Assembly (NCBI RefSeq): GCF_014635865.1
Contig: NZ_BMDQ01000001.1
Span: 186,001 to 250,000 of the forward strand
Direction: 5' to 3'
Length of the DNA stretch: 64,000 bases
From: Winogradskyella haliclonae
GTDB lineage: Bacteria; Bacteroidota; Bacteroidia; Flavobacteriales; Flavobacteriaceae
Shown: one piece after another, positions 1 through 64,000 of the stretch
Layout of the letters: each line of letters begins with the position of its first letter
Numbering within the stretch: position 1 is the stretch's first letter
The notes under the pieces: model-generated
Database searches by the model: none
What the model saw: only the letters and a program-made list of their open reading frames with translations
Told to the model about the DNA's origin: nothing
Program-made: the position numbers and the translations under genes

Positions 1-437
1 TTATCAGATTGATAACACATCAATAAGCCTTTTCTCTCATAATGGAAATCAAAATCCCCAGAACCATTCATCTCTTTGTAAAGTTCTCTACTTAAAACAT
101 TAAAGTCTATAAGTATTGGTGTAGCCTTTTCTACTTTAGATGCTTTAGCAGATTTCTTAAAAGCGTATACCCATTTTAAAAAATCCATATCTAATCTTGG
201 CTTAACATAAAATGGACTTGCAGGATTTAACATCCATTTTAAGCCTTTTGTGATAATTCCTGGTTGAGATAATGGTACAAAATGGCTTGGTGTGATATAA
301 CCCGAATTTACATAAGAAGCACCAGAGCTAAAGTTAGATTTATCTACAACAGTCACTTTACATCCTGATTTATATAAATAATACGCCGAACTTAGACCTA
401 TTATTCCTCCTCCAATAATGACTACGTTTTTACTCAT
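1..437 (-). CDS. FAD-dependent D-amino-acid (D-hydroxyproline) dehydrogenase, 3' part outside the window
   Basis: The first 145 codons are visible; the frame stays open to the window edge, so the C-terminal part is missing. The N-terminus has a Rossmann FAD-binding motif (VVIIGGGIIGLSSA) typical of the DAO family. The start at 437 lies 2 bases after the stop of the hydroxyproline epimerase, so it is the last visible gene of that operon. In hydroxyproline catabolism a flavoenzyme of this family oxidises cis-4-hydroxy-D-proline to pyrroline-4-hydroxy-2-carboxylate, the step between the epimerase and the deaminase encoded upstream. The family is clear from the sequence. The substrate is inferred from the neighbours. 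Confidence 0.85.
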   Translation of the reverse strand, partial: MSKNVVIIGGGIIGLSSAYYLYKSGCKVTVVDKSNFSSGASYVNSGYITPSHFVPLSQPGIITKGLKWMLNPASPFYVKPRLDMDFLKWVYAFKKSAKASKVEKATPILIDFNVLSRELYKEMNGSGDFDFHYERKGLLMCYQSD

Positions 438-439
438 TT

Positions 440-1450
440 TTATATAACTTGAAATCCAAATGCATAAGGGTCATCTTCATCATCAATAGTAATAGTATTA
501 TGTCCATAAATTTTTGCCCAACCTTGAATACTTGGCACTATGGCTAGCTTACCATCCAAGGTCGCTTCCTTTTCAACTCGTCCAATAAAGGTACTACCTA
601 TAACACTTTCATGAACAAAAGGTTCTCCAATTTTTAATTGCCCTTTAGTGTATAGTTGTGCTAATCTTGCAGATGTTCCTGTGCCACATGGACTTCTATC
701 AATAGCTTTATCACCATAGAATACAGCATTTCTTCCTGATGAATTTTTATCAATTGTGCTGCCTGTCCAAAGCATGTGTGATACATCCTTTATAGTTTCA
801 TTTTCTGGATGAATAAATTGATTAGGGTATTTGGCATTTATTCGCGCTCTTAACACCTGTGAATAGCTAACAATTTTGCTTGCAGTATAATCTTGAATAC
901 CGTTAAAGTTTTTTTGTGGGTCAATAATGACATAAAAATTTCCGCCATAAGCGACATCAAAAACAATCTCACCAAGTTCAGGGCAATCAACTGTTAAATC
1001 CGTTGCTGCGAGGTAGCTTTTTACATTGGTTAGCTTTACCCAATCTACTTTATCATTTGTTTTTTGATAATCTATTTCAACCAAACCAGCAGGCGCTTCC
1101 ATTCGTATTTTTCCAGGAGTTTTTGGCCGCACTAAACCTTCTTCAATAGCTATTGTTATCGTTCCGATTGTACCATGTCCGCACATAGGCAGGCATCCCG
1201 AAGTTTCTATAAATAAAATCGCAAAATCATTTTCAGGGTTGTGTGGTGGATATAAAATACTTCCACTCATCATATCATGCCCACGAGGTTCAAACATTAA
1301 ACCCTTTCTAATCCAATCGAATTCTTTTAGAAAATGCTGACGCTTTTCACTCATATTTTTACCTATAAGTTTTGGGCCACCACTTTTAATAACTCTAACA
1401 GGATTGCCACAAGTATGGGCATCTATACAAACAAATGTGTTCTTAGCCAT
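440..1450 (-). CDS. 4-hydroxyproline 2-epimerase (proline racemase family)
   Basis: 336 residues, the normal length for the family. It converts trans-4-hydroxy-L-proline to cis-4-hydroxy-D-proline by two-base proton exchange. Both catalytic cysteines are present: C90 in MCGHGT and C255 in SPCGTGT. Enzymes with Thr in place of the first Cys are trans-3-hydroxyproline dehydratases, so the Cys/Cys pair argues for an epimerase or racemase. The stop of the aldehyde dehydrogenase gene upstream directly abuts this start. Linkage to a DHDPS-fold deaminase, a 2-oxoglutarate semialdehyde dehydrogenase and a D-amino-acid dehydrogenase makes hydroxyproline a better substrate guess than proline. Confidence 0.9.
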   Translation of the reverse strand: MAKNTFVCIDAHTCGNPVRVIKSGGPKLIGKNMSEKRQHFLKEFDWIRKGLMFEPRGHDMMSGSILYPPHNPENDFAILFIETSGCLPMCGHGTIGTITIAIEEGLVRPKTPGKIRMEAPAGLVEIDYQKTNDKVDWVKLTNVKSYLAATDLTVDCPELGEIVFDVAYGGNFYVIIDPQKNFNGIQDYTASKIVSYSQVLRARINAKYPNQFIHPENETIKDVSHMLWTGSTIDKNSSGRNAVFYGDKAIDRSPCGTGTSARLAQLYTKGQLKIGEPFVHESVIGSTFIGRVEKEATLDGKLAIVPSIQGWAKIYGHNTITIDDEDDPYAFGFQVI

Positions 1451-3037
1451 TTACTCAATTGGTGCTTTGGTTTGATTATTATTTACTAACCTAGAAAGAC
1501 CTAAAGGGTTTTCATTCTTTAACTCATCTGGTAATAAATTATTAGGCCAATCTTGATAGCTAAATGGTCTTACCCATCGCTTTATAGAGTGAATACCAAC
1601 AGCAGTAAAACGGCTATCCGTTGAAGAAGGATATGGCCCACCATGAACCATCGATGGACAAACCTCAACACCAGTCGGAACACCATTATAAATTAATCTT
1701 CCTACTCTATTTTGCAATGCAGAAACAACTTCAGAATAGTTAGAGGCCTCATTTTTTTCAGCAATTAGAGTCCCTGTTAATTGTCCTTCTAATTTTGAGA
1801 TGATCTCTTCTAATTGTGCTTTGCTCTCACATTGAATAACCATAGAAAATGGGCCAAAAACTTCTTGGTGTAAGGTTGTGTTATTTAAAAATGTATCTCC
1901 ATTAACACTTATTACAGTTTGACTGGCATAGTTTGGCTGTGCTTCATCCTTATAATTTGCAACAACCTTTATACTATCATGAGATAGGGCTTTTTCTTTA
2001 TTGTTATTGTAAGCTTGAAAAATATTGGGATGCAACATACAAGCTGGTTCCAGTTGCATGATTTCTAACGAAAGTTGTTCTACAAAGCTTGAAAGCGCTT
2101 GACTTTTTAACCCTAAAATTAATCCTGGGTTTGTACAAAACTGTCCTGTACCTAAAGTGATAGAACCTGCATAAGTTTTAGCAAGGTTCTCAGCTCGATG
2201 TTCTAAGGCTTTTGGCAAAATAACTACTGGGTTAATACTTCCCATTTCCGCAAAAACGGGAATAGGCTCATCGCGTTGAGCAGCTAAATCATAAAGTGCA
2301 CGACCACCCTTAATACTGCCTGTAAAACCAACAGCTTTTACTTGAGAATGTTTTACCAAATGTGTACCTACTTCAATTCCGCTACTGTTAAGATTTGAAA
2401 ACACACCATTTGGCATTCCAGTATCTTTAGCTGCTTTTATTATGGCACTAGCAACAAGTTCTCCTGTACCTGCATGCATGGGATGAGATTTTACGATAAC
2501 TGGACAGCCAGATGCTAATGCGGCGGCTGTATCGCCTCCAGCTGTTGAATATGCTAATGGAAAATTACTCGCACCAAAAACAACAACAGGACCTAATGGC
2601 ACTAATAATTTTCTAATATCTGATTTTGGTATTGGTTCTCTATTTGGTTGTGCTGTATCTATTGTTGCTTCAACCCAAGACCCTTCTCTTACTAAATCTG
2701 CAAAGCTTCGTAATTGACCAACCGTTCTACTTCTTTCACCTTTGGCTCTTCCTTCTGGTAAGCCTGTTTCTGAACAGTAGGTTTTTATCAGTTTATCATC
2801 TAATGCTATAATCTCATCTGCAATAGCATTTAAAAATGCGGACTTCTTTTTTCCTGAAATGGACTTGTATGAAGAAAATGCTACCGTTGCCAATGCCACA
2901 GCTTCGTCAATCTCTTCTGAAGTAGCTTCAGTAAATATCGTTTGATTCTCAATATTTAATTGTGGATTAAAAGTCCTATAACTTGTAGTACCTTTTGCAG
3001 ATTGCTGAAAGCCTATATAATTTTTTCCTGTGATCAT
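1451..3037 (-). CDS. 2-oxoglutarate semialdehyde (2,5-dioxovalerate) dehydrogenase, ALDH family
   Basis: 528-residue NAD(P)-dependent aldehyde dehydrogenase. Visible motifs are the cofactor-site GFTGS near 237-241, the general base E264 in the AEMGS motif, and the catalytic C301 in GQFCTNPG. The AEMGSINPV signature and the length resemble the KGSADH subgroup that oxidises 2-oxoglutarate semialdehyde to 2-oxoglutarate, the last step of hydroxyproline breakdown. The gene sits between the epimerase (0 bases apart) and the deaminase (1 base apart), which implies one transcript with translational coupling. The subfamily is set by similarity plus context; other semialdehydes cannot be excluded. Confidence 0.87.
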   Translation of the reverse strand: MITGKNYIGFQQSAKGTTSYRTFNPQLNIENQTIFTEATSEEIDEAVALATVAFSSYKSISGKKKSAFLNAIADEIIALDDKLIKTYCSETGLPEGRAKGERSRTVGQLRSFADLVREGSWVEATIDTAQPNREPIPKSDIRKLLVPLGPVVVFGASNFPLAYSTAGGDTAAALASGCPVIVKSHPMHAGTGELVASAIIKAAKDTGMPNGVFSNLNSSGIEVGTHLVKHSQVKAVGFTGSIKGGRALYDLAAQRDEPIPVFAEMGSINPVVILPKALEHRAENLAKTYAGSITLGTGQFCTNPGLILGLKSQALSSFVEQLSLEIMQLEPACMLHPNIFQAYNNNKEKALSHDSIKVVANYKDEAQPNYASQTVISVNGDTFLNNTTLHQEVFGPFSMVIQCESKAQLEEIISKLEGQLTGTLIAEKNEASNYSEVVSALQNRVGRLIYNGVPTGVEVCPSMVHGGPYPSSTDSRFTAVGIHSIKRWVRPFSYQDWPNNLLPDELKNENPLGLSRLVNNNQTKAPIE

Positions 3038-3038
3038 T

Positions 3039-3956
3039 CTAAAGATTTTTATAGTCTGGTAAAGATGGTCTTGTTTTTATGCCTTGCGCAATTACATCAA
3101 GAACATGTTTACGCTCTTCTCCTGATAAAGGTAAACGAGGTGCTCTTACATTTTCTGTCCCAATACCTGTTGCAACTTCGGCAAGCTTAATGTTTTGTAC
3201 CAATTTAGGATTAATATCCAACTCTAACAAAGGCAAAAACCAACGATAAATTTCAAGGGCTTCTTTAATTCTACCTACTTTTTGTAGCTCATAAATGGCA
3301 ACTGTCTCTTTGGGAAACGCACAAACTAAACCGGCAATCCAACCATTAGCGCCCATAAGAAGACTCTCTAATGCCAAGGTATCTACGCCCGTCATTATTT
3401 TTAAGCGATTACCAAATCTATTTATAATCCGTGTAATGTTAGAAATATCTCTAGTAGATTCTTTAACTGCTTGAATATTTGGGCAATTTTTTAATAAGTC
3501 TTCAAACATATCTAGTGTGACTTCTACCTTATAATCTACAGGATTGTTATATACCATTATTGGCAATTTTGTACTATTGGCAACCGCTTTAAAGTATTCT
3601 ACTGTTTCTTTGTCTCCAGATTTATATCGCATTGGAGGCAACATCATTAGCCCTTTTGCACCATCTTCCTCAGCTCTTTTTGCCGCTTCAATAGCGGCTT
3701 TAGTTGTTTGCTCAGCTATATTAATTATTACAGGAACTTTATCATTTACAAAAGCTACAGTCTCTCTTGTAAGCGTTCTTTTTTCATCATCTGATAATGT
3801 ACTGGCCTCTCCTAAAGTCCCTCCCAGAACAATTCCATGAACGCCAGCATCTAACTGCGCTTGAATATTAATTTTAAAAGCCTTTAAATCAAGCTCATCG
3901 TTTTCATTAAATTTTGTAGTTACTGCAGGCATTACGCCTTCCCAATTTATACTCAT
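3039..3956 (-). CDS. Pyrroline-4-hydroxy-2-carboxylate deaminase-like protein (DHDPS/NAL family)
   Basis: 305 residues with the DapA-type (beta/alpha)8 fold. The Schiff-base lysine is K165 in QAVKES and the conserved tyrosine Y136 lies in MVYNNP; GGTLGE near residues 45-50 corresponds to the family's GTTGE loop. Enzymes of this type in hydroxyproline clusters deaminate pyrroline-4-hydroxy-2-carboxylate to 2-oxoglutarate semialdehyde. I start it at 3956 (MSINWEG). An in-frame ATG at 4046 would add 30 residues without family resemblance and would run through the operator-like repeats of the divergent promoter region. It is the first gene of the operon. A role as true dihydrodipicolinate synthase is less likely because of its neighbours. 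Confidence 0.87.
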   Translation of the reverse strand: MSINWEGVMPAVTTKFNENDELDLKAFKINIQAQLDAGVHGIVLGGTLGEASTLSDDEKRTLTRETVAFVNDKVPVIINIAEQTTKAAIEAAKRAEEDGAKGLMMLPPMRYKSGDKETVEYFKAVANSTKLPIMVYNNPVDYKVEVTLDMFEDLLKNCPNIQAVKESTRDISNITRIINRFGNRLKIMTGVDTLALESLLMGANGWIAGLVCAFPKETVAIYELQKVGRIKEALEIYRWFLPLLELDINPKLVQNIKLAEVATGIGTENVRAPRLPLSGEERKHVLDVIAQGIKTRPSLPDYKNL

Positions 3957-4001
3957 AATTAATTTAAATTTTACTCGATAAAAGTAAATCAGACAGTCGC
4001 A

Positions 4002-4078
4002 ATATTTCAATGTGATATTATTCATTATTGATACTATATTATTCATTTTTTATATTTTAATGAGATATTTGAATAATA
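4002..4078. promoter_or_regulatory. Operator-like repeats between the hydroxyproline operon and the AraC-type regulator
   Basis: The divergent intergenic region holds two direct copies of TATTATTCATT (4016-4026 and 4037-4047) exactly 21 bp apart, and an inverted partial copy GAATAATA (4071-4078). An overlapping 18-bp element, ATATTTCAATGTGATATT, at 4002-4019 recurs with two mismatches at 4052-4069. AraC-family dimers commonly bind direct repeats about two helical turns apart, so these are good candidate sites for the adjacent regulator. The region is very AT-rich, so chance similarity contributes; the exact 21-bp spacing is the stronger argument. Confidence 0.5.
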
Positions 4079-4095
4079 TTAATGTAGTATAATCG

Positions 4096-4950
4096 ATGAA
4101 AGTACTTCCTTTTGTAATTCCTAAACCTGATTTAAGCAGGTTAATATATCAGGTAGATGATGTCCCTATATTTTATGACAAGCTTCATCAACATGAAGAG
4201 ATACAAATAAGTTTTATCGTTCAAGGCTCAGGAAAACTCTTTGCTGGAGATGCCATACAACAATACCGCCAAGGCGATATTATTGTCATTGGAAGCAACC
4301 TTCCTCACGTGTTTAAAACAGACAATAACGGCATTAAAAACTCGCACATGATAAGTCTGTTTTTTACAAGCTCGTCATTTGGTGCTGATTTTTTTCAATT
4401 CCCAGAATTTAATACCATAAGTCGCTTTTTTGAAGAAGCAAAGCAAGGCTTTAAAGTGATTTCAGATACGAGTGGGATTAAAAATTATTTTAATCAATTA
4501 AAAAATGCTTCAAAGCTAAATAGATTTATCATTCTATTACAGATTCTTGAAGCTATCTCAAATTCAGAATTAGAAATTTTATCCTCTTTGACATATCATA
4601 AAACTTACAGTGCAAATGAAGGAGACCGAATGCGAAAGATTTTTGAGTTCACCCTAGACAATTACAAAGATAATATCACTCTAAATGACATTGCTAGGAT
4701 TGCTAATATGACAAAAAATGCCTTCTGCAAGTATTTTAAAAAACGAACAAATAAGACATACATAGAGTTTTTAAATGAGCTGCGTATACAAAATGCAAGT
4801 CAACTCATTATAAACAATAATGAGCTTTCTATGGCTGAAGCCGCAGAATTATCTGGTTATAATAACATCTCTAATTTTAACAGACAGTTTAAAAAGTTAA
4901 AAAAACAGAGTCCTTTAGAATTCAGAAAATCAAAGCAAGGTATCTCTTAA
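4096..4950 (+). CDS. AraC-family transcriptional regulator of the hydroxyproline operon
   Basis: 284 residues. The N-terminal cupin-type sensor domain has the H31-x-H33-E34 motif and H71 of the second cupin motif (SNLPHVF). The C-terminal domain (about 180-281) is a double helix-turn-helix of AraC type, ending with the typical GYNNISNFNRQFKK and SPLEFRK segments. It is transcribed away from the catabolic operon across a 139-bp region with repeated operator-like sites, so it probably controls both directions. The inducer, perhaps hydroxyproline or a pathway intermediate, is inferred. Its 3' end overlaps the convergent MmcQ gene by 21 bp. Confidence 0.88.
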   Translation: MKVLPFVIPKPDLSRLIYQVDDVPIFYDKLHQHEEIQISFIVQGSGKLFAGDAIQQYRQGDIIVIGSNLPHVFKTDNNGIKNSHMISLFFTSSSFGADFFQFPEFNTISRFFEEAKQGFKVISDTSGIKNYFNQLKNASKLNRFIILLQILEAISNSELEILSSLTYHKTYSANEGDRMRKIFEFTLDNYKDNITLNDIARIANMTKNAFCKYFKKRTNKTYIEFLNELRIQNASQLIINNNELSMAEAAELSGYNNISNFNRQFKKLKKQSPLEFRKSKQGIS

Positions 4951-5289
4951 TTTTTTTGGCAAGCCTTTTACCACCATATCATAAGAATGGTCAATTAAGC
5001 TAGATAATAATTTGGGTGAAATTCCTTGATAAACATTGACCGTATTCCAATGTTTTTTGCTCATATGCCAGCCTTCAACGATACTATCATATTCTGCTCT
5101 AAGCTCTAGAGCATATTCTGGATCACACTTTAGATTTATTGCACCTAAACCTTGTTCCCATTTTGAGAGTGATGCTAGCGCAAACATCTTATTACAGACT
5201 TTAAAAACTAAAGTGTCTTCATCGAAAGGAAAGTGCTCCGTGACCTGTTGTTTTGACATGCAATAGTTACGATAATCTTCAATATTCAT
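4930..5289 (-). CDS. MmcQ/YjbR family protein
   Basis: 119 residues, a typical length for the MmcQ/YjbR (CyaY-like fold) family. Features are an N-terminal EDYRNYCMSKQ segment, a central FPFDEDTLVFKV and a C-terminal WHMSKKHWNTV followed by a DHSYDMVVKGLPKK stretch. The fold has been linked to DNA binding in some members, but no biochemical role is established. It is the last gene of a minus-strand run starting near 9682, 5 bases after the stop of the preceding membrane protein. The 3' end overlaps the convergent AraC-type gene by 21 bp. Confidence 0.85.
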   Translation of the reverse strand: MNIEDYRNYCMSKQQVTEHFPFDEDTLVFKVCNKMFALASLSKWEQGLGAINLKCDPEYALELRAEYDSIVEGWHMSKKHWNTVNVYQGISPKLLSSLIDHSYDMVVKGLPKKLRDTLL

Positions 5290-5294
5290 AATCT

Positions 5295-5996
5295 CTAATT
5301 ACAGTTGCTCAATATTTCCTCAGTAGATGAATAGGCGTTTAGAAGAAATGAATTCATTTGCAATGCTTTTTGCCACTGCAGCATAAAATCGGCCAATTGA
5401 TCCTCACCTTTTAAAAAATAGGCTTTCGTTAATAAATCCATCAAATCATTATTAACAGTGTTGTTGTTATGTTGTAATTTGTATAATTCTTCTAAACTTG
5501 TCACACAATCAAAACTTGTTACATCCATGTAGTTGGTTTGCTTATACGAATTCCAAACAATATCATTTAAATCTAAAACGGCTAATTTAGAGCCAATCTC
5601 TAAATTCATGTCACCTTTAATTTGAATGCTATCGCGACTGATTTTGTGGGGTTTTGTTTCGATATTATCAACCATACCAAGAGATTTTTCTTTGAATCGA
5701 TTTAAAGAATCTTTATGGATGAAAATATTGTAGTTGGGGTTCATTTTTGAAAACACATAACTTGTTTTATCATATGCTTGTCTTGAAATTGAATCAAAAA
5801 TGTGCAATTGCTCATTATTATTTTCAAGCTCTTTCTTAATCATAAATATAGCATTCTGTTTGGAATCGATAAGCTTTTTGTTTTCAAAATGATTAGACAA
5901 ATACAATCCGCCTATAACGCCGAGCATTGTAGAAAACAATGTAATAAACCAATTACTTATTAAAATTTTTGATAGCGATAGTTTTGTTTTAGCCAT
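5295..5996 (-). CDS. Hypothetical single-pass membrane protein
   Basis: 233 residues. I do not recognise the family. A short basic N-terminus is followed by one membrane segment at about residues 13-33 (FITLFSTMLGVIGGLYL). The rest is polar and helical, beginning with a lysine- and asparagine-rich segment, and is presumably periplasmic or cytoplasmic depending on topology. The gene begins 3 bases after the stop of the DUF4230 gene, so the two are probably co-translated. Composition matches its neighbours, with no sign of transfer. No enzymatic motif is visible. Confidence 0.75.
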   Translation of the reverse strand: MAKTKLSLSKILISNWFITLFSTMLGVIGGLYLSNHFENKKLIDSKQNAIFMIKKELENNNEQLHIFDSISRQAYDKTSYVFSKMNPNYNIFIHKDSLNRFKEKSLGMVDNIETKPHKISRDSIQIKGDMNLEIGSKLAVLDLNDIVWNSYKQTNYMDVTSFDCVTSLEELYKLQHNNNTVNNDLMDLLTKAYFLKGEDQLADFMLQWQKALQMNSFLLNAYSSTEEILSNCN

Positions 5997-5999
5997 ATT

Positions 6000-6608
6000 T
6001 TAATTTAACTTTTTTAGTGAATTATCTTCTATTTTCAATGCAGAATAATCTAATTTCCATCCAATAGTTTCCACAATAGATTCTATAAGTTGAATGGCTT
6101 CTAAAGCTTCTCCTCGAGCAATATTGAACAAACCACTTTCCGGTATTTTTTCTTCAATATGAGACTTGGCATTGGTATGCAACTCTGTTAAATCTGAAGC
6201 CTCAAACTTATTAAACATACCATCTTGCTTATCATAATAATTAATATTAGTTTCAATTGATAACACTTCGGGTTGAGGAAAATGCGTCAACACCACACGT
6301 TTAGTTGTTGCGTTAGCATCCATTTTTAGCTTACTTAAATCAAACCCAACATGTGCTTTAGCATTAATTACAACTAAAGCTTTTTTCTTACTCGAAATAA
6401 GTTTTAAAAACTTCTCTTTAACATCTTCGTAATGATAAATCTCTGCAAAATCGCCTTCGACTGTAATAAATTTACAAACGCGTTTTATCTTATCAAGTAA
6501 AATAATCGATTGTTCATTTGTTTTCTTTTTATTAAGCCATTGCTTGACTAGTGTTACAACACCTAGCGTCACTAAAATGCTTATGATTATAATTAAAAAC
6601 GTTTCCAT
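6000..6608 (-). CDS. DUF4230 family membrane-anchored protein
   Basis: 202 residues. An N-terminal membrane helix (about 3-20, rich in Ile/Leu/Val) is followed by a soluble domain with the DUF4230 pattern: a central KALVVINAKAHVGFDL segment and VLTHFPQPEVLSIETN. The family is widespread and of unknown function, usually exported or membrane anchored. It lies 4 bases downstream of the cyclase gene and 3 bases upstream of an unknown membrane protein in the same minus-strand run. Confidence 0.8.
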   Translation of the reverse strand: METFLIIIISILVTLGVVTLVKQWLNKKKTNEQSIILLDKIKRVCKFITVEGDFAEIYHYEDVKEKFLKLISSKKKALVVINAKAHVGFDLSKLKMDANATTKRVVLTHFPQPEVLSIETNINYYDKQDGMFNKFEASDLTELHTNAKSHIEEKIPESGLFNIARGEALEAIQLIESIVETIGWKLDYSALKIEDNSLKKLN

Positions 6609-6612
6609 TTAG

Positions 6613-7362
6613 TTAATCCATTATTTTGTATAAAATAGGCTTACTTGGCGTAGCATCGTTCTCAAATGGCGCGATTTGAAGATTAAGCATATAACACCCA
6701 TCATCAATCTTATTAGACACATAAATAAACTCTGTTATTGTAGCATTTTTTCTAATAGTTCCCTTTGTGTTCCAAAATGTATGATGCGAGCGCAACTCAC
6801 CTTCATCACGTTCTCTATCTACACTAGGCTGATCGATTAATAAATGTTTTACCCCTTTTTTAACTAAATACTCTATGGCATCTTGGGTTAAATAAGGCCA
6901 ATTGGTATTAGAATACTGCTTGGTTTTTTTATCCTTTTGGTTTGGAATTGTTCTAATAACAATAGCTTCACGTAGCTTATTACCTATGGCAAAGCGTAAT
7001 TGCTTTGCTGAAATTACAAAATCTTCATTAGACTTTTCTGGAGCTACTGTAATGACCTCAGCCAAAAAGAAAAACTGTTTTAAAGCTTTATTTATGGAAT
7101 GTTTTTCTGCAACAACATGTCCTACAGTTTCGGTATGTGTTCCGTGAGAATGCGGGTTAAAAGTAATGGTATTAAAATTTACTGATGCCCCTTCTGAAAC
7201 ACTTACAATGTCTCCATCAAATTGTTCTGGTTCTATTTTTGGCGGTCCAATATACCAAGCATTGACATTTTTTTCACCATGGCGAATTGGAATAGAAATA
7301 TCCAATGGATGGGATAAGTCTATCTTTATTTTTTTGGATTTGAGTTGTATTGTTGCTATCAA
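6613..7362 (-). CDS. Cyclase family protein (kynurenine formamidase-like metal hydrolase)
   Basis: 249 residues of the Cyclase fold (the family of kynurenine formamidase). The metal-binding stretch is NPHSHGTHTE (69-78), followed by H82. The usual motif is HxGTHxD, so here the spacing of the first histidine and the terminal acid (E78 for D) differ. A second conserved part is LLIDQPSVDRE near 175-185. The substrate is unknown; no other tryptophan-catabolic gene is nearby, so kynurenine formamidase is not claimed. The first 4 bases overlap the end of hemW, indicating translational coupling. Confidence 0.82.
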   Translation of the reverse strand: MIATIQLKSKKIKIDLSHPLDISIPIRHGEKNVNAWYIGPPKIEPEQFDGDIVSVSEGASVNFNTITFNPHSHGTHTETVGHVVAEKHSINKALKQFFFLAEVITVAPEKSNEDFVISAKQLRFAIGNKLREAIVIRTIPNQKDKKTKQYSNTNWPYLTQDAIEYLVKKGVKHLLIDQPSVDRERDEGELRSHHTFWNTKGTIRKNATITEFIYVSNKIDDGCYMLNLQIAPFENDATPSKPILYKIMD

Positions 7363-8492
7363 GATAAGTTGACTTTAAATAATTCAGAAGCAATGCCATC
7401 ACTCAAAAACTGTCCTTTTTTGGTCACGTGCAAATGCGCTGCTTCAAGATACAACAAATCTTGATTTAACAATGATTCTGCCATTTTTAAAATGTAGTCT
7501 TTATATAGCAATCCAAAATCATTTTCAATCTTTTGTATTGACACACCCCAAATGGTACGCAACCCTGTCATGACGTATTCGTTATATCTATCTGTGATTG
7601 TTAAATCTTCAATCTCTATTGGGAGTTTACTTTCTGAAATTGCCTTAATATATTTTGAATTATTCCTAATATTCCAACCACGTTGTTTACCATTAAACGA
7701 ATGTGCCGATGGACCAATACCTATATACGTTTTGCCTTGCCAATACGCTGTATTATTTCGACTGAAGTAACCTTCTTTTCCAAAATTAGATAGTTCATAA
7801 TGCACAAAACCTTCACGTTCTAATCGGTCTTTTAAAAGATGAAATTGTTCATGGGCTTGCTCGTCATCCACATCATCGATAATACCTTTTTCTATAAAAG
7901 ACGCTAGTGCCGTTTTAAGCTCTACTGTTAGCGCATAACTGGATATATGTGGTACGTTATAGTGCAATGCCGTTTCAATATTTTGAAGCCATTTCTCATT
8001 GGTTGAATTTTGAATCCCATAAATTAAATCGATTGAAATATTACTGAAGTGTTTTGTAGTTTCCTCTAAACACTCTTTAGCTTCTTTAGCATTATGCGCG
8101 CGATTCATGAGTCTTAAATCGTCCTCAAAAAAAGACTGAATGCCAATACTTAAACGATTTACAGGACTTTTAGACAACTCAACAATTCTATCTTTAGACA
8201 AATCATCTGGATTTGCTTCTATAGTAATTTCTGGATTACCTGAAACTTTATAATTTTTATAGACCGTATCTATTAAAAACAGTAATTCTTCTGTAGTTAA
8301 TATACTTGGTGTTCCGCCTCCAAAGTAAATAGTCTTAACAGTAGTATTGCTAAACTCCTCTTTTCTGAGACTAATCTCCTTAGCTAAAGCTTCAAGCATC
8401 TCGTCTCGCTTTTTTAAAGAGGTCGAAAAATGAAAATCACAGTAGTGACATGCTTGTTTACAAAATGGGATATGGATGTAGATGCCAGACAT
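7359..8492 (-). CDS. hemW: HemW, radical SAM haem chaperone
   Basis: 377 residues. The N-terminus has the cluster-binding motif C11-x3-C15-x2-C18 (CKQACHYCDF), followed by YFGGGTPS, the SAM-binding GGTP loop. HemW was long mis-annotated as oxygen-independent coproporphyrinogen oxidase; those enzymes have an extra cysteine (CxxxCxxCxC) where this protein has F20 after CDF. It is believed to bind haem and deliver it to respiratory enzymes. It starts 2 bases after the ruvC stop and overlaps the cyclase gene by 4 bases. Confidence 0.93.
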   Translation of the reverse strand: MSGIYIHIPFCKQACHYCDFHFSTSLKKRDEMLEALAKEISLRKEEFSNTTVKTIYFGGGTPSILTTEELLFLIDTVYKNYKVSGNPEITIEANPDDLSKDRIVELSKSPVNRLSIGIQSFFEDDLRLMNRAHNAKEAKECLEETTKHFSNISIDLIYGIQNSTNEKWLQNIETALHYNVPHISSYALTVELKTALASFIEKGIIDDVDDEQAHEQFHLLKDRLEREGFVHYELSNFGKEGYFSRNNTAYWQGKTYIGIGPSAHSFNGKQRGWNIRNNSKYIKAISESKLPIEIEDLTITDRYNEYVMTGLRTIWGVSIQKIENDFGLLYKDYILKMAESLLNQDLLYLEAAHLHVTKKGQFLSDGIASELFKVNLS

Positions 8493-8494
8493 TA

Positions 8495-9049
8495 TTATTT
8501 CTTAACGCGGTCTTCATTCTGCTTTACAAAACTCGCCCATCCAGAATAGCTTTTACCCACATTAACACGGCCTTGATTGTAAAAATGGCAAACTGCTGCA
8601 GCCAAGCCGTCTGTAGAATCTAAATTTTTTGGTAGCGTTTTTAATCCTAAAGTACTTTGTAGCATTTTTGCCACTTGCTCTTTAGAGGCATTACCATTTC
8701 CTGTAATTGCCATTTTTATTTTTTTAGGGGAATACTCTGTTATAGGCACTTCGCGAGATAAACCTGCTGCCATTGCGACGCCTTGTGCACGACCCAATTT
8801 CAACATACTCTGCACATTTTTACCAAAGAATGGCGCTTCAATAGCAATCTCATCTGGGTGATGCGTGTCGATAAGCTCAACGGTACGTTCAAAAATGAGT
8901 TTCAATTTTAGATAATGGTCATCGTATTTTTTGAGTTGCAACTCATTCAGTTGCAAAAACTCCATCTTTTTACCTACCACTTTTATGAGACCAAACCCCA
9001 TAATGGTAGTTCCTGGATCAATACCTAAAATTATTTTTTCTGTCGCCAT
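8495..9049 (-). CDS. ruvC: RuvC, Holliday junction resolvase
   Basis: 184 residues. RuvC cleaves Holliday junctions with RuvAB during recombination repair. The four acidic active-site residues of its RNase H-like fold are visible: D11 (GIDPGT), E71 (AIEAPFFGKN), and D144 and D147 (LDSTDGLAAA). RuvA/RuvB are not in the window. It starts 3 bases downstream of the beta-barrel protein and is followed 2 bases later by hemW. Confidence 0.95.
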   Translation of the reverse strand: MATEKIILGIDPGTTIMGFGLIKVVGKKMEFLQLNELQLKKYDDHYLKLKLIFERTVELIDTHHPDEIAIEAPFFGKNVQSMLKLGRAQGVAMAAGLSREVPITEYSPKKIKMAITGNGNASKEQVAKMLQSTLGLKTLPKNLDSTDGLAAAVCHFYNQGRVNVGKSYSGWASFVKQNEDRVKK

Positions 9050-9052
9050 AAA

Positions 9053-9682
9053 TTATTCGCAATAATAGCAGCCACTTAAGGCAATAGAAACGCCAAAAGA
9101 GAGTGTCATAACACTTCCGTTAAATGCACCTAAACCTAGTAGTTCCGGATTATAATTATCTAAACTCGTAAATCCATAGATGTAAGACAAATCGGTATAA
9201 AGTTTTACTTTCTTATTGATTTCATAATGCACTTCAAAACCCAGATTAAAATTAAGATAAGACTGTTTGTTATCGTCTAGTGTTCCTAAAGGCCTTGCAA
9301 AAGAAAAACCTGGACCTGTGTGTAAAACAACTTGCATGGGCTGCGGTAAAAAATTTAATGCTTCAGAAGGATTATAAACTAACTGGGCGTTTATCCTAGA
9401 ATAATTTACCTTAAATTCTTGTATGCCACTTTCGCTTTTAAAACGGTTAAATCCATAATCTAGCTTTGCGCCTAAAGTTCTACTAAACATCCGTTGTACA
9501 CCTAAATTCACAGTAGGGAAATTTAAGCCTTGAGCAGGTGCAGAATTGATGAATCCTGATTTTGAAGGAGAATTAACACCTAATGAAATCTGTGCACTCC
9601 ATGTACTAATTTCTTTACGTTGTGCGTGGGCATTACCTAAAATAAAAAATGCTAAAATGTATTTTAAAAATTGTAATCGCAT
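9053..9682 (-). CDS. Outer-membrane beta-barrel-like protein
   Basis: 209 residues from the start at 9682, where a clean signal peptide begins (MRLQFLKYILAFF...GNAHAQ). An in-frame ATG at 9733 would add 17 residues before the signal peptide and is rejected. The mature part alternates short hydrophobic and polar strands with aromatic residues, as in small eight-stranded barrels. The C-terminus ends in SGCYYCE, with two cysteines instead of the usual terminal aromatic residue. It is the first gene of a seven-gene minus-strand run including ruvC and hemW. No specific function is recognised. Confidence 0.75.
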   Translation of the reverse strand: MRLQFLKYILAFFILGNAHAQRKEISTWSAQISLGVNSPSKSGFINSAPAQGLNFPTVNLGVQRMFSRTLGAKLDYGFNRFKSESGIQEFKVNYSRINAQLVYNPSEALNFLPQPMQVVLHTGPGFSFARPLGTLDDNKQSYLNFNLGFEVHYEINKKVKLYTDLSYIYGFTSLDNYNPELLGLGAFNGSVMTLSFGVSIALSGCYYCE

Positions 9683-9710
9683 AATCTTATAAATTAGTTT
9701 AATTTGTAAT

Positions 9711-10679
9711 GTGCTAGAGCAGCTTCCATACAAATCTAAGCAATTCTTTATTGCGATAATTAAACTAAGTATAATAGTTGGTGCGTCTTATTACATCTAC
9801 AACAGATTACTTAAAAATGAAAATCTTAATTTTTCTGAATTTGCGTCATTTTTAAGCAAAACGGATGCTTTTTCGACTAAAAACATCATTTTTTTACTCT
9901 TTTTAACCATTTTTAATTGGTTTTTTGAAATCACAAAATGGAAGATTTTAGTCAGTACAATTAAAAAAATATCATTTTTTGAAGCTTTAGAGCAAAGTCT
10001 TGGCGGATTAACAGCATCCTTAATTACACCAAATCGCATTGGTGACTATGGTGCAAAAGCGATCTATTATACCAAACCATATAGAAAGCAAATCGTTTTA
10101 TTGAATCTCATGGGTAATGTAAGTCAAATGACAATCACTACAATAATTGGCTTTATTGGAATGGTAGTTTTTTATTCGACTTATGACTTGGAATTAAACT
10201 ATCGCAAGGTCTCAAGCTTCTTAATAATTGTAGTTATAGTCACATCTTTTGCTGCTTTTGGTTTACAACAATCTCGTTTTAAAATCAAAGGCTTTTCTAT
10301 AGAACGGGTTATCGATTTTGTAAAAAACATACCACAACGTATACATGTTCTAAATTTTGGTTTATCGTTAATTAGGTATGGTATATTCTCTTTTCAGTTT
10401 TATGTTTTATTACAAATTTTTGGTGTAGGTATTGATTATAAAACAGCTATGGTTGCAATAAGTAGCATGTATCTTTTAGCATCTATCGTACCATCTTTGG
10501 CCGTGTTTGATGTATTAATTAAAACTAGTGCAGCGGTTTATTTATTTAGCTTTCTAGACATAAATGACTTAATAATACTTTCTATATCTAACTTGATGTG
10601 GCTACTTAATTTTATTTTACCTAGTGTATTTGGCAGCTACTTTGTTCTCAATTTTAAACTTCCAAAAGCCACTGATTAA
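9711..10679 (+). CDS. UPF0104 / lysylphosphatidylglycerol synthase-type integral membrane protein
   Basis: 322 residues with about eight predicted membrane helices. The segment GGLTASLITPNRIGDYGAKA (near 92-111) is the hallmark of the UPF0104/AglD/LPG-flippase-like family, as is the later VPSLAVFDVLIKTSAA. Members are thought to move or modify lipid-linked substrates. Its stop overlaps the start of the following glycosyltransferase (TAATG), so the two are co-translated and probably act on the same lipid-linked intermediate. The start is 28 bases from the divergent beta-barrel gene. Confidence 0.82.
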   Translation: MLEQLPYKSKQFFIAIIKLSIIVGASYYIYNRLLKNENLNFSEFASFLSKTDAFSTKNIIFLLFLTIFNWFFEITKWKILVSTIKKISFFEALEQSLGGLTASLITPNRIGDYGAKAIYYTKPYRKQIVLLNLMGNVSQMTITTIIGFIGMVVFYSTYDLELNYRKVSSFLIIVVIVTSFAAFGLQQSRFKIKGFSIERVIDFVKNIPQRIHVLNFGLSLIRYGIFSFQFYVLLQIFGVGIDYKTAMVAISSMYLLASIVPSLAVFDVLIKTSAAVYLFSFLDINDLIILSISNLMWLLNFILPSVFGSYFVLNFKLPKATD

Positions 10680-11830
10680 TGCTGTTTATAGCCTGTTTTA
10701 TCATTGTTATTATCTACATCATTTTAGTTGCTTGGCTGAACCATGGCTTTAATACTATTGAAGTCTTTAAACTTCAAGACTTAAAACCTAAAACTAAATT
10801 TTCAGTGATTATTCCGTTTAGGAATGAAGCTGAAAACCTTCCAAGCATACTAAAATCAATTCAAAATTTAAATTATCCCAATTCGCATTTCGAAATCATT
10901 TTTGTTGATGATGATTCTGTTGATGATTCTGTTGAAGTGATTTCTAAAGTTCTCGATACGTTTCGGCAAAAAAGCCGAAACACTCGAACTGACTCTATAA
11001 CTGTGATTAAAAATAAAAGAACATCAAATTCTCCAAAAAAAGATGCAATTACTAGCGCTATAAAGATTGCGAAACATGATTGGATTTTAACAACTGATGC
11101 CGATTGTATTCTGCCTAAGTACTGGCTAGACTGCTATGATGAGTTTATACAAACTAATGATACAATAGCTATTGCTGGACCCGTTAGATTTGCTGGACAA
11201 TCTTCATTCTTTAACCGCTTTCAAATTATTGATGCTTTGAGCTTGCAAGGTGTTACTATTGGCAGTTTTGGCATTAAAAAGCCTTTTATGTGTAATGGTG
11301 CAAATTTTGCATATTCGAAAAATACATTTCACCAAGTAAAGGGTTTTTATGGCAATACTAACATGGCCAGTGGAGATGATGTCTTTTTACTTCAAAAGTT
11401 GATAAAAGTGAATCCAGAAAAAGTCCATTTTTTAAAATCTGAGAACGCCATTGTAACCACTAAAGTGTCAGAAAATCTTAAATCATATGTTCAGCAACGC
11501 ATACGTTGGGCTTCAAAATCGAGTCATTATAACTCTTGGTTTCCTAAATGTATTGGCCTACTCGTTTTACTTACTAATCTAGTCATGGTATGTCTAATCC
11601 CATTTTACCTATTTAGTCTATTAGCCTTAAAGACCATTATTCTATTATTTCTAATTAAGTTTAGCATTGACCTATTGCTTGTTTTTAAAGCTTCTCGTTT
11701 TTATAGACAAGAACCAGTTTTACTATCTTATGAATTTGTAAGTCTCATTTATCCTTTCCTTACGTCTTATATTGCAATAATCTCACCTTTTATATCCTAT
11801 AAATGGAAGGGAAGAGTGTTTAAAAAATAA
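10679..11830 (+). CDS. Glycosyltransferase family 2 membrane protein
   Basis: 383 residues. After an N-terminal membrane helix (about 1-20) comes a GT-A domain with SVIIPFRNEAENL and the metal-binding aspartates in TTDADC. Then follow a QQRIRWASK motif typical of processive or membrane GT2 enzymes and three or more C-terminal helices. The start codon overlaps the stop of the flippase-like gene. The product is unknown; envelope glycolipid or polysaccharide is the likely destination. Confidence 0.88.
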   Translation: MLFIACFIIVIIYIILVAWLNHGFNTIEVFKLQDLKPKTKFSVIIPFRNEAENLPSILKSIQNLNYPNSHFEIIFVDDDSVDDSVEVISKVLDTFRQKSRNTRTDSITVIKNKRTSNSPKKDAITSAIKIAKHDWILTTDADCILPKYWLDCYDEFIQTNDTIAIAGPVRFAGQSSFFNRFQIIDALSLQGVTIGSFGIKKPFMCNGANFAYSKNTFHQVKGFYGNTNMASGDDVFLLQKLIKVNPEKVHFLKSENAIVTTKVSENLKSYVQQRIRWASKSSHYNSWFPKCIGLLVLLTNLVMVCLIPFYLFSLLALKTIILLFLIKFSIDLLLVFKASRFYRQEPVLLSYEFVSLIYPFLTSYIAIISPFISYKWKGRVFKK

Positions 11831-11883
11831 AGAATTAGAGATATTTTTGGTAGATTTAACAAAAGTCCCAAAAACCTAACGTC

Positions 11884-12768
11884 ATGAAAAAGATTATTCT
11901 TTCTTGTTTATTTTTAGTCTTTATAGCTATTGGATATGCGCAAAAAACCTATAAAGTTGGTGAAGAAACCTTAGAACTACGAACCGAAGTTGATGGTGAA
12001 TTGGATTTACTATGGACAGTAACCAACGGGACATATCGCTACTTTATAAAAACTAAAGATGGTACAATAACCGAACTTAAAAATACAAGAGGTGAGGGAA
12101 GAGCTTTTAACAAAGAATACATCTCTGCATTAAATAATCTAACTTCTGGAAGTACTCTTTCTGCTGAAAATGTAAAACTCACTACTGGTAGCTTAAAACG
12201 CTTTATAGATAAGTACAACAAAAGTGTGGATATAGATTATAATGTAAGAAACACCAACTCCAAAGTTAATTTTAGACTAGCATTTTTCGGAGGTTTAACC
12301 AACCACCCTTTGGTTGAAGACATTGATGACCAATCATCTTTGCAATTGGCTGCTGAATTAGAATTGTTTGGTGACACAGACAATCCGATACATTCCGGAA
12401 TGCTACAGGCTAGACAGACGTTTGGCTCAAGTGGCGATTATAAAAGTACTGAGTTTTCATTAGGCTATCGGGTGCGTTTTTTACGAAAAGAAGGGTTTAA
12501 TATTTATGCGCAAACTCGATTTGCTACATTAAATAGTTTTTCGGTGGATAGACCTATTTTTACTGATGATGTTGCTACTCCTATCGGAGTTGAAACCCAA
12601 AGAGAGTCTGAATTTGATGTACCTTTTATTTTTGGAATTGGTGTAGATATTAAAATTTCGGACAATAGTTATATCTCTATTTTATACGACCGCTTTTATG
12701 CTTTTGGGTTAGATAATAATGATAGCTTTCCAACTGATTTTATGATAGGCTACAAATTCAATTTATAA
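11884..12768 (+). CDS. Secreted outer-membrane beta-barrel-like protein
   Basis: 294 residues with a signal peptide (MKKIILSCLFLVFIAIGYAQ). A small N-terminal domain is followed from about residue 125 by alternating strands, ending in MIGYKFNL, which resembles a barrel-closing last strand. I do not recognise a named family. It is 53 bases after the glycosyltransferase and 3 bases before the Bax-inhibitor-like gene on the same strand. Confidence 0.72.
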   Translation: MKKIILSCLFLVFIAIGYAQKTYKVGEETLELRTEVDGELDLLWTVTNGTYRYFIKTKDGTITELKNTRGEGRAFNKEYISALNNLTSGSTLSAENVKLTTGSLKRFIDKYNKSVDIDYNVRNTNSKVNFRLAFFGGLTNHPLVEDIDDQSSLQLAAELELFGDTDNPIHSGMLQARQTFGSSGDYKSTEFSLGYRVRFLRKEGFNIYAQTRFATLNSFSVDRPIFTDDVATPIGVETQRESEFDVPFIFGIGVDIKISDNSYISILYDRFYAFGLDNNDSFPTDFMIGYKFNL

Positions 12769-12771
12769 TTT

Positions 12772-13512
12772 ATGAGCTTAAGAAATTCGAGTACTTCAAA
12801 TCCTATTTTTAACGACTATTTTTGGGATGATGGTAGAGATTCTTCAAAAAAAATGACTGTTTTTGGAGTGTTTATCAAATCCCTTTTAGGGATTTTGGTT
12901 ATCGCTGCAATTACATCTTACATTTGGAAATTAAGTACCGAAGGCTGGGATACAGGTTGGTTTACCCTTGGCGGCATGTTAGCATCAATAGTCATTAGTA
13001 TTATTATCTCTGTAAGGACACAGTGGGCTGGTTTTTTAGTACCTCTTTATATTATTGCTAAAGGATTTTTTCTTGGCGGATTTTCTGCTTATGCGCATAA
13101 AAACTTTCCTGAATTGCCTTATCAAGCTATTGGTGTGACTATCATTACATTTTTTGTAATGTTATTGCTTTACCAAACACGAATAATAGTCGTTACTAAA
13201 AAAGTGAGAAGTGTTATTATAACGGCTACCATTAGTATTATGGTGGTTTATTTGGTATCGTGGATTCTTAGTTTTTTTGGTATACGAACTTTTATATGGG
13301 GAACATCATGGTTAGCCATTGGCTTTAATATTATTGCCGCTTTGGTTGCTTCTTTTGCCTTACTCTTAGACTTTGATTATATAGAACGCTATAAAAATCG
13401 TGCGCCTAAACAGAAAGAATGGTTAGCCACTTGGGGCTTATTAGCCACACTAATTTGGTTATATGTTGAAGCATTGAGATTACTTCAGAAGTTTGCGATA
13501 CGGTTTAGGTAA
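12772..13512 (+). CDS. Bax inhibitor-1/YccA family membrane protein
   Basis: 246 residues with about seven hydrophobic helices. The N-terminus (NPIFNDYFWDDG) and the pattern of helices match the Bax_inhibitor-1-like YccA-type proteins. Eukaryotic relatives are calcium-leak channels; the bacterial function is unsettled. A second, more distant Bax-inhibitor protein is at 56133-56837. The gene follows the secreted barrel gene by 3 bases and is convergent with the lipoprotein at 13517. Confidence 0.82.
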   Translation: MSLRNSSTSNPIFNDYFWDDGRDSSKKMTVFGVFIKSLLGILVIAAITSYIWKLSTEGWDTGWFTLGGMLASIVISIIISVRTQWAGFLVPLYIIAKGFFLGGFSAYAHKNFPELPYQAIGVTIITFFVMLLLYQTRIIVVTKKVRSVIITATISIMVVYLVSWILSFFGIRTFIWGTSWLAIGFNIIAALVASFALLLDFDYIERYKNRAPKQKEWLATWGLLATLIWLYVEALRLLQKFAIRFR

Positions 13513-13516
13513 TTCT

Positions 13517-13996
13517 TTATTTTATTGAAACGATCACTGGTAACACAAATTCTGTATTGACATGTTGCCTTCTTTTAATAGCGGCAAATATTTTGGGTAA
13601 AGAAGAAATACTACCTCTTAAAAGCGTATCTATTTCTGGAATAATTTCTCGAGTTTCAGGTTTTGTTTTAATATCTAAAACCGAAATGTTTCCAAGTTTG
13701 TCAATAGCTAGTTTTATTGAGATTGTGTCTTCCACATCTTCAGAAACCACAATACTTTGTTTTGAGAGGTAATTGTTAACGTGATTTAAAACCGTGGTTT
13801 CAAAACAGTATTTTCTAGCCAATTTTTCTGAAACCGAGTCACATACCGAAAAGCTTGGATACTCATCTACAGCATTCCAATCTATAGTTTCTAATTCTTG
13901 CGTAACTATATCTTCGGTTTTGACTTTTTTCTTCTCGAAATAATCACAAGACATTAATAGCAGAGTCATAAGAACAAGTAATCGTTTCATCAACAA
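13517..13996 (-). CDS. Lipoprotein with a TonB-C-like domain
   Basis: 159 residues from 13996; an alternative ATG two codons in (13990, MKRLLVL) is equally possible. A lipobox (LLLMSC) ends the signal sequence. The body resembles the C-terminal domain of the BlaR1-like protein at 15214-16821. Both have two cysteines 12 residues apart (C-DSVSEKLARKY-C here), a short helix, an ISIKLAIDKLGNI-type strand and a closing LPVIVSIK strand. That makes it a free-standing, lipid-anchored relative of the domain in the same locus. The same strand and proximity suggest a joint role; the function is unknown. Confidence 0.78.
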   Translation of the reverse strand: MLMKRLLVLMTLLLMSCDYFEKKKVKTEDIVTQELETIDWNAVDEYPSFSVCDSVSEKLARKYCFETTVLNHVNNYLSKQSIVVSEDVEDTISIKLAIDKLGNISVLDIKTKPETREIIPEIDTLLRGSISSLPKIFAAIKRRQHVNTEFVLPVIVSIK

Positions 13997-14063
13997 AATT
14001 CTGAAACGGAAAAGTACAATTTTTAGTTAAAAGATACTAGAGAGGCTTCGTTTTAAGTATTTA

Positions 14064-15197
14064 CTAATCTTTCTTTAAAAAGTTTTTTTCTTTTAATTCT
14101 TTAAGATGCATTTCTGCAAATCTAGAAATCTTATCGTCTTTATACTTTGCTATAAAATCTTCATAAAGCTTTATTATGGCCTCTTTATCCGCATAAAATT
14201 GTTCTTTAGTAAATATGATGCTAAATCTAGTAAAGGTGTCCGTCGGGTCTTCTTTTACTGCTTTTTGAAAGGCTTTAATAGCTTCTTTATATTTTTCTTG
14301 TCTATTGAGAATTCTGCCCAGTTGAGCATATTCCTTATTTAGCGATACATCCTGAAGTTTTAAAGATTTTCTTATGAATTCCTCTGCAGTTTTAAAGTCA
14401 TTTAATCGCTCATAATAGGTCCCAATCACAAACATAGAAGTTGCATCGTAAGGGTTATAGTTTAGTACCTTTTTACGATGAAAAATAGCCTCTTTATAAT
14501 AAGAATTTTTAGCGAAGAGTATGCTCAATTTTTCATGAATAAATTCAGATTCTTCACCAAGCTCCAACAACTTTTTAAACCAAAGCTTCGCTTCATTCTG
14601 GTAGTCTTGATGATAATAATTTTGAGCTTTAAGACTAATTAATTCAACATTTTCGGGATAACTCTCTAAGCCTTTATCAATGTACTTATGCGAGGCTAGA
14701 TGCTTACGCCTTATAAGATAATACTTTGCAATTTTGAAAATGGCGTTTTGATGCGTTTGGTCTAATTGATATGCTGTTAGATACCGATTTAAAAACGTAG
14801 AATCCTTCAACTTTTCTAATACCACACCTTTTTGGTAATGATAATTAGGATTTTTGTAATCGATATAAATCAATTCTTCAAATAAGTCTGAGGCATTTTT
14901 ATATTGTTTTGAGCGCAATAACAACTTTGCGTATTCAAACTTTATTAAAGCATCTTCAGGATTGGCTTCTACTCCTTTTTTATAATTCTCTAACGCTTTT
15001 CCATTGTTACCTATAGCGAGATATGCTTTTGCTATTTTACCATAAACTTGGTTTTGACTTGAATGCTTTTCATAAGCTTTTATTGCCTTTGAATAATTAC
15101 CATTGGCATATAAACTATCTCCAACAGTCAATGCCGAAGACTGAGCTTCGGCATTAAGTTGTATTAGTAAAATTAGTACTAAAAGTCTTTTTACCAT
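14064..15197 (-). CDS. Secreted tetratricopeptide-repeat protein
   Basis: 377 residues with a signal peptide (MVKRLLVLILLIQLNAEAQ). The rest is a string of TPR units, for example NGKALENYKKGVEANPEDALIKF-type helices around residues 60-90, 230-270 and 290-330. TPR arrays bind other proteins. It starts 16 bases after the BlaR1-like gene and is probably co-transcribed with it, so a periplasmic adaptor for that system is a reasonable guess. Confidence 0.85.
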   Translation of the reverse strand: MVKRLLVLILLIQLNAEAQSSALTVGDSLYANGNYSKAIKAYEKHSSQNQVYGKIAKAYLAIGNNGKALENYKKGVEANPEDALIKFEYAKLLLRSKQYKNASDLFEELIYIDYKNPNYHYQKGVVLEKLKDSTFLNRYLTAYQLDQTHQNAIFKIAKYYLIRRKHLASHKYIDKGLESYPENVELISLKAQNYYHQDYQNEAKLWFKKLLELGEESEFIHEKLSILFAKNSYYKEAIFHRKKVLNYNPYDATSMFVIGTYYERLNDFKTAEEFIRKSLKLQDVSLNKEYAQLGRILNRQEKYKEAIKAFQKAVKEDPTDTFTRFSIIFTKEQFYADKEAIIKLYEDFIAKYKDDKISRFAEMHLKELKEKNFLKKD

Positions 15198-15213
15198 TTA
15201 TTATGATTATTTA

Positions 15214-16821
15214 TTAAGACTGAATTTGAAAAACTATTGGCAATGAATATGGCACAGTCACAGCTTCACCTGCATGTTCTCCAGGAATCATCTTTGGTAA
15301 CATATTAATAATTCTCTTTGCTTCTTCCTCAAGTTCTTCGTGAGGCGCTCTAGCTTTTACTTCAGTAATATCTCCTTCTTGATTTATCTTAAAAAATACA
15401 GATATACGTTGACGCCCTTCCAATTGAAGACTGGATGCTAACTTTATATTAAAGTTTTTATTTACAAACTTAGCAATAGCTTGTGAGGTGCATCTTTTCT
15501 TTTCTTTTTCATCACTTAGATTTGAACACTGAGCATATGTAGGGGCTTTATCTATTACAGCGTATGGCACTTCGGTTTTCCCGTCAAAACCTCTTGGGTC
15601 TATTTCCTCAATCTCTGTAACACGCTTTTTCTTTGATGCAAAGAAGTCAAAAGGACTTTTAACATTCATATACATTTTATAAGTATTACCGTCTTTATTA
15701 CCAACTTCTGTTTCAGTAAATTCTTCTGGCAACTTTTCATCTTTATGATGAACTGAGTAACTAATTTCATCTGATTCATGATTTATTTCTGCCCAACTCA
15801 CATAATCTTTATTGTTATATAGAAAGTTTTCATAATTATCATGAATTTTTTTTGTTTCGGCATCCATACGACTTTCTAAAGATAGCGTATAGCTATATTG
15901 CTCTAAATCTAATGTTTGTTCGGAATTAATTTCTGAGACCCCTTTCTCACATGATACATAAAGTAACATTGAAAAAATTACAGGAATTAAAAGTGAGTAC
16001 TTGATAAGTGCTATTTGTTTTGATTTTGACTGTCTTAACATATTTATTCGTTTTTTAATTAGTGATTTTTTATAAAATGTATTTGTAAAAGAGATATTAT
16101 TTGTTTCAAATACTTGATTTAGCAATTGCTGATAATAGTTCTTTTTTCCGTTTTGTCTTACAGCGGTTTCATCCGCAATATATTCGTGTAGTGCTCTAAT
16201 TCTGTTTTGATACATATAAACTAATGGATTAAACCAAAATGCAATTCGTATAATCTCAAATAACAATAAGTCTACACTATGCCATTGCTTTATATGAACT
16301 AACTCATGTTTAAGGATAGTAGGTTGTTCTTCTTCAGAAATTTTTTCGCCTAAAAAAACGGTATTGAAGAATGAAAATGCCGCATTACTTTGAAGCAACT
16401 TTACAATAAGTATGTCACCACTCCAACGCTTTGGATTGTTTGATTTTAACCAGTAAAGTTTTATAAACTTAAAAAGAAAAAGTAATGTCGCTAAAACCGC
16501 ACCTGAATAAAAAACAATTTGCCAAATAGGCATAGTAGGCTCATCTAAAACAACACCTGTTTGCAAAGCTATTTGAGTATCTAATTCTCTTGGCTGCTTA
16601 CTATTACCAATAATAACTTCTGGCAATACCACTACAAACTCTTCTGGAACTACTGCTTTTATAGTATCTAACTTTATAAAAGGAAGTACAAAAGAAAGTA
16701 TTGCTGTACCCAACAAATACATTCTGTTGTAATTAAAAAATGTTTCGCGTTTTAAAAACATATCGTAAACCAATAGAAATACAACCTGAAACGCTACTAC
16801 TTGTAATATATAATGTAACAT
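15214..16821 (-). CDS. BlaR1/MecR1-like M56 metallopeptidase with a C-terminal TonB-type domain
   Basis: 535 residues when started at 16821 (MLHYILQ). A longer frame from 16872 would overlap blaI by 50 bases and adds a non-conserved leader. Order: three N-terminal helices (about 5-120), the M56 zinc peptidase with H172-E-L-V-H176, another helix (about 285-305), a periplasmic linker, then a TonB-C-like domain at 425-535 with the C-x11-C pair. In staphylococci BlaR1 senses beta-lactams and inactivates BlaI; here the sensor is a TonB-type domain, not a penicillin-binding domain. The start lies 1 base after the blaI stop. The signal sensed is unknown. Confidence 0.88.
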   Translation of the reverse strand: MLHYILQVVAFQVVFLLVYDMFLKRETFFNYNRMYLLGTAILSFVLPFIKLDTIKAVVPEEFVVVLPEVIIGNSKQPRELDTQIALQTGVVLDEPTMPIWQIVFYSGAVLATLLFLFKFIKLYWLKSNNPKRWSGDILIVKLLQSNAAFSFFNTVFLGEKISEEEQPTILKHELVHIKQWHSVDLLLFEIIRIAFWFNPLVYMYQNRIRALHEYIADETAVRQNGKKNYYQQLLNQVFETNNISFTNTFYKKSLIKKRINMLRQSKSKQIALIKYSLLIPVIFSMLLYVSCEKGVSEINSEQTLDLEQYSYTLSLESRMDAETKKIHDNYENFLYNNKDYVSWAEINHESDEISYSVHHKDEKLPEEFTETEVGNKDGNTYKMYMNVKSPFDFFASKKKRVTEIEEIDPRGFDGKTEVPYAVIDKAPTYAQCSNLSDEKEKKRCTSQAIAKFVNKNFNIKLASSLQLEGRQRISVFFKINQEGDITEVKARAPHEELEEEAKRIINMLPKMIPGEHAGEAVTVPYSLPIVFQIQS

Positions 16822-16822
16822 A

Positions 16823-17182
16823 CTAATCGTGTTTATTGATATCTTTAAGCAATGCTTCAATATCTTGAACATCTACATCATTCTTCTTAACAAAAAACGA
16901 TACCATACTCTTAAATGATCCTTGAAAATAGTTGTCTACCAACTTGTTAATCGATTGATTACTATACAGTTCTTTATCAACAATAGGAAAATACACATGG
17001 CCTTTGCCTTGCTTTTCATAATCTACAAAACCTTTAGATTCTAAGATTCTAACAATTGTTGACACAGTGTTATATGCAGGCTTTGGCTCTGGTAAAAGAT
17101 CTATAATAGATTTTACATTGGCTTTTTTTAACTGCCAAAGAGTTTGCATAATTTCTTCCTCGGCTTTGGTAAGTTGTTTCAT
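16823..17182 (-). CDS. BlaI/MecI/CopY-family transcriptional repressor
   Basis: 119 residues, the standard length. An N-terminal winged helix (LTKAEEEIMQTLWQLKKA, then YNTVSTIVRILESKGFV) binds DNA and the C-terminal part dimerises. It precedes the M56 peptidase by 1 base, the usual repressor-sensor order. Two palindromic sites just upstream (17221-17254) fit autorepression that is relieved by proteolysis of the repressor. Confidence 0.92.
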   Translation of the reverse strand: MKQLTKAEEEIMQTLWQLKKANVKSIIDLLPEPKPAYNTVSTIVRILESKGFVDYEKQGKGHVYFPIVDKELYSNQSINKLVDNYFQGSFKSMVSFFVKKNDVDVQDIEALLKDINKHD

Positions 17183-17220
17183 TTTTAACTAAGCATTTGG
17201 TTGAATAACAGCGCTAATAT

Positions 17221-17254
17221 AACTAAAATTTTAGTTTCAACTAATTTTTTAGTT
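17221..17254. promoter_or_regulatory. Two BlaI-type operator palindromes upstream of blaI
   Basis: Positions 17221-17236 form a perfect 16-bp palindrome, AACTAAAATTTTAGTT. A second dyad, AACTAA-TTTT-TTAGTT, occupies 17239-17254 and has identical arms. Centres are 18 bp apart. Known BlaI/MecI operators are palindromes with CTA...TAG arms, so the match in arm sequence, tandem arrangement and position (39-72 bases before blaI) is good. Confidence 0.62.
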
Positions 17255-17312
17255 TAAAAAATGTAACTTTTAACATCTACTAGCGTCATATCTGTATATT
17301 TTTTACACGTAT

Positions 17313-17810
17313 ATGGAACTAATTATTATAACTGCCGGTTTACTTTTAATGGTTTTAGGATTAGTAGGAAGCTTTTTACCAGTTCTGCCAGGTCCGTTAA
17401 CTAGTTGGGCAGGTTTATTTGTACTTAGCTATGCTAATGGTATTGCAATAAGTAAGGCATTCTTAATCGTCACATTTATTGTGGCCTTACTCATATTTAT
17501 ACTCGACTATATTATACCTGCTGCTGGTACTAAACGATTTGGTGGTAGTAAATCTGGAATGATTGGTACAACTCTAGGTTTAATTATAGGTCTTTTATCG
17601 CCAATTCCTTTTGGTGTAATTATTGGGCCATTTGTTGGGGCACTTATTGGAGAGTTGATGCACAAGAATGATGTTAGTAGAGCTACAAAAGCTGCTTTTG
17701 GTTCTTTTCTAGGCTTTATAACTTCTACATTTCTAAAATTTATTGTTGCTGTAGTATACCTAGGGCTTTTTATCGTAAAAGTTGTAAACCACACAGGAAG
17801 TTGGGTTTAA
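17313..17810 (+). CDS. DUF456 membrane protein
   Basis: 165 residues with about four glycine-rich membrane helices. Family features are the N-terminal GLVGSFLPVLPGP segment and the tandem small-residue helices around IGTTLGLIIGLLSPIPFGVIIGPFVGALIGE. The function of DUF456 proteins is unknown. It stands alone, divergent from blaI, and is followed by a terminator. Confidence 0.85.
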   Translation: MELIIITAGLLLMVLGLVGSFLPVLPGPLTSWAGLFVLSYANGIAISKAFLIVTFIVALLIFILDYIIPAAGTKRFGGSKSGMIGTTLGLIIGLLSPIPFGVIIGPFVGALIGELMHKNDVSRATKAAFGSFLGFITSTFLKFIVAVVYLGLFIVKVVNHTGSWV

Positions 17811-17817
17811 TACAAAT

Positions 17818-17865
17818 AAAAAACCTGACAGAAGAACCATCGGTCGATTTCCTATCAGGTTTTTA
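17818..17865. terminator. Rho-independent terminator, bidirectional
   Basis: AAAAACCTGA (17819-17828) pairs with TCAGGTTTTT (17855-17864) around a 26-base loop. A and T runs on both sides allow use from either strand: DUF456 on plus, and possibly the end of the response regulator transcript on minus. Confidence 0.7.
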
Positions 17866-18046
17866 AGCTATTAATTCAACAATTGCTTAAGAGGGATTAA
17901 TTAATTCTTGTTGACCATACAAAGTTACTGAAGCGTTCTGTCTTTATGTTACGGAAAAACCGTAGACTTGATGCGGAAAAACCGTAGTTTTCAACATTGA
18001 CAGTAGCTGTGGAAATTTTTTAAGCTGTAAAAAAGTGCTATTTTTT

Positions 18047-18715
18047 TTAGATAAATCCTTTTTCTTTAGCCATTTCTAGCAAAGTTTCATCTTTTCCGTC
18101 TTCAACAGAAAACAATAACTTGAGTTGCTTTTTCCGTTTTTCAATAGCACTCATTGATAATGCAATATGGTCAAGCAAGCTTTTTGTTTTTATGCCTTGC
18201 GATAGTAGATACAGTATTTTTCTATTAATATCATCGACATATATTTCACTTGTAAGCGTCTGTTTTACATAATTGTGTACAGTACTACTGTAATATGGCG
18301 GTGATTTTATGATGTGCTGAAAAGCATCTGCTAATTCCATAGACGTTAAATCACTCTTAATCAAAAACCCGTCAGGATTAATCTCTCTAATAATATTATG
18401 TATTCTAAATGATTCATTAAACATGGTTAAAATAATAACCTTTGTTTCTGGCATCATCTTTTTAGCCAATTTTGCCAAATCTTCTCCTGAAGTATATCTT
18501 CCATCTTGAGATGGTGGTAAGCTAATGTCAAAAAAGCAGATGTCATAATGCACATCTTTTGCTGCTCTATTGATCATTATTTCTGCCATATCACAATTAT
18601 TAGCAGTATCAATTTCTAGATTCTGATTTTCGGCTTTTGTTGCCATTAAGACGTTCATGTATCCTTCTATAATAATAGGATGATCGTCTACCATTAAGAT
18701 TTTAAATTCTTGCAT
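18047..18715 (-). CDS. Response regulator, NarL/FixJ-like
   Basis: 222 residues. The receiver domain has acidic D10 and D11, phospho-acceptor D63 (CFFDISLP), the conserved Thr in IILTM and Lys in FLIKSD. The C-terminal half holds a LuxR-like helix-turn-helix (LLSQGIKTKSLLDHIALSMSAIEKRKKQL, about 165-200), somewhat degenerate. It is 20 bases downstream of a TPR sensor kinase with a HisKA_3 domain, the normal partner for this class. The target is unknown; the dyads upstream of the small exported peptide at 20883 are candidates. Confidence 0.9.
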   Translation of the reverse strand: MQEFKILMVDDHPIIIEGYMNVLMATKAENQNLEIDTANNCDMAEIMINRAAKDVHYDICFFDISLPPSQDGRYTSGEDLAKLAKKMMPETKVIILTMFNESFRIHNIIREINPDGFLIKSDLTSMELADAFQHIIKSPPYYSSTVHNYVKQTLTSEIYVDDINRKILYLLSQGIKTKSLLDHIALSMSAIEKRKKQLKLLFSVEDGKDETLLEMAKEKGFI

Positions 18716-18735
18716 CTTTAGTTTAGTAGGTTGAT

Positions 18736-20757
18736 TTAGACTGAATAGGGGATTTTTACTTTGACAGTGGTTCCATTTCCTGGTTCTGAAGAAAATGAAA
18801 TCTTACCTCCGATTTCTGAAACTCGAGAGGCCATATTTTTTAGACCGATACCTTTTTTAGATTTGGATGTATCAAAACCTTTACCGTCATCTACAATATA
18901 GATATTTATTTCATCTTTTTGTCTTAAAATATCAATTTTAACATGCTTAGCCTCAGCGTGTTTGTAGGTGTTTTGCATGGATTCTTGGATGATTCGATAG
19001 ATATTTATCTTCGTTTTATTGGGTACAAACTCCCAACTAAAATCATCTGTGTAATTAAAATCATAAGTAAAACCGTAGGCTTTAGTTTGGTTATCTATAA
19101 GTTCGGAGACAATATCCATAAACCCAGAACCCGCAACAAAATCGGTATTCATCTCATGAGATATTTTACGGATATCATCTTCTATGGTTTTAAGCTGGCC
19201 AATGTAATTAGCCCTGTTCATCATGGCCTCTTTCCCTTCGGAAAAATTGAGGCTATCTAAGCTTAATCTTGCGCCAAACAATCTGCCCAAAACACCATCA
19301 TGCAACTCTTTAGACACTCTAATCTTCTCTTGTGCTCTGGCTTCTTCTACATTGTCTTGCTGATTAAGCATAAGATTATAAATCTCTTCATTGGCCTCTT
19401 GTTGTGCTTGTACCAATTTTAGCTCTTTGTTTTTGGCACGTTGCGAAATAACCACATATACCAATATCCCCGTAAGTAAAAGCCCAGCAGATAATAATAG
19501 TAGGTAAAAATTGTCTCGAGATATTTGTTTGTTTTTAGCTTCGAGTTGGTCAGTTTCAAGTTCTATACGAGCGAATTTGTTTCTTTTGTTTCTTTCTACA
19601 TTTAATAAACTATCAGAAAGCTTAATATATTCTGTTAAATAGCTACTAGCTCTATCCTCTTTATCTAGTTCAGACAGTAGCAATAATGATTCTAATTTAA
19701 GTTCATTATTAGAAATAGCATCAGAAATTTTATAACTTCTGTCTGCATAATATAGAGCAGAATCAGATTCTTTTATATCCAAATAAAATCTTGACAAATC
19801 TATTGCAATACCTAGTTTAGTTAAAGGGTCAGCTATAGTATCACTCATGTTTTTTCCTAAATAGAATATATTCTTAATTTCATCTATATTTCTATCTAGT
19901 TTAAATGATTTAGTATAAGCAAGATTCCCTAATGTAATTGCATAAAAAGAAGAGTCGTAGTAATTTAAACTGTCTTCTGAAATAACTTGCTCATACAATT
20001 CAATAGATTTATCTATTTCTTCTTTATGTCTGTAAGCAATAGCTTTATTATTGATAGAATATAAATTATTATAATAACCATATTCCATTTTCTTAGCAAT
20101 CTTTTGTGCCTTGTTATGGTATTCTATGGCTTTATCATAGTTTTTGAGCTTTAACGATATAATACCTATTAAGTTATTAAGTATCCATAGGCGCTCTCTA
20201 GCATTTTCATCTATCTCAGTAGAGTTTAATAGACGAATAGCTTCTACAGCATTCTCTTCAGCCCCTATGTAATCTTTCTCAGTTTCTTGAATGTCAGCTA
20301 TGTTAAGTAAAGTTCTAGCTTTACCATCAATATTTCTAGACTTATCAAATAACTTAAGTGCTTTAGAGTAATAATAGAACGCACTATCGTTTTGTTCTTT
20401 ACTATGAAAAAATGCTCCTAAATTAGAATTAACTATTTCTAATGACGATGAGTCTTTAATTTTATTAGCTAAACTTAGATTTTGGTAATTAATTCTTAAA
20501 TATAAACTATCTTTTCCGCCATTATAATAAGCAAGAGATAATATTCTTCCACTTTTTAATATTACTGAATCTTGATTTAATTCATAAGAAAGTTTTATTG
20601 CCTCTTCAGCAAATTTAATTTGCTCGTCAAACGAAATATTACTATTCTGAGATAATTTTCTTAATTTAAGTATACTATCATAGGATGATTTACTTTGTGA
20701 AGAAATTACATTAAAATATATTAATAGAAAAAAGAGTAAGCAAAATTTTAAATTCAA
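18736..20757 (-). CDS. TPR-containing sensor histidine kinase (HisKA_3)
   Basis: 673 residues. A signal sequence (MNLKFCLLFFLLIYFNVISSQ) is followed by a periplasmic TPR array (about 30-390), one membrane helix (about 412-432, LLLLSAGLLLTGILVYVVI), a short coiled coil, a HisKA_3 dimerisation domain with the phospho-acceptor H486 (ELHDGV), and a HATPase_c domain with QESMQN, DDGKGF and GIGLKNM. TPR sensors of this design are frequent in Bacteroidetes and their ligands are mostly unknown. Gene order is exported 57-residue peptide, kinase, response regulator, all on the minus strand. Confidence 0.92.
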   Translation of the reverse strand: MNLKFCLLFFLLIYFNVISSQSKSSYDSILKLRKLSQNSNISFDEQIKFAEEAIKLSYELNQDSVILKSGRILSLAYYNGGKDSLYLRINYQNLSLANKIKDSSSLEIVNSNLGAFFHSKEQNDSAFYYYSKALKLFDKSRNIDGKARTLLNIADIQETEKDYIGAEENAVEAIRLLNSTEIDENARERLWILNNLIGIISLKLKNYDKAIEYHNKAQKIAKKMEYGYYNNLYSINNKAIAYRHKEEIDKSIELYEQVISEDSLNYYDSSFYAITLGNLAYTKSFKLDRNIDEIKNIFYLGKNMSDTIADPLTKLGIAIDLSRFYLDIKESDSALYYADRSYKISDAISNNELKLESLLLLSELDKEDRASSYLTEYIKLSDSLLNVERNKRNKFARIELETDQLEAKNKQISRDNFYLLLLSAGLLLTGILVYVVISQRAKNKELKLVQAQQEANEEIYNLMLNQQDNVEEARAQEKIRVSKELHDGVLGRLFGARLSLDSLNFSEGKEAMMNRANYIGQLKTIEDDIRKISHEMNTDFVAGSGFMDIVSELIDNQTKAYGFTYDFNYTDDFSWEFVPNKTKINIYRIIQESMQNTYKHAEAKHVKIDILRQKDEINIYIVDDGKGFDTSKSKKGIGLKNMASRVSEIGGKISFSSEPGNGTTVKVKIPYSV

Positions 20758-20867
20758 AATTTTAAACTAATTTAATAATCTCAAATTTAGAATAATTTTA
20801 TTTAACTGTTACAAATTAAGCCCTTATGTATATTATAAGAGCTAAAATATGATATTAAGGAATTAAT

Positions 20868-20897
20868 TTATCCTTGTTGTTTTTATCCTTGTTGTTC
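20868..20897. repeat. 15-bp tandem duplication spanning the stop of the small exported peptide
   Basis: The unit TTATCCTTGTTGTTT/C occurs at 20868-20882 and 20883-20897, differing only in the last base. On the minus strand it encodes the last residues QQG and the stop codon, so the stop is duplicated in frame 15 bases downstream. Confidence 0.85.
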
Positions 20898-21056
20898 TAC
20901 TTGTCTCTTCTTTTTATTCAGAACTAATAAATCATAATTTGAATTGTCCTTCTTATATGTAATTTTCTCTTCCTGAGCAACAGCATCTTTTGAAACTACA
21001 GATACAGTAAGTACTACAACAGCAACTAATAATAAGGTAATTTTTAAAGTTTTCAT
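20883..21056 (-). CDS. 57-residue exported peptide upstream of the TPR kinase
   Basis: A frame of 57 codons reads M-K-T-L-K-I-T, then a long hydrophobic signal segment, then AVAQ-EEK, an apparent signal peptidase site near residues 27-28. The mature part would be about 30 residues, highly charged, with a KKKR cluster close to the end and QQG at the C-terminus. The gene lies 125 bases before the kinase on the same strand. Small exported peptides next to periplasmic TPR sensors could be ligands or regulators; that is inference. Support comes from the textbook signal-peptide architecture rather than from homology. Confidence 0.6.
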   Translation of the reverse strand: MKTLKITLLLVAVVVLTVSVVSKDAVAQEEKITYKKDNSNYDLLVLNKKKRQVEQQG

Positions 21057-21359
21057 AAGTATTCTTTTTAGTTTAATATTGGTCTTTTTTTAATGGTGCC
21101 TTAAACTTATAAGACACAGTCATGTTTGGGTTATTTTCCAAACAACCGTACTAAAAAGAATTCATCTAACAGAACTGTTAGAGTGTCAATGGATTAATAA
21201 AATTTCTTGAATAAGTGATTTAGGGCCTTACTTAAGAACCTGCAAGCTAAAGAAAACCTAATGGCAAAACCTCTTTTATTCGATTAAATGCGTATTTTTA
21301 TCGATTAAATGCGTATTTTTAATGAATAATCACTCAAAAAACTTAAAAAATTGCAATTA
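21057..21359. other. 303-bp intergenic region with two dyads and a tandem repeat
   Basis: No gene is visible between the FG-GAP protein and the small exported peptide. The region holds an inverted repeat, TGTTTGG/CCAAACA (21123-21144), an 18-base dyad with perfect 8-bp arms around AA (21165-21182, TCTAACAG/CTGTTAGA), and a perfect 21-bp tandem duplication (21280-21321). The dyads are 67-126 bases upstream of the peptide start and could be operators, for instance for the adjacent response regulator. No convincing TAnnTTTG promoter was found for the peptide. Confidence 0.5.
21280..21321. repeat. Perfect 21-bp tandem duplication
   Basis: The unit TCGATTAAATGCGTATTTTTA is present twice without mismatch (21280-21300, 21301-21321). 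It lies 39 bases past the end of the FG-GAP gene's coding region, between it and the exported-peptide gene. Confidence 0.9.
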
Positions 21360-22535
21360 TTATTGGCCTAATAATAACTTATCCGGACCTCGAAAACAAG
21401 CCAAATAGATGTCTGGTTTTCCATCTTTATTAAAATCGGCGACTTCAATATCTACAATAATAGTATTAATAGGCTGCTGAAGAAATGTGTTTGTTCGCTC
21501 TTCAAAAACGCCTTTGCCATTATTTATGCCTATAGAAAATCCATCTAGTTTACCAAGTAATAAATCTTGGTCGCCATCATTATCTATATCATAAAAATCA
21601 GCATCTAATAAGCCGCTGATAGCATTAAATTTTAATTGCTCAGCGCCTTTATCCGTATATTTTCCGTTCTCATTAATAAGTAAGCGTTGTATCGGGCTCT
21701 TTTTTGTAAACATCATAACATTTGCAAAATAAATATCTAAATCGCCATCATTATCTATGTCTGCAAAATCAGCTTCCCGAGTTTCTTCAGAAATACCACT
21801 CTTAAAAAGTTGTTCGGTGACATCAGTAAAAACACCTTTACCATTATTTTGCAACAATCGATTATCATCCTCATTACCAACTAATACATCCAAATCACCA
21901 TCATTATCATAATCTCCGACTTCAACATCTTGAGTGACATCAAAGATAATAGGCAATCTTTTATTAGTGTCATCCACTAAAACACCTTTGTTATTTTTTA
22001 GATAATTATTCTGACCATTATTACCAACAATAAAATCTACCCAACCGTCGCTATCAAAATCGCCTTTAATCAAAGCATTTGATACATTAGCGACGGGAAA
22101 TTGATCTGAAACATCTTTAAATGTGCCATTCTTTTGTTGGAGGTAGAGTTCGTTGGTTTTATCATCTTCAGTAACGAAAAGCATATCTAACAACCCATCT
22201 TTATCAATGTCTTCTAGCGTCACATCTTCGGAATCGTGATACGGATAGTATTGATAAGGTTTTGTATTTGCTACTGCAATTTTATCTGGAAGCCTACTTG
22301 AACCATCTTTGAAGTTGCCCTCACCGTCATTCAACAAAATGATATTTTTATAAAACTCTACAGCAATAACAATATCAAGATCGCCATCAGTATCTATATC
22401 TGCTATGCTAGCATCCATAGAATTATAGGGTTTTTTAGCTATTTCTGGCAAATGTGTCGATGATACTTCTCTTAATGATTGTCCACTGATATTAAGACAA
22501 TAGATTCCGGTTATAAAAACTATTAGCTGCTTCAT
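21360..22535 (-). CDS. Secreted FG-GAP/VCBS-repeat protein
   Basis: 391 residues with a signal peptide (MKQLIVFITGIYCLNISGQ). Seven calcium-loop motifs of the type D-x-D-x-D-G-x-x-D are visible (for example DIDTDGDLDI, DYDNDGDLDV, DFNKDGKPDI), spaced as in a seven-bladed integrin-like propeller. Each blade has a partner segment such as LLLNDGEGNF. No T9SS C-terminal sorting domain or lipobox is present, so it is probably periplasmic or freely secreted. It stands alone; function unknown, with such propellers often binding carbohydrate or protein. Confidence 0.87.
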   Translation of the reverse strand: MKQLIVFITGIYCLNISGQSLREVSSTHLPEIAKKPYNSMDASIADIDTDGDLDIVIAVEFYKNIILLNDGEGNFKDGSSRLPDKIAVANTKPYQYYPYHDSEDVTLEDIDKDGLLDMLFVTEDDKTNELYLQQKNGTFKDVSDQFPVANVSNALIKGDFDSDGWVDFIVGNNGQNNYLKNNKGVLVDDTNKRLPIIFDVTQDVEVGDYDNDGDLDVLVGNEDDNRLLQNNGKGVFTDVTEQLFKSGISEETREADFADIDNDGDLDIYFANVMMFTKKSPIQRLLINENGKYTDKGAEQLKFNAISGLLDADFYDIDNDGDQDLLLGKLDGFSIGINNGKGVFEERTNTFLQQPINTIIVDIEVADFNKDGKPDIYLACFRGPDKLLLGQ

Positions 22536-22683
22536 TTTAAGTTTTCTATATGCTCCTAAAGTAACTAAAACATTAAAAAAAAGATGGTAAATATTTCTTA
22601 ATTATTAAGCTGTGTATTACCATAAAACAAAAAAGCATCCCAATTTTCTGTAAAGAAAAAAGGAAAGCTTCTCATTGGTAAAA

Positions 22684-22730
22684 TCCTAATCGCTTAGGAG
22701 TCTTACAACTACTCTAGGATTTCTCCTAGA
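22684..22730. other. Pair of related small hairpins between the FG-GAP gene and tRNA-Asp
   Basis: TCCTAA-TCGC-TTAGGA (22684-22699) and TCTAGGA-TTTC-TCCTAGA (22713-22730) are perfect stem-loops with 4-base loops and similar CCTA/TAGG cores. No gene overlaps them. They may belong to the leader of the FG-GAP gene, about 150-195 bases upstream of its start, or be a small RNA. No promoter or terminator is assigned. Confidence 0.4.
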
Positions 22731-22746
22731 ACAACACAACATCTTT

Positions 22747-22786
22747 ATTGCTAAAAAAAGCTCTAATTTCTTAGAGCCTTAGCAAT
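22747..22786 (-). terminator. Terminator downstream of tRNA-Asp
   Basis: GCTCTAA-TTTC-TTAGAGC (22760-22777) is a perfect 7-bp hairpin. Read on the minus strand it is followed by a run of T (22753-22759). An outer 8-bp stem, ATTGCTAA/TTAGCAAT (22747-22754 with 22779-22786), could extend it or compete with the T-run. It starts 5 bases past the tRNA. Confidence 0.75.
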
Positions 22787-22791
22787 TTTTG

Positions 22792-22865
22792 CGGTCTGGA
22801 CGGGACTCGAACCCGCGACCCCCTGCGTGACAGGCAGATATTCTAACCAACTGAACTACCAGACC
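22792..22865 (-). tRNA. tRNA-Asp (anticodon GTC)
   Basis: The 74-base minus-strand sequence folds as a cloverleaf. The acceptor stem is GGTCTGG/CCAGACC with discriminator G, the anticodon loop reads CTGTCAC (anticodon GTC), and the T arm contains GGTTCGAGTCC. The 3' CCA is not encoded. It is the only tRNA in the window; no duplicated 3' end that would mark an integrated element was noticed nearby. Confidence 0.97.
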
Positions 22866-22940
22866 GTTGCTTAATTGCGAGGGCAAATATACATTGCATT
22901 TTTAATTCCGCAAACTAAATGGAAAAAAATATTGCTTTAT

Positions 22941-23870
22941 TTATATAAATTTTTGCCGTTCAATCATATATGTGGTAAGTATCTTGTCAAAACCTTTGTT
23001 GATGTCGGCTTCTACATACTTAATTCTGTATTGACCACAACGTAATTTTAGATTATCAAAATACTCAGAAACAGCTTTTTCATAGTTCTCTTTAATCGTA
23101 TCTGGATATAAATCTATGGTCTCTCCTGTCTCTACATCCACAAATCGTTTAGGCCTGTTATCAAAATCAAAAGCAAGTTCTTTTTGCTTATCAAAAACAT
23201 GAAATACAACTACTTCATGCTTATTATGTTTTAAATGTCTTAATGCTTCAAATATTTTTTCATCATCTTCAGACGTTTGAAACATATCAGTAAACACAAA
23301 AATTAAAGAGCGGCGATGAATTTTTTCTGCTATTTGATGCAGGTATTTATAAGTTTCTGTTGTTTTTGATGCTGTCTTATTTGAAACTACATCACTCAAC
23401 TTAGACAATAGCATATGGTGATGGCGTTCACTTCCTTTTTCTGGTGAATAGAAATCGTATTTATCACTATAAATGCTTAGACCAACAGCATCTCTCTGCT
23501 TCTTAAGAATATGCATCAATGATGCCGATGCCAATACCGAAAATCCTATTTTATTAAGATGATTTATCGAATTATGAGACAACTCAGGATAATGCATTGA
23601 GGGACTATTATCTATAATAAGATGACAGCGTAGGTTTGTTTCTTCGTCATAGCGCTTCGTATACAATCTATCTGTCTTAGCGTATAACTTCCAATCTATA
23701 TGTTTTGTGCTTTCGCCTTGGTTATAAATTTTATGTTCTGCGAATTCGGCCGAAAATCCATGAAACGGACTTTTATGCATCCCAGCTATAAAACCTTCAA
23801 CAACTTGTTTAGCTAACAATTCTAGATTTTTAAAGCCTCCTGCCTTATTAAGTTCTTTTTGTAAATCCAT
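22941..23870 (-). CDS. DUF58 domain protein
   Basis: 309 residues. The DUF58 signature is clear: FHGFSAEFAEHKIYNQGES, then IDWKLYAKTDRLYTKRYDEE (near 55-80). A von Willebrand factor A-like fold follows, with DNSPSM in place of the DxSxS metal site. DUF58 proteins usually sit next to MoxR ATPases and Bat-type proteins; here no such neighbour is present. It is 68 bases downstream of trxA, separated by a terminator. Confidence 0.88.
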   Translation of the reverse strand: MDLQKELNKAGGFKNLELLAKQVVEGFIAGMHKSPFHGFSAEFAEHKIYNQGESTKHIDWKLYAKTDRLYTKRYDEETNLRCHLIIDNSPSMHYPELSHNSINHLNKIGFSVLASASLMHILKKQRDAVGLSIYSDKYDFYSPEKGSERHHHMLLSKLSDVVSNKTASKTTETYKYLHQIAEKIHRRSLIFVFTDMFQTSEDDEKIFEALRHLKHNKHEVVVFHVFDKQKELAFDFDNRPKRFVDVETGETIDLYPDTIKENYEKAVSEYFDNLKLRCGQYRIKYVEADINKGFDKILTTYMIERQKFI

Positions 23871-23886
23871 GAGTTACCGAAACTAA

Positions 23887-23915
23887 AAAAGGTTTGCCGT
23901 ATTGGCAAACCTTTT
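23887..23915. terminator. Terminator between trxA and the DUF58 gene
   Basis: AAAAGGTTTGCC (23887-23898) pairs perfectly with GGCAAACCTTTT (23904-23915) around a 5-base loop. A T-run follows on the minus strand, so it ends the trxA transcript. Confidence 0.85.
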
Positions 23916-23938
23916 ATCATTTCTTTTAGATGTCTTTA

Positions 23939-24256
23939 TTATAAAAGTGCGTCTAGTGCTTCAGCATATGCGTTTTTTGGCGCTACGCCAACTTGGCGAC
24001 CAACAACCTCTCCGTTTTGAAACACCAAAACAGTTGGGATGTTTCGTACACCATATTTAGCAGCAAACTCTTGATTAGCATCTACATCTACTTTACCTAC
24101 AACAGCTTTACCATCATATTCAGAACTAATCTCATCAATGATTGGTCCAACCATACGACAAGGCCCACACCAAGCTGCCCAAAAATCTACCATTACTGGC
24201 TTATCACTATTTAATACTTGCTCTTCAAAAGTTGCATCTGTTATTTCTAATGCCAT
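23939..24256 (-). CDS. trxA: Thioredoxin
   Basis: 105 residues, the standard length. The redox-active site is W29-C30-G-P-C33, and the cis-proline region is NIPTVLVF. It is a cytoplasmic disulfide reductant. It is a single-gene unit between dnaE and the DUF58 gene, closed by a strong terminator. Confidence 0.96.
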   Translation of the reverse strand: MALEITDATFEEQVLNSDKPVMVDFWAAWCGPCRMVGPIIDEISSEYDGKAVVGKVDVDANQEFAAKYGVRNIPTVLVFQNGEVVGRQVGVAPKNAYAEALDALL

Positions 24257-24386
24257 AATATTTATTTTAATTGTATTCTACTTCAGTTTAATATGCAATA
24301 TTAGTCAAAAATTCTGCCAAACCTTACAGTTGCAGTATTTGATTTGACTATGATTCTATTGCTTAGAGTTATTGTTTTTAGTTGTA

Positions 24387-27300
24387 TCAATTTAACTTAT
24401 ACTTAATATCGTTTTCAGTTAAGGCATTCAATAATTCTTGAGAAATTTTAACTTTCTGTTTTCGACTAGGCATACTAAGTTTTATCTTGTCTTCGCTGTC
24501 ATACACTATAAAATTCAATGAATTAGTACCTTGATGCATCTTAAACATCTCCTCTAAATCTTGAACTGTGTTTTCCTTTAATTCATTAATATCTAATTGC
24601 ACAGACAGCTTCTTAGCATAAGTATCCATAACATCATGTAGCAACTGAAAATTATTAAACTGAATGCGAGGCTCTCCTTTTTTACCAGTATCTCTATTGA
24701 CCCAACCTTCTTTTACAAAAGCTTGCACATGCACAAACGAATTTTGAACTAAGAAGTGTCTAAACTTTAAATAATCTTCTCCAAAAATTCTAAAATCGAA
24801 ACTATCTGTATAATCTTCTATCGTAAATATAGCCCATCCTTTGCCTTGTTTACTAATACGATGTTGCACATCTGTAACCACACCTCCAAACTTTAAGTTT
24901 TGGTTTACGGCAGCTTCTAAATCATTAAAATCGGCAACAACACTATTACAAAAAGACTTCATTTCTATTTTAAAATCGTCTAACGGATGACCAGAAATAT
25001 AGATCCCTACAACTTCTTTTTCACGAGATAATTTTTCCATGGTTCCCCAATCTTCACATGGAGGTACTTGAGGTTCTGCAATCTCAACACCACTAGCCTC
25101 GCCGAATAAACTGACTTGCGCTGAATTTTCATTTTCTTGATGCTTTACACCATACTTCATGGCTTTTTCTAAGAAAGTAATCCCATCAGCATCATGAGCA
25201 AAATATTGAGCTCGATGTGTGTCTTCAAAACAATCAAATCCACCAGCATTAGCTAAGCCTTCAAAAGATTTTTTGTTTGCCGCTCGTAAATCTATACGTT
25301 TTGCCAAATCAAAAATAGATTTGTAGTTACCGTCTTCTTTTCTGTTCTGTACAATAGTTTTTACCGCGCCATGACCTACGCCTTTTATGGCTCCCATCCC
25401 AAAACGAACGGCATTATCTTTATTTACTGAGAATTTATAATAGCTTTCATTAACACTTGGTCCTAAAACTGGCAATCGCATACGCTTACATTCTTCCATA
25501 AAGAAAGTTACGGACTTAATATCATTCATGTTATTGGACAATACTGCTGCCATATATTCGGCAGGGTAATGTGCTTTTAGATATGCGGTTTGGTAGGCAA
25601 TCCATGCATAACATGTAGAGTGCGATTTGTTAAAGGCATAACTTGCAAAAGCTTCCCAATCTTTCCAGATTTTCTCAAGTTTTTGCTCATCCATACCTTT
25701 TGCTGCCGCTTGAGAGATAAACTTGGGTTTCATTTTATCAAGTACAGCCTTTTGTTTTTTACCCATGGCTTTACGCAATACGTCGGCTTCGCCTTTTGTA
25801 AAATCCGCTAGCTTCTGAGAGAGCAACATTACTTGCTCTTGATACACCGTAATACCGTAAGTTTCTTTTAGATATTCTTCAGTTTCGGGTAAATCGTAAA
25901 TAATCTCTTCTTCACCATGCTTACGTCTAATAAAACTTGGAATGTATTCCATAGGACCAGGACGATAGAGCGCATTCATTGCAATTAAATCATCAAAAAC
26001 CGTTGGTTTTAAATGCTTCATGTGTTTTTGCATTCCTGGAGATTCATACTGAAAAATCCCTACGGTTTCTCCGCGTTGGAAAAGTGCATAAGTCTCTTCA
26101 TCATCTAAGGGAAAATTCTCTGGGTCAAGTTTAATACCATGTTTTGCTTTTACAATCTTAACGGTATCTTTAATTAATGTCAAGGTCTTTAATCCCAAAA
26201 AATCCATTTTCAACAAGCCTGCACTTTCTACGACTGAGTTGTCAAACTGCGTCACGTATAAATCAGAATCTTTTGCAACTGATACAGGAACGTAATTGGT
26301 AATATCTCCCGGTGTAATAATAACGCCACAGGCATGAATACCTGTATTTCTTACTGAACCTTCTAAAACTCTTGCTTGATTTACGGTTTCGGCTTGTAGA
26401 TCTTCTCCATCAGAAATATTAAGGAGTTGATTAACCTTATCTAGTTCTTCCGCTCTAAATTTTCCTGCAAGTTCTTTTTCACTTTTCCCAAATATTTTTC
26501 CAAGTTTGGACATATTTGGTATCAGCTTTGCGATATGGTCAGCTTCATTTAATGGTAAGTCCAATACACGAGCGGTATCTCTTATTGAAGATTTAGCTGC
26601 CATAGTACCATAAGTAATAATCTGTGCTACTTGGTTGGCACCATATTTATCAATAACATATTGCATAACCCGGCCACGACCTTCATCGTCAAAATCGATA
26701 TCAATATCTGGCATACTTATACGATCTGGATTTAAGAAACGCTCAAAAAGTAAATCGTATTTAATAGGGTCAATATTTGTAATCCAAAGACAATAAGCGA
26801 CTACAGAACCGGCCGCAGAACCACGCCCAGGACCTACAGACACATCCATATTTCTGGCTTCGCGAATAAAATCTTCTACGATTAAGAAATAACCCGGATA
26901 ACCTGTATTCTGAATAACACTCAACTCAAAGTCTAAACGTTCTTTTATTTCTGGAGTAATATCTCCATAACGCTTTTTTGCACCTTCATATGTGAGATGT
27001 TTTAAGTATGCATTTTCTCCTCGTTTCCCACCATCTAAATTATCTTCTTCATCTTTAAACTCATCCGGAATGTCGAAAGCTGGTAATAATACATCTCTTG
27101 CGAGTTCATAAGCTTCGACCTTATCTACAACCTCGTCGATATTGATAATAGCTTCAGGTATATCTCTAAACAAAGCCTTCATCTCTTCAGAAGACTTAAA
27201 ATAGTATTCTTGATTTGGCAATCCATATCGGTAACCACGACCACGTCCTATTGGTGTGGCTTGTTTTTCTCCATCTTTAACACAGAGTAAAATATCATGG

Positions 27301-28772
27301 GCATTAGCATTTTCCTGCTCTACATAATAGGTGTTATTTGTAGCAATGAGTTTTACATCATGCTTTTTTGCAAATTGGATTAAGACCTGGTTGACACGAT
27401 TTTCGTCCTCTTGATTGTGACGCATCAACTCGATATACAAGTCGTCTTGAAAGGTCTCTTTCCACCAAATCAAAGCTTCTTCAGCTTGTTTTTCTCCAAT
27501 ATTTAAAACCTTACTAGGCACTTCGCCATAAAGATTACCTGTTAAACAAATTAAATCTTGTTTGTAGGTCTCAATAAGAGCTTTGTCTATTCTTGGCACA
27601 TAGTAAAAGCCATTTGTAAATGCAGCTGAAGATAACTTTGCCAGATTGTGATAGCCATTTTTGTTTTTGGCTAATAGTACAATTTGGTAGCCGTTGTCTT
27701 TTCGGGTTTTGTCTTCATGATTCTCGCAAACAAAAAACTCACAGCCAATAATTGGTTTTATGATATTGCCTTTTTTGACTTCTCCTTTTTCTTCTGCTTC
27801 GGCATGTTGTGCTTTTACACTTTTGTTATGATTAGAGACTGCACTTACAAAATGAAATGCGCCCATCATGTTTCCGTGATCCGTCAAAGCTACTGCTGGC
27901 ATGTTTTCATTAGCCGCAGCTGCTACTAAATCCTTTATGCTTATTGTGGATTGAAGAATAGAAAACTGGGAGTGATTGTGTAAATGCACAAAATCTACAT
28001 CTGCAAGTTTTGCTGCACTCTCTTTATTAGTTTCTACAGGAACACTATCAGCTTGTTCTTTCTGAATACGTTCGTTAATCTTTGAGCTCTCACGTTTAAG
28101 ATTAACATGATTAAGCTTTATACCTTCTATTCGCGAAGGATTTGCTTGTGTAAATTCTTCAAAATAATCTGACTGAACATCGAGTTGCTCTTTGGTATAT
28201 TCTCTTCGTCTTACCAACTCCAAAAAACATCGTGTTGTGGCTTCTACATCTGCAGTTGCATTATGTGCTTCGTCAAATGGTGTGTCGAATAAAAATTGAT
28301 GTAATTCTGTTAAGGTCGGGAGTTTATATTTCCCGCCACGACCTCCAGGGATTTGGCACAAGGTTGCTGTATGCTCAGTACAGGTATCTAAAACAGGTAA
28401 TTCCTGTAGCGGATTTGCTATATCACCACGAACATATTCTGCGCCCATGATATTAATATCAAATCCAACATTTTGCCCTACAATAAATTTTGTTTTAGAC
28501 ATCGCAATGTTGAACTTCTCCAAAACTTCGGTTAAAGCGATACCTTGCTCTTGAGCAAGCTCTGTAGAAATACCATGTATTTTCTCGGCATCATAGGGAA
28601 TATTAAATCCGTCAGGTTTTATCAAATAATCTTGATGTTCAATACAATTACCTAGCTCGTCATGCAACTGCCAAGCAATTTGTATAGCTCTTGGCCAGTT
28701 ATCTGTATCCGTTATTGGTGCATTCCAACGCTTGGGCAAACCTGTAGTTTCAGTATCAAAAATTAAATACAT
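24387..28772 (-). CDS. dnaE: DNA polymerase III alpha subunit with fused N-terminal exonuclease
   Basis: 1461 residues, about 300 longer than the usual DnaE. Residues 1-190 form a DnaQ-like 3'-5' exonuclease with DEDDh residues D6, E8 (FDTETTG), D105, H170 and D175. A linker leads to the PHP domain (H263 and H265 in VHLHNH), the polymerase domain with the catalytic PDIDIDFDDE, helix-hairpin-helix regions and an OB fold near the C-terminus (KFGGVVTDVQHR). The fusion puts proofreading on the same chain as synthesis; a fused exonuclease-DnaE is, to my knowledge, common in Bacteroidetes. Not a PolC, which has the exonuclease inserted in the PHP domain. Confidence 0.95.
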   Translation of the reverse strand: MYLIFDTETTGLPKRWNAPITDTDNWPRAIQIAWQLHDELGNCIEHQDYLIKPDGFNIPYDAEKIHGISTELAQEQGIALTEVLEKFNIAMSKTKFIVGQNVGFDINIMGAEYVRGDIANPLQELPVLDTCTEHTATLCQIPGGRGGKYKLPTLTELHQFLFDTPFDEAHNATADVEATTRCFLELVRRREYTKEQLDVQSDYFEEFTQANPSRIEGIKLNHVNLKRESSKINERIQKEQADSVPVETNKESAAKLADVDFVHLHNHSQFSILQSTISIKDLVAAAANENMPAVALTDHGNMMGAFHFVSAVSNHNKSVKAQHAEAEEKGEVKKGNIIKPIIGCEFFVCENHEDKTRKDNGYQIVLLAKNKNGYHNLAKLSSAAFTNGFYYVPRIDKALIETYKQDLICLTGNLYGEVPSKVLNIGEKQAEEALIWWKETFQDDLYIELMRHNQEDENRVNQVLIQFAKKHDVKLIATNNTYYVEQENANAHDILLCVKDGEKQATPIGRGRGYRYGLPNQEYYFKSSEEMKALFRDIPEAIINIDEVVDKVEAYELARDVLLPAFDIPDEFKDEEDNLDGGKRGENAYLKHLTYEGAKKRYGDITPEIKERLDFELSVIQNTGYPGYFLIVEDFIREARNMDVSVGPGRGSAAGSVVAYCLWITNIDPIKYDLLFERFLNPDRISMPDIDIDFDDEGRGRVMQYVIDKYGANQVAQIITYGTMAAKSSIRDTARVLDLPLNEADHIAKLIPNMSKLGKIFGKSEKELAGKFRAEELDKVNQLLNISDGEDLQAETVNQARVLEGSVRNTGIHACGVIITPGDITNYVPVSVAKDSDLYVTQFDNSVVESAGLLKMDFLGLKTLTLIKDTVKIVKAKHGIKLDPENFPLDDEETYALFQRGETVGIFQYESPGMQKHMKHLKPTVFDDLIAMNALYRPGPMEYIPSFIRRKHGEEEIIYDLPETEEYLKETYGITVYQEQVMLLSQKLADFTKGEADVLRKAMGKKQKAVLDKMKPKFISQAAAKGMDEQKLEKIWKDWEAFASYAFNKSHSTCYAWIAYQTAYLKAHYPAEYMAAVLSNNMNDIKSVTFFMEECKRMRLPVLGPSVNESYYKFSVNKDNAVRFGMGAIKGVGHGAVKTIVQNRKEDGNYKSIFDLAKRIDLRAANKKSFEGLANAGGFDCFEDTHRAQYFAHDADGITFLEKAMKYGVKHQENENSAQVSLFGEASGVEIAEPQVPPCEDWGTMEKLSREKEVVGIYISGHPLDDFKIEMKSFCNSVVADFNDLEAAVNQNLKFGGVVTDVQHRISKQGKGWAIFTIEDYTDSFDFRIFGEDYLKFRHFLVQNSFVHVQAFVKEGWVNRDTGKKGEPRIQFNNFQLLHDVMDTYAKKLSVQLDINELKENTVQDLEEMFKMHQGTNSLNFIVYDSEDKIKLSMPSRKQKVKISQELLNALTENDIKYKLN

Positions 28773-28892
28773 GTGCAGTTAAATCGTTTTTTATTGAGCT
28801 ATAACCTCTAAAAAAATCCAAAGAAATTTAGCATATAAACTTACATAGAATTTCTACTTTTTTAAACTAAAGTTATAAACACTTGTAAACAA

Positions 28893-28919
28893 AAAAAGCC
28901 ACGCAATGCGTGGCTTTTT
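28893..28919. terminator. Terminator between the TSP3 lipoprotein and dnaE
   Basis: AAAAAGCCACGC and GCGTGGCTTTTT pair around a very short AAT loop region (28893-28919), with T-runs on both strands. It lies just past the end of the minus-strand lipoprotein gene at 28935. Confidence 0.88.
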
Positions 28920-28934
28920 CTATACTTATTTTTT

Positions 28935-30008
28935 TTAATTCTGAAGATAATCTGGCGTACCATCCATATCTGTATCTAGCGCATCACTAGGGTCACCATC
29001 TCCATTTGGGTCAGGGTTTTCATTAATTGTCAGAATACCATCACCGTCATCGTCATTATCTAAAGAATTTATAATGCCATCACCATCAGTATCAAGTGGT
29101 GTAAATGGATCTTCAAATTGAGTTAAAATACCATCATTATCATCATCTCTTTCTAAATGATTTGGGATACCATCACCATCAGAATCACCTATATCTAAAA
29201 TTGTTAGTAGGCCATCATTGTCATCATCATCATCTAAATAATTAGGAGTACCATCCATATCTGTATCATCATTATCTAAATTACCATCCATATCTACATC
29301 TTCAAATGAGTTTGGTATACCATCTCCATCATCGTCATTACAATCAATAGTATCTAAAATTGCTTGAATATCGCCACTGGCATCACCGCATGATAACAGT
29401 TGTATTTCTAGAGCTGCTTCCAATTGCGAACATAAAGATGTACTTGGGGCTCCTCCCATAACTTGGGTCTGCAACATTGCAACAACATCTGTTGCTAGTG
29501 CACAAGTTGTTCCGCCTGTTGTTTCAGATATGTTTTGAAGTATTGGAACCCGAAAAAACACACCATCAATAAAGTTTACTGAATTTAATCCATCTGCTGT
29601 AAATGCATTAAACCAAAATTCTCCCGTAGCTGTATTATTCACCAAATCTACATTCGTGATTGTTATTAAACCATCAGAAGTAAATTGCACTGGAGGTGGA
29701 TTTGGCGCTTGATTGTTTAATGTAGAGTATACTGTTCCGTCTGCTGCTGTATACCTTGCTTCACTTTGATTAGTGCCTCCTAAAGGATAATCTCCTGCAT
29801 CTGTTCTGGTTGTAAAAAGCAAAAGTGTTTCTGTACCTCTAATTGCTCTAATAACTAATCCGCCATCTTGAGTAGCAGCACTAAAAGCAACACCTCTCCA
29901 TGATTGACTTTCAAAATTTGCTTGTACAGCAGGGTTATTAAACTCTACATCATCAGCACAGCCAAAAAATATAGAAACCAGTAACACTAAAAGTAGATTC
30001 TTATTCAT
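28935..30008 (-). CDS. Lipoprotein with thrombospondin type 3-like calcium repeats
   Basis: 357 residues with a lipobox (SIFFGC, C17). The N-terminal half (about 25-160) looks like a DUF6252-type beta domain: SWRGVAFSAATQDG and DYPLGGTNQSEARYT. The C-terminal third is an acidic array of DxDxDG units (DDDGDGIPN, DSDGDGIPN, DTDGDGIIN, DDDGDGILT), i.e. calcium-binding TSP3 repeats. Such lipoproteins are usually displayed on the outer membrane. Single-gene unit. The binding partner is unknown. Confidence 0.85.
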   Translation of the reverse strand: MNKNLLLVLLVSIFFGCADDVEFNNPAVQANFESQSWRGVAFSAATQDGGLVIRAIRGTETLLLFTTRTDAGDYPLGGTNQSEARYTAADGTVYSTLNNQAPNPPPVQFTSDGLITITNVDLVNNTATGEFWFNAFTADGLNSVNFIDGVFFRVPILQNISETTGGTTCALATDVVAMLQTQVMGGAPSTSLCSQLEAALEIQLLSCGDASGDIQAILDTIDCNDDDGDGIPNSFEDVDMDGNLDNDDTDMDGTPNYLDDDDDNDGLLTILDIGDSDGDGIPNHLERDDDNDGILTQFEDPFTPLDTDGDGIINSLDNDDDGDGILTINENPDPNGDGDPSDALDTDMDGTPDYLQN

Positions 30009-30101
30009 TTTTAATTACTTTAAAAATATCTATGTTTACAACGTTTGATTGCCGTCAAAAGTATATTATTTTTTTGAGATTTCTTTATATAATATAAAGT
30101 C

Positions 30102-30130
30102 TTGAAAATTAAAAAAATATACTATCTTTG
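30102..30130 (+). promoter_or_regulatory. Flavobacterial promoter of rpsP
   Basis: TTG at 30102-30104, an 18-base spacer and TATCTTTG at 30123-30130 match the Bacteroidetes sigma consensus TTG-N17..23-TAnnTTTG. The transcript would begin about 40 bases before rpsP. Its leader contains a small hairpin GAGGT/ACCTC (30148-30162). Confidence 0.8.
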
Positions 30131-30177
30131 CGCCCTCATTAATAACAGAGGTCGAGAACCTCACCTAATTAATTATT

Positions 30178-30678
30178 ATGCCTGTAAAAATCAGATTACA
30201 AAGACACGGTAAAAAAGGAAAACCTTTTTATTGGATTGTAGCGGCAGATGCTCGCTCAAAAAGAGATGGTAGATACCTAGAGAAATTAGGAATTTACAAT
30301 CCAAATAGTAACCCGGCAACTATCGAATTAGATGTTGATGGTGCTGTTAAATGGTTAGATAACGGAGCACAACCAACAGATACAGCGAGAGCTATTTTAT
30401 CTTATAAAGGTGCTTTATTAAAGAAGCATTTAGCTGGTGGTGTTAAAAAAGGAGCTTTAACTGAAGAACAAGCACAAGCAAAGTTTGATGCTTGGTTAGA
30501 AGAAAAAGCAGCTAAAGTTCAAGCAAAAGCGGATGGCTTATCTAAAGCAGATGCTGAGGCAAGAGCTAAAGCATTAGAAGCTGAAAAAGCAGTTAACGAT
30601 GCACGTATCGCAGCGGCTACTCCTGTAGTTGAAGAAGAAGTTGCAGAAGAAACTACAGCATCTAACGAAGAAGAATAA
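30178..30678 (+). CDS. rpsP: Ribosomal protein bS16 with C-terminal extension
   Basis: 166 residues. Residues 1-80 are canonical S16 (MPVKIRLQRHGKKGKPFYWIV, RDGRYLEKLGIYNP), part of the 30S body. The remainder, roughly 85 residues, is an Ala/Lys/Glu-rich helical tail ending with several glutamates; ordinary bS16 has about 80-90 residues. A terminator follows before rimM, so read-through must feed the downstream genes or rimM has its own promoter. Confidence 0.95.
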   Translation: MPVKIRLQRHGKKGKPFYWIVAADARSKRDGRYLEKLGIYNPNSNPATIELDVDGAVKWLDNGAQPTDTARAILSYKGALLKKHLAGGVKKGALTEEQAQAKFDAWLEEKAAKVQAKADGLSKADAEARAKALEAEKAVNDARIAAATPVVEEEVAEETTASNEEE

Positions 30679-30699
30679 AAAAATTATTTTTATACTTTT

Positions 30700-30731
30700 A
30701 AACCCAGACGTTTAAACGCCTGGGTTTTTTT
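30700..30731 (+). terminator. Terminator after rpsP
   Basis: AAACCCAG (30700-30707) pairs with CTGGGTTT (30720-30727), with an inner CGTTT/AAACG stem and one mismatch, and a T-run to 30731. It ends 15 bases before rimM and may act as an attenuator within an rpsP-rimM unit. Confidence 0.8.
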
Positions 30732-30746
30732 ATTTCAATTATTCTT

Positions 30747-31274
30747 ATGAAAAAAGACGATTGTTTTTACTTAGGGAAAATAGTAAAGAAATATAGTTTT
30801 AAAGGTGAGCTTTTAGCTAAACTCGATACGGATGAGCCTGATTTATATGATAATCTGGATGCTATTTTTATAGACCTAAGAGGGAATCTTGTGCCTTTTT
30901 TTATTGAAACATCTCAATTACATAAATCCGATTTATTACGATTAAAGCTTGAAGATGTTGATAACGAAGCTGATGCAGATGCGCTTTTAAAATCTGACCT
31001 TTACCTTCCTTTAGACTTACTCCCAAAACTTGAAGGCAACAAATTTTATTTTCATGAGGTTATTGGTTTTACAATGAATGATGAAAATTTTGGTGAGGTT
31101 GGGAAAATTGTAGGCGTCAATGACAGTACCGCTCAAGCTTTATTTGAAGTTGACAGAAACGGTATTGAAATTCTTATTCCTATGAATGATGAATTTATCG
31201 TCAAAATAGACAAAGACAATAAAACTGTTATGGTAAATACACCTGAGGGATTAATAGATTTATACCTTTCTTAA
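30747..31274 (+). CDS. rimM: Ribosome maturation factor RimM
   Basis: 175 residues. The N-terminal RimM barrel begins with CFYLGKIVKKYSFKGELL and the C-terminal PRC barrel carries FYFHEVIGFTM and the closing VNTPEGLIDLY. RimM assists 16S rRNA 3' domain processing and binds S19. The position after rpsP is conserved across bacteria. The stop is followed 2 bases later by the next gene. Confidence 0.94.
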   Translation: MKKDDCFYLGKIVKKYSFKGELLAKLDTDEPDLYDNLDAIFIDLRGNLVPFFIETSQLHKSDLLRLKLEDVDNEADADALLKSDLYLPLDLLPKLEGNKFYFHEVIGFTMNDENFGEVGKIVGVNDSTAQALFEVDRNGIEILIPMNDEFIVKIDKDNKTVMVNTPEGLIDLYLS

Positions 31275-31276
31275 TA

Positions 31277-31993
31277 GTGAGCTCCAAGCCTTTCAAATTC
31301 AAAGAATTTACCGTTAATCAAGACCGTTGTGCTATGAAAATTGGTACAGATGGTGTTTTACTTGGTGCATGGACATCTATTGAGAATCGTCCATTTTCAG
31401 TTTTAGATATTGGTACTGGGACAGGAATCTTATCATTAATGTTGGCACAAAGAAGCAATGCACAACTCATAGAAGCTATAGAAATAGATGCGGATGCATT
31501 TGAACAATGTGCAGATAATTTTGAAAATTCACCTTGGGGTGACAGGTTATTTTGTTATCATGCTTCACTATTAGAGTATGTTGAAGAAGTTGATGATAAA
31601 TACGACACTATTATTTGTAATCCGCCATTTTATTCTGAAAACTATAAAACAGAAACTATTTCTAGAGATTTGGCCAGATTTACAGACGCTATGCCTTTTG
31701 AGCATTTAATATATGCTGCTTCTCAATTGCTATCTATAAGTGGATTATTCTCTGTTATCATTCCGTATAAAGAGGAAAAAGACTTTATTAAACTTGCATC
31801 TAAAGTAAATTTATTTCCAAAACGTATTCTTCATGTAAGAGGAAATCCCGAAGCAGATATTAAACGTAGTTTAATCGAATTCTCATTTCAAAACACAACT
31901 ATAGAAACTTCAGAATTAATTATCGAAAACGGAAGACACAATTACACAGAAGGTTATATAAATCTTACCAAAGATTTCTACCTTAAAATGTAA
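31277..31993 (+). CDS. trmN6: tRNA1(Val) (adenine37-N6)-methyltransferase
   Basis: 238 residues from a GTG start at 31277. This start keeps the conserved FKFKEFTVNQDRCAMKIGTDG segment; the first in-frame ATG would cut that motif in half. A class I SAM methyltransferase fold has DIGTGTGILSLML and the N6-adenine motif NPPFY. It modifies A37 in tRNA1Val in related proteins. The start is 2 bases after the rimM stop, hence translational coupling. Confidence 0.87.
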   Translation: MSSKPFKFKEFTVNQDRCAMKIGTDGVLLGAWTSIENRPFSVLDIGTGTGILSLMLAQRSNAQLIEAIEIDADAFEQCADNFENSPWGDRLFCYHASLLEYVEEVDDKYDTIICNPPFYSENYKTETISRDLARFTDAMPFEHLIYAASQLLSISGLFSVIIPYKEEKDFIKLASKVNLFPKRILHVRGNPEADIKRSLIEFSFQNTTIETSELIIENGRHNYTEGYINLTKDFYLKM

Positions 31994-32001
31994 TGTATTG
32001 G

Positions 32002-32032
32002 TTGTCCACTGCAAACGTTTTCGTTACATTTG
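32002..32032 (+). promoter_or_regulatory. Flavobacterial promoter of the glutaryl-CoA dehydrogenase gene
   Basis: TTG at 32002-32004 and TACATTTG at 32025-32032 with a 20-base spacer fit the TTG-N17..23-TAnnTTTG consensus. It lies 75-106 bases before the start codon at 32108. Confidence 0.72.
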
Positions 32033-32107
32033 ACCCATAATAGGTATTTAAAAAAAATCTAAGTATCCATTACTATTTTTCAGCTAAGTATTTAAACGTA
32101 TTTTATA

Positions 32108-33286
32108 ATGAAACCAGACGTATTTGAAGCTCCAGATTATTATAATCTTGATGATTTATTCTCAGAAGAACATAAACTAGTTCGTGACGCTGCTCGCGAA
32201 TGGGTAAAACGTGACATATCTCCAATAATTGAAGATGCTGCTCAGAAAGCAGAATTTCCAAAATCCATTATTGGCGGATTGGCCGAAATAGGTGCTTTTG
32301 GACCTTACATTCCCGAAGAATATGGTGGCGCAGGATTAGACCAAATTTCTTATGGCTTAATCATGCAGGAGATTGAGCGTGGCGATTCTGGTGTAAGAAG
32401 TACAGCTTCTGTACAATCGTCTTTAGTCATGTATCCTATTTGGAAATATGGCACTGAAGAGCAACGCAAAAAATACCTGCCAAAATTGGCCACTGGAGAA
32501 TGGATGGGAAGTTTTGGATTAACAGAACCTGACCATGGTAGTAATCCTGGTGGCATGACCACCAATTTTAAAGATATGGGAGATCATTATCTTTTAAATG
32601 GTGCAAAAATGTGGATTTCAAATTCGCCATTTTGCAATGTAGCTGTGGTTTGGGCAAAGAACGAAGAAGGTCGTATCCACGGCCTTATTGTAGAACGCGG
32701 AATGGAAGGATTTTCTACGCCTGAGACACATAACAAATGGTCTTTAAGAGCTTCTGCAACTGGAGAGCTTATTTTCGATAATGTCAAAGTCCCAAAAGAG
32801 AACTTATTGCCAAACAAATCTGGTTTGGGAGCACCTCTTGGATGTTTGGACTCTGCGCGTTATGGTATTGCTTGGGGCGCAATTGGTGCCGCTATGGATT
32901 GTTATGACACGGCATTAAGATATAGTAAAGAACGTATACAATTTGGCAAACCTATTGGACAGTTTCAGCTTCAGCAAAAGAAATTGGCCGAGATGATTAC
33001 TGAGATTACCAAAGCGCAATTATTAGCTTTTCGTTTAGGGCAATTAAAAAATGAAAATAGAGCCACATCAGCACAAATCTCTATGGCAAAGCGTAATAAT
33101 GTGGAGATGGCCATTAAAATTGCTCGCGAAGCTAGACAAATGTTAGGTGGTATGGGCATCAGTGGAGAATATAGTATTATGCGCCATATGATGAATCTAG
33201 AAAGTGTAATTACTTACGAAGGCACACACGATATACATCTACTAATTACCGGTTTAGACGTTACGGGTTTAAATGCATTTAAATAA
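32108..33286 (+). CDS. gcdH: Glutaryl-CoA dehydrogenase (acyl-CoA dehydrogenase family)
   Basis: 392 residues, the normal length. The enzyme oxidises and decarboxylates glutaryl-CoA to crotonyl-CoA with FAD and an electron-transfer flavoprotein, in lysine and tryptophan degradation. Glutaryl-specific marks include GVRSTASVQSSLVM, which carries the arginine that binds the glutaryl carboxylate, and the catalytic base E371 in YEGTHDIH. ETF genes are not in the window. It has its own promoter and terminator. Saccharopine dehydrogenase at 54178 is compatible with lysine catabolism, but the link between the two is inference. Confidence 0.9.
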   Translation: MKPDVFEAPDYYNLDDLFSEEHKLVRDAAREWVKRDISPIIEDAAQKAEFPKSIIGGLAEIGAFGPYIPEEYGGAGLDQISYGLIMQEIERGDSGVRSTASVQSSLVMYPIWKYGTEEQRKKYLPKLATGEWMGSFGLTEPDHGSNPGGMTTNFKDMGDHYLLNGAKMWISNSPFCNVAVVWAKNEEGRIHGLIVERGMEGFSTPETHNKWSLRASATGELIFDNVKVPKENLLPNKSGLGAPLGCLDSARYGIAWGAIGAAMDCYDTALRYSKERIQFGKPIGQFQLQQKKLAEMITEITKAQLLAFRLGQLKNENRATSAQISMAKRNNVEMAIKIAREARQMLGGMGISGEYSIMRHMMNLESVITYEGTHDIHLLITGLDVTGLNAFK

Positions 33287-33318
33287 GTCTCTAAACGATT
33301 TTTTAAAATATAATATTG

Positions 33319-33351
33319 AAAATGCTTCATCTCATCATGAAGCATTTTTTT
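33319..33351 (+). terminator. Terminator after the glutaryl-CoA dehydrogenase gene
   Basis: AAAATGCTTCAT (33319-33330) pairs perfectly with ATGAAGCATTTT (33337-33348) around CTCATC, and is followed by a T-run. It lies 17 bases before the start of the metallophosphoesterase gene. Confidence 0.87.
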
Positions 33352-33367
33352 ATTTACATTTACTACC

Positions 33368-34267
33368 ATGTTTTCAGCAAAAAAACGATTAGATAAAGCT
33401 TACAATGAAGCGAAAGTCATTTTTTTTAATGACTCTAGTAAATATATCTTATTTAGTGATTGTCATCGTGGCGATAATAGCTTTGCTGATGATTTTGCCA
33501 ATAACAGAAATATCTATTTTCATGCGTTAAAACATTACTATAATGAAGGCTTTAATTATGCTGAATTAGGTGACGGTGATGAACTATGGGAAAATCTTTC
33601 ATTTGAATCTATCCTGCATGCGCACAAAAATGTTTATATGCTCATGAAACAATTTCATGATGAAGGCAGATTACATATGATATGGGGGAATCATGATATG
33701 GTGTATCGTAATCAGAATTACGTTAACAAACACCTAAACACCTATTTTGATGCAAAAACTGGCGAAAACAAAGACTTGTTTTGCGACATTACATACCATG
33801 AAGGTATCGTTTTAAAGCATTCTGAAACTAGTCAAGAATTATTTCTATGTCATGGTCATCAAGCAGATTGGTGGAATTATTTGTTTTGGAAAGTCAGCCG
33901 TTTTATGGTACGCGTGCTCTGGAAACCATTGAATGTTATGGGTATTGCAGACCCTACAAGTCCAGCCAAAAATTATAAGGAACTTATAAAAGTTGAACGG
34001 CGTACTAAAAAGTGGATCACAGAAAATAACAACTTAGTTACCATAGCTGGGCATACACATAGACCGCGTTTTCCTGAACCTGGCGATATCGCTTTTTTTA
34101 ATGACGGTAGCTGTGTCCATCCGAGAAGCATCACTGGTCTTGAAATCGAAAATGGCGCGATCTCACTTATAAAATGGCAAATTGCTACTGCCGATGATGG
34201 TACGCTAAAAATTGTACGAATCCTTTTAGAAGGACCAACAAAGTTAATGGATTATAAAACTGAGTAA
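33368..34267 (+). CDS. Calcineurin-like metallophosphoesterase
   Basis: 299 residues. Metal-site motifs are in the usual order: DCHRGD (D-x-H), GDGDELWE (GDxxD-like), WGNHD (GNHD), LCHGHQ and GHTHRPRF (GHxH). The closing FNDGSCVHPRSITGLEI segment is typical of UDP-2,3-diacylglucosamine hydrolase-like or general phosphoesterases, but the substrate cannot be fixed. Its end abuts the convergent ferredoxin gene with no gap. Confidence 0.85.
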   Translation: MFSAKKRLDKAYNEAKVIFFNDSSKYILFSDCHRGDNSFADDFANNRNIYFHALKHYYNEGFNYAELGDGDELWENLSFESILHAHKNVYMLMKQFHDEGRLHMIWGNHDMVYRNQNYVNKHLNTYFDAKTGENKDLFCDITYHEGIVLKHSETSQELFLCHGHQADWWNYLFWKVSRFMVRVLWKPLNVMGIADPTSPAKNYKELIKVERRTKKWITENNNLVTIAGHTHRPRFPEPGDIAFFNDGSCVHPRSITGLEIENGAISLIKWQIATADDGTLKIVRILLEGPTKLMDYKTE

Positions 34268-34603
34268 TTAACTCTCAGGCGCCAGTTCTACTTCTAAACC
34301 TTCAAGTTCTGGTGAAATATGTATTTGGCATCCTAAACGACTATTATCTTTTACATAGAACGCTTCAGAAAGCATCGCCTCTTCATCGTCCAGCATTTCT
34401 GGTAAGCTATGTTCGGAATTGACATAACATTGGCAAGATGCGCACATGGCCATACCTCCGCAAACACCAATAGTACCTTCTGGAGCAAGCTCATAACTAC
34501 GAACCACCTCCATCAAATTCATAGCCATATCTGTAGGTGCTTCGATATAATGTTTTACACCATCACGATCAATAATTGTAATATTTATATCACTACTATC
34601 CAT
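34268..34603 (-). CDS. [2Fe-2S] ferredoxin, adrenodoxin-type
   Basis: 111 residues. Cluster ligands are C48, C54, C57 (CGGMAMCASC) and C92 (RLGCQI), the spacing of vertebrate-type or Isc ferredoxins. The acidic DDEEAML segment is a typical partner-binding face. The start overlaps by 1 base the stop of the ferredoxin reductase gene, so the pair forms an electron-transfer unit. Confidence 0.92.
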   Translation of the reverse strand: MDSSDINITIIDRDGVKHYIEAPTDMAMNLMEVVRSYELAPEGTIGVCGGMAMCASCQCYVNSEHSLPEMLDDEEAMLSEAFYVKDNSRLGCQIHISPELEGLEVELAPES

Positions 34604-35658
34604 TAATCAATTGTTTTTACCACAGCTTTAGGTGCTTCTTTTCGCGTACCATCAAAACCATCAATACCAGCTACAGTTGTGTACTTTAAAACGTAGCGTT
34701 TTCCTGGATTTATAATTTTATAAGCTGCTTGACACATTAATGTCGCTTCATGAAAACCACAAAGAATCAGTTTTAATTTTCCAGGATATATATTTCCATC
34801 ACCAATGGCAAAAATACCTGGAATATTAGTTTGGTAATCTAACGCATTATTAACTTTAATAGCATTTTTTTCAATCTCTAATCCCCAATTGGCTATTGGC
34901 CCTAATTTAGGTGATAACCCAAAAAGTGGAATAAAATGATCTGTCTCTAAAGTAAATGGCGCTTCATCTTTTTTAGTGATTTCTAGTGCTTCAACCTTAT
35001 CATCACCAATAATCGCAGTGATTTCTGCAGGTGTAATTAGATTAATCTTTCCAGAATTTTTTAATTCTTGAACTTTTTCAACAGAATCTAAATGTCCTCT
35101 AAACTCATTACGTCTATGTACCAAAGTGACACTTTTTGCGACATCAGCTAAAAAGATACTCCAATCTAATGCAGAATCGCCACCACCAGCAATGATGACA
35201 TTTTTACCACGATAGAGTTCAGGTTCTTTGATGATGTATTCTACACCTTTATCTTCAAAATCTGTAATATTATCTAGTAAGGGTTTGCGAGGCTCAAAAC
35301 TTCCCAATCCGCTTGCAATAGCAACAACAGGTGCTTGATGTTTGGTCCCTTTATTGGTTGTAACAATAAATGTTCCGTCGTCTTGCTTATCTATGGTTTC
35401 TGCACGTTCTCCTAATGTAAATCCTGGCTCAAACTGCTTGCACTGCTCTAGTAACTTATCTGTTAAATCCCCAGCTAAAATTTCTGGGTATGCAGGGATA
35501 TCGTAAATCGGCTTTTTGGGATATATCTCAGAGCACTGTCCTCCTGGTTGCGGTAATGCATCAATAAGATGACATTTAAGTTTAAGTAAACCTGCCTCAA
35601 AAACGGCAAAAAGCCCTGTTGGGCCAGCACCGATAATAATTATATCTGTTGTAATCAT
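34603..35658 (-). CDS. Ferredoxin-NADP+ reductase, thioredoxin-reductase-like type
   Basis: 351 residues. The N-terminal FAD motif is IIIGAGPTGLFA and the NADPH-binding motif IIAGGGDSALDW. The thioredoxin-reductase CxxC is absent, which separates this from TrxB and fits the Bacillus YumC/Chlorobium-type FNR. GIFAIGDGNIYPGK is the family's second FAD motif. Coupled to the ferredoxin, it should feed electrons from NADPH to Fe-S or other biosynthetic enzymes. Confidence 0.9.
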   Translation of the reverse strand: MITTDIIIIGAGPTGLFAVFEAGLLKLKCHLIDALPQPGGQCSEIYPKKPIYDIPAYPEILAGDLTDKLLEQCKQFEPGFTLGERAETIDKQDDGTFIVTTNKGTKHQAPVVAIASGLGSFEPRKPLLDNITDFEDKGVEYIIKEPELYRGKNVIIAGGGDSALDWSIFLADVAKSVTLVHRRNEFRGHLDSVEKVQELKNSGKINLITPAEITAIIGDDKVEALEITKKDEAPFTLETDHFIPLFGLSPKLGPIANWGLEIEKNAIKVNNALDYQTNIPGIFAIGDGNIYPGKLKLILCGFHEATLMCQAAYKIINPGKRYVLKYTTVAGIDGFDGTRKEAPKAVVKTID

Positions 35659-35728
35659 TGAATTGTAATAATTAAAAGCAAAACTAATACTATGCTTCTT
35701 TTCAGAATGTGATAAAAGTCATTTTAAA

Positions 35729-35968
35729 TTATTCGACATTGATTACTTTTTCTATCTGCGGTGCATACTTTTTAATCGTCATTTCTACACCAGACTTTAA
35801 AGTCATTTGATTAACACTACAGGCAATACAAGCCCCTTGCAACTGCACTTTGACAAACTTATCATCCTCTATAGAAAGTAAAGAAATATCACCGCCATCA
35901 CTCTGTAGAAATGGACGAATTTCGTCTAGTGCTTTCTCAACATTCTCTTTTAATTGTTCACCAGTCAT
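35729..35968 (-). CDS. NifU-like iron-sulfur carrier (C-terminal domain only)
   Basis: 79 residues, a stand-alone NifU C-terminal domain. The cluster-binding cysteines are C47 and C50 (GACIACSVNQMTLKSGVE). Such Nfu-type proteins carry Fe-S clusters to apo-targets. It lies 51 bases after mrp and 70 bases before the ferredoxin reductase, all on the minus strand. Confidence 0.93.
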   Translation of the reverse strand: MTGEQLKENVEKALDEIRPFLQSDGGDISLLSIEDDKFVKVQLQGACIACSVNQMTLKSGVEMTIKKYAPQIEKVINVE

Positions 35969-36019
35969 AATTTTTATTTAATGGAATTCATAATATCAAG
36001 ATTAACCTATGAATTCATT

Positions 36020-37165
36020 TTATTTCTTTTTAACAGCAGAACATCCTGCCATTGTTGTAATTTTTATTGCTTCTGTTTCGGGTAGCGCTTCATTTCTATA
36101 AACCACTTGCTCTACAACACGTTTTGTTAACGCTTCAAAAGCTTCTTCTATTGGCGTAGCTGTTTGCAAAGCAGCTGGCCTACCAACATCTCCCGCTTCT
36201 CTTATACTTTTTACTAAAGGCACTTCTCCTAAGAAAGGCACCTCTAAATCTTCTGCTAAATGTTTTGCGCCTTCTTTCCCAAAGATATAATATTTATTCT
36301 CTGGCAATTCAGCTGGTGTAAAGTAAGCCATGTTTTCTATAATTCCTAAAACAGGAACATTAATGCTATCTTGTTGAAACATAGCTACACCTTTTTTTGC
36401 ATCTGCTAAAGCGACATTCTGTGGTGTACTCACAACAACCGCACCAGTTATTGGTAATGCTTGCATAATACTCAAATGAATATCTCCTGTTCCTGGAGGC
36501 AAATCTAATAACAAGAAATCTAGTTCGCCCCAAGCCGCATCAAAAATCATTTGATTTAATGCTTTCGAAGCCATTGGACCACGCCAAATAACCGCTTGGT
36601 CTGGTTTTGTGAAAAATCCTATTGACAAAACCTTTACGCCGTAGTTTTCTATAGGTTTCATTTTAGATTTTCCATCTACATTGACAGACAATGGTCTTTC
36701 TGAAGCAACATCGAACATTATAGGAATCGATGGTCCATAAATATCTGCATCTAAAACACCTACTTTAAAGCCCATTTTAGCTAAGGTTACTGCTAAATTT
36801 GCTGTAACAGTTGATTTACCAACACCACCTTTCCCAGAGGCTACAGCAACAATATTAGAAATTCCTGGAATAGGTTTTCCTTTTATTTCATTGGTTTGTT
36901 TAGGCGCTTTAGCTGGTGCTTCAACTTTTATATTGACTTTTATTTTAGCTTTTTCGTAAACGTCTCGATGAATGGTTTGCAGTATCTCTACCTCTGCTTT
37001 CTTTCGTGCCTGAAGACTTGGATTTTTTATTGTTAAATCCACAATTACTTCATCGGCAAAGGTCACCACATTGGTAACTGCACCACTATCAACCATGTTC
37101 TGCCCTTCACCAGGAACAGTTATGGTTTTAAGCGCATTTAGTACATCTTGTTTATTAAGTTTCAT
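36020..37165 (-). CDS. Mrp/NBP35-type iron-sulfur carrier ATPase
   Basis: 381 residues. An N-terminal MIP18 (DUF59) domain (about 1-85) is followed by a P-loop ATPase with the deviant Walker A motif GKGGVGKS (111-118), and later LLLDLPPGTGD. The C-terminus ends with GCSAVKKK. It acts in Fe-S cluster transfer, consistent with the NifU and ferredoxin genes downstream. The leader in front of it may be structured. Confidence 0.93.
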   Translation of the reverse strand: MKLNKQDVLNALKTITVPGEGQNMVDSGAVTNVVTFADEVIVDLTIKNPSLQARKKAEVEILQTIHRDVYEKAKIKVNIKVEAPAKAPKQTNEIKGKPIPGISNIVAVASGKGGVGKSTVTANLAVTLAKMGFKVGVLDADIYGPSIPIMFDVASERPLSVNVDGKSKMKPIENYGVKVLSIGFFTKPDQAVIWRGPMASKALNQMIFDAAWGELDFLLLDLPPGTGDIHLSIMQALPITGAVVVSTPQNVALADAKKGVAMFQQDSINVPVLGIIENMAYFTPAELPENKYYIFGKEGAKHLAEDLEVPFLGEVPLVKSIREAGDVGRPAALQTATPIEEAFEALTKRVVEQVVYRNEALPETEAIKITTMAGCSAVKKK

Positions 37166-37180
37166 CTGTTAATATTCAAC

Positions 37181-37288
37181 GTTACTAGTTTGTCAGATGG
37201 AATTCGCCATTAGTCTCTAGGACAACTAGAAACTTTCATTTTCGGCGCATTTCACTTTTTATCTAGATTAATTCTAAATGCAAAGATA
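37181..37288 (-). promoter_or_regulatory. Possible structured leader and -7 element of mrp
   Basis: CAAAGATA at 37281-37288 is TATCTTTG on the minus strand, a good -7 element, but no clean TTG lies at the right distance. Transcription from it would give a leader of about 105 bases. In that leader, 37221-37233 and 37181-37194 can pair (GTTTCTAGTTGTC with GACAAACTAGTAAC; one mismatch, one bulge). The same GTTGTC strand is also next to a competing short TCTAG/CTAGA hairpin. The stem encloses an ATGG/CCAT dyad. Confidence 0.35.
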
Positions 37289-37347
37289 CTGCTAAAAGTT
37301 AACATTATTCGTTAAGAAAATTGAAAAGAAAAATGAGTGGATAAGCT

Positions 37348-37689
37348 TTATAAATGGGCTTGTAATTCCTTCGAAGGGTCCCAAAAAACAGTTTCAAAAT
37401 TCTGAATCTGATTCTCTACAACTTCAATGCCTTCGTTTTCTAAAAGTTGTTGCATCAAATTTGTGCCTTCAAAATGATGCTTGCCAGTCAATAAGCCTTT
37501 TCTATTCACCACGCGATGCGCTGGTACGTCTTTGCCAAAAGAACCATTCATAGCATAACCCACAATTCGCGCACTTCTTGCAGCTCCTAAGTATTTAGCA
37601 ATAGCCCCATAGCTTGTTGCTCTCCCATAAGGGATACGTTTTGCGACTTCATATACCCGTTCGAAAAAACTTTCAGTTTCTGGCTTCAT
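37348..37689 (-). CDS. Alkyltransferase-like protein (ATL), MGMT family without the catalytic cysteine
   Basis: 113 residues. It matches the DNA-binding domain of O6-alkylguanine-DNA alkyltransferases (IPYGRATSYGAIAKYLG, SARIVGYAMN). The active-site PCHR is VPAHRV here, with A57 in place of the alkyl-accepting cysteine. ATL proteins bind O6-alkylguanine and hand the lesion to nucleotide excision repair. The gene sits 1 base after a LysE-type exporter gene. Confidence 0.9.
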   Translation of the reverse strand: MKPETESFFERVYEVAKRIPYGRATSYGAIAKYLGAARSARIVGYAMNGSFGKDVPAHRVVNRKGLLTGKHHFEGTNLMQQLLENEGIEVVENQIQNFETVFWDPSKELQAHL

Positions 37690-37690
37690 C

Positions 37691-38329
37691 TTAAATCTCC
37701 CTGAGAATATTTATAAATGTAATTAACGCCACCAAACCTGTAACACTACCAATAATGTAATTCATGTTCTTTTGAGACGTAAATGTTTTATCTTTTATCT
37801 TATCAAAAAAGAAAATATAAAAATACAGCATTACAAATGTTCCCATTGCAGCTCCAGTAACATATGTGATAATGCTCACCCGTTCAAAATCCATAACACC
37901 AAAAGATGCCAAAGTAATTGTCATGTAAGCCTGATATGGAATGGGGAATACATTTAGCGCAGACAAAAACATCCCATAGAAAAAACGGCTTTTTTTACTG
38001 CGAATATCATCTTCTTCTACTGGCTTGGTTTCTTCTTTTTGTTTTGACGCTAAAACCAAAAAATAGATAGTAATTAAAACAAAAATAACAAACGCCACGC
38101 GTTGAAGAATCTCAACCACATCTGGTCGATTACTCAAATATCTTGAAAAAATTGCAGCGATATACGTCTGAATAAAAACGACTAAACATACTCCTGTAGA
38201 AAACATAACGCCTCGCCCAGCGCCTTCTTTAAGGCTTATTTTTGCAGCTGTCATATTAAGTAAACCAGGTGGAATTACACCAATTAAGGCCACAAAAAGA
38301 CCAAGAAAAAAGACAATAGTTATACTCAA
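37691..38329 (-). CDS. LysE-family transporter
   Basis: 212 residues with about six membrane helices. The N-terminal GLFVALIGVIPPGLLNMTAAKISLKEG resembles the LysE/RhtB first helix and loop. The family exports amino acids or related solutes; the substrate is not determinable here. It is 3 bases after trmB and 1 base before the ATL gene, on the same strand. Confidence 0.8.
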   Translation of the reverse strand: MSITIVFFLGLFVALIGVIPPGLLNMTAAKISLKEGAGRGVMFSTGVCLVVFIQTYIAAIFSRYLSNRPDVVEILQRVAFVIFVLITIYFLVLASKQKEETKPVEEDDIRSKKSRFFYGMFLSALNVFPIPYQAYMTITLASFGVMDFERVSIITYVTGAAMGTFVMLYFYIFFFDKIKDKTFTSQKNMNYIIGSVTGLVALITFINILREI

Positions 38330-38332
38330 GAT

Positions 38333-39007
38333 TTAGTTGATTTGAAATCTAATATACGTAATTGGTTTGTCTTGTTCTAAATATTGACGCTCATAAAAGG
38401 TTTGTATTTCTGTAACTTCTTCAGGACTACCTTCTTGCTTATATACATTATGATTGGCATAAAGCACCTTATGTTTTGCTCCATGCAGTAAGCCTAAAGT
38501 ATATCCGTGCATAAACTCACTATCTGTTTTTAAATGCATTATCCCATTTGGCTTAAGTACCTTTTTATAGCGTTCTAAAAACTCAAGATTTGTCATTCTA
38601 TGCTTGGTGCGCTTGTACTTTATTTGCGGATCAGGAAATGTAATCCAGATTTCATCAACTTCATTATCAGTAAAAGCAAAATCAATTAATTCTATTTGTG
38701 TTCTTATAAACATGGCATTAGGGATATTCTCTTCTAACGCTGTTTTTGCGCCTCTCCAAAAGCGTGCACCTTTGATATCTATACCGATAAAATTTTTATT
38801 AGGGTAGCGCTTAGCAAGACCAACAGTATACTCGCCTTTTCCACATCCCAATTCTAAAACAATTGGATTATCGTTTTTGAAAACATTTTTATTCCAATTG
38901 CCTTTATTTTTGAAATTACCATCGGTAAGTTCTTCTCGCTTAGGCTGAAAAACGTTTTCGAATGTTTCGTTTTCCTTAAAGCGCTTTAATTTGTTTTTGC
39001 TTCCCAC
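38333..39007 (-). CDS. trmB: tRNA (guanine46-N7)-methyltransferase
   Basis: 224 residues. The SAM site is VLELGCGKGEYTVGLA, followed by FIGIDIKGARFWRG and the typical WITFPDPQIKYKRTKHRM, which binds tRNA and contains the catalytic Asp. It makes m7G46 in the tRNA variable loop. First gene of a three-gene minus-strand unit with lysE-like and ATL genes. Confidence 0.95.
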   Translation of the reverse strand: MGSKNKLKRFKENETFENVFQPKREELTDGNFKNKGNWNKNVFKNDNPIVLELGCGKGEYTVGLAKRYPNKNFIGIDIKGARFWRGAKTALEENIPNAMFIRTQIELIDFAFTDNEVDEIWITFPDPQIKYKRTKHRMTNLEFLERYKKVLKPNGIMHLKTDSEFMHGYTLGLLHGAKHKVLYANHNVYKQEGSPEEVTEIQTFYERQYLEQDKPITYIRFQIN

Positions 39008-39084
39008 AATTATTTAATCTTTTGGCAAAATTAAGGAAACATTTTAGGTTTATCTTTGGTCTATAATAGACATTTAAAAAATAA

Positions 39085-40191
39085 ATGACGGTTACTACTC
39101 AGTTATCATCAACGTATAATAAAAAGATACTAAAACAAGCTCATAATAGAAAGCGAATTTTAGTGGCGCCACTTTGCTGGGGTTTAGGTCATGCTACACG
39201 TTGTATTCCCATTATTAATGCCTTAATTTCTCAAGGCCTTGAGCCTGTTATTGCTTCGGACGGTGGTGCATTGGAGCTACTGAAAAAAGAGTTTCCTAAA
39301 TTATCTGCTTTTGAGCTTCCGTCTTATAATATTTCGTATTCCAAAAAAAGTAATGGTTTTAAATTGAAATTTTTAAAAGCATCTCCTCATATTTTGAAAA
39401 CAATTAAACGCGAAAGAAAACGTATTGAACAATTAGTTGAAACTGAAAACATAGATGGTATTATTTCTGATAATCGTTTTGGCGTTAGACATAAAGCCAT
39501 CCCATCTGTATATATCACGCATCAGTTAAATGTTCTTAGCGGAAAAACAACCTGGTTGAGTAGTAAATGGCATCAAGACATCATTAAGAAATTTGACGAA
39601 TGTTGGGTGCCAGACTTTGAACATAGTCCTAATTTAAGTGGTGAGTTAGGTCACACAAAACGCCAATTAAATAATGTAAAATACATTGGTCCATTAAGCC
39701 GTTTCAAAAAACAGACTAGTGAAGAAAATATAGACATTCTTGTTATTTTATCTGGTCCTGAACCTCAACGTACACAACTAGAAAAGAAATTATTATTTGA
39801 ACTTAAAAACAAAAAAGAGTCTGTGGTTTTTGTAAGAGGCTTGGTTGAAGGTAAACAGAAGATGACCATAATTGACAACATTAAAATGTACAATTATATG
39901 ACAAGCAACGAGCTTGAAACAGCTATAAATTCTAGTAAATTAATTGTCTCGAGATCTGGATACACCACGATTATGGATTTAGCTAAGCTCGGAAAAAAAG
40001 CAATTTTTATCCCAACTCCTGGTCAGTTTGAACAATTGTATTTGGCCAAAAAGTTATCCGAAAATTCTAGTATTCCCTTTATAGAACAAGACAATTTTAG
40101 TTTCAAAGATCTTAACTTTAATACTACTTACACAGGCTTTAAGGCTATGGAGGCAGAGTGTAATTACAAAAAACTATTTGGCCTTTTCTAG
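39085..40191 (+). CDS. Glycosyltransferase (MJ1255/UDP-glucuronosyltransferase-like)
   Basis: 368 residues with a GT-B layout. The N-terminal acceptor half contains LVAPLCWGLGHATRCIPI. The C-terminal donor half has VILSGPEPQRTQLE and SRSGYTTIMDLAKLGKKAIFIPTPGQFEQ, which matches the sugar-nucleotide site of GT28/GT1-like enzymes. The product is unknown. A TATCTTTG element at 39051-39058 may drive it. The 3' end overlaps the convergent kinase gene by 18 bp. Confidence 0.84.
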   Translation: MTVTTQLSSTYNKKILKQAHNRKRILVAPLCWGLGHATRCIPIINALISQGLEPVIASDGGALELLKKEFPKLSAFELPSYNISYSKKSNGFKLKFLKASPHILKTIKRERKRIEQLVETENIDGIISDNRFGVRHKAIPSVYITHQLNVLSGKTTWLSSKWHQDIIKKFDECWVPDFEHSPNLSGELGHTKRQLNNVKYIGPLSRFKKQTSEENIDILVILSGPEPQRTQLEKKLLFELKNKKESVVFVRGLVEGKQKMTIIDNIKMYNYMTSNELETAINSSKLIVSRSGYTTIMDLAKLGKKAIFIPTPGQFEQLYLAKKLSENSSIPFIEQDNFSFKDLNFNTTYTGFKAMEAECNYKKLFGLF

Positions 40192-41214
40192 CGTAAACGA
40201 AAACTCACTTCCTACACCAGGTTCACTTTCTACATATATTTTTTCGTTATGCGCTTCTATAATATGCTTAACGATAGACAATCCTAAACCAGAACCACCT
40301 TCTTTTCTAGATCCACTTTTATCCACACGATAAAAGCGCTCAAACAGACGACTCAAATGCTCTTGCGCAATACCTTCTCCGTTGTCAGTTACTCGAACAA
40401 TAACCTTGTTTTTAATTAAGTTCTCAATACTTACTTCTGTAGTTCCGTGCTCTGAACCATATTTTATAGAATTTACAACTAGATTACTTACAATTTGCTG
40501 AATACGTTCTCTATCTGCATTAACATAAATAGGTTGAGGATAATCAGTATCGAAAGTCAATGTAATATTCTTTTTTGAAGCTTTCATTTCAAAAAGATCA
40601 AATATATTTTGAATTAATTCTACAACATCAAATTTCTCGATATTTAAACTTAAGTCTCCAACTTCTAATTTGGTAATCATGTCTAAATCTTTCAAGATAT
40701 AAGTCAATCTTTCTACGCCTTTACTGGCACGGCTCAAATATTTTTTACGAATTTTTTCATCATTCATTGCGCCATCTAGAAGTGTCTCAATATAACCTTG
40801 AACGGTAAATAAAGGTGTCTTCAACTCATGAGACACATTACCTAAAAACTCCTTCCTGTATTCTTCTCTAACTTTAAGTGTTTCTATTTCTAGTTTTTTG
40901 TCTCTAGCATACTTATCAATCTCTTTAGTAAGTGTCGTCATATCCGTAGTGATAGGCTGTTGTCTCAAATCTGTAGACTCTAGAAGTGTAAGGTCATCGT
41001 ATATTCTTTTTATACGGCGATATATAAAACGTTCTATTCTGTATTGAATAACCACAAAACAAACCAGAAAACATGCAAATGGAAAAATTAGAAATTCCCA
41101 ATCTATCGTATGAAAAGCATTGAGAAACAAAGCCATTAAAACTGTAGCTATTATGGTCACATAGCTTGCTGTTCTAATCGTAAATTTATAAGATTTTTTT
41201 AGTGCTTTTTGCAT
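40174..41214 (-). CDS. Sensor histidine kinase, PhoR-like
   Basis: 346 residues. Two N-terminal membrane helices (about 15-33 and 39-58) enclose almost no periplasmic loop. A linker is followed by HisKA with H129 (NVSHELKTPL) and HATPase_c with NLVVNSIKYG, DNGEGI and GSGLGLSIVKHI. No periplasmic sensor or PAS domain is visible, so signal input may come from other membrane proteins, as in PhoR control by the Pst system. The start overlaps the response-regulator stop (TAATG). Confidence 0.9.
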   Translation of the reverse strand: MQKALKKSYKFTIRTASYVTIIATVLMALFLNAFHTIDWEFLIFPFACFLVCFVVIQYRIERFIYRRIKRIYDDLTLLESTDLRQQPITTDMTTLTKEIDKYARDKKLEIETLKVREEYRKEFLGNVSHELKTPLFTVQGYIETLLDGAMNDEKIRKKYLSRASKGVERLTYILKDLDMITKLEVGDLSLNIEKFDVVELIQNIFDLFEMKASKKNITLTFDTDYPQPIYVNADRERIQQIVSNLVVNSIKYGSEHGTTEVSIENLIKNKVIVRVTDNGEGIAQEHLSRLFERFYRVDKSGSRKEGGSGLGLSIVKHIIEAHNEKIYVESEPGVGSEFSFTLEKAK

Positions 41215-41900
41215 TAGTCAACAAACTTGTAACCAACGCCTTTGACAGTTTTAAAAGATTTATCACCAATTTTTTCTCTGAGTTTTCTAATGTGTACATC
41301 TATGGTTCTTCCTCCAACAACGACCTCATTACCCCAAACTTTGTCTAAAATCTCTTCGCGCTTAAATACTTTTCCTGGCTTGGTTGCTAATAAAGATAGT
41401 AATTCAAATTCTTTTCTTGGCAAAATAATTTCTTCTCCTTTATTAGTGATTTTGTATTCCTCTCTATTAATAATTAGTTCGCCAATTTTGATAATGGTAT
41501 CTGATGGATTTTCTGATTCTTTAAGACGTCTTAAAAGTGCTTTCACCTTGCTTACCAACACTTTAGGTTTTATTGGTTTTGTAATATAATCGTCGGCACC
41601 AGCATCAAACCCCGCAACTTGAGAGTAATCTTCGCCTCTAGCAGTTAAAAATGTAATAACTGTATTGCTTAAATCAGGAATTTCCCTGAGCTTCTCACAA
41701 GCTTCTATACCATCCATCTCTGGCATCATCACATCTAATATTATTAGATGTGGCTTATGCTTTTTTGCTTTTTCTATAGCTTCAACACCATTTTTTGCAG
41801 TAGTCACTTGATAGCCTTCTGATGATAAATTGTAGCCTACGATTTCTAAAATATCAGCCTCATCATCTACTAGCAAAATTTTAATATCTCTTTTTTTCAA
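41214..41900 (-). CDS. Response regulator, PhoB/OmpR-like
   Basis: 228 residues. The receiver has D12, D13 and phospho-acceptor D56 (IILDVMMPEMDG), with K107 in YITKPIKP, and the OmpR-type winged helix has VGGRTIDVHIRKLREKIG and VKGVGYKF near the C-terminus. It pairs with the kinase overlapping it by 1 base. Phosphate regulation is a guess from similarity; no pho operator was identified. Confidence 0.9.
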   Translation of the reverse strand: MKKRDIKILLVDDEADILEIVGYNLSSEGYQVTTAKNGVEAIEKAKKHKPHLIILDVMMPEMDGIEACEKLREIPDLSNTVITFLTARGEDYSQVAGFDAGADDYITKPIKPKVLVSKVKALLRRLKESENPSDTIIKIGELIINREEYKITNKGEEIILPRKEFELLSLLATKPGKVFKREEILDKVWGNEVVVGGRTIDVHIRKLREKIGDKSFKTVKGVGYKFVD

Positions 41901-42133
41901 AATAAAGTAGAATTATAACTTACGGTAAATATAATTATAACTCCTAAATAAAATTTACTGATTACAAATTGGTAACAATTACCTAACATTTGTCGGATAA
42001 AACTACAGTTTATCGGATTAAGAATAGCTAATTTTAAATAATTGTAAAATAGAACCTTAATTGCTTAATATCATTTAATTAAAGTCAATATTCTTCTTAT
42101 ATTTGAGACTCTTTTAACTACAATTAATTAATT

Positions 42134-43876
42134 ATGAAAAAACTTTACTTTTTACTTTTTACAATTTTAATGACTGCTACCTCTTTTGGGCAGGTGATAA
42201 ATGAAGTTGACGCAGATACTCCAGGAACAGATGCAGCTGAATTTATTGAAATTTTATGGACTCCTAATACATCACTTAACGGCCTTGTTGTTGTACTCTT
42301 TAATGGAAGTAATGACACTAGCTATTTGTCTTTTGATTTAGACGGATTTTCTACAGATGCAAATGGTCTTTTTATTCTAGGAAATACAGCAATAATATCT
42401 GCAGGTGACCTAGAAATTCCTCCTGGAGGATCTGGAGCAATACAAAATGGAGCAGATGCTGTAGCTATATTTAGCGGTAATGGAACTGACTTTCCTAATG
42501 GCACATCTATAGACCCTCTTCCTATGGGAACAACTTTGCTAAGCGGTGTCGTTTACGACACTAATGACGGAGACGATTCAGGATTACTTGCAGCCATTGG
42601 AGGTATTCAATACAACGAGGATGAAAACATGTCTAAAGATACTCAGTCTGTACAAAGAAATATGGATGGAACTTATACCGTTAAAAATATAACTTTTAGA
42701 GCTTCAAATGATAGTGCGGTTTGTGATTTATCTATTGGTGCTGTAAATGCAGTATGTGATAATATTACAGCTGGCACTGACACATATACAGCTACTATAG
42801 CATTTACAGGTGGAGGCACTTCAACTTACACAGTGAGTGCAGATTCAGGAACTGTTGATTTATCGATGGGCAATCCTTCTATGGATGCTTCAGGTACTAT
42901 TACTGTAAATGGAGTAAATGAGGGTGTAGATGTTATTGTTACAATCGAAGATGGTGGACTATGTGATATAGATACCACTGTTAGCGCAGTAGATTGTATA
43001 CCTGCGCTTACACTTCCTCTATCTGAAGATTTCACATATGCAGATGGGCCTTTAGTTAGTAACCCTGATTGGTCAAATTTCTCAGGTACAAATGAGGATC
43101 TGCAAGTAGTATCTGGACAGGCTTTAGTACAACATGGAAGTCCAAGTGAAGATGCTAGTATTGCATTTACACCAGTAGCTGGTGATATTTACTTTGGTAT
43201 TGACTTCACTGTTGTCGATCCAGGGGCTGTTATTTCTGGTGGTGATTATGAGTACTTTGCTTTTTTTAAGGACGATTCTTTTGGGTTTAGCGGAAGATTA
43301 AGTATTACAGATGCTAATACTCCTGGAAATGATTTTACAGTTGGTATAGCAACAGATAGTAGTAATGAAGACGCTATTTGGGCCACTGATTTATCTTTTG
43401 GAACAACATATAGAGCTATAGTAAGATATAATCAATCTACTAATGATTCACAGCTTTGGATTAACGCAACAACTGATACAGATACTTCTATATTGGGCGC
43501 TGATTTAGATGACGCTAATGCTAGATCAATCTCTCAATTTGGGTTAAGACAATCTGATTCTTCGCAAAATGAAGGAGTTTTAGTTGATAATCTACTTATT
43601 GGACAAACTTTTTTGCAAGTCCTTTCGGCGGAAGATAATTTTCAGATAAGAGAATTCTCTGTCTTTCCTAACCCAACTAATACTGGTGAGGTAAACATTT
43701 CTTCTGTAAATGTATCTCCAATAGCCGTTACTGTATTTGATGTATTAGGTAAGCAAATTAAAAACGAAACCATTTCTAATAATAGATTAGACGTTTCTAA
43801 CTTAAAATCTGGTATTTATTTATTGAGATTAACTCAAGATGGAGCCACAAGTACTAAGAAACTTGTTATCAGATAA
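42134..43876 (+). CDS. T9SS-secreted multidomain protein with a lamin-tail-like N-terminus
   Basis: 580 residues with a signal peptide (MKKLYFLLFTILMTATSFGQ). Domain order: a lamin-tail-like beta sandwich (about 20-190, VINEVDADTPGTDAAEFIEI), an Ig-like segment (195-285), a concanavalin/laminin-G-like region (290-495), and a type A T9SS sorting domain (about 505-580, SVFPNPTNTGEV...VLGKQI...SGIYLLRLT...KKLVIR). It is thus exported through the type IX system. A TATATTTG element at 42098-42105 could be its promoter. The ligand is unknown. Confidence 0.85.
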   Translation: MKKLYFLLFTILMTATSFGQVINEVDADTPGTDAAEFIEILWTPNTSLNGLVVVLFNGSNDTSYLSFDLDGFSTDANGLFILGNTAIISAGDLEIPPGGSGAIQNGADAVAIFSGNGTDFPNGTSIDPLPMGTTLLSGVVYDTNDGDDSGLLAAIGGIQYNEDENMSKDTQSVQRNMDGTYTVKNITFRASNDSAVCDLSIGAVNAVCDNITAGTDTYTATIAFTGGGTSTYTVSADSGTVDLSMGNPSMDASGTITVNGVNEGVDVIVTIEDGGLCDIDTTVSAVDCIPALTLPLSEDFTYADGPLVSNPDWSNFSGTNEDLQVVSGQALVQHGSPSEDASIAFTPVAGDIYFGIDFTVVDPGAVISGGDYEYFAFFKDDSFGFSGRLSITDANTPGNDFTVGIATDSSNEDAIWATDLSFGTTYRAIVRYNQSTNDSQLWINATTDTDTSILGADLDDANARSISQFGLRQSDSSQNEGVLVDNLLIGQTFLQVLSAEDNFQIREFSVFPNPTNTGEVNISSVNVSPIAVTVFDVLGKQIKNETISNNRLDVSNLKSGIYLLRLTQDGATSTKKLVIR

Positions 43877-43897
43877 GCCTATAAAAAATTTAATTCT

Positions 43898-43927
43898 AAA
43901 AAGCGCTACCCATTGGTAGCGCTTTTT
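43898..43927 (+). terminator. Terminator after the T9SS protein gene
   Basis: AAAAGCGCTACC and GGTAGCGCTTTT form a 12-bp stem with a short CATT loop (43898-43927), followed by a T-run. It separates the gene from the LuxE-like gene starting at 43948. Confidence 0.9.
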
Positions 43928-43947
43928 GTTTTGATTAATTTTACAAC

Positions 43948-44928
43948 ATGATAGAAACAGACAGAATTTTTAATATATCATATGATGAAGAATTCAAAGA
44001 TTTAGCATTAGACGTCTTTAAATTTCAGTTTGTAAATAATCCTGTCTACCGTTCGTTTTGCGATTTGCTTTTTAAGCATCCTTCAGATGTAAAAGAAATT
44101 GAAGATATTCCGTTTTTACCTATTCAGTTTTTCAAATCTCATAAAATTTTAAGCTCTAGACATGTTATTGAAAAAACATTTACAAGTTCTGGTACAACAG
44201 GGAATACAACTAGCAAGCATCATGTTACTGACCTAAGCATTTACGAAAACAGTTTCAGAAAAGGCTTTAATCATTTTTACGGAAACATAGAAGATTATGT
44301 TGTTTTGGCTTTATTACCATCTTATTTAGAAAGAAATGGATCTTCGCTAATATACATGGCTGAAGATTTAATCAGAGCTTCAAAGCATACTGAAAGTGGA
44401 TTTTACTTAAATAATTTAGATGAATTAGCAAACACTATAAAACGTCTAGAAACAAGAGGTCAGAAAACACTTTTAATAGGTGTTTCTTTTGCATTATTGG
44501 ATTTGGCAGAAAACTACAATTTCAATTTAAAGCACACCATTATCATGGAAACTGGCGGCATGAAAGGACGTCGAAAAGAAATGATTCGCGCAGAGTTACA
44601 TGCTATATTAAAGAAAAGTTTTGGCGTTAATCATATTCATAGCGAATATGGCATGACAGAACTCTTAAGTCAAGCTTACTCTAAAGGTAATGGTATTTTT
44701 GAATGTCCGCCTTGGCTAAAAATCTTTACTCGTGACACAGAAGATGCTTTGTCTATACATAAAAAATCAACTTCTGGAGGTCTTAATATTATAGACCTAG
44801 CAAATATTAATTCTTGCGCTTTTATAGCCACTCAAGATCTTGGCAAAACTTATGAGAATAAAACTTTTGAAGTCATAGGACGTTTTGACAATTCAGATAT
44901 TCGTGGTTGTAATCTTATGGTTCTGTAA
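43948..44928 (+). CDS. LuxE-like acyl-protein synthetase / acyltransferase
   Basis: 326 residues. It resembles LuxE (acyl-protein synthetase, PaaK-like ATP-dependent ligase fold), with the nucleotide motif TFTSSGTTGNTTSKH near residue 75-90 and EYGMTELLSQAYS (an adenylate-forming-type motif) near 232-244. LuxC and LuxD partners, which would be needed for fatty-aldehyde production, are absent. The next gene is a YHS protein 43 bases downstream. The acyl substrate is unknown. Similar stand-alone homologues are often found with surface-polysaccharide or lipid genes, but here the neighbours do not inform. Confidence 0.8.
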   Translation: MIETDRIFNISYDEEFKDLALDVFKFQFVNNPVYRSFCDLLFKHPSDVKEIEDIPFLPIQFFKSHKILSSRHVIEKTFTSSGTTGNTTSKHHVTDLSIYENSFRKGFNHFYGNIEDYVVLALLPSYLERNGSSLIYMAEDLIRASKHTESGFYLNNLDELANTIKRLETRGQKTLLIGVSFALLDLAENYNFNLKHTIIMETGGMKGRRKEMIRAELHAILKKSFGVNHIHSEYGMTELLSQAYSKGNGIFECPPWLKIFTRDTEDALSIHKKSTSGGLNIIDLANINSCAFIATQDLGKTYENKTFEVIGRFDNSDIRGCNLMVL

Positions 44929-44971
44929 GCAAGCTTTTAAATTCTCGACATAGTCTCTAAACAAATATATT

Positions 44972-45412
44972 ATGAGATTTATACTAATCGCATTACTAAC
45001 TAGCATTACGAGTTTAAACGCGCAATCTATAGATTACAACCTTAAAAAAGGTTATGTTGCAGAAGGATATGATGTTGTAGAATACTTTAATAATAATGCT
45101 GTCGAAGGCAAAAAAAGTTTCTCAACGACGCATGATAATGTAAAGTATAAATTTTCTTCTCAGAAAAACTTAGATACTTTTTTAATGGCTCCTGAAAAAT
45201 ATGCACCGCAATATGGTGGCTATTGTGCTTATGCTGTTGCTGTAAAATCTAAAAAAGTAGGAATAGACCCAGAAACGTTTGAAATACGCGATGGGAAACT
45301 CTATTTATTCTATAATTCATGGGGTACAAACACTTTAGAATTATGGAAAAAAGAAAATGTGAAAGGTTTACAGAAAAAAGCCGACTTAAATTGGGAGGCT
45401 ATTAAAAATTAA
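44972..45412 (+). CDS. Secreted YHS-domain protein
   Basis: 146 residues with a signal peptide (MRFILIALLTSITSLNAQ). A YHS domain is visible: VAEGYDVVEYF, then YKFSSQKNLDTFLMAPEKYAPQYGGYCAYAVA. YHS domains are small metal-associated folds. Function unknown. It is 43 bases after the LuxE-like gene on the same strand; co-transcription is likely. Confidence 0.83.
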   Translation: MRFILIALLTSITSLNAQSIDYNLKKGYVAEGYDVVEYFNNNAVEGKKSFSTTHDNVKYKFSSQKNLDTFLMAPEKYAPQYGGYCAYAVAVKSKKVGIDPETFEIRDGKLYLFYNSWGTNTLELWKKENVKGLQKKADLNWEAIKN

Positions 45413-45467
45413 TTTTTTAAATGAAAAAGAAAGATTAATAAATAGTTGAAAGTTGATTGATTGGTTG

Positions 45468-45498
45468 AAAATGCTCGGAGGCTTCTCCGGGCATTTTT
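45468..45498. terminator. Bidirectional terminator between the YHS gene and tyrS
   Basis: AAAATGCTCGGAG (45468-45480) pairs with CTCCGGGCATTTT (45485-45497) around GCTT, with one G-T pair, followed by T-runs on both strands. The tyrS stop codon starts at 45499. Confidence 0.85.
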
Positions 45499-46797
45499 TT
45501 ATACAATCTTAATAATATATGTATTGCGTTTACCCTTGTTAAGAATAACGTACTTACCATTAATTAAGTCATCAGAAGAAATCATATAATCTTCTTTTAC
45601 TTTCTCTTTATTTACAGATACTGAGTTCTCCTTAAGCGCACGTCTTGCTTCACCATTAGAGTTTAAAAACTCTGTTTTAGCAGCTAATGCCGCAATCATA
45701 TCTAGTCCAGCTTCAAAATCTGCTTTTGAAATCTCTGCTTGAGGCACACCTTCAAAAACATCTAAAAATGTAGTTTCATCAATCGTTGCAATATCAGCTT
45801 TAAAAGTTTTGCTAAACAACACATTTGATGCTTTTTCAGCATTTTTAAAATCTTCTTCAGAATGCACCATTGTTGTAATCTCCTCAGCTAATCGTTTTTG
45901 CAATCCTCTTAAATGTGGTGCTTCTTTATGAGCTTCAACACTATTTTTAATCTCTTCTTGATTTAAAAATGTAAAAATCTTGATATACTTTTCAGCATCT
46001 TCATCACTAGAGTTTAACCAGTATTGGTAGAATTTATAAGGAGATGTTCTTTTAGCATCTAGCCATACATTTCCACCTTCAGACTTTCCAAATTTAGAAC
46101 CATCACTTTTTGTAATTAATGGGCATGTTATTGCAAATCCTTTTCCATTACCAATTCGCCTTATCAATTCTGTTCCAGTAGTAATATTTCCCCACTGGTC
46201 ACTTCCACCCATTTGTATGGTACAATTATTTGCTTTATACAAGTGTAAAAAATCATAACCTTGAACGAGTTGGTATGTAAACTCTGTAAAACTCATGCCT
46301 TCACTAGTGGATTCAGCAGATATTCTATTCTTTACAGAATCTTTGGCCATCATATAATTCACAGTAATATGCTTACCGACATCACGAATAAATTCAAGGA
46401 ATGAAAATTCTTTCATCCAATCGTAATTATTTACCAATTTTGCTGCATTAGGCACATTACTTTCAAAATCTAAAAAGTGTGCTAACTGAACTTTTATAGC
46501 TTCTTGGTTATGACGCAATGTCTTTTCATCTAATAGATTACGTTCACTTGATTTACCAGATGGATCACCAATCATCCCTGTAGCACCACCAACCAATGCA
46601 ACTGGTTGATGTCCACAACGCTGATAATGCGCTAACAACATAATTGGCACTAGATTACCAATATGCAAAGAATCTGCTGTTGGGTCAAAGCCCACATAGG
46701 CACTTCTCATAGCTTCACTTAAATGTTCCTCTACACCTGGCATACTATCATGCAACATGCCTCTCCACTTTAACTCTTCAACAAAATTCTTACTCAT
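45499..46797 (-). CDS. tyrS: Tyrosyl-tRNA synthetase
   Basis: 432 residues. Class I signatures are HIGN (45-48) and the KMSKS-type loop KFGKSEG. The tyrosine-binding QGYDF and [10 protein letters not shown] are in place. A C-terminal S4-like RNA-binding domain ends the protein. Housekeeping, with its own promoter. Confidence 0.96.
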
Positions 46798-46826
46798 TGG
46801 ATGTTTATATTCTAAAATTCGATAGG

Positions 46827-46855
46827 CAAAGATATGTTTCCACTTTAAAAGACAA
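46827..46855 (-). promoter_or_regulatory. Flavobacterial promoter of tyrS
   Basis: On the minus strand TTG (complement of 46853-46855), an 18-base spacer and TATCTTTG (complement of 46827-46834) fit the consensus. It lies 30 bases before the start codon. Confidence 0.78.
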
Positions 46856-46887
46856 AAGACAAATGTAAAAAAGCGTAAATTCGCTTT

Positions 46888-47919
46888 ATGATTTTAGTTA
46901 CAGGAGGCACAGGATTAGTAGGTTCTCATTTACTTTACAGACTAGCTAATGAAGGCAAAAAAGTAAAAGCCATTTATAGACGCGCCCATAAATTAGAATC
47001 TACAAAGCATGTGTTTTCTTATTATTCTGAAAATTGGGAAAGTCTTTATAATACCATTGAATGGGTTGAAGCAGATATTACCAATATTCCAAAACTACAA
47101 GACGCTTTTAAAGATATTACATATGTATACCATTGTGCAGCTTTCATCTCTTTTGAACCTGATAAATACAAAGTGCTACGGAAAATAAATATTAAAGGCA
47201 CAGCCAATATTGTTAACCTATGTATTTCGCTTAAGGTAAAAAAGCTTTGTTACGTTAGTTCTATTGCAGCAATTGGGCAAACAAATAATCATGAAGATTT
47301 AATAACTGAAACAACACCTTGGAATCCAGAAGAAGATAATAGTGTTTATGCTATTACTAAATATGGAGCCGAATTAGAGGTTTGGCGCGGATCGCAAGAA
47401 GGATTGGATGTTATCGTAGTTAATCCAGGAATAATTTTAGGTTCTGGTTTTTGGCATGGTGGTGGCAGTGGTAGTTTATTTAAACAGATATACAAAGGAC
47501 TATCTTTTTATACCGAAGGTGGATCTGCATATGTTGATGTTTATGATGTTATAGATATAATGATTCTTTTAATGCAAAGTGAAATTAAAAATGAAGGATT
47601 CATTCTAGTTGCCGAGAATCTACTCTTTAAAGATTTTAATAGAAGAACAGCTGAAGCTTTAAACGTTACAAAAAAACAAAAGCTAATTAAGCCTTGGCAA
47701 TTACATATTCTATGGCGCTTGGATTGGTTAAACCATAAGCTATTTAGGAAAAGGAGAAAGCTATCTAGGCAGTTAGTTAAGACCATTACTTCTGTTACCA
47801 AGTATGACAACTCAAAACTAAAATTAGCTCTTGATTACGAATTTACTCCGATTGAAGAATCAATAAAAAAAGTTTCCAAACTCTTTCTTAAGGACTTAAA
47901 CTCTAGCTTTTTGTTTTAA
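46888..47919 (+). CDS. NAD(P)-dependent epimerase/dehydratase
   Basis: 343 residues, extended short-chain dehydrogenase fold. The nucleotide-binding motif is [12 protein letters not shown], the catalytic Y-x3-K is YAITK, and PGIILG is the family's third motif. The substrate is not known; the closest general type is the DHA/flavonol-reductase-like group. Its start is divergent from tyrS and its 3' end overlaps the DUF4296 gene by 17 bases. Confidence 0.85.
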
Positions 47920-48358
47920 TAACCCCTTCTTTTAAATTAGGATTAGCTCTTTGAACTTGTTTTAACTTTATAAGAGAATCTTTTTTCTTTTTATTTTCTG
48001 CTTCTTCCTTTTTATTTTCAGCTTCATATTTTTGCTTTTCAGAAGTAAGTTTAGCCTTTATCTCTTCTATAATTTCCTTATAGGTTTCGATATCATGAGC
48101 ATAATAATCATTGCTTTGTGCAAATTGCAAACTATCAATATTATATTTTTTTAGAATATATGTTTCAGGATCGATACCTTTTGCCTCTAGTATAGTTCTG
48201 CTAACACCTTTAGCAGAACTTACAACAAACATATCGGATAAAATCTCAGTCATTTTATCTTTTGGAATCAAATTTTCTGGTTTTTTTGGTTGTAATTTTG
48301 GTTCACAACTTAAAAAAAGCCCTATAACTAATACTATGACTAAAACCTGTTTCATCAT
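47903..48358 (-). CDS. DUF4296 lipoprotein
   Basis: 151 residues with a lipobox (GLFLSC). The segment IPKDKMTEILSDMFVVSSAKG is the DUF4296 signature, restricted to Bacteroidetes. The C-terminal third is a charged coiled coil (KKEEAENKK repeats). It overlaps the start of pyrC's 3' end by 4 bases (ATGA), indicating coupling. The function is unknown; the position after pyrC is probably a conserved Bacteroidetes pairing. Confidence 0.86.
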   Translation of the reverse strand: MMKQVLVIVLVIGLFLSCEPKLQPKKPENLIPKDKMTEILSDMFVVSSAKGVSRTILEAKGIDPETYILKKYNIDSLQFAQSNDYYAHDIETYKEIIEEIKAKLTSEKQKYEAENKKEEAENKKKKDSLIKLKQVQRANPNLKEGVIKTKS

Positions 48359-49698
48359 CTATCAAAGGTTAATCTTTGCCCAGCTTTAACATTTAATACC
48401 TTAAAATTGTTATATACCAATTGACCATTGACAAATGTATGCGTAATACGACTCTTAAAGGTATTACCTTCAAAAGGAGACCAACCACATTTATAAAGTA
48501 TATTCTCTTTGTTAACCGTCCAAGGATTGTTTAAATCCGTAATAATCAAATCTGCATAGTAACCCTCTCTAATATAACCTCTTTTTTCGACATCAAATAA
48601 AATTGCAGGATTATGTGCTGTTTTTTGAGCAATTAACTCTAAAGATAATTTCCCGTTATGGTATGCCTCTAATAATGCCACAAATGCATGCTGTACTAAT
48701 GGCCCACCTGAGGGTGCTGTTGTATATGTCTTGTCTTTTTCTTCTATGGTATGTGGTGCATGATCAGTTGCAATAACATCAATACGACCATCTAATAACG
48801 CTTTCCACAGACCTTCTCTGTCATCTGCAGTTTTTACAGCTGGATTCCATTTAATATGACTTCCTTTAGTTTGGTAATCTTTATCAGAAAACCAGAGATG
48901 ATGTATACAAACCTCAGCCGTTATCTTTTTGTCTTTTAATGGTATTTTATTTGTAAATAGTGCTGTCTCTTTTGCCGTTGACAAATGAAAAACATGTAAG
49001 CGTGCTCCCGTTTTTTTGGCCAACTCAATAGCTTGAGATGATGATAGATAGCATGCTTCCTCACTTCTAATAACAGGATGTAATTCCATTGGAATATCAT
49101 CGCCATATTTAGCTTTTGCTTTTGCTAAATTCTCTCTAATTGTTGATTCATCTTCGCAATGTACTGAGATCACTAAGTCTGTACTAGAAAAGATTTTTTC
49201 TAGCACTTCAGGGTTATCGACTAACATATTCCCTGTAGAAGAACCTAAAAATAGTTTTAAGCCAGCTACAGCTTTGGGGTCTAATTTTAAAATTTCATCC
49301 AAATTATCATTTGTACCACCAAACATAAAAGAATAGTTAGCATAAGAAGACTTTGACGCGATATCAAATTTCTCTTCAAGTTTTTCTATTGTGGTTGTTT
49401 GCGGATTGGTATTTGGCATTTCTACAAAAGATGTAATACCACCTGCGATAGCTGCTCTTGATTCGGTCTCTATATTAGCTTTATGTGTTAATCCAGGCTC
49501 TCTAAAATGCACTTGGTCATCTATCATCCCTGGAAACACGTAATTTCCTTCTGCATCTATGACTTTTACATCAGCAGACTTTGCGCTTATAGAAGCGTTT
49601 ATTTCTTTGATTAAATTATCTTCAATTAATATATCACCTTCAGTAATCTGACCTTCATTTACAATCTTGGCATTTTTTATAAGCGTTTGGTTACTCAT
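48355..49698 (-). CDS. pyrC: Dihydroorotase, class I
   Basis: 447 residues. It closes carbamoyl-aspartate to dihydroorotate in pyrimidine synthesis. The family pattern PGMIDDQVHFREPGLTHKA is present at 56-74, with H64 in the second position of the usual HxH and Gln in the first (Q62). The later metal-binding segments VISVHCEDES, LHVFHLS and DHAPHT are intact. The Q for H change is noted in the findings. The end overlaps a DUF4296 lipoprotein gene by 4 bases; the preceding gene is a polyprenol-phosphate mannose synthase. Confidence 0.9.
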   Translation of the reverse strand: MSNQTLIKNAKIVNEGQITEGDILIEDNLIKEINASISAKSADVKVIDAEGNYVFPGMIDDQVHFREPGLTHKANIETESRAAIAGGITSFVEMPNTNPQTTTIEKLEEKFDIASKSSYANYSFMFGGTNDNLDEILKLDPKAVAGLKLFLGSSTGNMLVDNPEVLEKIFSSTDLVISVHCEDESTIRENLAKAKAKYGDDIPMELHPVIRSEEACYLSSSQAIELAKKTGARLHVFHLSTAKETALFTNKIPLKDKKITAEVCIHHLWFSDKDYQTKGSHIKWNPAVKTADDREGLWKALLDGRIDVIATDHAPHTIEEKDKTYTTAPSGGPLVQHAFVALLEAYHNGKLSLELIAQKTAHNPAILFDVEKRGYIREGYYADLIITDLNNPWTVNKENILYKCGWSPFEGNTFKSRITHTFVNGQLVYNNFKVLNVKAGQRLTFDR

Positions 49699-49701
49699 TC
49701 T

Positions 49702-50427
49702 TTAATCTTTTTTGAATAGACTTTTCCATTTAAGGCTAATCACTCCAAAGATTGCTTCAGAAATAATGCCTCCAGACATTTTTGATTTGCCTTTAATTCG
49801 ATCTGTAAAGATAATGGGAATCTCAACAATTTTAAAGCCTTTTTTGTAAGCTTTAAACTTCATTTCAATTTGAAACGCATAACCTATAAACTTTATTTCA
49901 TCTAAATTAATCGCTTCTAACACTTCTCTTTTATAGCAAACAAAACCAGCAGTTGGATCCTGTACGCGCATACCTGTAATCATCTTTACATATAAGGACG
50001 CTCCGTAAGATAAAAGAATACGAGCCAAAGGCCAGTTTACAACATTTACACCTTTAATATATCTAGATCCTACAACAAGGTCGACGTCTTTTTGTTTTGT
50101 GGCTTGATATAATCTTACTAGGTCTTTTGGATTGTGAGAAAAATCAGCATCCATTTCAAAAATATAATCATACTCTCGACGCAAACACCATTTAAAACCA
50201 TCTATATATGCTGTTCCTAAACCATTTTTATTAGCTCTTGAGAGCAAATGAAGTTTGTCATTAAAAACAGATTGTAATTTGCTGACAATAGAAGCTGTGC
50301 CATCAGGTGAGTTATCATCAACAACTAGTACATGAAAACTTTTTGGTAACCCAAAAACACTTTCAATTATGGCTTGGATGTTTTCTTTCTCGTTATAAGT
50401 TGGTATGATGACAATTGCATCACTCAT
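49702..50427 (-). CDS. Polyprenol-phosphate mannose synthase-like glycosyltransferase (GT2)
   Basis: 241 residues, without membrane helices. The GT-A donor site is visible as IIPTYNEKENI, VVDDNSPDGT and MDADFSHNP (DxD). The C-terminal LKFIGYAFQIEMK and IPIIFTDRIKGKSKM segments characterise DPM1-type proteins that transfer mannose to polyprenol phosphate. It starts the pyrC-DUF4296 unit with a 3-base gap to pyrC. Confidence 0.89.
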   Translation of the reverse strand: MSDAIVIIPTYNEKENIQAIIESVFGLPKSFHVLVVDDNSPDGTASIVSKLQSVFNDKLHLLSRANKNGLGTAYIDGFKWCLRREYDYIFEMDADFSHNPKDLVRLYQATKQKDVDLVVGSRYIKGVNVVNWPLARILLSYGASLYVKMITGMRVQDPTAGFVCYKREVLEAINLDEIKFIGYAFQIEMKFKAYKKGFKIVEIPIIFTDRIKGKSKMSGGIISEAIFGVISLKWKSLFKKD

Positions 50428-50533
50428 AGGTCTTTTTATTTTAGCAAATGTAAAATTTTTAAGTCACTAAGTTACTTTTAATTCCCTTTTTACATTTAGT
50501 ATATACCTCGACTTTTCTTTATAAATTAGCTTA

Positions 50534-51187
50534 ATGTTACGAGAGTACTTTACACAAGATATCTACATAGGTTTAATATTGGTTTGCTTAATTCTAATTG
50601 TCTCTACTAGGCAGTTATTTGGCATCCGCTTTGCAGATTTTTTACAAGTTATCTGGAATGATAGGTATATTAAACTCTACTCTCGTGAACGAAAAAAGCT
50701 AGACATCTTTAATATACTCCTGTTTACAAACTTTGTTTTTACTTTAGGGATTTTTATTCATTTTGCATATTCCACGCTAAAAGAACCCTTACCGGACAAC
50801 ATTTTCTTATTAATTTATGTATTTCTTGGTCTATTAGTTTTTACCCTATTTAAGATTATTATTGAGCGTATTATCGCTCATGTATGTGAATTCTCGGAGT
50901 TTATAAAAGAGTATATTTTTCAAAAAAATACGTATAAAAACATTTCTGGCCTGCTTTTATTGCTTGTCAACATCTTGTTATTATTCAGTGATTTAGATAA
51001 AAAAATAGTGATTTATTCAAGCTTAACGCTATTCCTTTTAATTAATGTCAGTGGATTTATAAGATTTTTGCAACACTATCAAAAAGCCATAATTTCTAAT
51101 TTTTTCTATTTTTTATTGTATCTTTGCGCTCTCGAAATTGGACCTTATGTTATTTTATATAAGGTATTTAAAGATTATTTCGGGTAA
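50534..51187 (+). CDS. DUF4271 membrane protein
   Basis: 217 residues with about six hydrophobic helices. Early residues DIYIGLILVCLILIVS and the later LYLCALEIGPYVILYK are in line with the DUF4271 family of Bacteroidetes. Function unknown. It precedes hemD by 15 bases, an order often seen in these genomes. Confidence 0.8.
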   Translation: MLREYFTQDIYIGLILVCLILIVSTRQLFGIRFADFLQVIWNDRYIKLYSRERKKLDIFNILLFTNFVFTLGIFIHFAYSTLKEPLPDNIFLLIYVFLGLLVFTLFKIIIERIIAHVCEFSEFIKEYIFQKNTYKNISGLLLLLVNILLLFSDLDKKIVIYSSLTLFLLINVSGFIRFLQHYQKAIISNFFYFLLYLCALEIGPYVILYKVFKDYFG

Positions 51188-51202
51188 AAAAGCGTTTAGC
51201 AT

Positions 51203-51952
51203 ATGAAAGTAAAAACGATATTGGTTTCGCAACCAGAACCTAAAATTGAGAACTCTCCTTATTTCGATTTACAAGAAAGACAAAAGGTAAAAGTAGATTT
51301 TAGACCGTTTATACATGTTGAAGGTGTTGAAGCCAAAGACATAAGACAACAAAAGATTGACCTTACCAAATTTTCTGCTATTATATTAACTAGTAGAAAT
51401 TCAGTTGATCACTTTTTTAGAGTTGCAGAGGAAATGCGCTTTAAAGTCCCAGATACTATGAAATATTTCTGCCAGTCTGAAGCTGTTGCTTATTATCTAC
51501 AGAAATATGTTGTTTACAGAAAGCGTAAGATTTATGTTGGTAAGCGTACTTTTGAAGACTTAATGCCTCTAATAAAGAAATATAAAGACGAAAGTTTCTT
51601 ACTACCAACAACTGATAAAGTAAAGCCCGTAATACCTAACACTTTAGATAAGTTAGGTGTAAACTGGACACAAGCAACTTTTTACAAAACTGTAATTAGT
51701 GATTTATCAGATTTAGAGAATGTAACTTATGACATTTTAGTATTCTTTAGTCCATCTGGGATTGAATCTTTATTCCACAATTTTCCTGATTTTAAGCAAA
51801 ACGAAACACGTCTTGCAGTGTTTGGAAATACAACTATTAAAGCTGTTGAAGCTAAAGGCTTGCGTGTGGATATTGCTGCACCAACTCCTGAAACACCTTC
51901 AATGACTATGGCTTTAAAGAAATATATTGATGCCGTTAACAAAGGGAAATAA
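51203..51952 (+). CDS. hemD: Uroporphyrinogen-III synthase
   Basis: 249 residues. The HemD fold is poorly conserved; recognisable parts are KTILVSQPEPKIE, the LTSRNSVDHFF segment, VGKRTFEDL and the closing VFFSPSGIESLF and AVFGNTTIKAVEAKG. It cyclises hydroxymethylbilane to uroporphyrinogen III in haem synthesis. It follows a DUF4271 gene and precedes a terminator. Confidence 0.87.
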   Translation: MKVKTILVSQPEPKIENSPYFDLQERQKVKVDFRPFIHVEGVEAKDIRQQKIDLTKFSAIILTSRNSVDHFFRVAEEMRFKVPDTMKYFCQSEAVAYYLQKYVVYRKRKIYVGKRTFEDLMPLIKKYKDESFLLPTTDKVKPVIPNTLDKLGVNWTQATFYKTVISDLSDLENVTYDILVFFSPSGIESLFHNFPDFKQNETRLAVFGNTTIKAVEAKGLRVDIAAPTPETPSMTMALKKYIDAVNKGK

Positions 51953-51972
51953 TTTCCTTATTTATATAAAAC

Positions 51973-52006
51973 AAAAAAGCGATTCAACTATTTGAATCGC
52001 TTTTTT
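51973..52006. terminator. Bidirectional terminator between hemD and pckA
   Basis: AAAAAAGCGATTCAA (51973-51987) pairs perfectly with TTGAATCGCTTTTTT (51992-52006) around a 4-base loop, a 15-bp stem. It serves hemD on the plus strand and pckA on the minus strand. Confidence 0.92.
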
Positions 52007-52023
52007 GTTGTTCTCTATTTTAC

Positions 52024-53640
52024 TTAAAACGCATAACGTTGAGGACCTCCTCGTCTAATTTCTTCTGACGCATAGCTTTCAAATTGTTTGAAGTTATTTC
52101 TAAATTCATTAGAAAGCTTAAATGCCATTTTATAATAGGCTTCATCATCATTCCAAGTTGTTCTTGGGCTTAAAACCTCTGTTGGTACTCCAGGGCAACG
52201 TCTTGGTTGGGCCACTCCAAAAACAGAATGTATGTGGTAATCTTCATAATTATATAACCCTAAATGGCCATTCAATACGGCATTAATCATAGCTCGCGTA
52301 TACTTTAATTTAATACGTGTACCAACGCCATAAGGTCCACCAGTCCAACCTGTATTAACCAACCAAACATTTACACCTGCATCTTTCATCTTTTTACTAA
52401 GCATTTCTGCATATTTAGTTGGATGTAGTGGCATAAATGGTGCTCCAAAACACGCAGAGAAAGAAGGTTGAGGTTCTACGACTCCAGCTTCGGTCCCAGC
52501 AACTTTTGCTGTATAACCTGATATAAAGTGATAAGCCGCCTGACTTGGTGTTAATTTAGATATTGGAGGCAGTACTCCAAAAGCATCTGCGGTCAAGAAA
52601 AAGATATGCTTTGGGTTTTTACCAGACGATGGTTGCCTTATATTCTCAATATGGTAGATTGGATAACTTACTCTTGTATTCTGGGTAATTGATGTGTCAG
52701 CAAAATCTACATGACCATTATCATCAATGATTACATTTTCAAGAATAGCACCTTTCTTTATTGCACCATAAATTTCTGGCTCTTGTTCTTGAGATAAGTT
52801 AATCACTTTTGCATAACAACCGCCTTCAAAATTAAAGACTGTATTCTCTTTTGTCCATCCATGCTCATCATCTCCAATTAGACTTCTATTAGCATCCGTA
52901 GATAATGTTGTTTTACCCGTTCCAGATAGGCCAAAGAAAATTGCAGTATCACCATCCTTACCAACATTTGCACTACAGTGCATTGGTAATGTATCTTTAA
53001 ATACAGGTAAGATAAAATTCAGCGCAGAGAAAATCCCTTTCTTGATTTCACCTGTATAACCTGTTCCACCAATTAGCGCAATTTTTCTTGTAAAATCTAG
53101 AATCGCAAAATTGTGTTGTCGTGTTCCATCAATCTCAGCATCTGCCATAAAACCTGGAGCGTTTACAACAGTCCACTCTGGTGTAAAGTCTCTTAATTCG
53201 TCTTCCGTTGGACGTAAAAACATGTTATAAGCAAACATATTACTCCAAGGATACTCATTAATAACTCTTATGTTTAGTTTGTAGTGTTCGTCAGCACATG
53301 CATAACTATCTCTAACATAAACTTCTTTTTCAGATAAATAATCTACGACTTTATCATAAAGCTTCTGAAATTTATCACTATCGAAAGGAATATTGATATC
53401 ACCCCACCAAACACGGTCTTTTGTAATATCGTCTTTTACAATAAAACGATCTTGCGGAGAGCGTCCAGTAAACTCTCCTGTGTTGACAGCTAAAGTATTA
53501 TTTGCTGTTTCTACACCTTGACCATTTTCAACAGCCCTTGACTGTAGCTGTTCTGGAGATAGTTGATAATTAACTTTAGCGTTTTTAATCCCATACTTTT
53601 CTAACGAAATCGTTTTCGTAGATTGGTCTGAATTTACCAT
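52024..53640 (-). CDS. pckA: Phosphoenolpyruvate carboxykinase (ATP)
   Basis: 538 residues. It has the kinase-1a loop GLSGTGKTTLS (237-247), the substrate loop GEFTGRSPQDRF (55-66) and FFLTADAFGVLPPI. The ATP-type fold fits the length. It converts oxaloacetate to PEP for gluconeogenesis, consistent with growth on amino acids. Single-gene unit. A possible -7 (TATTTTTG) is the complement of 53664-53671. Confidence 0.96.
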   Translation of the reverse strand: MVNSDQSTKTISLEKYGIKNAKVNYQLSPEQLQSRAVENGQGVETANNTLAVNTGEFTGRSPQDRFIVKDDITKDRVWWGDINIPFDSDKFQKLYDKVVDYLSEKEVYVRDSYACADEHYKLNIRVINEYPWSNMFAYNMFLRPTEDELRDFTPEWTVVNAPGFMADAEIDGTRQHNFAILDFTRKIALIGGTGYTGEIKKGIFSALNFILPVFKDTLPMHCSANVGKDGDTAIFFGLSGTGKTTLSTDANRSLIGDDEHGWTKENTVFNFEGGCYAKVINLSQEQEPEIYGAIKKGAILENVIIDDNGHVDFADTSITQNTRVSYPIYHIENIRQPSSGKNPKHIFFLTADAFGVLPPISKLTPSQAAYHFISGYTAKVAGTEAGVVEPQPSFSACFGAPFMPLHPTKYAEMLSKKMKDAGVNVWLVNTGWTGGPYGVGTRIKLKYTRAMINAVLNGHLGLYNYEDYHIHSVFGVAQPRRCPGVPTEVLSPRTTWNDDEAYYKMAFKLSNEFRNNFKQFESYASEEIRRGGPQRYAF

Positions 53641-53705
53641 ATTTATTATGTTGTGTTATCCGGCAAAAATAAAACTTTATTTTAGAATATAAGGTGATAA
53701 AACTG

Positions 53706-54095
53706 TTAATCAACTCTAGTTTTTAAGATATTAATTAACAATATTACCCAAGCTAAAATAAGTAGTAGACCACCTATTGGCGTAATAAAAGCTATTGTCT
53801 TAAAATCAAACCCTGAAAGAGTATTTGTTGCTAAGGCATAAATAGAAAATGAAAAGAAAACAACACCAATACTAACTAAAACTAGTATATAAGATTTAGC
53901 TTTTTCTTTAATAAAAGATATACTTCCAAGTATCAATAGAAAAAAAGCATGGTATATTTGGTAGCGTACACCTGTTTCAAAAGATTGTATCGCTTTATCA
54001 TCAATCAATTTTTCTAAACCATGCGCTGCAAATGCGCCTAGGATAATTGCTATAATTCCAAATACAGAACCTGTAATCAATAACTTTTTGTTCAT
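53706..54095 (-). CDS. DUF423 membrane protein
   Basis: 129 residues with four hydrophobic helices. The N-terminal AIILGAFAAHGLEKLIDDKAIQSFETGVRYQIYHA is the DUF423 (YwdK) signature. Function unknown. A single gene, divergent from saccharopine dehydrogenase. Confidence 0.87.
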   Translation of the reverse strand: MNKKLLITGSVFGIIAIILGAFAAHGLEKLIDDKAIQSFETGVRYQIYHAFFLLILGSISFIKEKAKSYILVLVSIGVVFFSFSIYALATNTLSGFDFKTIAFITPIGGLLLILAWVILLINILKTRVD

Positions 54096-54177
54096 AATTA
54101 AATTGAATTAATACTGTTAAATCTCTTATCTATTTTATTACATTCGTGGTAAACAAAATTAGTCATATAAAGCCATT

Positions 54178-55542
54178 ATGCGAAAGATTTTAATCATCGG
54201 AGCAGGAAAGTCTTCATCATACCTCATCAAATACTTATTAGACAAGTCTAATGCTGAAAATCTTCATGTTACAATTGGAGATCTTAATGTTGAAAACGCA
54301 AAAAAACTTATCGGTAATCACGAAAATGTATCTGTTATTCACCTAGATGTTTTTAATACTGAATCGCGAACTGAAGCCATAAAAGATGCTAATATTGTCG
54401 TATCGATGCTACCTGCGCGTTTTCATATTGAAGCTGCAAAAGATTGTATTGCCTATAAAAAACATATGGTAACAGCATCTTATGTCAGCAAAGAGATGCA
54501 AGACTTAAATGAAGACGCTAAAGCTAATAATTTGGTCTTTATGAATGAAATTGGTGTTGACCCAGGCATAGATCACATGAGTGCAATGCAGGTTATTGAC
54601 CGCATTAGGGATAATGGTGGTAAGATGATTTTGTTTGAGTCATTTACAGGCGGACTCGTTGCTCCAGAAAGTGATAATAATCTTTGGAATTATAAATTTA
54701 CTTGGAATCCCAGAAACGTTGTTACTGCTGGACAAGGTGGCGCTGCTAAATTTTTACAAGAAAACCAGTTTAAATACATTCCATATAATCGCTTGTTTAG
54801 ACGTACAGAATTTTTAGAGATTGATGATTATGGACGATTTGAAGCTTATGCAAACAGAGATTCTTTAAAGTATCAGCACGTATATGGATTAGATTATGTA
54901 AAAACACTATATCGTGGTACAATGCGCCGCGTTGGTTTTAGTCGTGCATGGAATGTTTTTGTACAATTAGGAATGACGGATGACAGCTACACTATTGACG
55001 ACAGTGAGAATATGAGTTATCGCGATTTTATAAATGCCTTTTTGCCCTATAGTCCTACAGATTCTGTTGAGCTCAAATTTAGACATGCTCTTAAAATTGA
55101 TCAAGATGATATTGTTTGGGATAAGTTTTTAGAGTTGGATATGTTCAGCAGTAAAAAAATGGTAACTCTGAAGAAAGCTACACCAGCTCAAATACTTCAG
55201 AAAATATTGATGGATAGTTGGACTTTAGATGAGAACGATAAAGATATGATAGTCATGTATCATAAATTTGGTTATGAACTCAATGGTGAACAACATCAAA
55301 TTGATGCAACTATGGTAGCCATAGGCGAAGACCAAACTTATACGGCTATGGCAAAAACTGTCGGACTACCTGTTGCTATAGCAACATTAGCCATACTTAA
55401 TGGAAAGATTAAAACGCCTGGTGTGCAAATACCTATAACTAAAGAGGTTTACAACCCTATTCTTGAGGAGCTTAAAGACTATGGCATTGCATTTTCTGAA
55501 AAAGAGGTAGAATATTTGGGCTATAATCCATTAAATATCTGA
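54178..55542 (+). CDS. Saccharopine dehydrogenase family protein
   Basis: 454 residues. It has the Rossmann motif IIGAGKSSSYLIKYL and the typical long FMNEIGVDPGIDHMSAMQ segment, then FESFTGGLVAPESDNNLWNYKFTWNPRNV, which is characteristic of saccharopine dehydrogenase (glutamate-forming). Such an enzyme releases or forms 2-aminoadipate semialdehyde and glutamate in lysine breakdown. It is followed by an Lrp-type regulator 63 bases downstream. Lysine-ketoglutarate reductase is not in the window; the alanine-dehydrogenase-like gene at 57721 is on the other strand. Confidence 0.85.
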   Translation: MRKILIIGAGKSSSYLIKYLLDKSNAENLHVTIGDLNVENAKKLIGNHENVSVIHLDVFNTESRTEAIKDANIVVSMLPARFHIEAAKDCIAYKKHMVTASYVSKEMQDLNEDAKANNLVFMNEIGVDPGIDHMSAMQVIDRIRDNGGKMILFESFTGGLVAPESDNNLWNYKFTWNPRNVVTAGQGGAAKFLQENQFKYIPYNRLFRRTEFLEIDDYGRFEAYANRDSLKYQHVYGLDYVKTLYRGTMRRVGFSRAWNVFVQLGMTDDSYTIDDSENMSYRDFINAFLPYSPTDSVELKFRHALKIDQDDIVWDKFLELDMFSSKKMVTLKKATPAQILQKILMDSWTLDENDKDMIVMYHKFGYELNGEQHQIDATMVAIGEDQTYTAMAKTVGLPVAIATLAILNGKIKTPGVQIPITKEVYNPILEELKDYGIAFSEKEVEYLGYNPLNI

Positions 55543-55605
55543 ACTGAGGTTACATATTCTGATACTTTTAGTACTTTTAGCTTCCAATCTTAAATCAAAT
55601 ACAAG

Positions 55606-56076
55606 ATGAAGATTAACGATAAAGGTATTTTTATCGATGGTATTGACAAAAAGATACTTCGTGCCTTAATGGAAGATGCCAGAACTCCTATTCTAGAAAT
55701 TGCCAGAAATGTTGGTATTTCTGGTGCTGCAATTCATCAACGTCTTAGGAAATTAGAAAAATCTGGTCTCTTGGCAGGTTCTAAGTTTATTGTTAATCCT
55801 AAAGTGCTAGGTTATACCACCATGGCATTTGTTGGTGTTTACCTAGACAAAGCTGTGAGTAACCCAGAAGCTGTAAAGCAATTAAAACGTATTCCAGAGG
55901 TTATAGAATGCCACTATACTACTGGTCATTGGAGTATATTTATTAAAATATTATCTAAAGATAATGAACATTTAATGCATGTTTTAAACACACAAATACA
56001 AAGTATCACTGGAGTTTCGAGAACTGAAACTTTTATTTCTCTTCAACAGCAAATAGATCGTCAGATTAAAATATAA
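55606..56076 (+). CDS. Lrp/AsnC-family transcriptional regulator
   Basis: 156 residues, standard length. The helix-turn-helix is DKKILRALMEDARTPILEIARNVGISGAAIHQRLRKLEKSGLL near 14-56; the C-terminal RAM domain has the CHYTTGHWSIFIKI segment and ends with TFISLQQQI. It likely responds to an amino acid and may control the upstream saccharopine dehydrogenase gene; the two are co-directional. Confidence 0.92.
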   Translation: MKINDKGIFIDGIDKKILRALMEDARTPILEIARNVGISGAAIHQRLRKLEKSGLLAGSKFIVNPKVLGYTTMAFVGVYLDKAVSNPEAVKQLKRIPEVIECHYTTGHWSIFIKILSKDNEHLMHVLNTQIQSITGVSRTETFISLQQQIDRQIKI

Positions 56077-56084
56077 TGCACAAA

Positions 56085-56112
56085 AAAAGCTCTGAAAATT
56101 TCAGAGCTTTTA
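56085..56112. terminator. Bidirectional terminator between Lrp and Bax-inhibitor genes
   Basis: AAAAGCTCTGAAA and TTTCAGAGCTTTT form a stem of 12-13 bp around a very short loop (56085-56112), with T-runs in both directions. Confidence 0.88.
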
Positions 56113-56132
56113 TTTATATCTGTTAATGATAT

Positions 56133-56837
56133 TTAGTCCCGAGACATAAAAATCTGTAATATATACCAGAATAATAGCATCACTGCAGCAAAAATACCTA
56201 AAGCAGCACCAACATATTGATCTTTTGTATATTCATATTTCACTTTAGACGTTTGATACAGTATAGCAGCACCAGCAAAAACCACCATTGCCATTGAGAA
56301 CCATAATCCTAAGTTAAAACCAAAAAGACTTCCTGCAACAATTAATCCTATAGCAATAAAACTAGCAATTACTAATCCTGTTTTTAAAAACGAGAAGTTT
56401 TTGTTAGTCATAAATACTACTGCTGTTAGACCTCCAAAAAGGCAAAGTGTTACAATGATGGCCTGAGTTAACATTTCTCCACCTGAATATGCATACGCCA
56501 TATATATCATAGGCAAAAAGATTATAGCTTCCAATAATACATATAAACCTAAACCCATGTATTGTGTTTGTTTGGACTCGTGATGTGCTAGTTTATCTGC
56601 CATAGAACTTCCTACCCAGAAAAGGCCTAAAACTATTAACCAAGAAAAGCTATTAGCAAACATTAGATTAATCAAAGAAACTACTGTCTCTTCAAAAAAG
56701 CCAATAAATATATACTCGAGAAACGTAAATGCTAAAACAGCCCAAGCAACATGCATGTATGTTTTACGATAAAATGTTGCTTTTTCAGTGTCTTCTAAAT
56801 GACCTACTAAAATTGGTCCTTGAATTTGATTATCCAT
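56133..56837 (-). CDS. Bax inhibitor-1/YbhL-type membrane protein
   Basis: 234 residues with seven hydrophobic helices. The signature segments are FYRKTYMHVAWAVLAFT, LIVLGLFWVGSSMADKLAHH and YEYTKDQYVGAALGIFAAVMLLFWYIL, typical of the BI-1/YbhL (UPF0005) family. It is a second member of the superfamily besides 12772-13512 and only remotely similar. Possible calcium or proton leak channel by family knowledge. Confidence 0.87.
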   Translation of the reverse strand: MDNQIQGPILVGHLEDTEKATFYRKTYMHVAWAVLAFTFLEYIFIGFFEETVVSLINLMFANSFSWLIVLGLFWVGSSMADKLAHHESKQTQYMGLGLYVLLEAIIFLPMIYMAYAYSGGEMLTQAIIVTLCLFGGLTAVVFMTNKNFSFLKTGLVIASFIAIGLIVAGSLFGFNLGLWFSMAMVVFAGAAILYQTSKVKYEYTKDQYVGAALGIFAAVMLLFWYILQIFMSRD

Positions 56838-56891
56838 AATAATTGATTAATTTTTTCTAAATGTAGGTTTTTTCTCAAGCAGAAACAAAAA

Positions 56892-56913
56892 AAGCTCTGA
56901 TTTCTCAGAGCTT
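56892..56913 (-). terminator. Terminator after the zinc peptidase gene
   Basis: AAGCTCTGA-TTTC-TCAGAGCTT is a perfect 9-bp stem-loop (56892-56913). On the minus strand a T-run follows (complement of 56887-56893), ending the 56934-57629 transcript before the Bax-inhibitor gene. Confidence 0.85.
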
Positions 56914-56933
56914 CTCTATTATTATTATTCAAA

Positions 56934-57629
56934 TTAATCTCTTCCACCAAAAACTTGTAGTGCCCAATACAATAAAGAAGCTAAAGCGCCTATTGCAGCT
57001 ACTAAATAGGTTCTTGCTGCCCATTTAAGTGCATCCTCAGCACCTTCATATTCTTGCTGAGAAACCATATTTTTAGTCTTTAACCATGCCAATGCACGAT
57101 TACTGGCGTCATATTCTACTGGTAGTGTTATAAAACTAAACAATGTTGCTGCTCCCATAAACACTAAGCCTGCGACAGCAACCCAATATCCCATACCAAC
57201 ACCTGCGGCAGCTCCCATAATTAAACCGCCAATAACAAGCCATTGAGACATTCCGGATGTTACACTAACTACTGGAACTAAAGCAGAACGCATTTCTAAA
57301 GCACTGTAAGCTTGTGCATGTTGCACAGCATGCCCAACCTCGTGTGCTGCAACAGCAGCTGCAGCAGCATTTCGTTGATTATATACTGCCTCACTTAAAT
57401 TTACTGTTTTATTTTTTGGATTGTAATGATCCGTTAATTGACCTCTTACCGAAATCACTTCAACATCATATATACCATTGTCAGCCAACATCTTTTCTGC
57501 AATTTCACGACCTGACATTCCGTTTTGCAATTGACGCTTAGAATAGAATGCAAACTTTTGTTTTAGTTTGTTACTAACTAACCAACTTACAAGTGCTATA
57601 GCACCTATTAAAATATAATATCCAAACAT
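56934..57629 (-). CDS. Zinc metallopeptidase (YugP-type, DUF2268/peptidase_M48-like)
   Basis: 231 residues. It has the zinc motif HEVGH (AVAAHEVGHAVQHA), preceded by the family-typical GMSGREIAEKMLADNGI and DHYNPKNKTVNLSEAVYN. Four helices follow. Members are membrane-bound and of unknown substrate. It is between the alanine dehydrogenase and Bax-inhibitor genes on the same strand, each with a separate terminator or gap. Confidence 0.88.
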   Translation of the reverse strand: MFGYYILIGAIALVSWLVSNKLKQKFAFYSKRQLQNGMSGREIAEKMLADNGIYDVEVISVRGQLTDHYNPKNKTVNLSEAVYNQRNAAAAAVAAHEVGHAVQHAQAYSALEMRSALVPVVSVTSGMSQWLVIGGLIMGAAAGVGMGYWVAVAGLVFMGAATLFSFITLPVEYDASNRALAWLKTKNMVSQQEYEGAEDALKWAARTYLVAAIGALASLLYWALQVFGGRD

Positions 57630-57720
57630 AATCTTTTCCTTTTTGATTTATAAAGTTATCATATTTAGAGCAAAAAGTACGCCAAATCCATGTTAAGAAA
57701 TTTTGTCAGTATCTATCAAT

Positions 57721-58821
57721 TTATATCGCCTCAAGAGACCAATTAAAAGCCTCTGCAATTTCTTCATAAACAATTTTACCATCAACTATATTAAGTCCTT
57801 TTCTTAAAGATGCATCTTTAGCACAGGCTATTTCCCAACCTTGATTGGCTAATCGTAGTACATAAGGTAAAGTCACATTAGTTAATGCCAATGTAGACGT
57901 ATAAGGCACTGCACCTGGCATATTCGCCACACAATAGTGCACTACATCGTCAATAATATAAGTAGGCGCTTCGTGTGTGGTCGCTTTTGTGGTCTCAAAA
58001 CAGCCACCTTGATCTACTGCCACATCAACAATAACTGTTCCTGGCCGCATATCTTTAAGCATATCTTTGGTTATTAGTTTTGGTGCCTTAGCACCTTTTA
58101 TAAGTACACCTCCTATTATTAAATCATGGTCTTTAATACGTTTTTTGATGTTATAAGCGCTCGAAAATTCGGTGACAACGTGATTAGGCATCACATCGTT
58201 TACATAACGTATTTGCTTCATGTTAATATCCATTATGGTTACATGTGCACCTAATCCTGCAGCCATCTTTGCGGCTTGAATACCTACAGTACCTGCTCCT
58301 AATACTAACACTTTACCTGGTGGTACACCAGGAACTCCGCCTAGTAAAACACCACGGCCTTTAATTGGCTTTTCTAAATATTTAGCACCTTGTTGGATTG
58401 CCATACGTCCTGCTACTTCAGACATTGGGGTCAATAATGGCAACGACCCATCTTTATCTTCGACCGTTTCGTAAGCAATGCAAACAGCCTTACTTTTCAG
58501 CATGGCTTTGGTTAAAGCTTCACTAGAAGCAAAATGAAAATAGGTAAACACCACATGATGCGATTTTATGAGTGGATATTCTTCTGCAATAGGCTCTTTA
58601 ACCTTAACAATCATCTCGCTTGACACATAGACTTCTTGAATTGTATCAAGTATTATTGCACCTACATCTTTGTAATCTTGGTCAAAAAATCCACTACCAA
58701 AACCAGCGTCTTTTTGTATATATACTGTGTGATTTTTACGTGTTAATTCAAAAACGCCAGCTGGTGTCATGCCAACGCGATTTTCGTTGTTTTTGATTTC
58801 TTTTGGGATTCCAATTTTCAT
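57721..58821 (-). CDS. ald: Alanine dehydrogenase
   Basis: 366 residues. MKIGIPKEIKNNENRVGMTP and the NAD-binding GKVLVLGAGTVGIQAAKMAAGLGA motif are standard. K75-type residues in VKVKEP and H-containing VFTYFHFAS fit the substrate site. It interconverts alanine and pyruvate plus ammonia. Related members are lysine-2-oxoglutarate reductases in other lineages, but the Ald signature is good. Single-gene unit. Confidence 0.92.
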   Translation of the reverse strand: MKIGIPKEIKNNENRVGMTPAGVFELTRKNHTVYIQKDAGFGSGFFDQDYKDVGAIILDTIQEVYVSSEMIVKVKEPIAEEYPLIKSHHVVFTYFHFASSEALTKAMLKSKAVCIAYETVEDKDGSLPLLTPMSEVAGRMAIQQGAKYLEKPIKGRGVLLGGVPGVPPGKVLVLGAGTVGIQAAKMAAGLGAHVTIMDINMKQIRYVNDVMPNHVVTEFSSAYNIKKRIKDHDLIIGGVLIKGAKAPKLITKDMLKDMRPGTVIVDVAVDQGGCFETTKATTHEAPTYIIDDVVHYCVANMPGAVPYTSTLALTNVTLPYVLRLANQGWEIACAKDASLRKGLNIVDGKIVYEEIAEAFNWSLEAI

Positions 58822-58969
58822 ACTCTAGAAGTCGTTGAGATTAATAATTGGATTTGAATTTAAGTCTAAATTCTTAAACGAATATGCTTAAAATGAGATA
58901 TTTAAAATTATTACGAATCTGATAATTTGAAGCCCAAATAATACGAAATCATCAAAAAAATCCAGAAAA

Positions 58970-59323
58970 TTAATCTACAGCTTTACTGAGTTTTACCACC
59001 TTGTTATTTGAAAAAGTGACTACTAAATATTGAGGTTCAGAATCGAAAAAACTTGGAGGCTCACCCAATCGATAAACAAAATAATTATCGCCTAGATTAG
59101 CATCTGCATCTGGTTTCCCCAAAAGAACAATCACTTCTTGTTTGGTTTTACCCAAGAGGTATTTATTCTCAAGAATATCATCCAACATTTTGTAACGTCC
59201 ACCTACATCAGTAAGCCAAACTTCTTGATTAAAACGCTCTTCGAAAAACCAGATTAATGATGTACTCACTACAAAAGCTAAAAAAAAAAATAACCCAATC
59301 TTATCTTTTCTTTTTAGCTTCAT
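58970..59323 (-). CDS. Hypothetical membrane-anchored protein, SmpA/BamE-like segment
   Basis: 117 residues. One N-terminal helix (about 9-27, IGLFFFLAFVVSTSLIWFF) is followed by LLGKTKQEVIVLLGKPDADANLGDNYFVYRLG, which resembles the SmpA/OmlA type fold with its G-x-P turn. The similarity is to a fold pattern and not to BamE itself. It lies 27 bases after a small lipoprotein gene on the same strand. Confidence 0.68.
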   Translation of the reverse strand: MKLKRKDKIGLFFFLAFVVSTSLIWFFEERFNQEVWLTDVGGRYKMLDDILENKYLLGKTKQEVIVLLGKPDADANLGDNYFVYRLGEPPSFFDSEPQYLVVTFSNNKVVKLSKAVD

Positions 59324-59350
59324 GTAATAGTACTTTATAATTAGTAACGC

Positions 59351-59827
59351 TTAGTCAAACTCATCATAAGGATCATAAGGTATTCCTGTAATAACCACTT
59401 CATCATTAACGCCATCACCATCGAAATCAAATATGCGTTTGTATTCAATTAAATTAGCATTGACTTCAAGAACTTCTAATTGAGTGACAAGTTGCTCACC
59501 AAAATAAAGATCAATAACATTATTTCTCAAATCCCATTTTAAATTTGTAGATGTTAGTGCACATTCTGCACAGTTAGAGCAATTAGAAACATAATCTTCT
59601 TCGAAATCAAACTCTTTGCCTTCTTCATTATAAAACTGAAATAGGTCTTTTACACATCCATCAGTATGTTGATAGAGAAAAAAATCTCCATTAATAGTAA
59701 CCGTATCGTAAGCCCAAGACCCAATAATTGTTTCTAGAATATATGGATCTGGCGTATCATTAGAATCATCACTTGAACATCCAACCAACGTTAACAAAAA
59801 AATAATTAAGAAAATATTTTTTTTCAT
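59351..59827 (-). CDS. Lipocalin-like lipoprotein
   Basis: 158 residues with a lipobox (TLVGC, near residue 17) and an Asp/Ser-rich linker. The mature part reads IIGSWAYDTVTINGD and later LKWDLRNNVIDLYFGEQLVTQLEVLEV, as in the lipocalin-like families of Bacteroidetes. A cysteine cluster (C-SNCAEC near 80-90) is unusual. It begins 5 bases after the leuS stop. Confidence 0.78.
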   Translation of the reverse strand: MKKNIFLIIFLLTLVGCSSDDSNDTPDPYILETIIGSWAYDTVTINGDFFLYQHTDGCVKDLFQFYNEEGKEFDFEEDYVSNCSNCAECALTSTNLKWDLRNNVIDLYFGEQLVTQLEVLEVNANLIEYKRIFDFDGDGVNDEVVITGIPYDPYDEFD

Positions 59828-59832
59828 AACTG

Positions 59833-62652
59833 CTATCCTACAATATTTACAATTTTACCGGGAACTACAATAACCTTTTTAGGTGTGCGTCCCTGTAATT
59901 GCTCTTGTGTCTTCTCATAAGCTAAAACTACTTTTTCAATTTCCTCTTTGCTCATATCTAAAGGCAACTCAAGCGTAAAGCGCATTTTACCATTAAACGA
60001 GATGGGGTAGTTTTTGTTGCTTTCTACCAAATGACTTTCCTCAAATTTAGGGAAAGCTGCCGTAGAAATTGACTCCCCATTTCCTAATTGACTCCACAAT
60101 TCTTCTGCGATATGCGGCGCGTATGGCGAAATTAAAATCAATAGCGGTTCAAGAATAGACTTACTTGTGCACTTTTGTGCTGTTAACTCATTGACTGCAA
60201 TCATAAAGGTAGATACCGACGTATTAAAAGAGAAATTCTCTATATCTTCTTCTACTTTCTTTATCGTTTTATGAAGCGTTTTTAAATTATCTTTAGTTGG
60301 TTCCGCATCATTGACATTTAAGCCATCTTGACCAACATATAATTTCCACAGTTTCTTCAAGAAATTATGAACCCCTGTTATACCTGCGGTATTCCAAGGT
60401 TTGTATTGCTCTAATGGTCCTAAAAACATTTCGTATAATCTTAAGCTGTCCGCACCATAATCTTCACAAATACTGTCTGGATTAACTACATTAAACCAAC
60501 GTTTTGACATTTTTTCTACTTCTCTACCTACAATATATTTTCCGTCTTCTAGCTCAAATTTTGCGCCTTTAAATTGTGGTTGCCATTTTGATAATTCCTC
60601 TATATCAATTTCATCTGAAGAATTAACTAAAGCAACATCAATTCTAATTTCTTCAACATCATAATTATTCTTAAGGTTTTTCGAAACATACGTATTTGTT
60701 CCTGAAACTCTATAAACTATTGCACTTGTCCCTAATATCATGCCTTGGTTAATGAGCTTCTTAAACGGTTCATCAACACCTACAAAACCTCTATCTTTTA
60801 AAAGCTTTACCCAAAAACGTGAGTATAATAAATGCCCTGTCGCATGCTCACTACCACCAATGTATAAATCTACATTCTCCCAGTACTTCAACGCCTCTTC
60901 TGTAGCAAAAACACCATTTCTATTAGCTGCTTCTTCCATATAACGGAAAAAGTACCACGAGCTTCCTGCCCAACCTGGCATGGTATTCAATTCTAGAGGA
61001 AAAATAGTTTCATTGTCTATTAACTCATTACTCACTACTATATTCTCAATACTATTCCACGCCCAAACATCGGCACGACCTAAAGGTGGCTCGCCTTCTT
61101 CAGTTGGTAAATATTTTTCTACTTCTGGCAATACAATTGGCAAATGTGCTTTGTCTATCATTTGCGGCATGCCATTGACATAATATACTGGGAAAGGCTC
61201 ACCCCAATAACGCTGACGAGAAAACACGGCATCACGCAAACGGTAATTAGTTTTGCCTTCGCCTTGACCTATTTGTTCCAATTCGTAAATGGCACGTTTG
61301 GTTGCTTTTTTATAGTTCATGCCATCTAGGAAATCACTATTGGCAATCTTAACATTATCTTTAGAACCATACGCTTCTTCAGAAATATCAACACCATCAA
61401 AAATATTTGGAATCGTAATATCAAAATGCTTTGCAAAATCATAATCACGTTGGTCGCCACAAGGTACTGCCATAACGGCTCCTGTTCCATAACTTGCTAA
61501 AACATAGTCTCCAATCCAGATTGGAATTGGTGCTTTTGTAAATGGATGCTCGGCATAAGCACCTGTAAATACGCCGGAAATGGTTTTTACATCTGCCATA
61601 CGTTCGCGCTCGCTTCGTTTTGCAGTAGCTTCAACATAAGCAGCAACAGCTTCTTTTTGTTCTGGTGTGGTTATTTGAGATACGTACTCGTGCTCTGGTG
61701 CTAAAGTCATAAAACTCACACCATAAATAGTATCTGGACGTGTTGTAAAAACATCTATCTTCTTATCATGACCATTCACATTAAAAATCACAGAAGCACC
61801 AACGGATTTTCCAATCCAATTACGTTGGCTTTCTTTAAGGGAATCTGTCCAATCTATAGTCTCCAAACCTTGCAATAAACGTTCTGCATAAGCAGAAATA
61901 CGCATACTCCATTGGGTCATTTTTTTACGAACCACTGGATGTCCACCACGCTCTGAAACACCGTTGACGATTTCGTCATTAGCTAAAACAGTTCCTAATG
62001 CTGGGCACCAGTTGACTTCAGTTTCAGCTAAATAGGTTAATCTGTATTTTAGTAATATTTCCTGTTGCTCTTCAGAAGAAAAGTTATTCCAATCATCAGC
62101 AGAAAATGTTTCAATACCATCATCACATGCAGCATTTACTGTTGCGTTTCCTTCTGTTTCAAAAAGGGATATCAAGGTTTTTATATCTTCCGCTTTATTG
62201 CTTTCATTATTAAACCACGATTCAAATAGTTGGATAAAAATCCACTGTGTCCATTTATAATAGTCTGGATTAGAGGTACGTACTTCGCGACTCCAATCGA
62301 AAGAAAAGCCGATTTGGTCTAACTGACGACGATAGGTTTTTATATTTTCTTCGGTAGTTATTCTAGGATGCTGACCTGTTTGTATGGCATATTGCTCAGC
62401 AGGTAAGCCAAAACTATCGTAACCTTGTGGATGCAATACATTAAAGCCTTTATGACGTTTGTAACGGGCATAAATATCACTGGCAATATATCCTAACGGA
62501 TGCCCAACATGTAAACCCGCACCACTTGGATAAGGGAACATATCTAGCACATAATATTTTGGTTTATCCGAGCTATTAGAAGCCTTAAACGTTTCATTTT
62601 TGGCCCAGTGCTCTTGCCACTTCTTTTCAATTTGATTAAAATCGTATCGCAT
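59833..62652 (-). CDS. leuS: Leucyl-tRNA synthetase
   Basis: 939 residues, started at 62652 (MRYDFNQIEKKWQ, the conserved N-terminus). An in-frame ATG at 62703 would add 17 unrelated residues. The class I signatures are HVGH (48-51) and KMSKR (714-718); the editing domain carries the TTRPDTIYG motif. Two insertions relative to E. coli LeuRS are visible: an acidic segment around 160-205 and a beta-rich segment just before KMSKR. A possible -7 (TAAATTTG, complement of 62679-62686) supports the shorter start. Confidence 0.95.
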   Translation of the reverse strand: MRYDFNQIEKKWQEHWAKNETFKASNSSDKPKYYVLDMFPYPSGAGLHVGHPLGYIASDIYARYKRHKGFNVLHPQGYDSFGLPAEQYAIQTGQHPRITTEENIKTYRRQLDQIGFSFDWSREVRTSNPDYYKWTQWIFIQLFESWFNNESNKAEDIKTLISLFETEGNATVNAACDDGIETFSADDWNNFSSEEQQEILLKYRLTYLAETEVNWCPALGTVLANDEIVNGVSERGGHPVVRKKMTQWSMRISAYAERLLQGLETIDWTDSLKESQRNWIGKSVGASVIFNVNGHDKKIDVFTTRPDTIYGVSFMTLAPEHEYVSQITTPEQKEAVAAYVEATAKRSERERMADVKTISGVFTGAYAEHPFTKAPIPIWIGDYVLASYGTGAVMAVPCGDQRDYDFAKHFDITIPNIFDGVDISEEAYGSKDNVKIANSDFLDGMNYKKATKRAIYELEQIGQGEGKTNYRLRDAVFSRQRYWGEPFPVYYVNGMPQMIDKAHLPIVLPEVEKYLPTEEGEPPLGRADVWAWNSIENIVVSNELIDNETIFPLELNTMPGWAGSSWYFFRYMEEAANRNGVFATEEALKYWENVDLYIGGSEHATGHLLYSRFWVKLLKDRGFVGVDEPFKKLINQGMILGTSAIVYRVSGTNTYVSKNLKNNYDVEEIRIDVALVNSSDEIDIEELSKWQPQFKGAKFELEDGKYIVGREVEKMSKRWFNVVNPDSICEDYGADSLRLYEMFLGPLEQYKPWNTAGITGVHNFLKKLWKLYVGQDGLNVNDAEPTKDNLKTLHKTIKKVEEDIENFSFNTSVSTFMIAVNELTAQKCTSKSILEPLLILISPYAPHIAEELWSQLGNGESISTAAFPKFEESHLVESNKNYPISFNGKMRFTLELPLDMSKEEIEKVVLAYEKTQEQLQGRTPKKVIVVPGKIVNIVG

Positions 62653-62776
62653 TGCAGTATTTTCCTTGAAATAAGCGGCAAATTTAGGGCTATTACAACA
62701 CAATTAAAAACTAAACGTTGTAATACTCAGCATAACGGAATTGTTTTATATTTTTACCCTGATTAATTTTCCTTTT

Positions 62777-63655
62777 ATGGCCTCATCTTTTGACTCTTAC
62801 CAAAAACGTAAATTGATATCATCGTATATCTCTGTTGTGATAAGTATAGCCTTGGTATTATTCCTTTTAGGTTGCTTAGGCTTATTAATCATAAACTCTA
62901 AAAAAGTTGCTGATCATTTTAAAGAACAGGTGGTCATGACTATTTATTTGAATGATTCTGCAAAAGACGTTGAAATCAACCAACTTAAGAAAAGTTTAGC
63001 CTTAGCAGAGTACTCTAAAGAAGCATTATATGTCTCTAAAGAAGAAGCTGCTGAATTTATGAAAGCCGATACAGGTGAAGATTTTATGGATTTTGTAGGT
63101 TACAATCCTTTGAAGAACTCGATTGATGTCTCTCTAAAAGCCGAGTTTGTAACCACTGAAAAACTCACTGAAATTACTGAAAGCCTTTCCGAAAAAGGAT
63201 TTATTGAAGAAATCCGATATGATAATGATTTGGTAGAGTTGATGAATGACAATGTGAAGAAAATCACGTTTTGGGTATTAATTATCAGTGGACTTTTTAC
63301 CTTAATTGCTGTCCTTTTGATTAATAGCTCCATACGATTAGCCGTGTACTCTAAACGTTTTATCATTAAAACCATGCAAATGGTTGGTGCCACAAAACGT
63401 TTTATCCGCAAGCCTTTTGTATGGCAAAGTGTAAAGCTTGGTATTATCGGCGCTGTGATTGCATTAATAGGTATGGCTGTAGTCCTTTACTATTTAGACA
63501 TTACCTTTTTAGAGCTCCGACTACTCGAAAACACGGTACTTATTGTTGCCCTTTTTGTAGGCATCTTTTTATTAGGTATTCTCATTACCTGGATAAGTAC
63601 CTTTATCGCGACGCAACGTTTCTTGAATTTGAAAACGGATCAGTTGTATTATTAA
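62777..63655 (+). CDS. ftsX: FtsX, cell-division ABC permease
   Basis: 292 residues. I start at 62777 (MASSFDSYQKRKLISSYISVV), which matches the usual flavobacterial N-terminus; a frame from 62741 would add a hydrophobic leader of 12 residues. It has four membrane helices and an extracytoplasmic loop (about 50-165), with the LLINSSIRLAVYSKRFIIKTMQMVGATKRFIRKPF motif of FtsX. FtsE is not in the window; in many Bacteroidetes it lies elsewhere. Confidence 0.9.
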   Translation: MASSFDSYQKRKLISSYISVVISIALVLFLLGCLGLLIINSKKVADHFKEQVVMTIYLNDSAKDVEINQLKKSLALAEYSKEALYVSKEEAAEFMKADTGEDFMDFVGYNPLKNSIDVSLKAEFVTTEKLTEITESLSEKGFIEEIRYDNDLVELMNDNVKKITFWVLIISGLFTLIAVLLINSSIRLAVYSKRFIIKTMQMVGATKRFIRKPFVWQSVKLGIIGAVIALIGMAVVLYYLDITFLELRLLENTVLIVALFVGIFLLGILITWISTFIATQRFLNLKTDQLYY

Positions 63656-63804
63656 CATTTGTTACATCAAGTTTAACACCATTTTACCATTCTTATCGCA
63701 ATAACGGAACAATAGTTGAGTTATCTATTACCTATATCTTATTTAAAAGCTAATGACATAATTATACGCCAACCAAAGAGAAGTTTAACTAAAAATCTTT
63801 GATT

Positions 63805-63939
63805 ATGAATCGTATATTATTTGTGGGTCTATGCTTCGTAGGAATTATGGTTTTTGTGTTTGCGCATGCAGATTCAAAATTAGAAGAACAGCCTAAAACT
63901 GAAGTAGCTAAAGAGAGTTCTAAGAAAACGTTCTATTAG
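63805..63939 (+). CDS. 44-residue exported peptide (hypothetical)
   Basis: A frame of 44 codons begins MNRILFVGLCFVGIMVFVFAHA, a plausible signal peptide or membrane anchor. It continues with a short charged tail (DSKLEEQPKTEVAKESSKK) ending TFY. It lies 149 bases after ftsX on the same strand. The coding potential rests on architecture only; there is no homology support from inspection. DUF3098, often downstream of ftsX in this group, is larger, so this is not that gene. Confidence 0.45.
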   Translation: MNRILFVGLCFVGIMVFVFAHADSKLEEQPKTEVAKESSKKTFY

Positions 63940-64000
63940 GTATTACTCCTAATCCATATTAAATGCTCAATGTTGATTATAAAATTTTCAATACTGAGTA

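Follow-up and report, generated by a model that had tools for sequence, protein, structure and literature searches.

The 64,000-nt stretch analyzed here, referred to as the window, comes from Winogradskyella haliclonae (GCF_014635865.1, contig NZ_BMDQ01000001.1, positions 186,001 to 250,000, forward strand). It contains a four-part module of an exported peptide, a TPR sensor kinase, a response regulator, and a candidate sRNA of ~100 nt behind two direct repeats (Table 1; coordinates are those of the window). A first-pass annotation had described a 57-residue frame with a signal peptide ahead of a TPR kinase and its regulator, all on one strand, and ORF prediction and translation confirm this arrangement, with 125 bp between the end of the peptide frame and the kinase start and 20 bp between kinase and regulator. 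Its account of the module was correct for these three genes but incomplete, as neither the repeats and sRNA gene (17818-17986) nor the conserved 5' leader had been recognized. The neighbors of the module in the window are an FG-GAP protein and a DUF456 protein according to Pfam.

Table 1. Features of the peptide-kinase-regulator-sRNA locus in window coordinates
Feature	Coordinates	Strand	Evidence
Small exported peptide precursor, 57 aa	20883..21056	-	ORF/translation; homologues in 37/37 same-genus genomes; alignment; codon pattern in close pairs
Signal peptide part, residues 1-23, inferred cleavage site; conserved MKxLKIT core	20988..21056	-	Alignment, mosaic, trees
Mature part of peptide	20886..20987	-	Identity comparison, mosaic, trees, Mantel
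TPR sensor histidine kinase, 673 aa, TTG start	18736..20757	-	ORF, Pfam, AF2 model, structure search
Exchangeable, predicted periplasmic TPR sensor region, about residues 22-392	19582..20694	-	AF2 model, identity, mosaic breakpoint
Conserved linker, transmembrane segment and DesK/VraS-type kinase core	18736..19581	-	Identity, structure search
Response regulator, 222 aa, receiver domain	18047..18715	-	ORF, Pfam
Two direct repeats TACGGTTTTTCCGYA, 22 bp apart, putative regulator sites	17950..17986	-	Pattern scan of genome
Candidate sRNA: 5' hairpin with UUAAUUAAUCCCUC in loop, then intrinsic terminator	17818..17916	-	Covariation in relatives, search of other loci
Conserved 5' leader of peptide gene	21057..21246	-	Alignment, mosaic

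The kinase and regulator form a pair of the HisKA_3 type, a DHp and HATPase core with an adjacent receiver-domain regulator: HATPase_c and Response_reg score above the Pfam cut-offs, TPR_12 was also found in the kinase, and the structure search matched the kinase core to DesK and VraS, while HisKA_3 itself (E=0.009) falls below its cut-off. The regulator resembles the MctR, RcsB and NarL models, all below their cut-offs, and the GerE model does not reach the Pfam cut-off at this locus. The TPR part of the kinase follows a hydrophobic, signal-like stretch at the N terminus and precedes a predicted transmembrane helix, and on this sequence basis is predicted to be periplasmic. Its AF2 model has block pLDDT values of 83 to 98 across residues 31-380 and matches, among peptide-binding TPR proteins, LGN (Z 28.9), RapI (26.1) and NprR (24.9), which is little evidence by itself because TPR superhelices are common. 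The annotation had also suggested predicting the peptide-TPR complex; a linker-joined model gave no confident docking, with the peptide part at pLDDT <50, and we continue to infer the ligand role.

The peptide frame is real and under protein-level selection among close relatives. A codon-like substitution pattern had been named beforehand as the test on which the frame could fail, and it survives on close pairs: the window and its near relative G023 differ by 8 synonymous changes in 37.5 sites versus 7 nonsynonymous changes in 133.5 (pN/pS 0.25), and other near pairs have ratios from 0 to about 0.4. Among more distant pairs the ratio is 0.5 to 1.2, a rise to about 1 that we attribute to fast divergence of the mature part and saturation of synonymous sites. 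The occurrence of the frame ahead of the kinase also exceeds chance: of 66 control ORFs, 7 have a small exported-looking frame ≤420 bp upstream, and two of these are kinases of the module itself. The peptides of Winogradskyella have a basic C-terminal part, and the lipoprotein forms found in other genera are acidic. Peptide genes can occur in tandem, with up to 6 copies and similar mature parts, and in one precursor (L273) a C-terminal GGGVDERD unit occurs three times. A peptide-profile search gave hits in 171 family genomes at E≤0.1, a number we do not use since many of the hits are spurious matches in long frames.

The repeat pair is the only one of its kind found in this genome with ≤3 mismatches allowed. 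It is present in 40 of 41 same-genus genomes, as a single occurrence in 38, and a reversed control pattern gave one hit over all 41; second copies in two genomes (G021 and G011) had no sRNA core alongside when inspected by eye. The sRNA has two stem-loops, and covariation of its terminator is seen in relatives. No Rfam family scored above the gathering threshold in window positions 17200-21500, in 6 Winogradskyella loci, or in 18 loci of other genera. We rejected a single conserved target complementary to the sRNA loop, as among the matches listed from a 31-genome scan the exact complement occurs only at the sRNA locus itself and the others carry a mismatch. Feedback by pairing of the sRNA with the peptide leader was likewise rejected (mean z +0.48, no better than a block-shuffled leader, in a shuffle that moved the sequence in twos and is not an exact dinucleotide shuffle). 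The leader comprises a conserved 5' region, of which the window's lineage has a divergent version; just one stem shows covariation, and we do not regard it as a structured leader (alignment of 31 of 37 rows, leaving out L000, L031, L033, L034, L036 and L046).

The gene order of peptide, kinase and regulator recurs in all 37 same-genus genomes searched, bearing out the expectation that a small signal-peptide ORF would be conserved upstream of orthologous kinases. Regulator orthologues of at least 54% identity occur in 56 of 149 sampled genera of Flavobacteriaceae, a cut of our choosing that coincides with no large break in the scores (242.5 followed by 230.1 bits). By a criterion that is lenient for these wider genera, a small exported frame precedes the kinase in 55 of the 56, including one (L112) with the peptide 442 bp upstream; the remaining locus lies at a contig end. 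The product carries a lipobox in 30 of 55 genera (counted by eye), and the lysine-rich KKKR cluster highlighted in the annotation, present in some peptide classes, does not define the family. An sRNA match at E≤0.1 was found at 47 of the 56 loci, each 79 to 170 nt past the regulator, and was absent from 9. Outside the 56, a 57% regulator cut by a contig end (G074, locus L220) is likewise accompanied by a small lipobox frame, and among 33 loci fetched by regulator, five with regulators of 46 to 49% (L301-L305) fall below the cut, of which L301, L302 and L304 have a small exported frame too and L303 and L305 were not parsed.

The strongest evidence is the mosaic structure of the window locus. 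One relative resembles it at about 90% in the leader, signal peptide, kinase core and regulator, while a different lineage provides the match for the sensor and the greater part of the mature peptide; the breakpoints fall shortly after the start of the mature peptide and where the sensor ends. Identity to L033 is 36% in the sensor, 94% in the core and 99% in the regulator, versus 80% and 79% in the sensor and 75% and 77% in the core for L032 and L035 (genus means: sensor 40%, rest of the kinase 78%, regulator 84%). The signal peptide, unusually conserved in the same-genus alignment, follows the kinase-core/regulator lineage; the first residues of the mature part, DAVAQEE, still match L033, and the remainder is class-specific and follows the sensor lineage. 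AU tests rejected the core/regulator grouping on sensor data (p=3.5e-8) and also the reverse (p=8e-5).

We mapped peptide classes onto quick LG+G4 trees, dropping from these and from the Mantel tests L046, whose peptide is identical to that of L045, and L055, whose kinase contains many unknown residues. On the sensor tree, mature-peptide classes (k=5) changed 4 times (mean 16.2 and minimum 12 in 200 shuffles), compared with 14 times on the core-plus-regulator tree (shuffled mean 16.3, minimum 12), and signal-peptide classes required 7 and 5, respectively (shuffled minimum 7 on both trees). The mature part correlates with the sensor given core and regulator (partial Mantel r=0.35, P=0.0005, n=35), and the signal peptide does not (r=-0.01, P=0.58). 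After controlling for the sensor, correlations remain between the mature peptide and both the kinase core (r=0.27) and the regulator (r=0.24). Widening the set to 53 gives a weak correlation of signal peptide and sensor (r=0.15, P=0.018). Judging from these sequence comparisons, the specific parts of peptide and sensor seem to have moved between species jointly, as a matched pair; mature peptide and sensor are contiguous, and therefore linkage alone could keep them together.

The candidate signaling module proposed in the first-pass annotation gains support from conservation, close-pair codons, linkage, tandem peptide genes, and coupled diversification and exchange of the peptide with the TPR sensor. 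The module and its gene order are conserved, its repeats are near-unique within the genus, and the mature peptide has diversified and been exchanged together with the sensor; the best explanation is probably a peptide-receptor two-component relay with private specificities. We hypothesize Sec-dependent export of the small protein, which would be a soluble peptide in Winogradskyella and nearer relatives and a tiny lipoprotein in roughly half of the genera. Its mature part would serve as the cognate ligand that carries specificity and is recognized by the periplasmic TPR superhelix of the neighboring kinase. Binding would shift kinase/phosphatase activity and hence regulator phosphorylation, the regulator would act on the repeats before one sRNA gene as its main or only direct output, and the sRNA may adjust translation or stability of mRNAs; here we infer the binding, the sign of the response, the regulator-repeat contact, and the transcription and function of the sRNA. 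We lean slightly toward a peptide acting between cells, as a pheromone, rather than within one envelope.

The principal alternative to such a relay between cells is self-monitoring of the envelope, in which the (lipo)protein is a nondiffusible partner of the kinase in the same periplasm that reports export, lipoprotein sorting or proteolysis, with the divergence of the pair reflecting partner coevolution rather than communication. A lipobox form in 30 of 55 genera, which would remain membrane anchored, the unusual conservation of the signal peptide, and the lack of any exporter gene seen among the module's genes are in line with this reading, but soluble peptides have no anchor, and exchange of diverged mature-peptide/sensor cassettes within conserved flanks together with tandem amplification would in our judgment be unusual for an internal reporter, so that we consider it rather unlikely. 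Physical linkage with a recombination hotspot could also generate the mosaic with no functional tie between peptide and sensor, the exchanged block being contiguous (mature part, intergenic gap and sensor). We give this little credence, as divergence clusters in the mature peptide and sensor, declining close to their functional borders, peptide motifs are common to members within deep sensor clades, and 55 of 56 genera retain a small exported frame ahead of the kinase.

Equally improbable is a bacteriocin-like effector with the kinase as its self-sensing or immunity regulator: the basic C-terminal part in Winogradskyella, the class diversity and the tandem copies are what one might expect of it, but the lipoprotein forms are acidic, the conserved downstream neighbor is an sRNA, and no immunity, transporter or modification gene was seen in the module. 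A chance ORF or noncoding leader is rejected on account of the purifying codon pattern in close pairs, the conserved C-terminal motifs and the tandem copies; the same evidence, the copies being of the whole gene, makes a leader or attenuator ORF with an irrelevant product extremely improbable, even though the frame follows a conserved 5' region that includes a single covarying stem.

Communication by peptides is well established in Firmicutes, and Flavobacteriaceae are rich in marine polymer degraders. To our knowledge no peptide pheromone system has previously been reported in Bacteroidota, and among the matches listed in the open-access full-text literature there is no description of a peptide-TPR-kinase-sRNA system in that phylum. 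The recurrence of the same small gene set, usually with one sRNA gene, across a large bacterial family points to unrecognized signaling. We tentatively propose, at somewhat less than even confidence, a family-wide pheromone system of Flavobacteriaceae for own-kind recognition, with Sec-exported or lipidated peptides, exchangeable specificity groups, periplasmic TPR kinases and one dedicated sRNA. If so, an easily overlooked small gene carries the specificity of a signaling system with regulator orthologues in 56 of 149 sampled genera, and synthetic peptides together with an sRNA reporter would allow kin or quorum signaling in Flavobacteriia to be tested directly.

In RRNPP(A) systems (Rap, NprR, PlcR, PrgX, Rgg) a small exported peptide is encoded beside its receptor, and short re-imported peptides are used. 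Their TPR superhelices are of a size like that modeled here (RapI Z 26.1, NprR Z 24.9). RRNPP(A) receptors are cytoplasmic (PMC9765709), whereas the TPR part of this kinase is predicted to be periplasmic and is fused to a kinase. The best fold match, the LGN/Pins superhelix (Z 28.9), holds segments of partner proteins in solved structures, according to their titles, but is a eukaryotic scaffold, and no signaling homology is implied. On the output side, GacA-Rsm and Qrr-type relays also couple a two-component regulator to an sRNA, with a different sensor, sRNA and binding sites. In Flavobacterium psychrophilum, deletion of the sRNA Rfp18 lowers two metalloprotease mRNAs in stationary phase, according to the published report (PMC9723704); compared by description only, Rfp18 is a flavobacterial sRNA like this one, with a third stem-loop versus two here. 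A Riemerella two-component pair considered as this system is a different one of the BaeS/OmpR type (PMC5399024).

A close parallel in layout is ComQXPA quorum sensing of Bacillus, where published accounts (PMC4008528, PMC4408185) give a ComX precursor of 52 to 73 aa, a membrane kinase with a HisKA_3-type core and a receiver-domain regulator, encoded by adjacent genes on one strand as at this locus, variability concentrated in the mature peptide and kinase sensor, and specificity groups. Our module differs in having a predicted periplasmic TPR sensor instead of a multi-membrane domain, a Sec signal peptide or lipobox, a Gram-negative host, an sRNA gene as its associated target, and HisKA_3 and GerE matches below the Pfam cut-offs. 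No ComQ-like isoprenyl transferase gene was seen beside the peptide gene by Pfam on the window, and tryptophan is absent from every peptide of the 37 same-genus loci, including the position near the pre-peptide C terminus where ComX has it. The contrast of a variable peptide and sensor with a conserved core and regulator is found here too, and mature-peptide classes that track the sensor tree and not the kinase tree reproduce the pherotype pattern of ComX and ComP.

The first-pass annotation had taken the small exported peptide, the TPR sensor kinase and the response regulator as a candidate signalling module on one strand; that arrangement holds, but the annotation had missed a pair of direct repeats and a candidate sRNA gene. 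The minus-strand order is conserved leader, peptide frame, kinase, regulator, repeat pair and candidate sRNA gene. Of 12 named loci with a relative of the kinase, 11 are Winogradskyella and one is Gelidibacter. We note that, of six relatives scanned, four (loci L032, L056, L058 and L061) have a tRNA gene on the 5' side of the peptide leader, with a Flavo-1 RNA (RF01705) further upstream in L032 and L056.

Features of the module and its neighbours (window positions)
Feature	Position	Strand	Remark
Small peptide frame, 57 residues	20883-21056	-	conserved leader stands 5' of frame
TPR sensor kinase	18736-20757	-	second gene, 3' of peptide frame
Response regulator	18047-18715	-	third gene, 3' of kinase
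Two direct repeats TACGGTTTTTCCGYA, 22-bp period	17950-17986	-	3' of regulator
Candidate sRNA gene	17818-17916	-	last module element, 3' of repeats
DUF456 gene	17313-17810	+	runs towards sRNA end
Penicillinase-repressor (BlaI-like) gene and M56 peptidase with TonB_C domain	15214-17182		beside module

Conservation and a codon-like substitution pattern, on which the first-pass annotation had made its small frame depend, are both present, the latter in close pairs. Homologues occur in 37/37 same-genus genomes (E≤0.0031), in each of which the TPR kinase follows the frame by 73 to 184 bp and the regulator comes next, while 23 genomes from other families of the order gave no convincing homologue (best E, 0.023) and no Pfam or NCBIfam family covers the 57-residue protein. 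Comparison of the window with genome G023 gave 7 nonsynonymous changes on 133.5 sites versus 8 synonymous changes on 37.5 sites, and among close relatives nonsynonymous changes per site are generally fewer than synonymous ones; the ratio climbs to about 1 in distant pairs owing to divergence of the mature part and saturation at synonymous sites. Within the precursor, conservation is highest in the signal peptide (MKTLKITLALVAVLLLTVSGVQS-like); the mature part combines a variable stretch with a motif at its C terminus, for example YDLLAHxKxKxKxPTQG.

So that loci would not be chosen through the peptide, we surveyed 149 genomes, one per genus, by regulator, and a full-length orthologue at ≥54% identity, a cut that we set ourselves, was present in 56. 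A small exported frame precedes the kinase in all 28 loci already collected, mostly through a peptide or sRNA match, and in 27 of the other 28, fetched by regulator position alone; the contig of the exception, L297, ends near the expected place of the frame. The resulting 55/56 genera compare with 7/66 control ORFs under the same lenient criterion, 2 of these 7 being module kinases. Judged by eye, a lipobox is present in 30/55 products, 4 in the initial 28 and 26 in the remaining 27, often with TSC then KQDLNEDD and an ending like FTGGGVDE. Peptide genes can be tandem, with six copies in genome G021 (period 207), five each in L096, L097 and L099 and four in L098, and the copies have similar mature parts; the L273 precursor contains three repeats of GGGVDERD. 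In L285 and L296, one kinase is preceded by two unlike small exported frames, which may represent two ligands or a copy in decay. In remoter regulator/kinase pairs (L301, L302 and L304; regulator identity, 46 to 49%), small acidic lipoproteins are likewise encoded ahead of the kinase. The window's genome also encodes another, shorter TPR kinase (L259; G000:C1:1413830-1415515) with a gene for a 53-aa lipoprotein upstream, and in 6/14 loci (L259 and its relatives L260-L262, L264 and L268) such a gene, whose product has a proline-rich end, lies 24 to 27 bp before this kinase. The pairing of a small exported (lipo)protein with a TPR kinase may be a more general pattern.

The repeat pair is present in 40/41 same-genus genomes, once in 38 and twice in two, and the reversed pattern matched once in this set. 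Such near uniqueness suggests that the regulator would have essentially one dedicated target. Second TACGG repeat pairs without an sRNA core, in L307 (G011:C32) and L306 (G021:C1), are possible extra targets. An alignment of 36 same-genus sequences revealed a nearly invariant 5' hairpin in the candidate sRNA, with UUAAUUAAUCCCU in its loop, followed by an intrinsic terminator in which 7 pairs are changed on both sides; the hairpin itself has no covariation support because it hardly varies. A covariance model matched 35/299 family genomes under strict settings and, at E≤0.1, 47/56 module loci, in each of which the sRNA lies 79 to 170 nt past the regulator. No Rfam family matches it in the loci searched. 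Tandem sRNA copies were seen in L191 (three; G168) and L192 (two; G350), the latter with no kinase in the stretch fetched. Pairing of the sRNA with the peptide leader was no better than shuffled, and among the matches listed no exact complement common to relatives lay beyond the sRNA locus. A possible pointer to its role is Rfp18, an sRNA of F. psychrophilum that is required for normal stationary-phase levels of two metalloprotease mRNAs (PMC9723704) and may or may not be homologous.

AlphaFold2 (13 rows) modelled the sensor as a confident TPR superhelix (residues 31-380; block pLDDT, 83 to 98) followed by a membrane helix and a linker of poor model quality, and by structure comparison the kinase core matches DesK/VraS. 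The folds closest to the sensor are those of LGN in partner-protein complexes (Z, 28.9) and of the pheromone receptors RapI (26.1), NprR (24.9) and Rap with CSF (23.8). TPR folds are widespread, so the match means compatibility only. The prediction of a peptide-TPR complex that the first-pass annotation had proposed gave no docking support, the mature peptide staying under pLDDT 50 in a joined chain with the peptide ahead of the sensor.

The window's module has a mosaic structure that resembles a pherotype pattern. Mean identity within the genus is 40% for the sensor, 78% for the rest of the kinase and 84% for the regulator. In 90-base windows against L033, the leader, signal peptide, core and regulator are 79 to 99% identical, mostly about 90%, and identity is 38 to 70% from the mature peptide through the sensor end, climbing again at an NKFARIE motif. 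The pattern is inverse against L032 and L035 (sensor, 80% and 79%; core, just 75% and 77%), which most of the mature peptide also matches (SNYDLLVLNKKKRQVEQQG; SNFDLLAVNKKKKDIKQQG; SNFDVLAINKKKRAVEQQA). The signal peptide and next residues (DAVAQEE; DAVVQEE in L033) match L033, placing the first breakpoint at about residue 30. In quick trees of 35 rows, the sensor groups with L031, L032 and L035 (SH-aLRT, 100) and rejects the window's core/regulator clade (AU P=3.5e-8), with the opposite result for core plus regulator (P=8e-5); these P values are descriptive, since the clades were named after the pairwise identities had been seen.

Mature C-termini clustered without reference to the kinases fell into five classes, two of them single sequences. 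The sensor tree accommodates these classes with 4 changes, as few as five classes allow (200 shuffles, at least 12), and the core-plus-regulator tree with 14 (shuffled mean, 16.3; minimum, 12). With eight groups the counts are 9 versus 19. Signal-peptide classes require 7 and 5 changes, respectively (shuffled minimum, 7 on both). Partial Mantel tests (n=35) gave r=0.35 (P=0.0005) for mature part and sensor and r=-0.01 for signal peptide and sensor, the latter r=0.15 (P=0.018) in a 53-row set; given the sensor, there is also correlation between the mature part and both core (r=0.27) and regulator (r=0.24). Linkage by itself could keep the mature peptide and sensor together as neighbours, but it leaves unexplained why divergence is confined to the mature peptide, gap and sensor and why the breakpoints lie near functional borders. 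The best reading is that the peptide is the cognate ligand of the TPR sensor: the mature peptide would bind the sensor of its own adjacent kinase, which would relay the signal via the regulator to predicted transcription of one sRNA gene. The peptide may act between cells, as exchangeable specificity groups would favour, although neither its lipoprotein form nor the lack of a visible exporter does.

Among the matches listed from the open-access literature searched, there was no account of this module. TPR-like sensors in the periplasm are present in Vibrio VbrK/VxrA, for which beta-lactam sensing has been discussed (PMC8534201). The module would work like ComQXPA, from which it differs in having no ComQ gene next to it in the window and in lacking the tryptophan of ComX. 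In ComQXPA, variability is concentrated in the C terminus of ComX and the N-terminal domain of ComP (PMC4008528), and in our module it is likewise concentrated in the peptide and the sensor.
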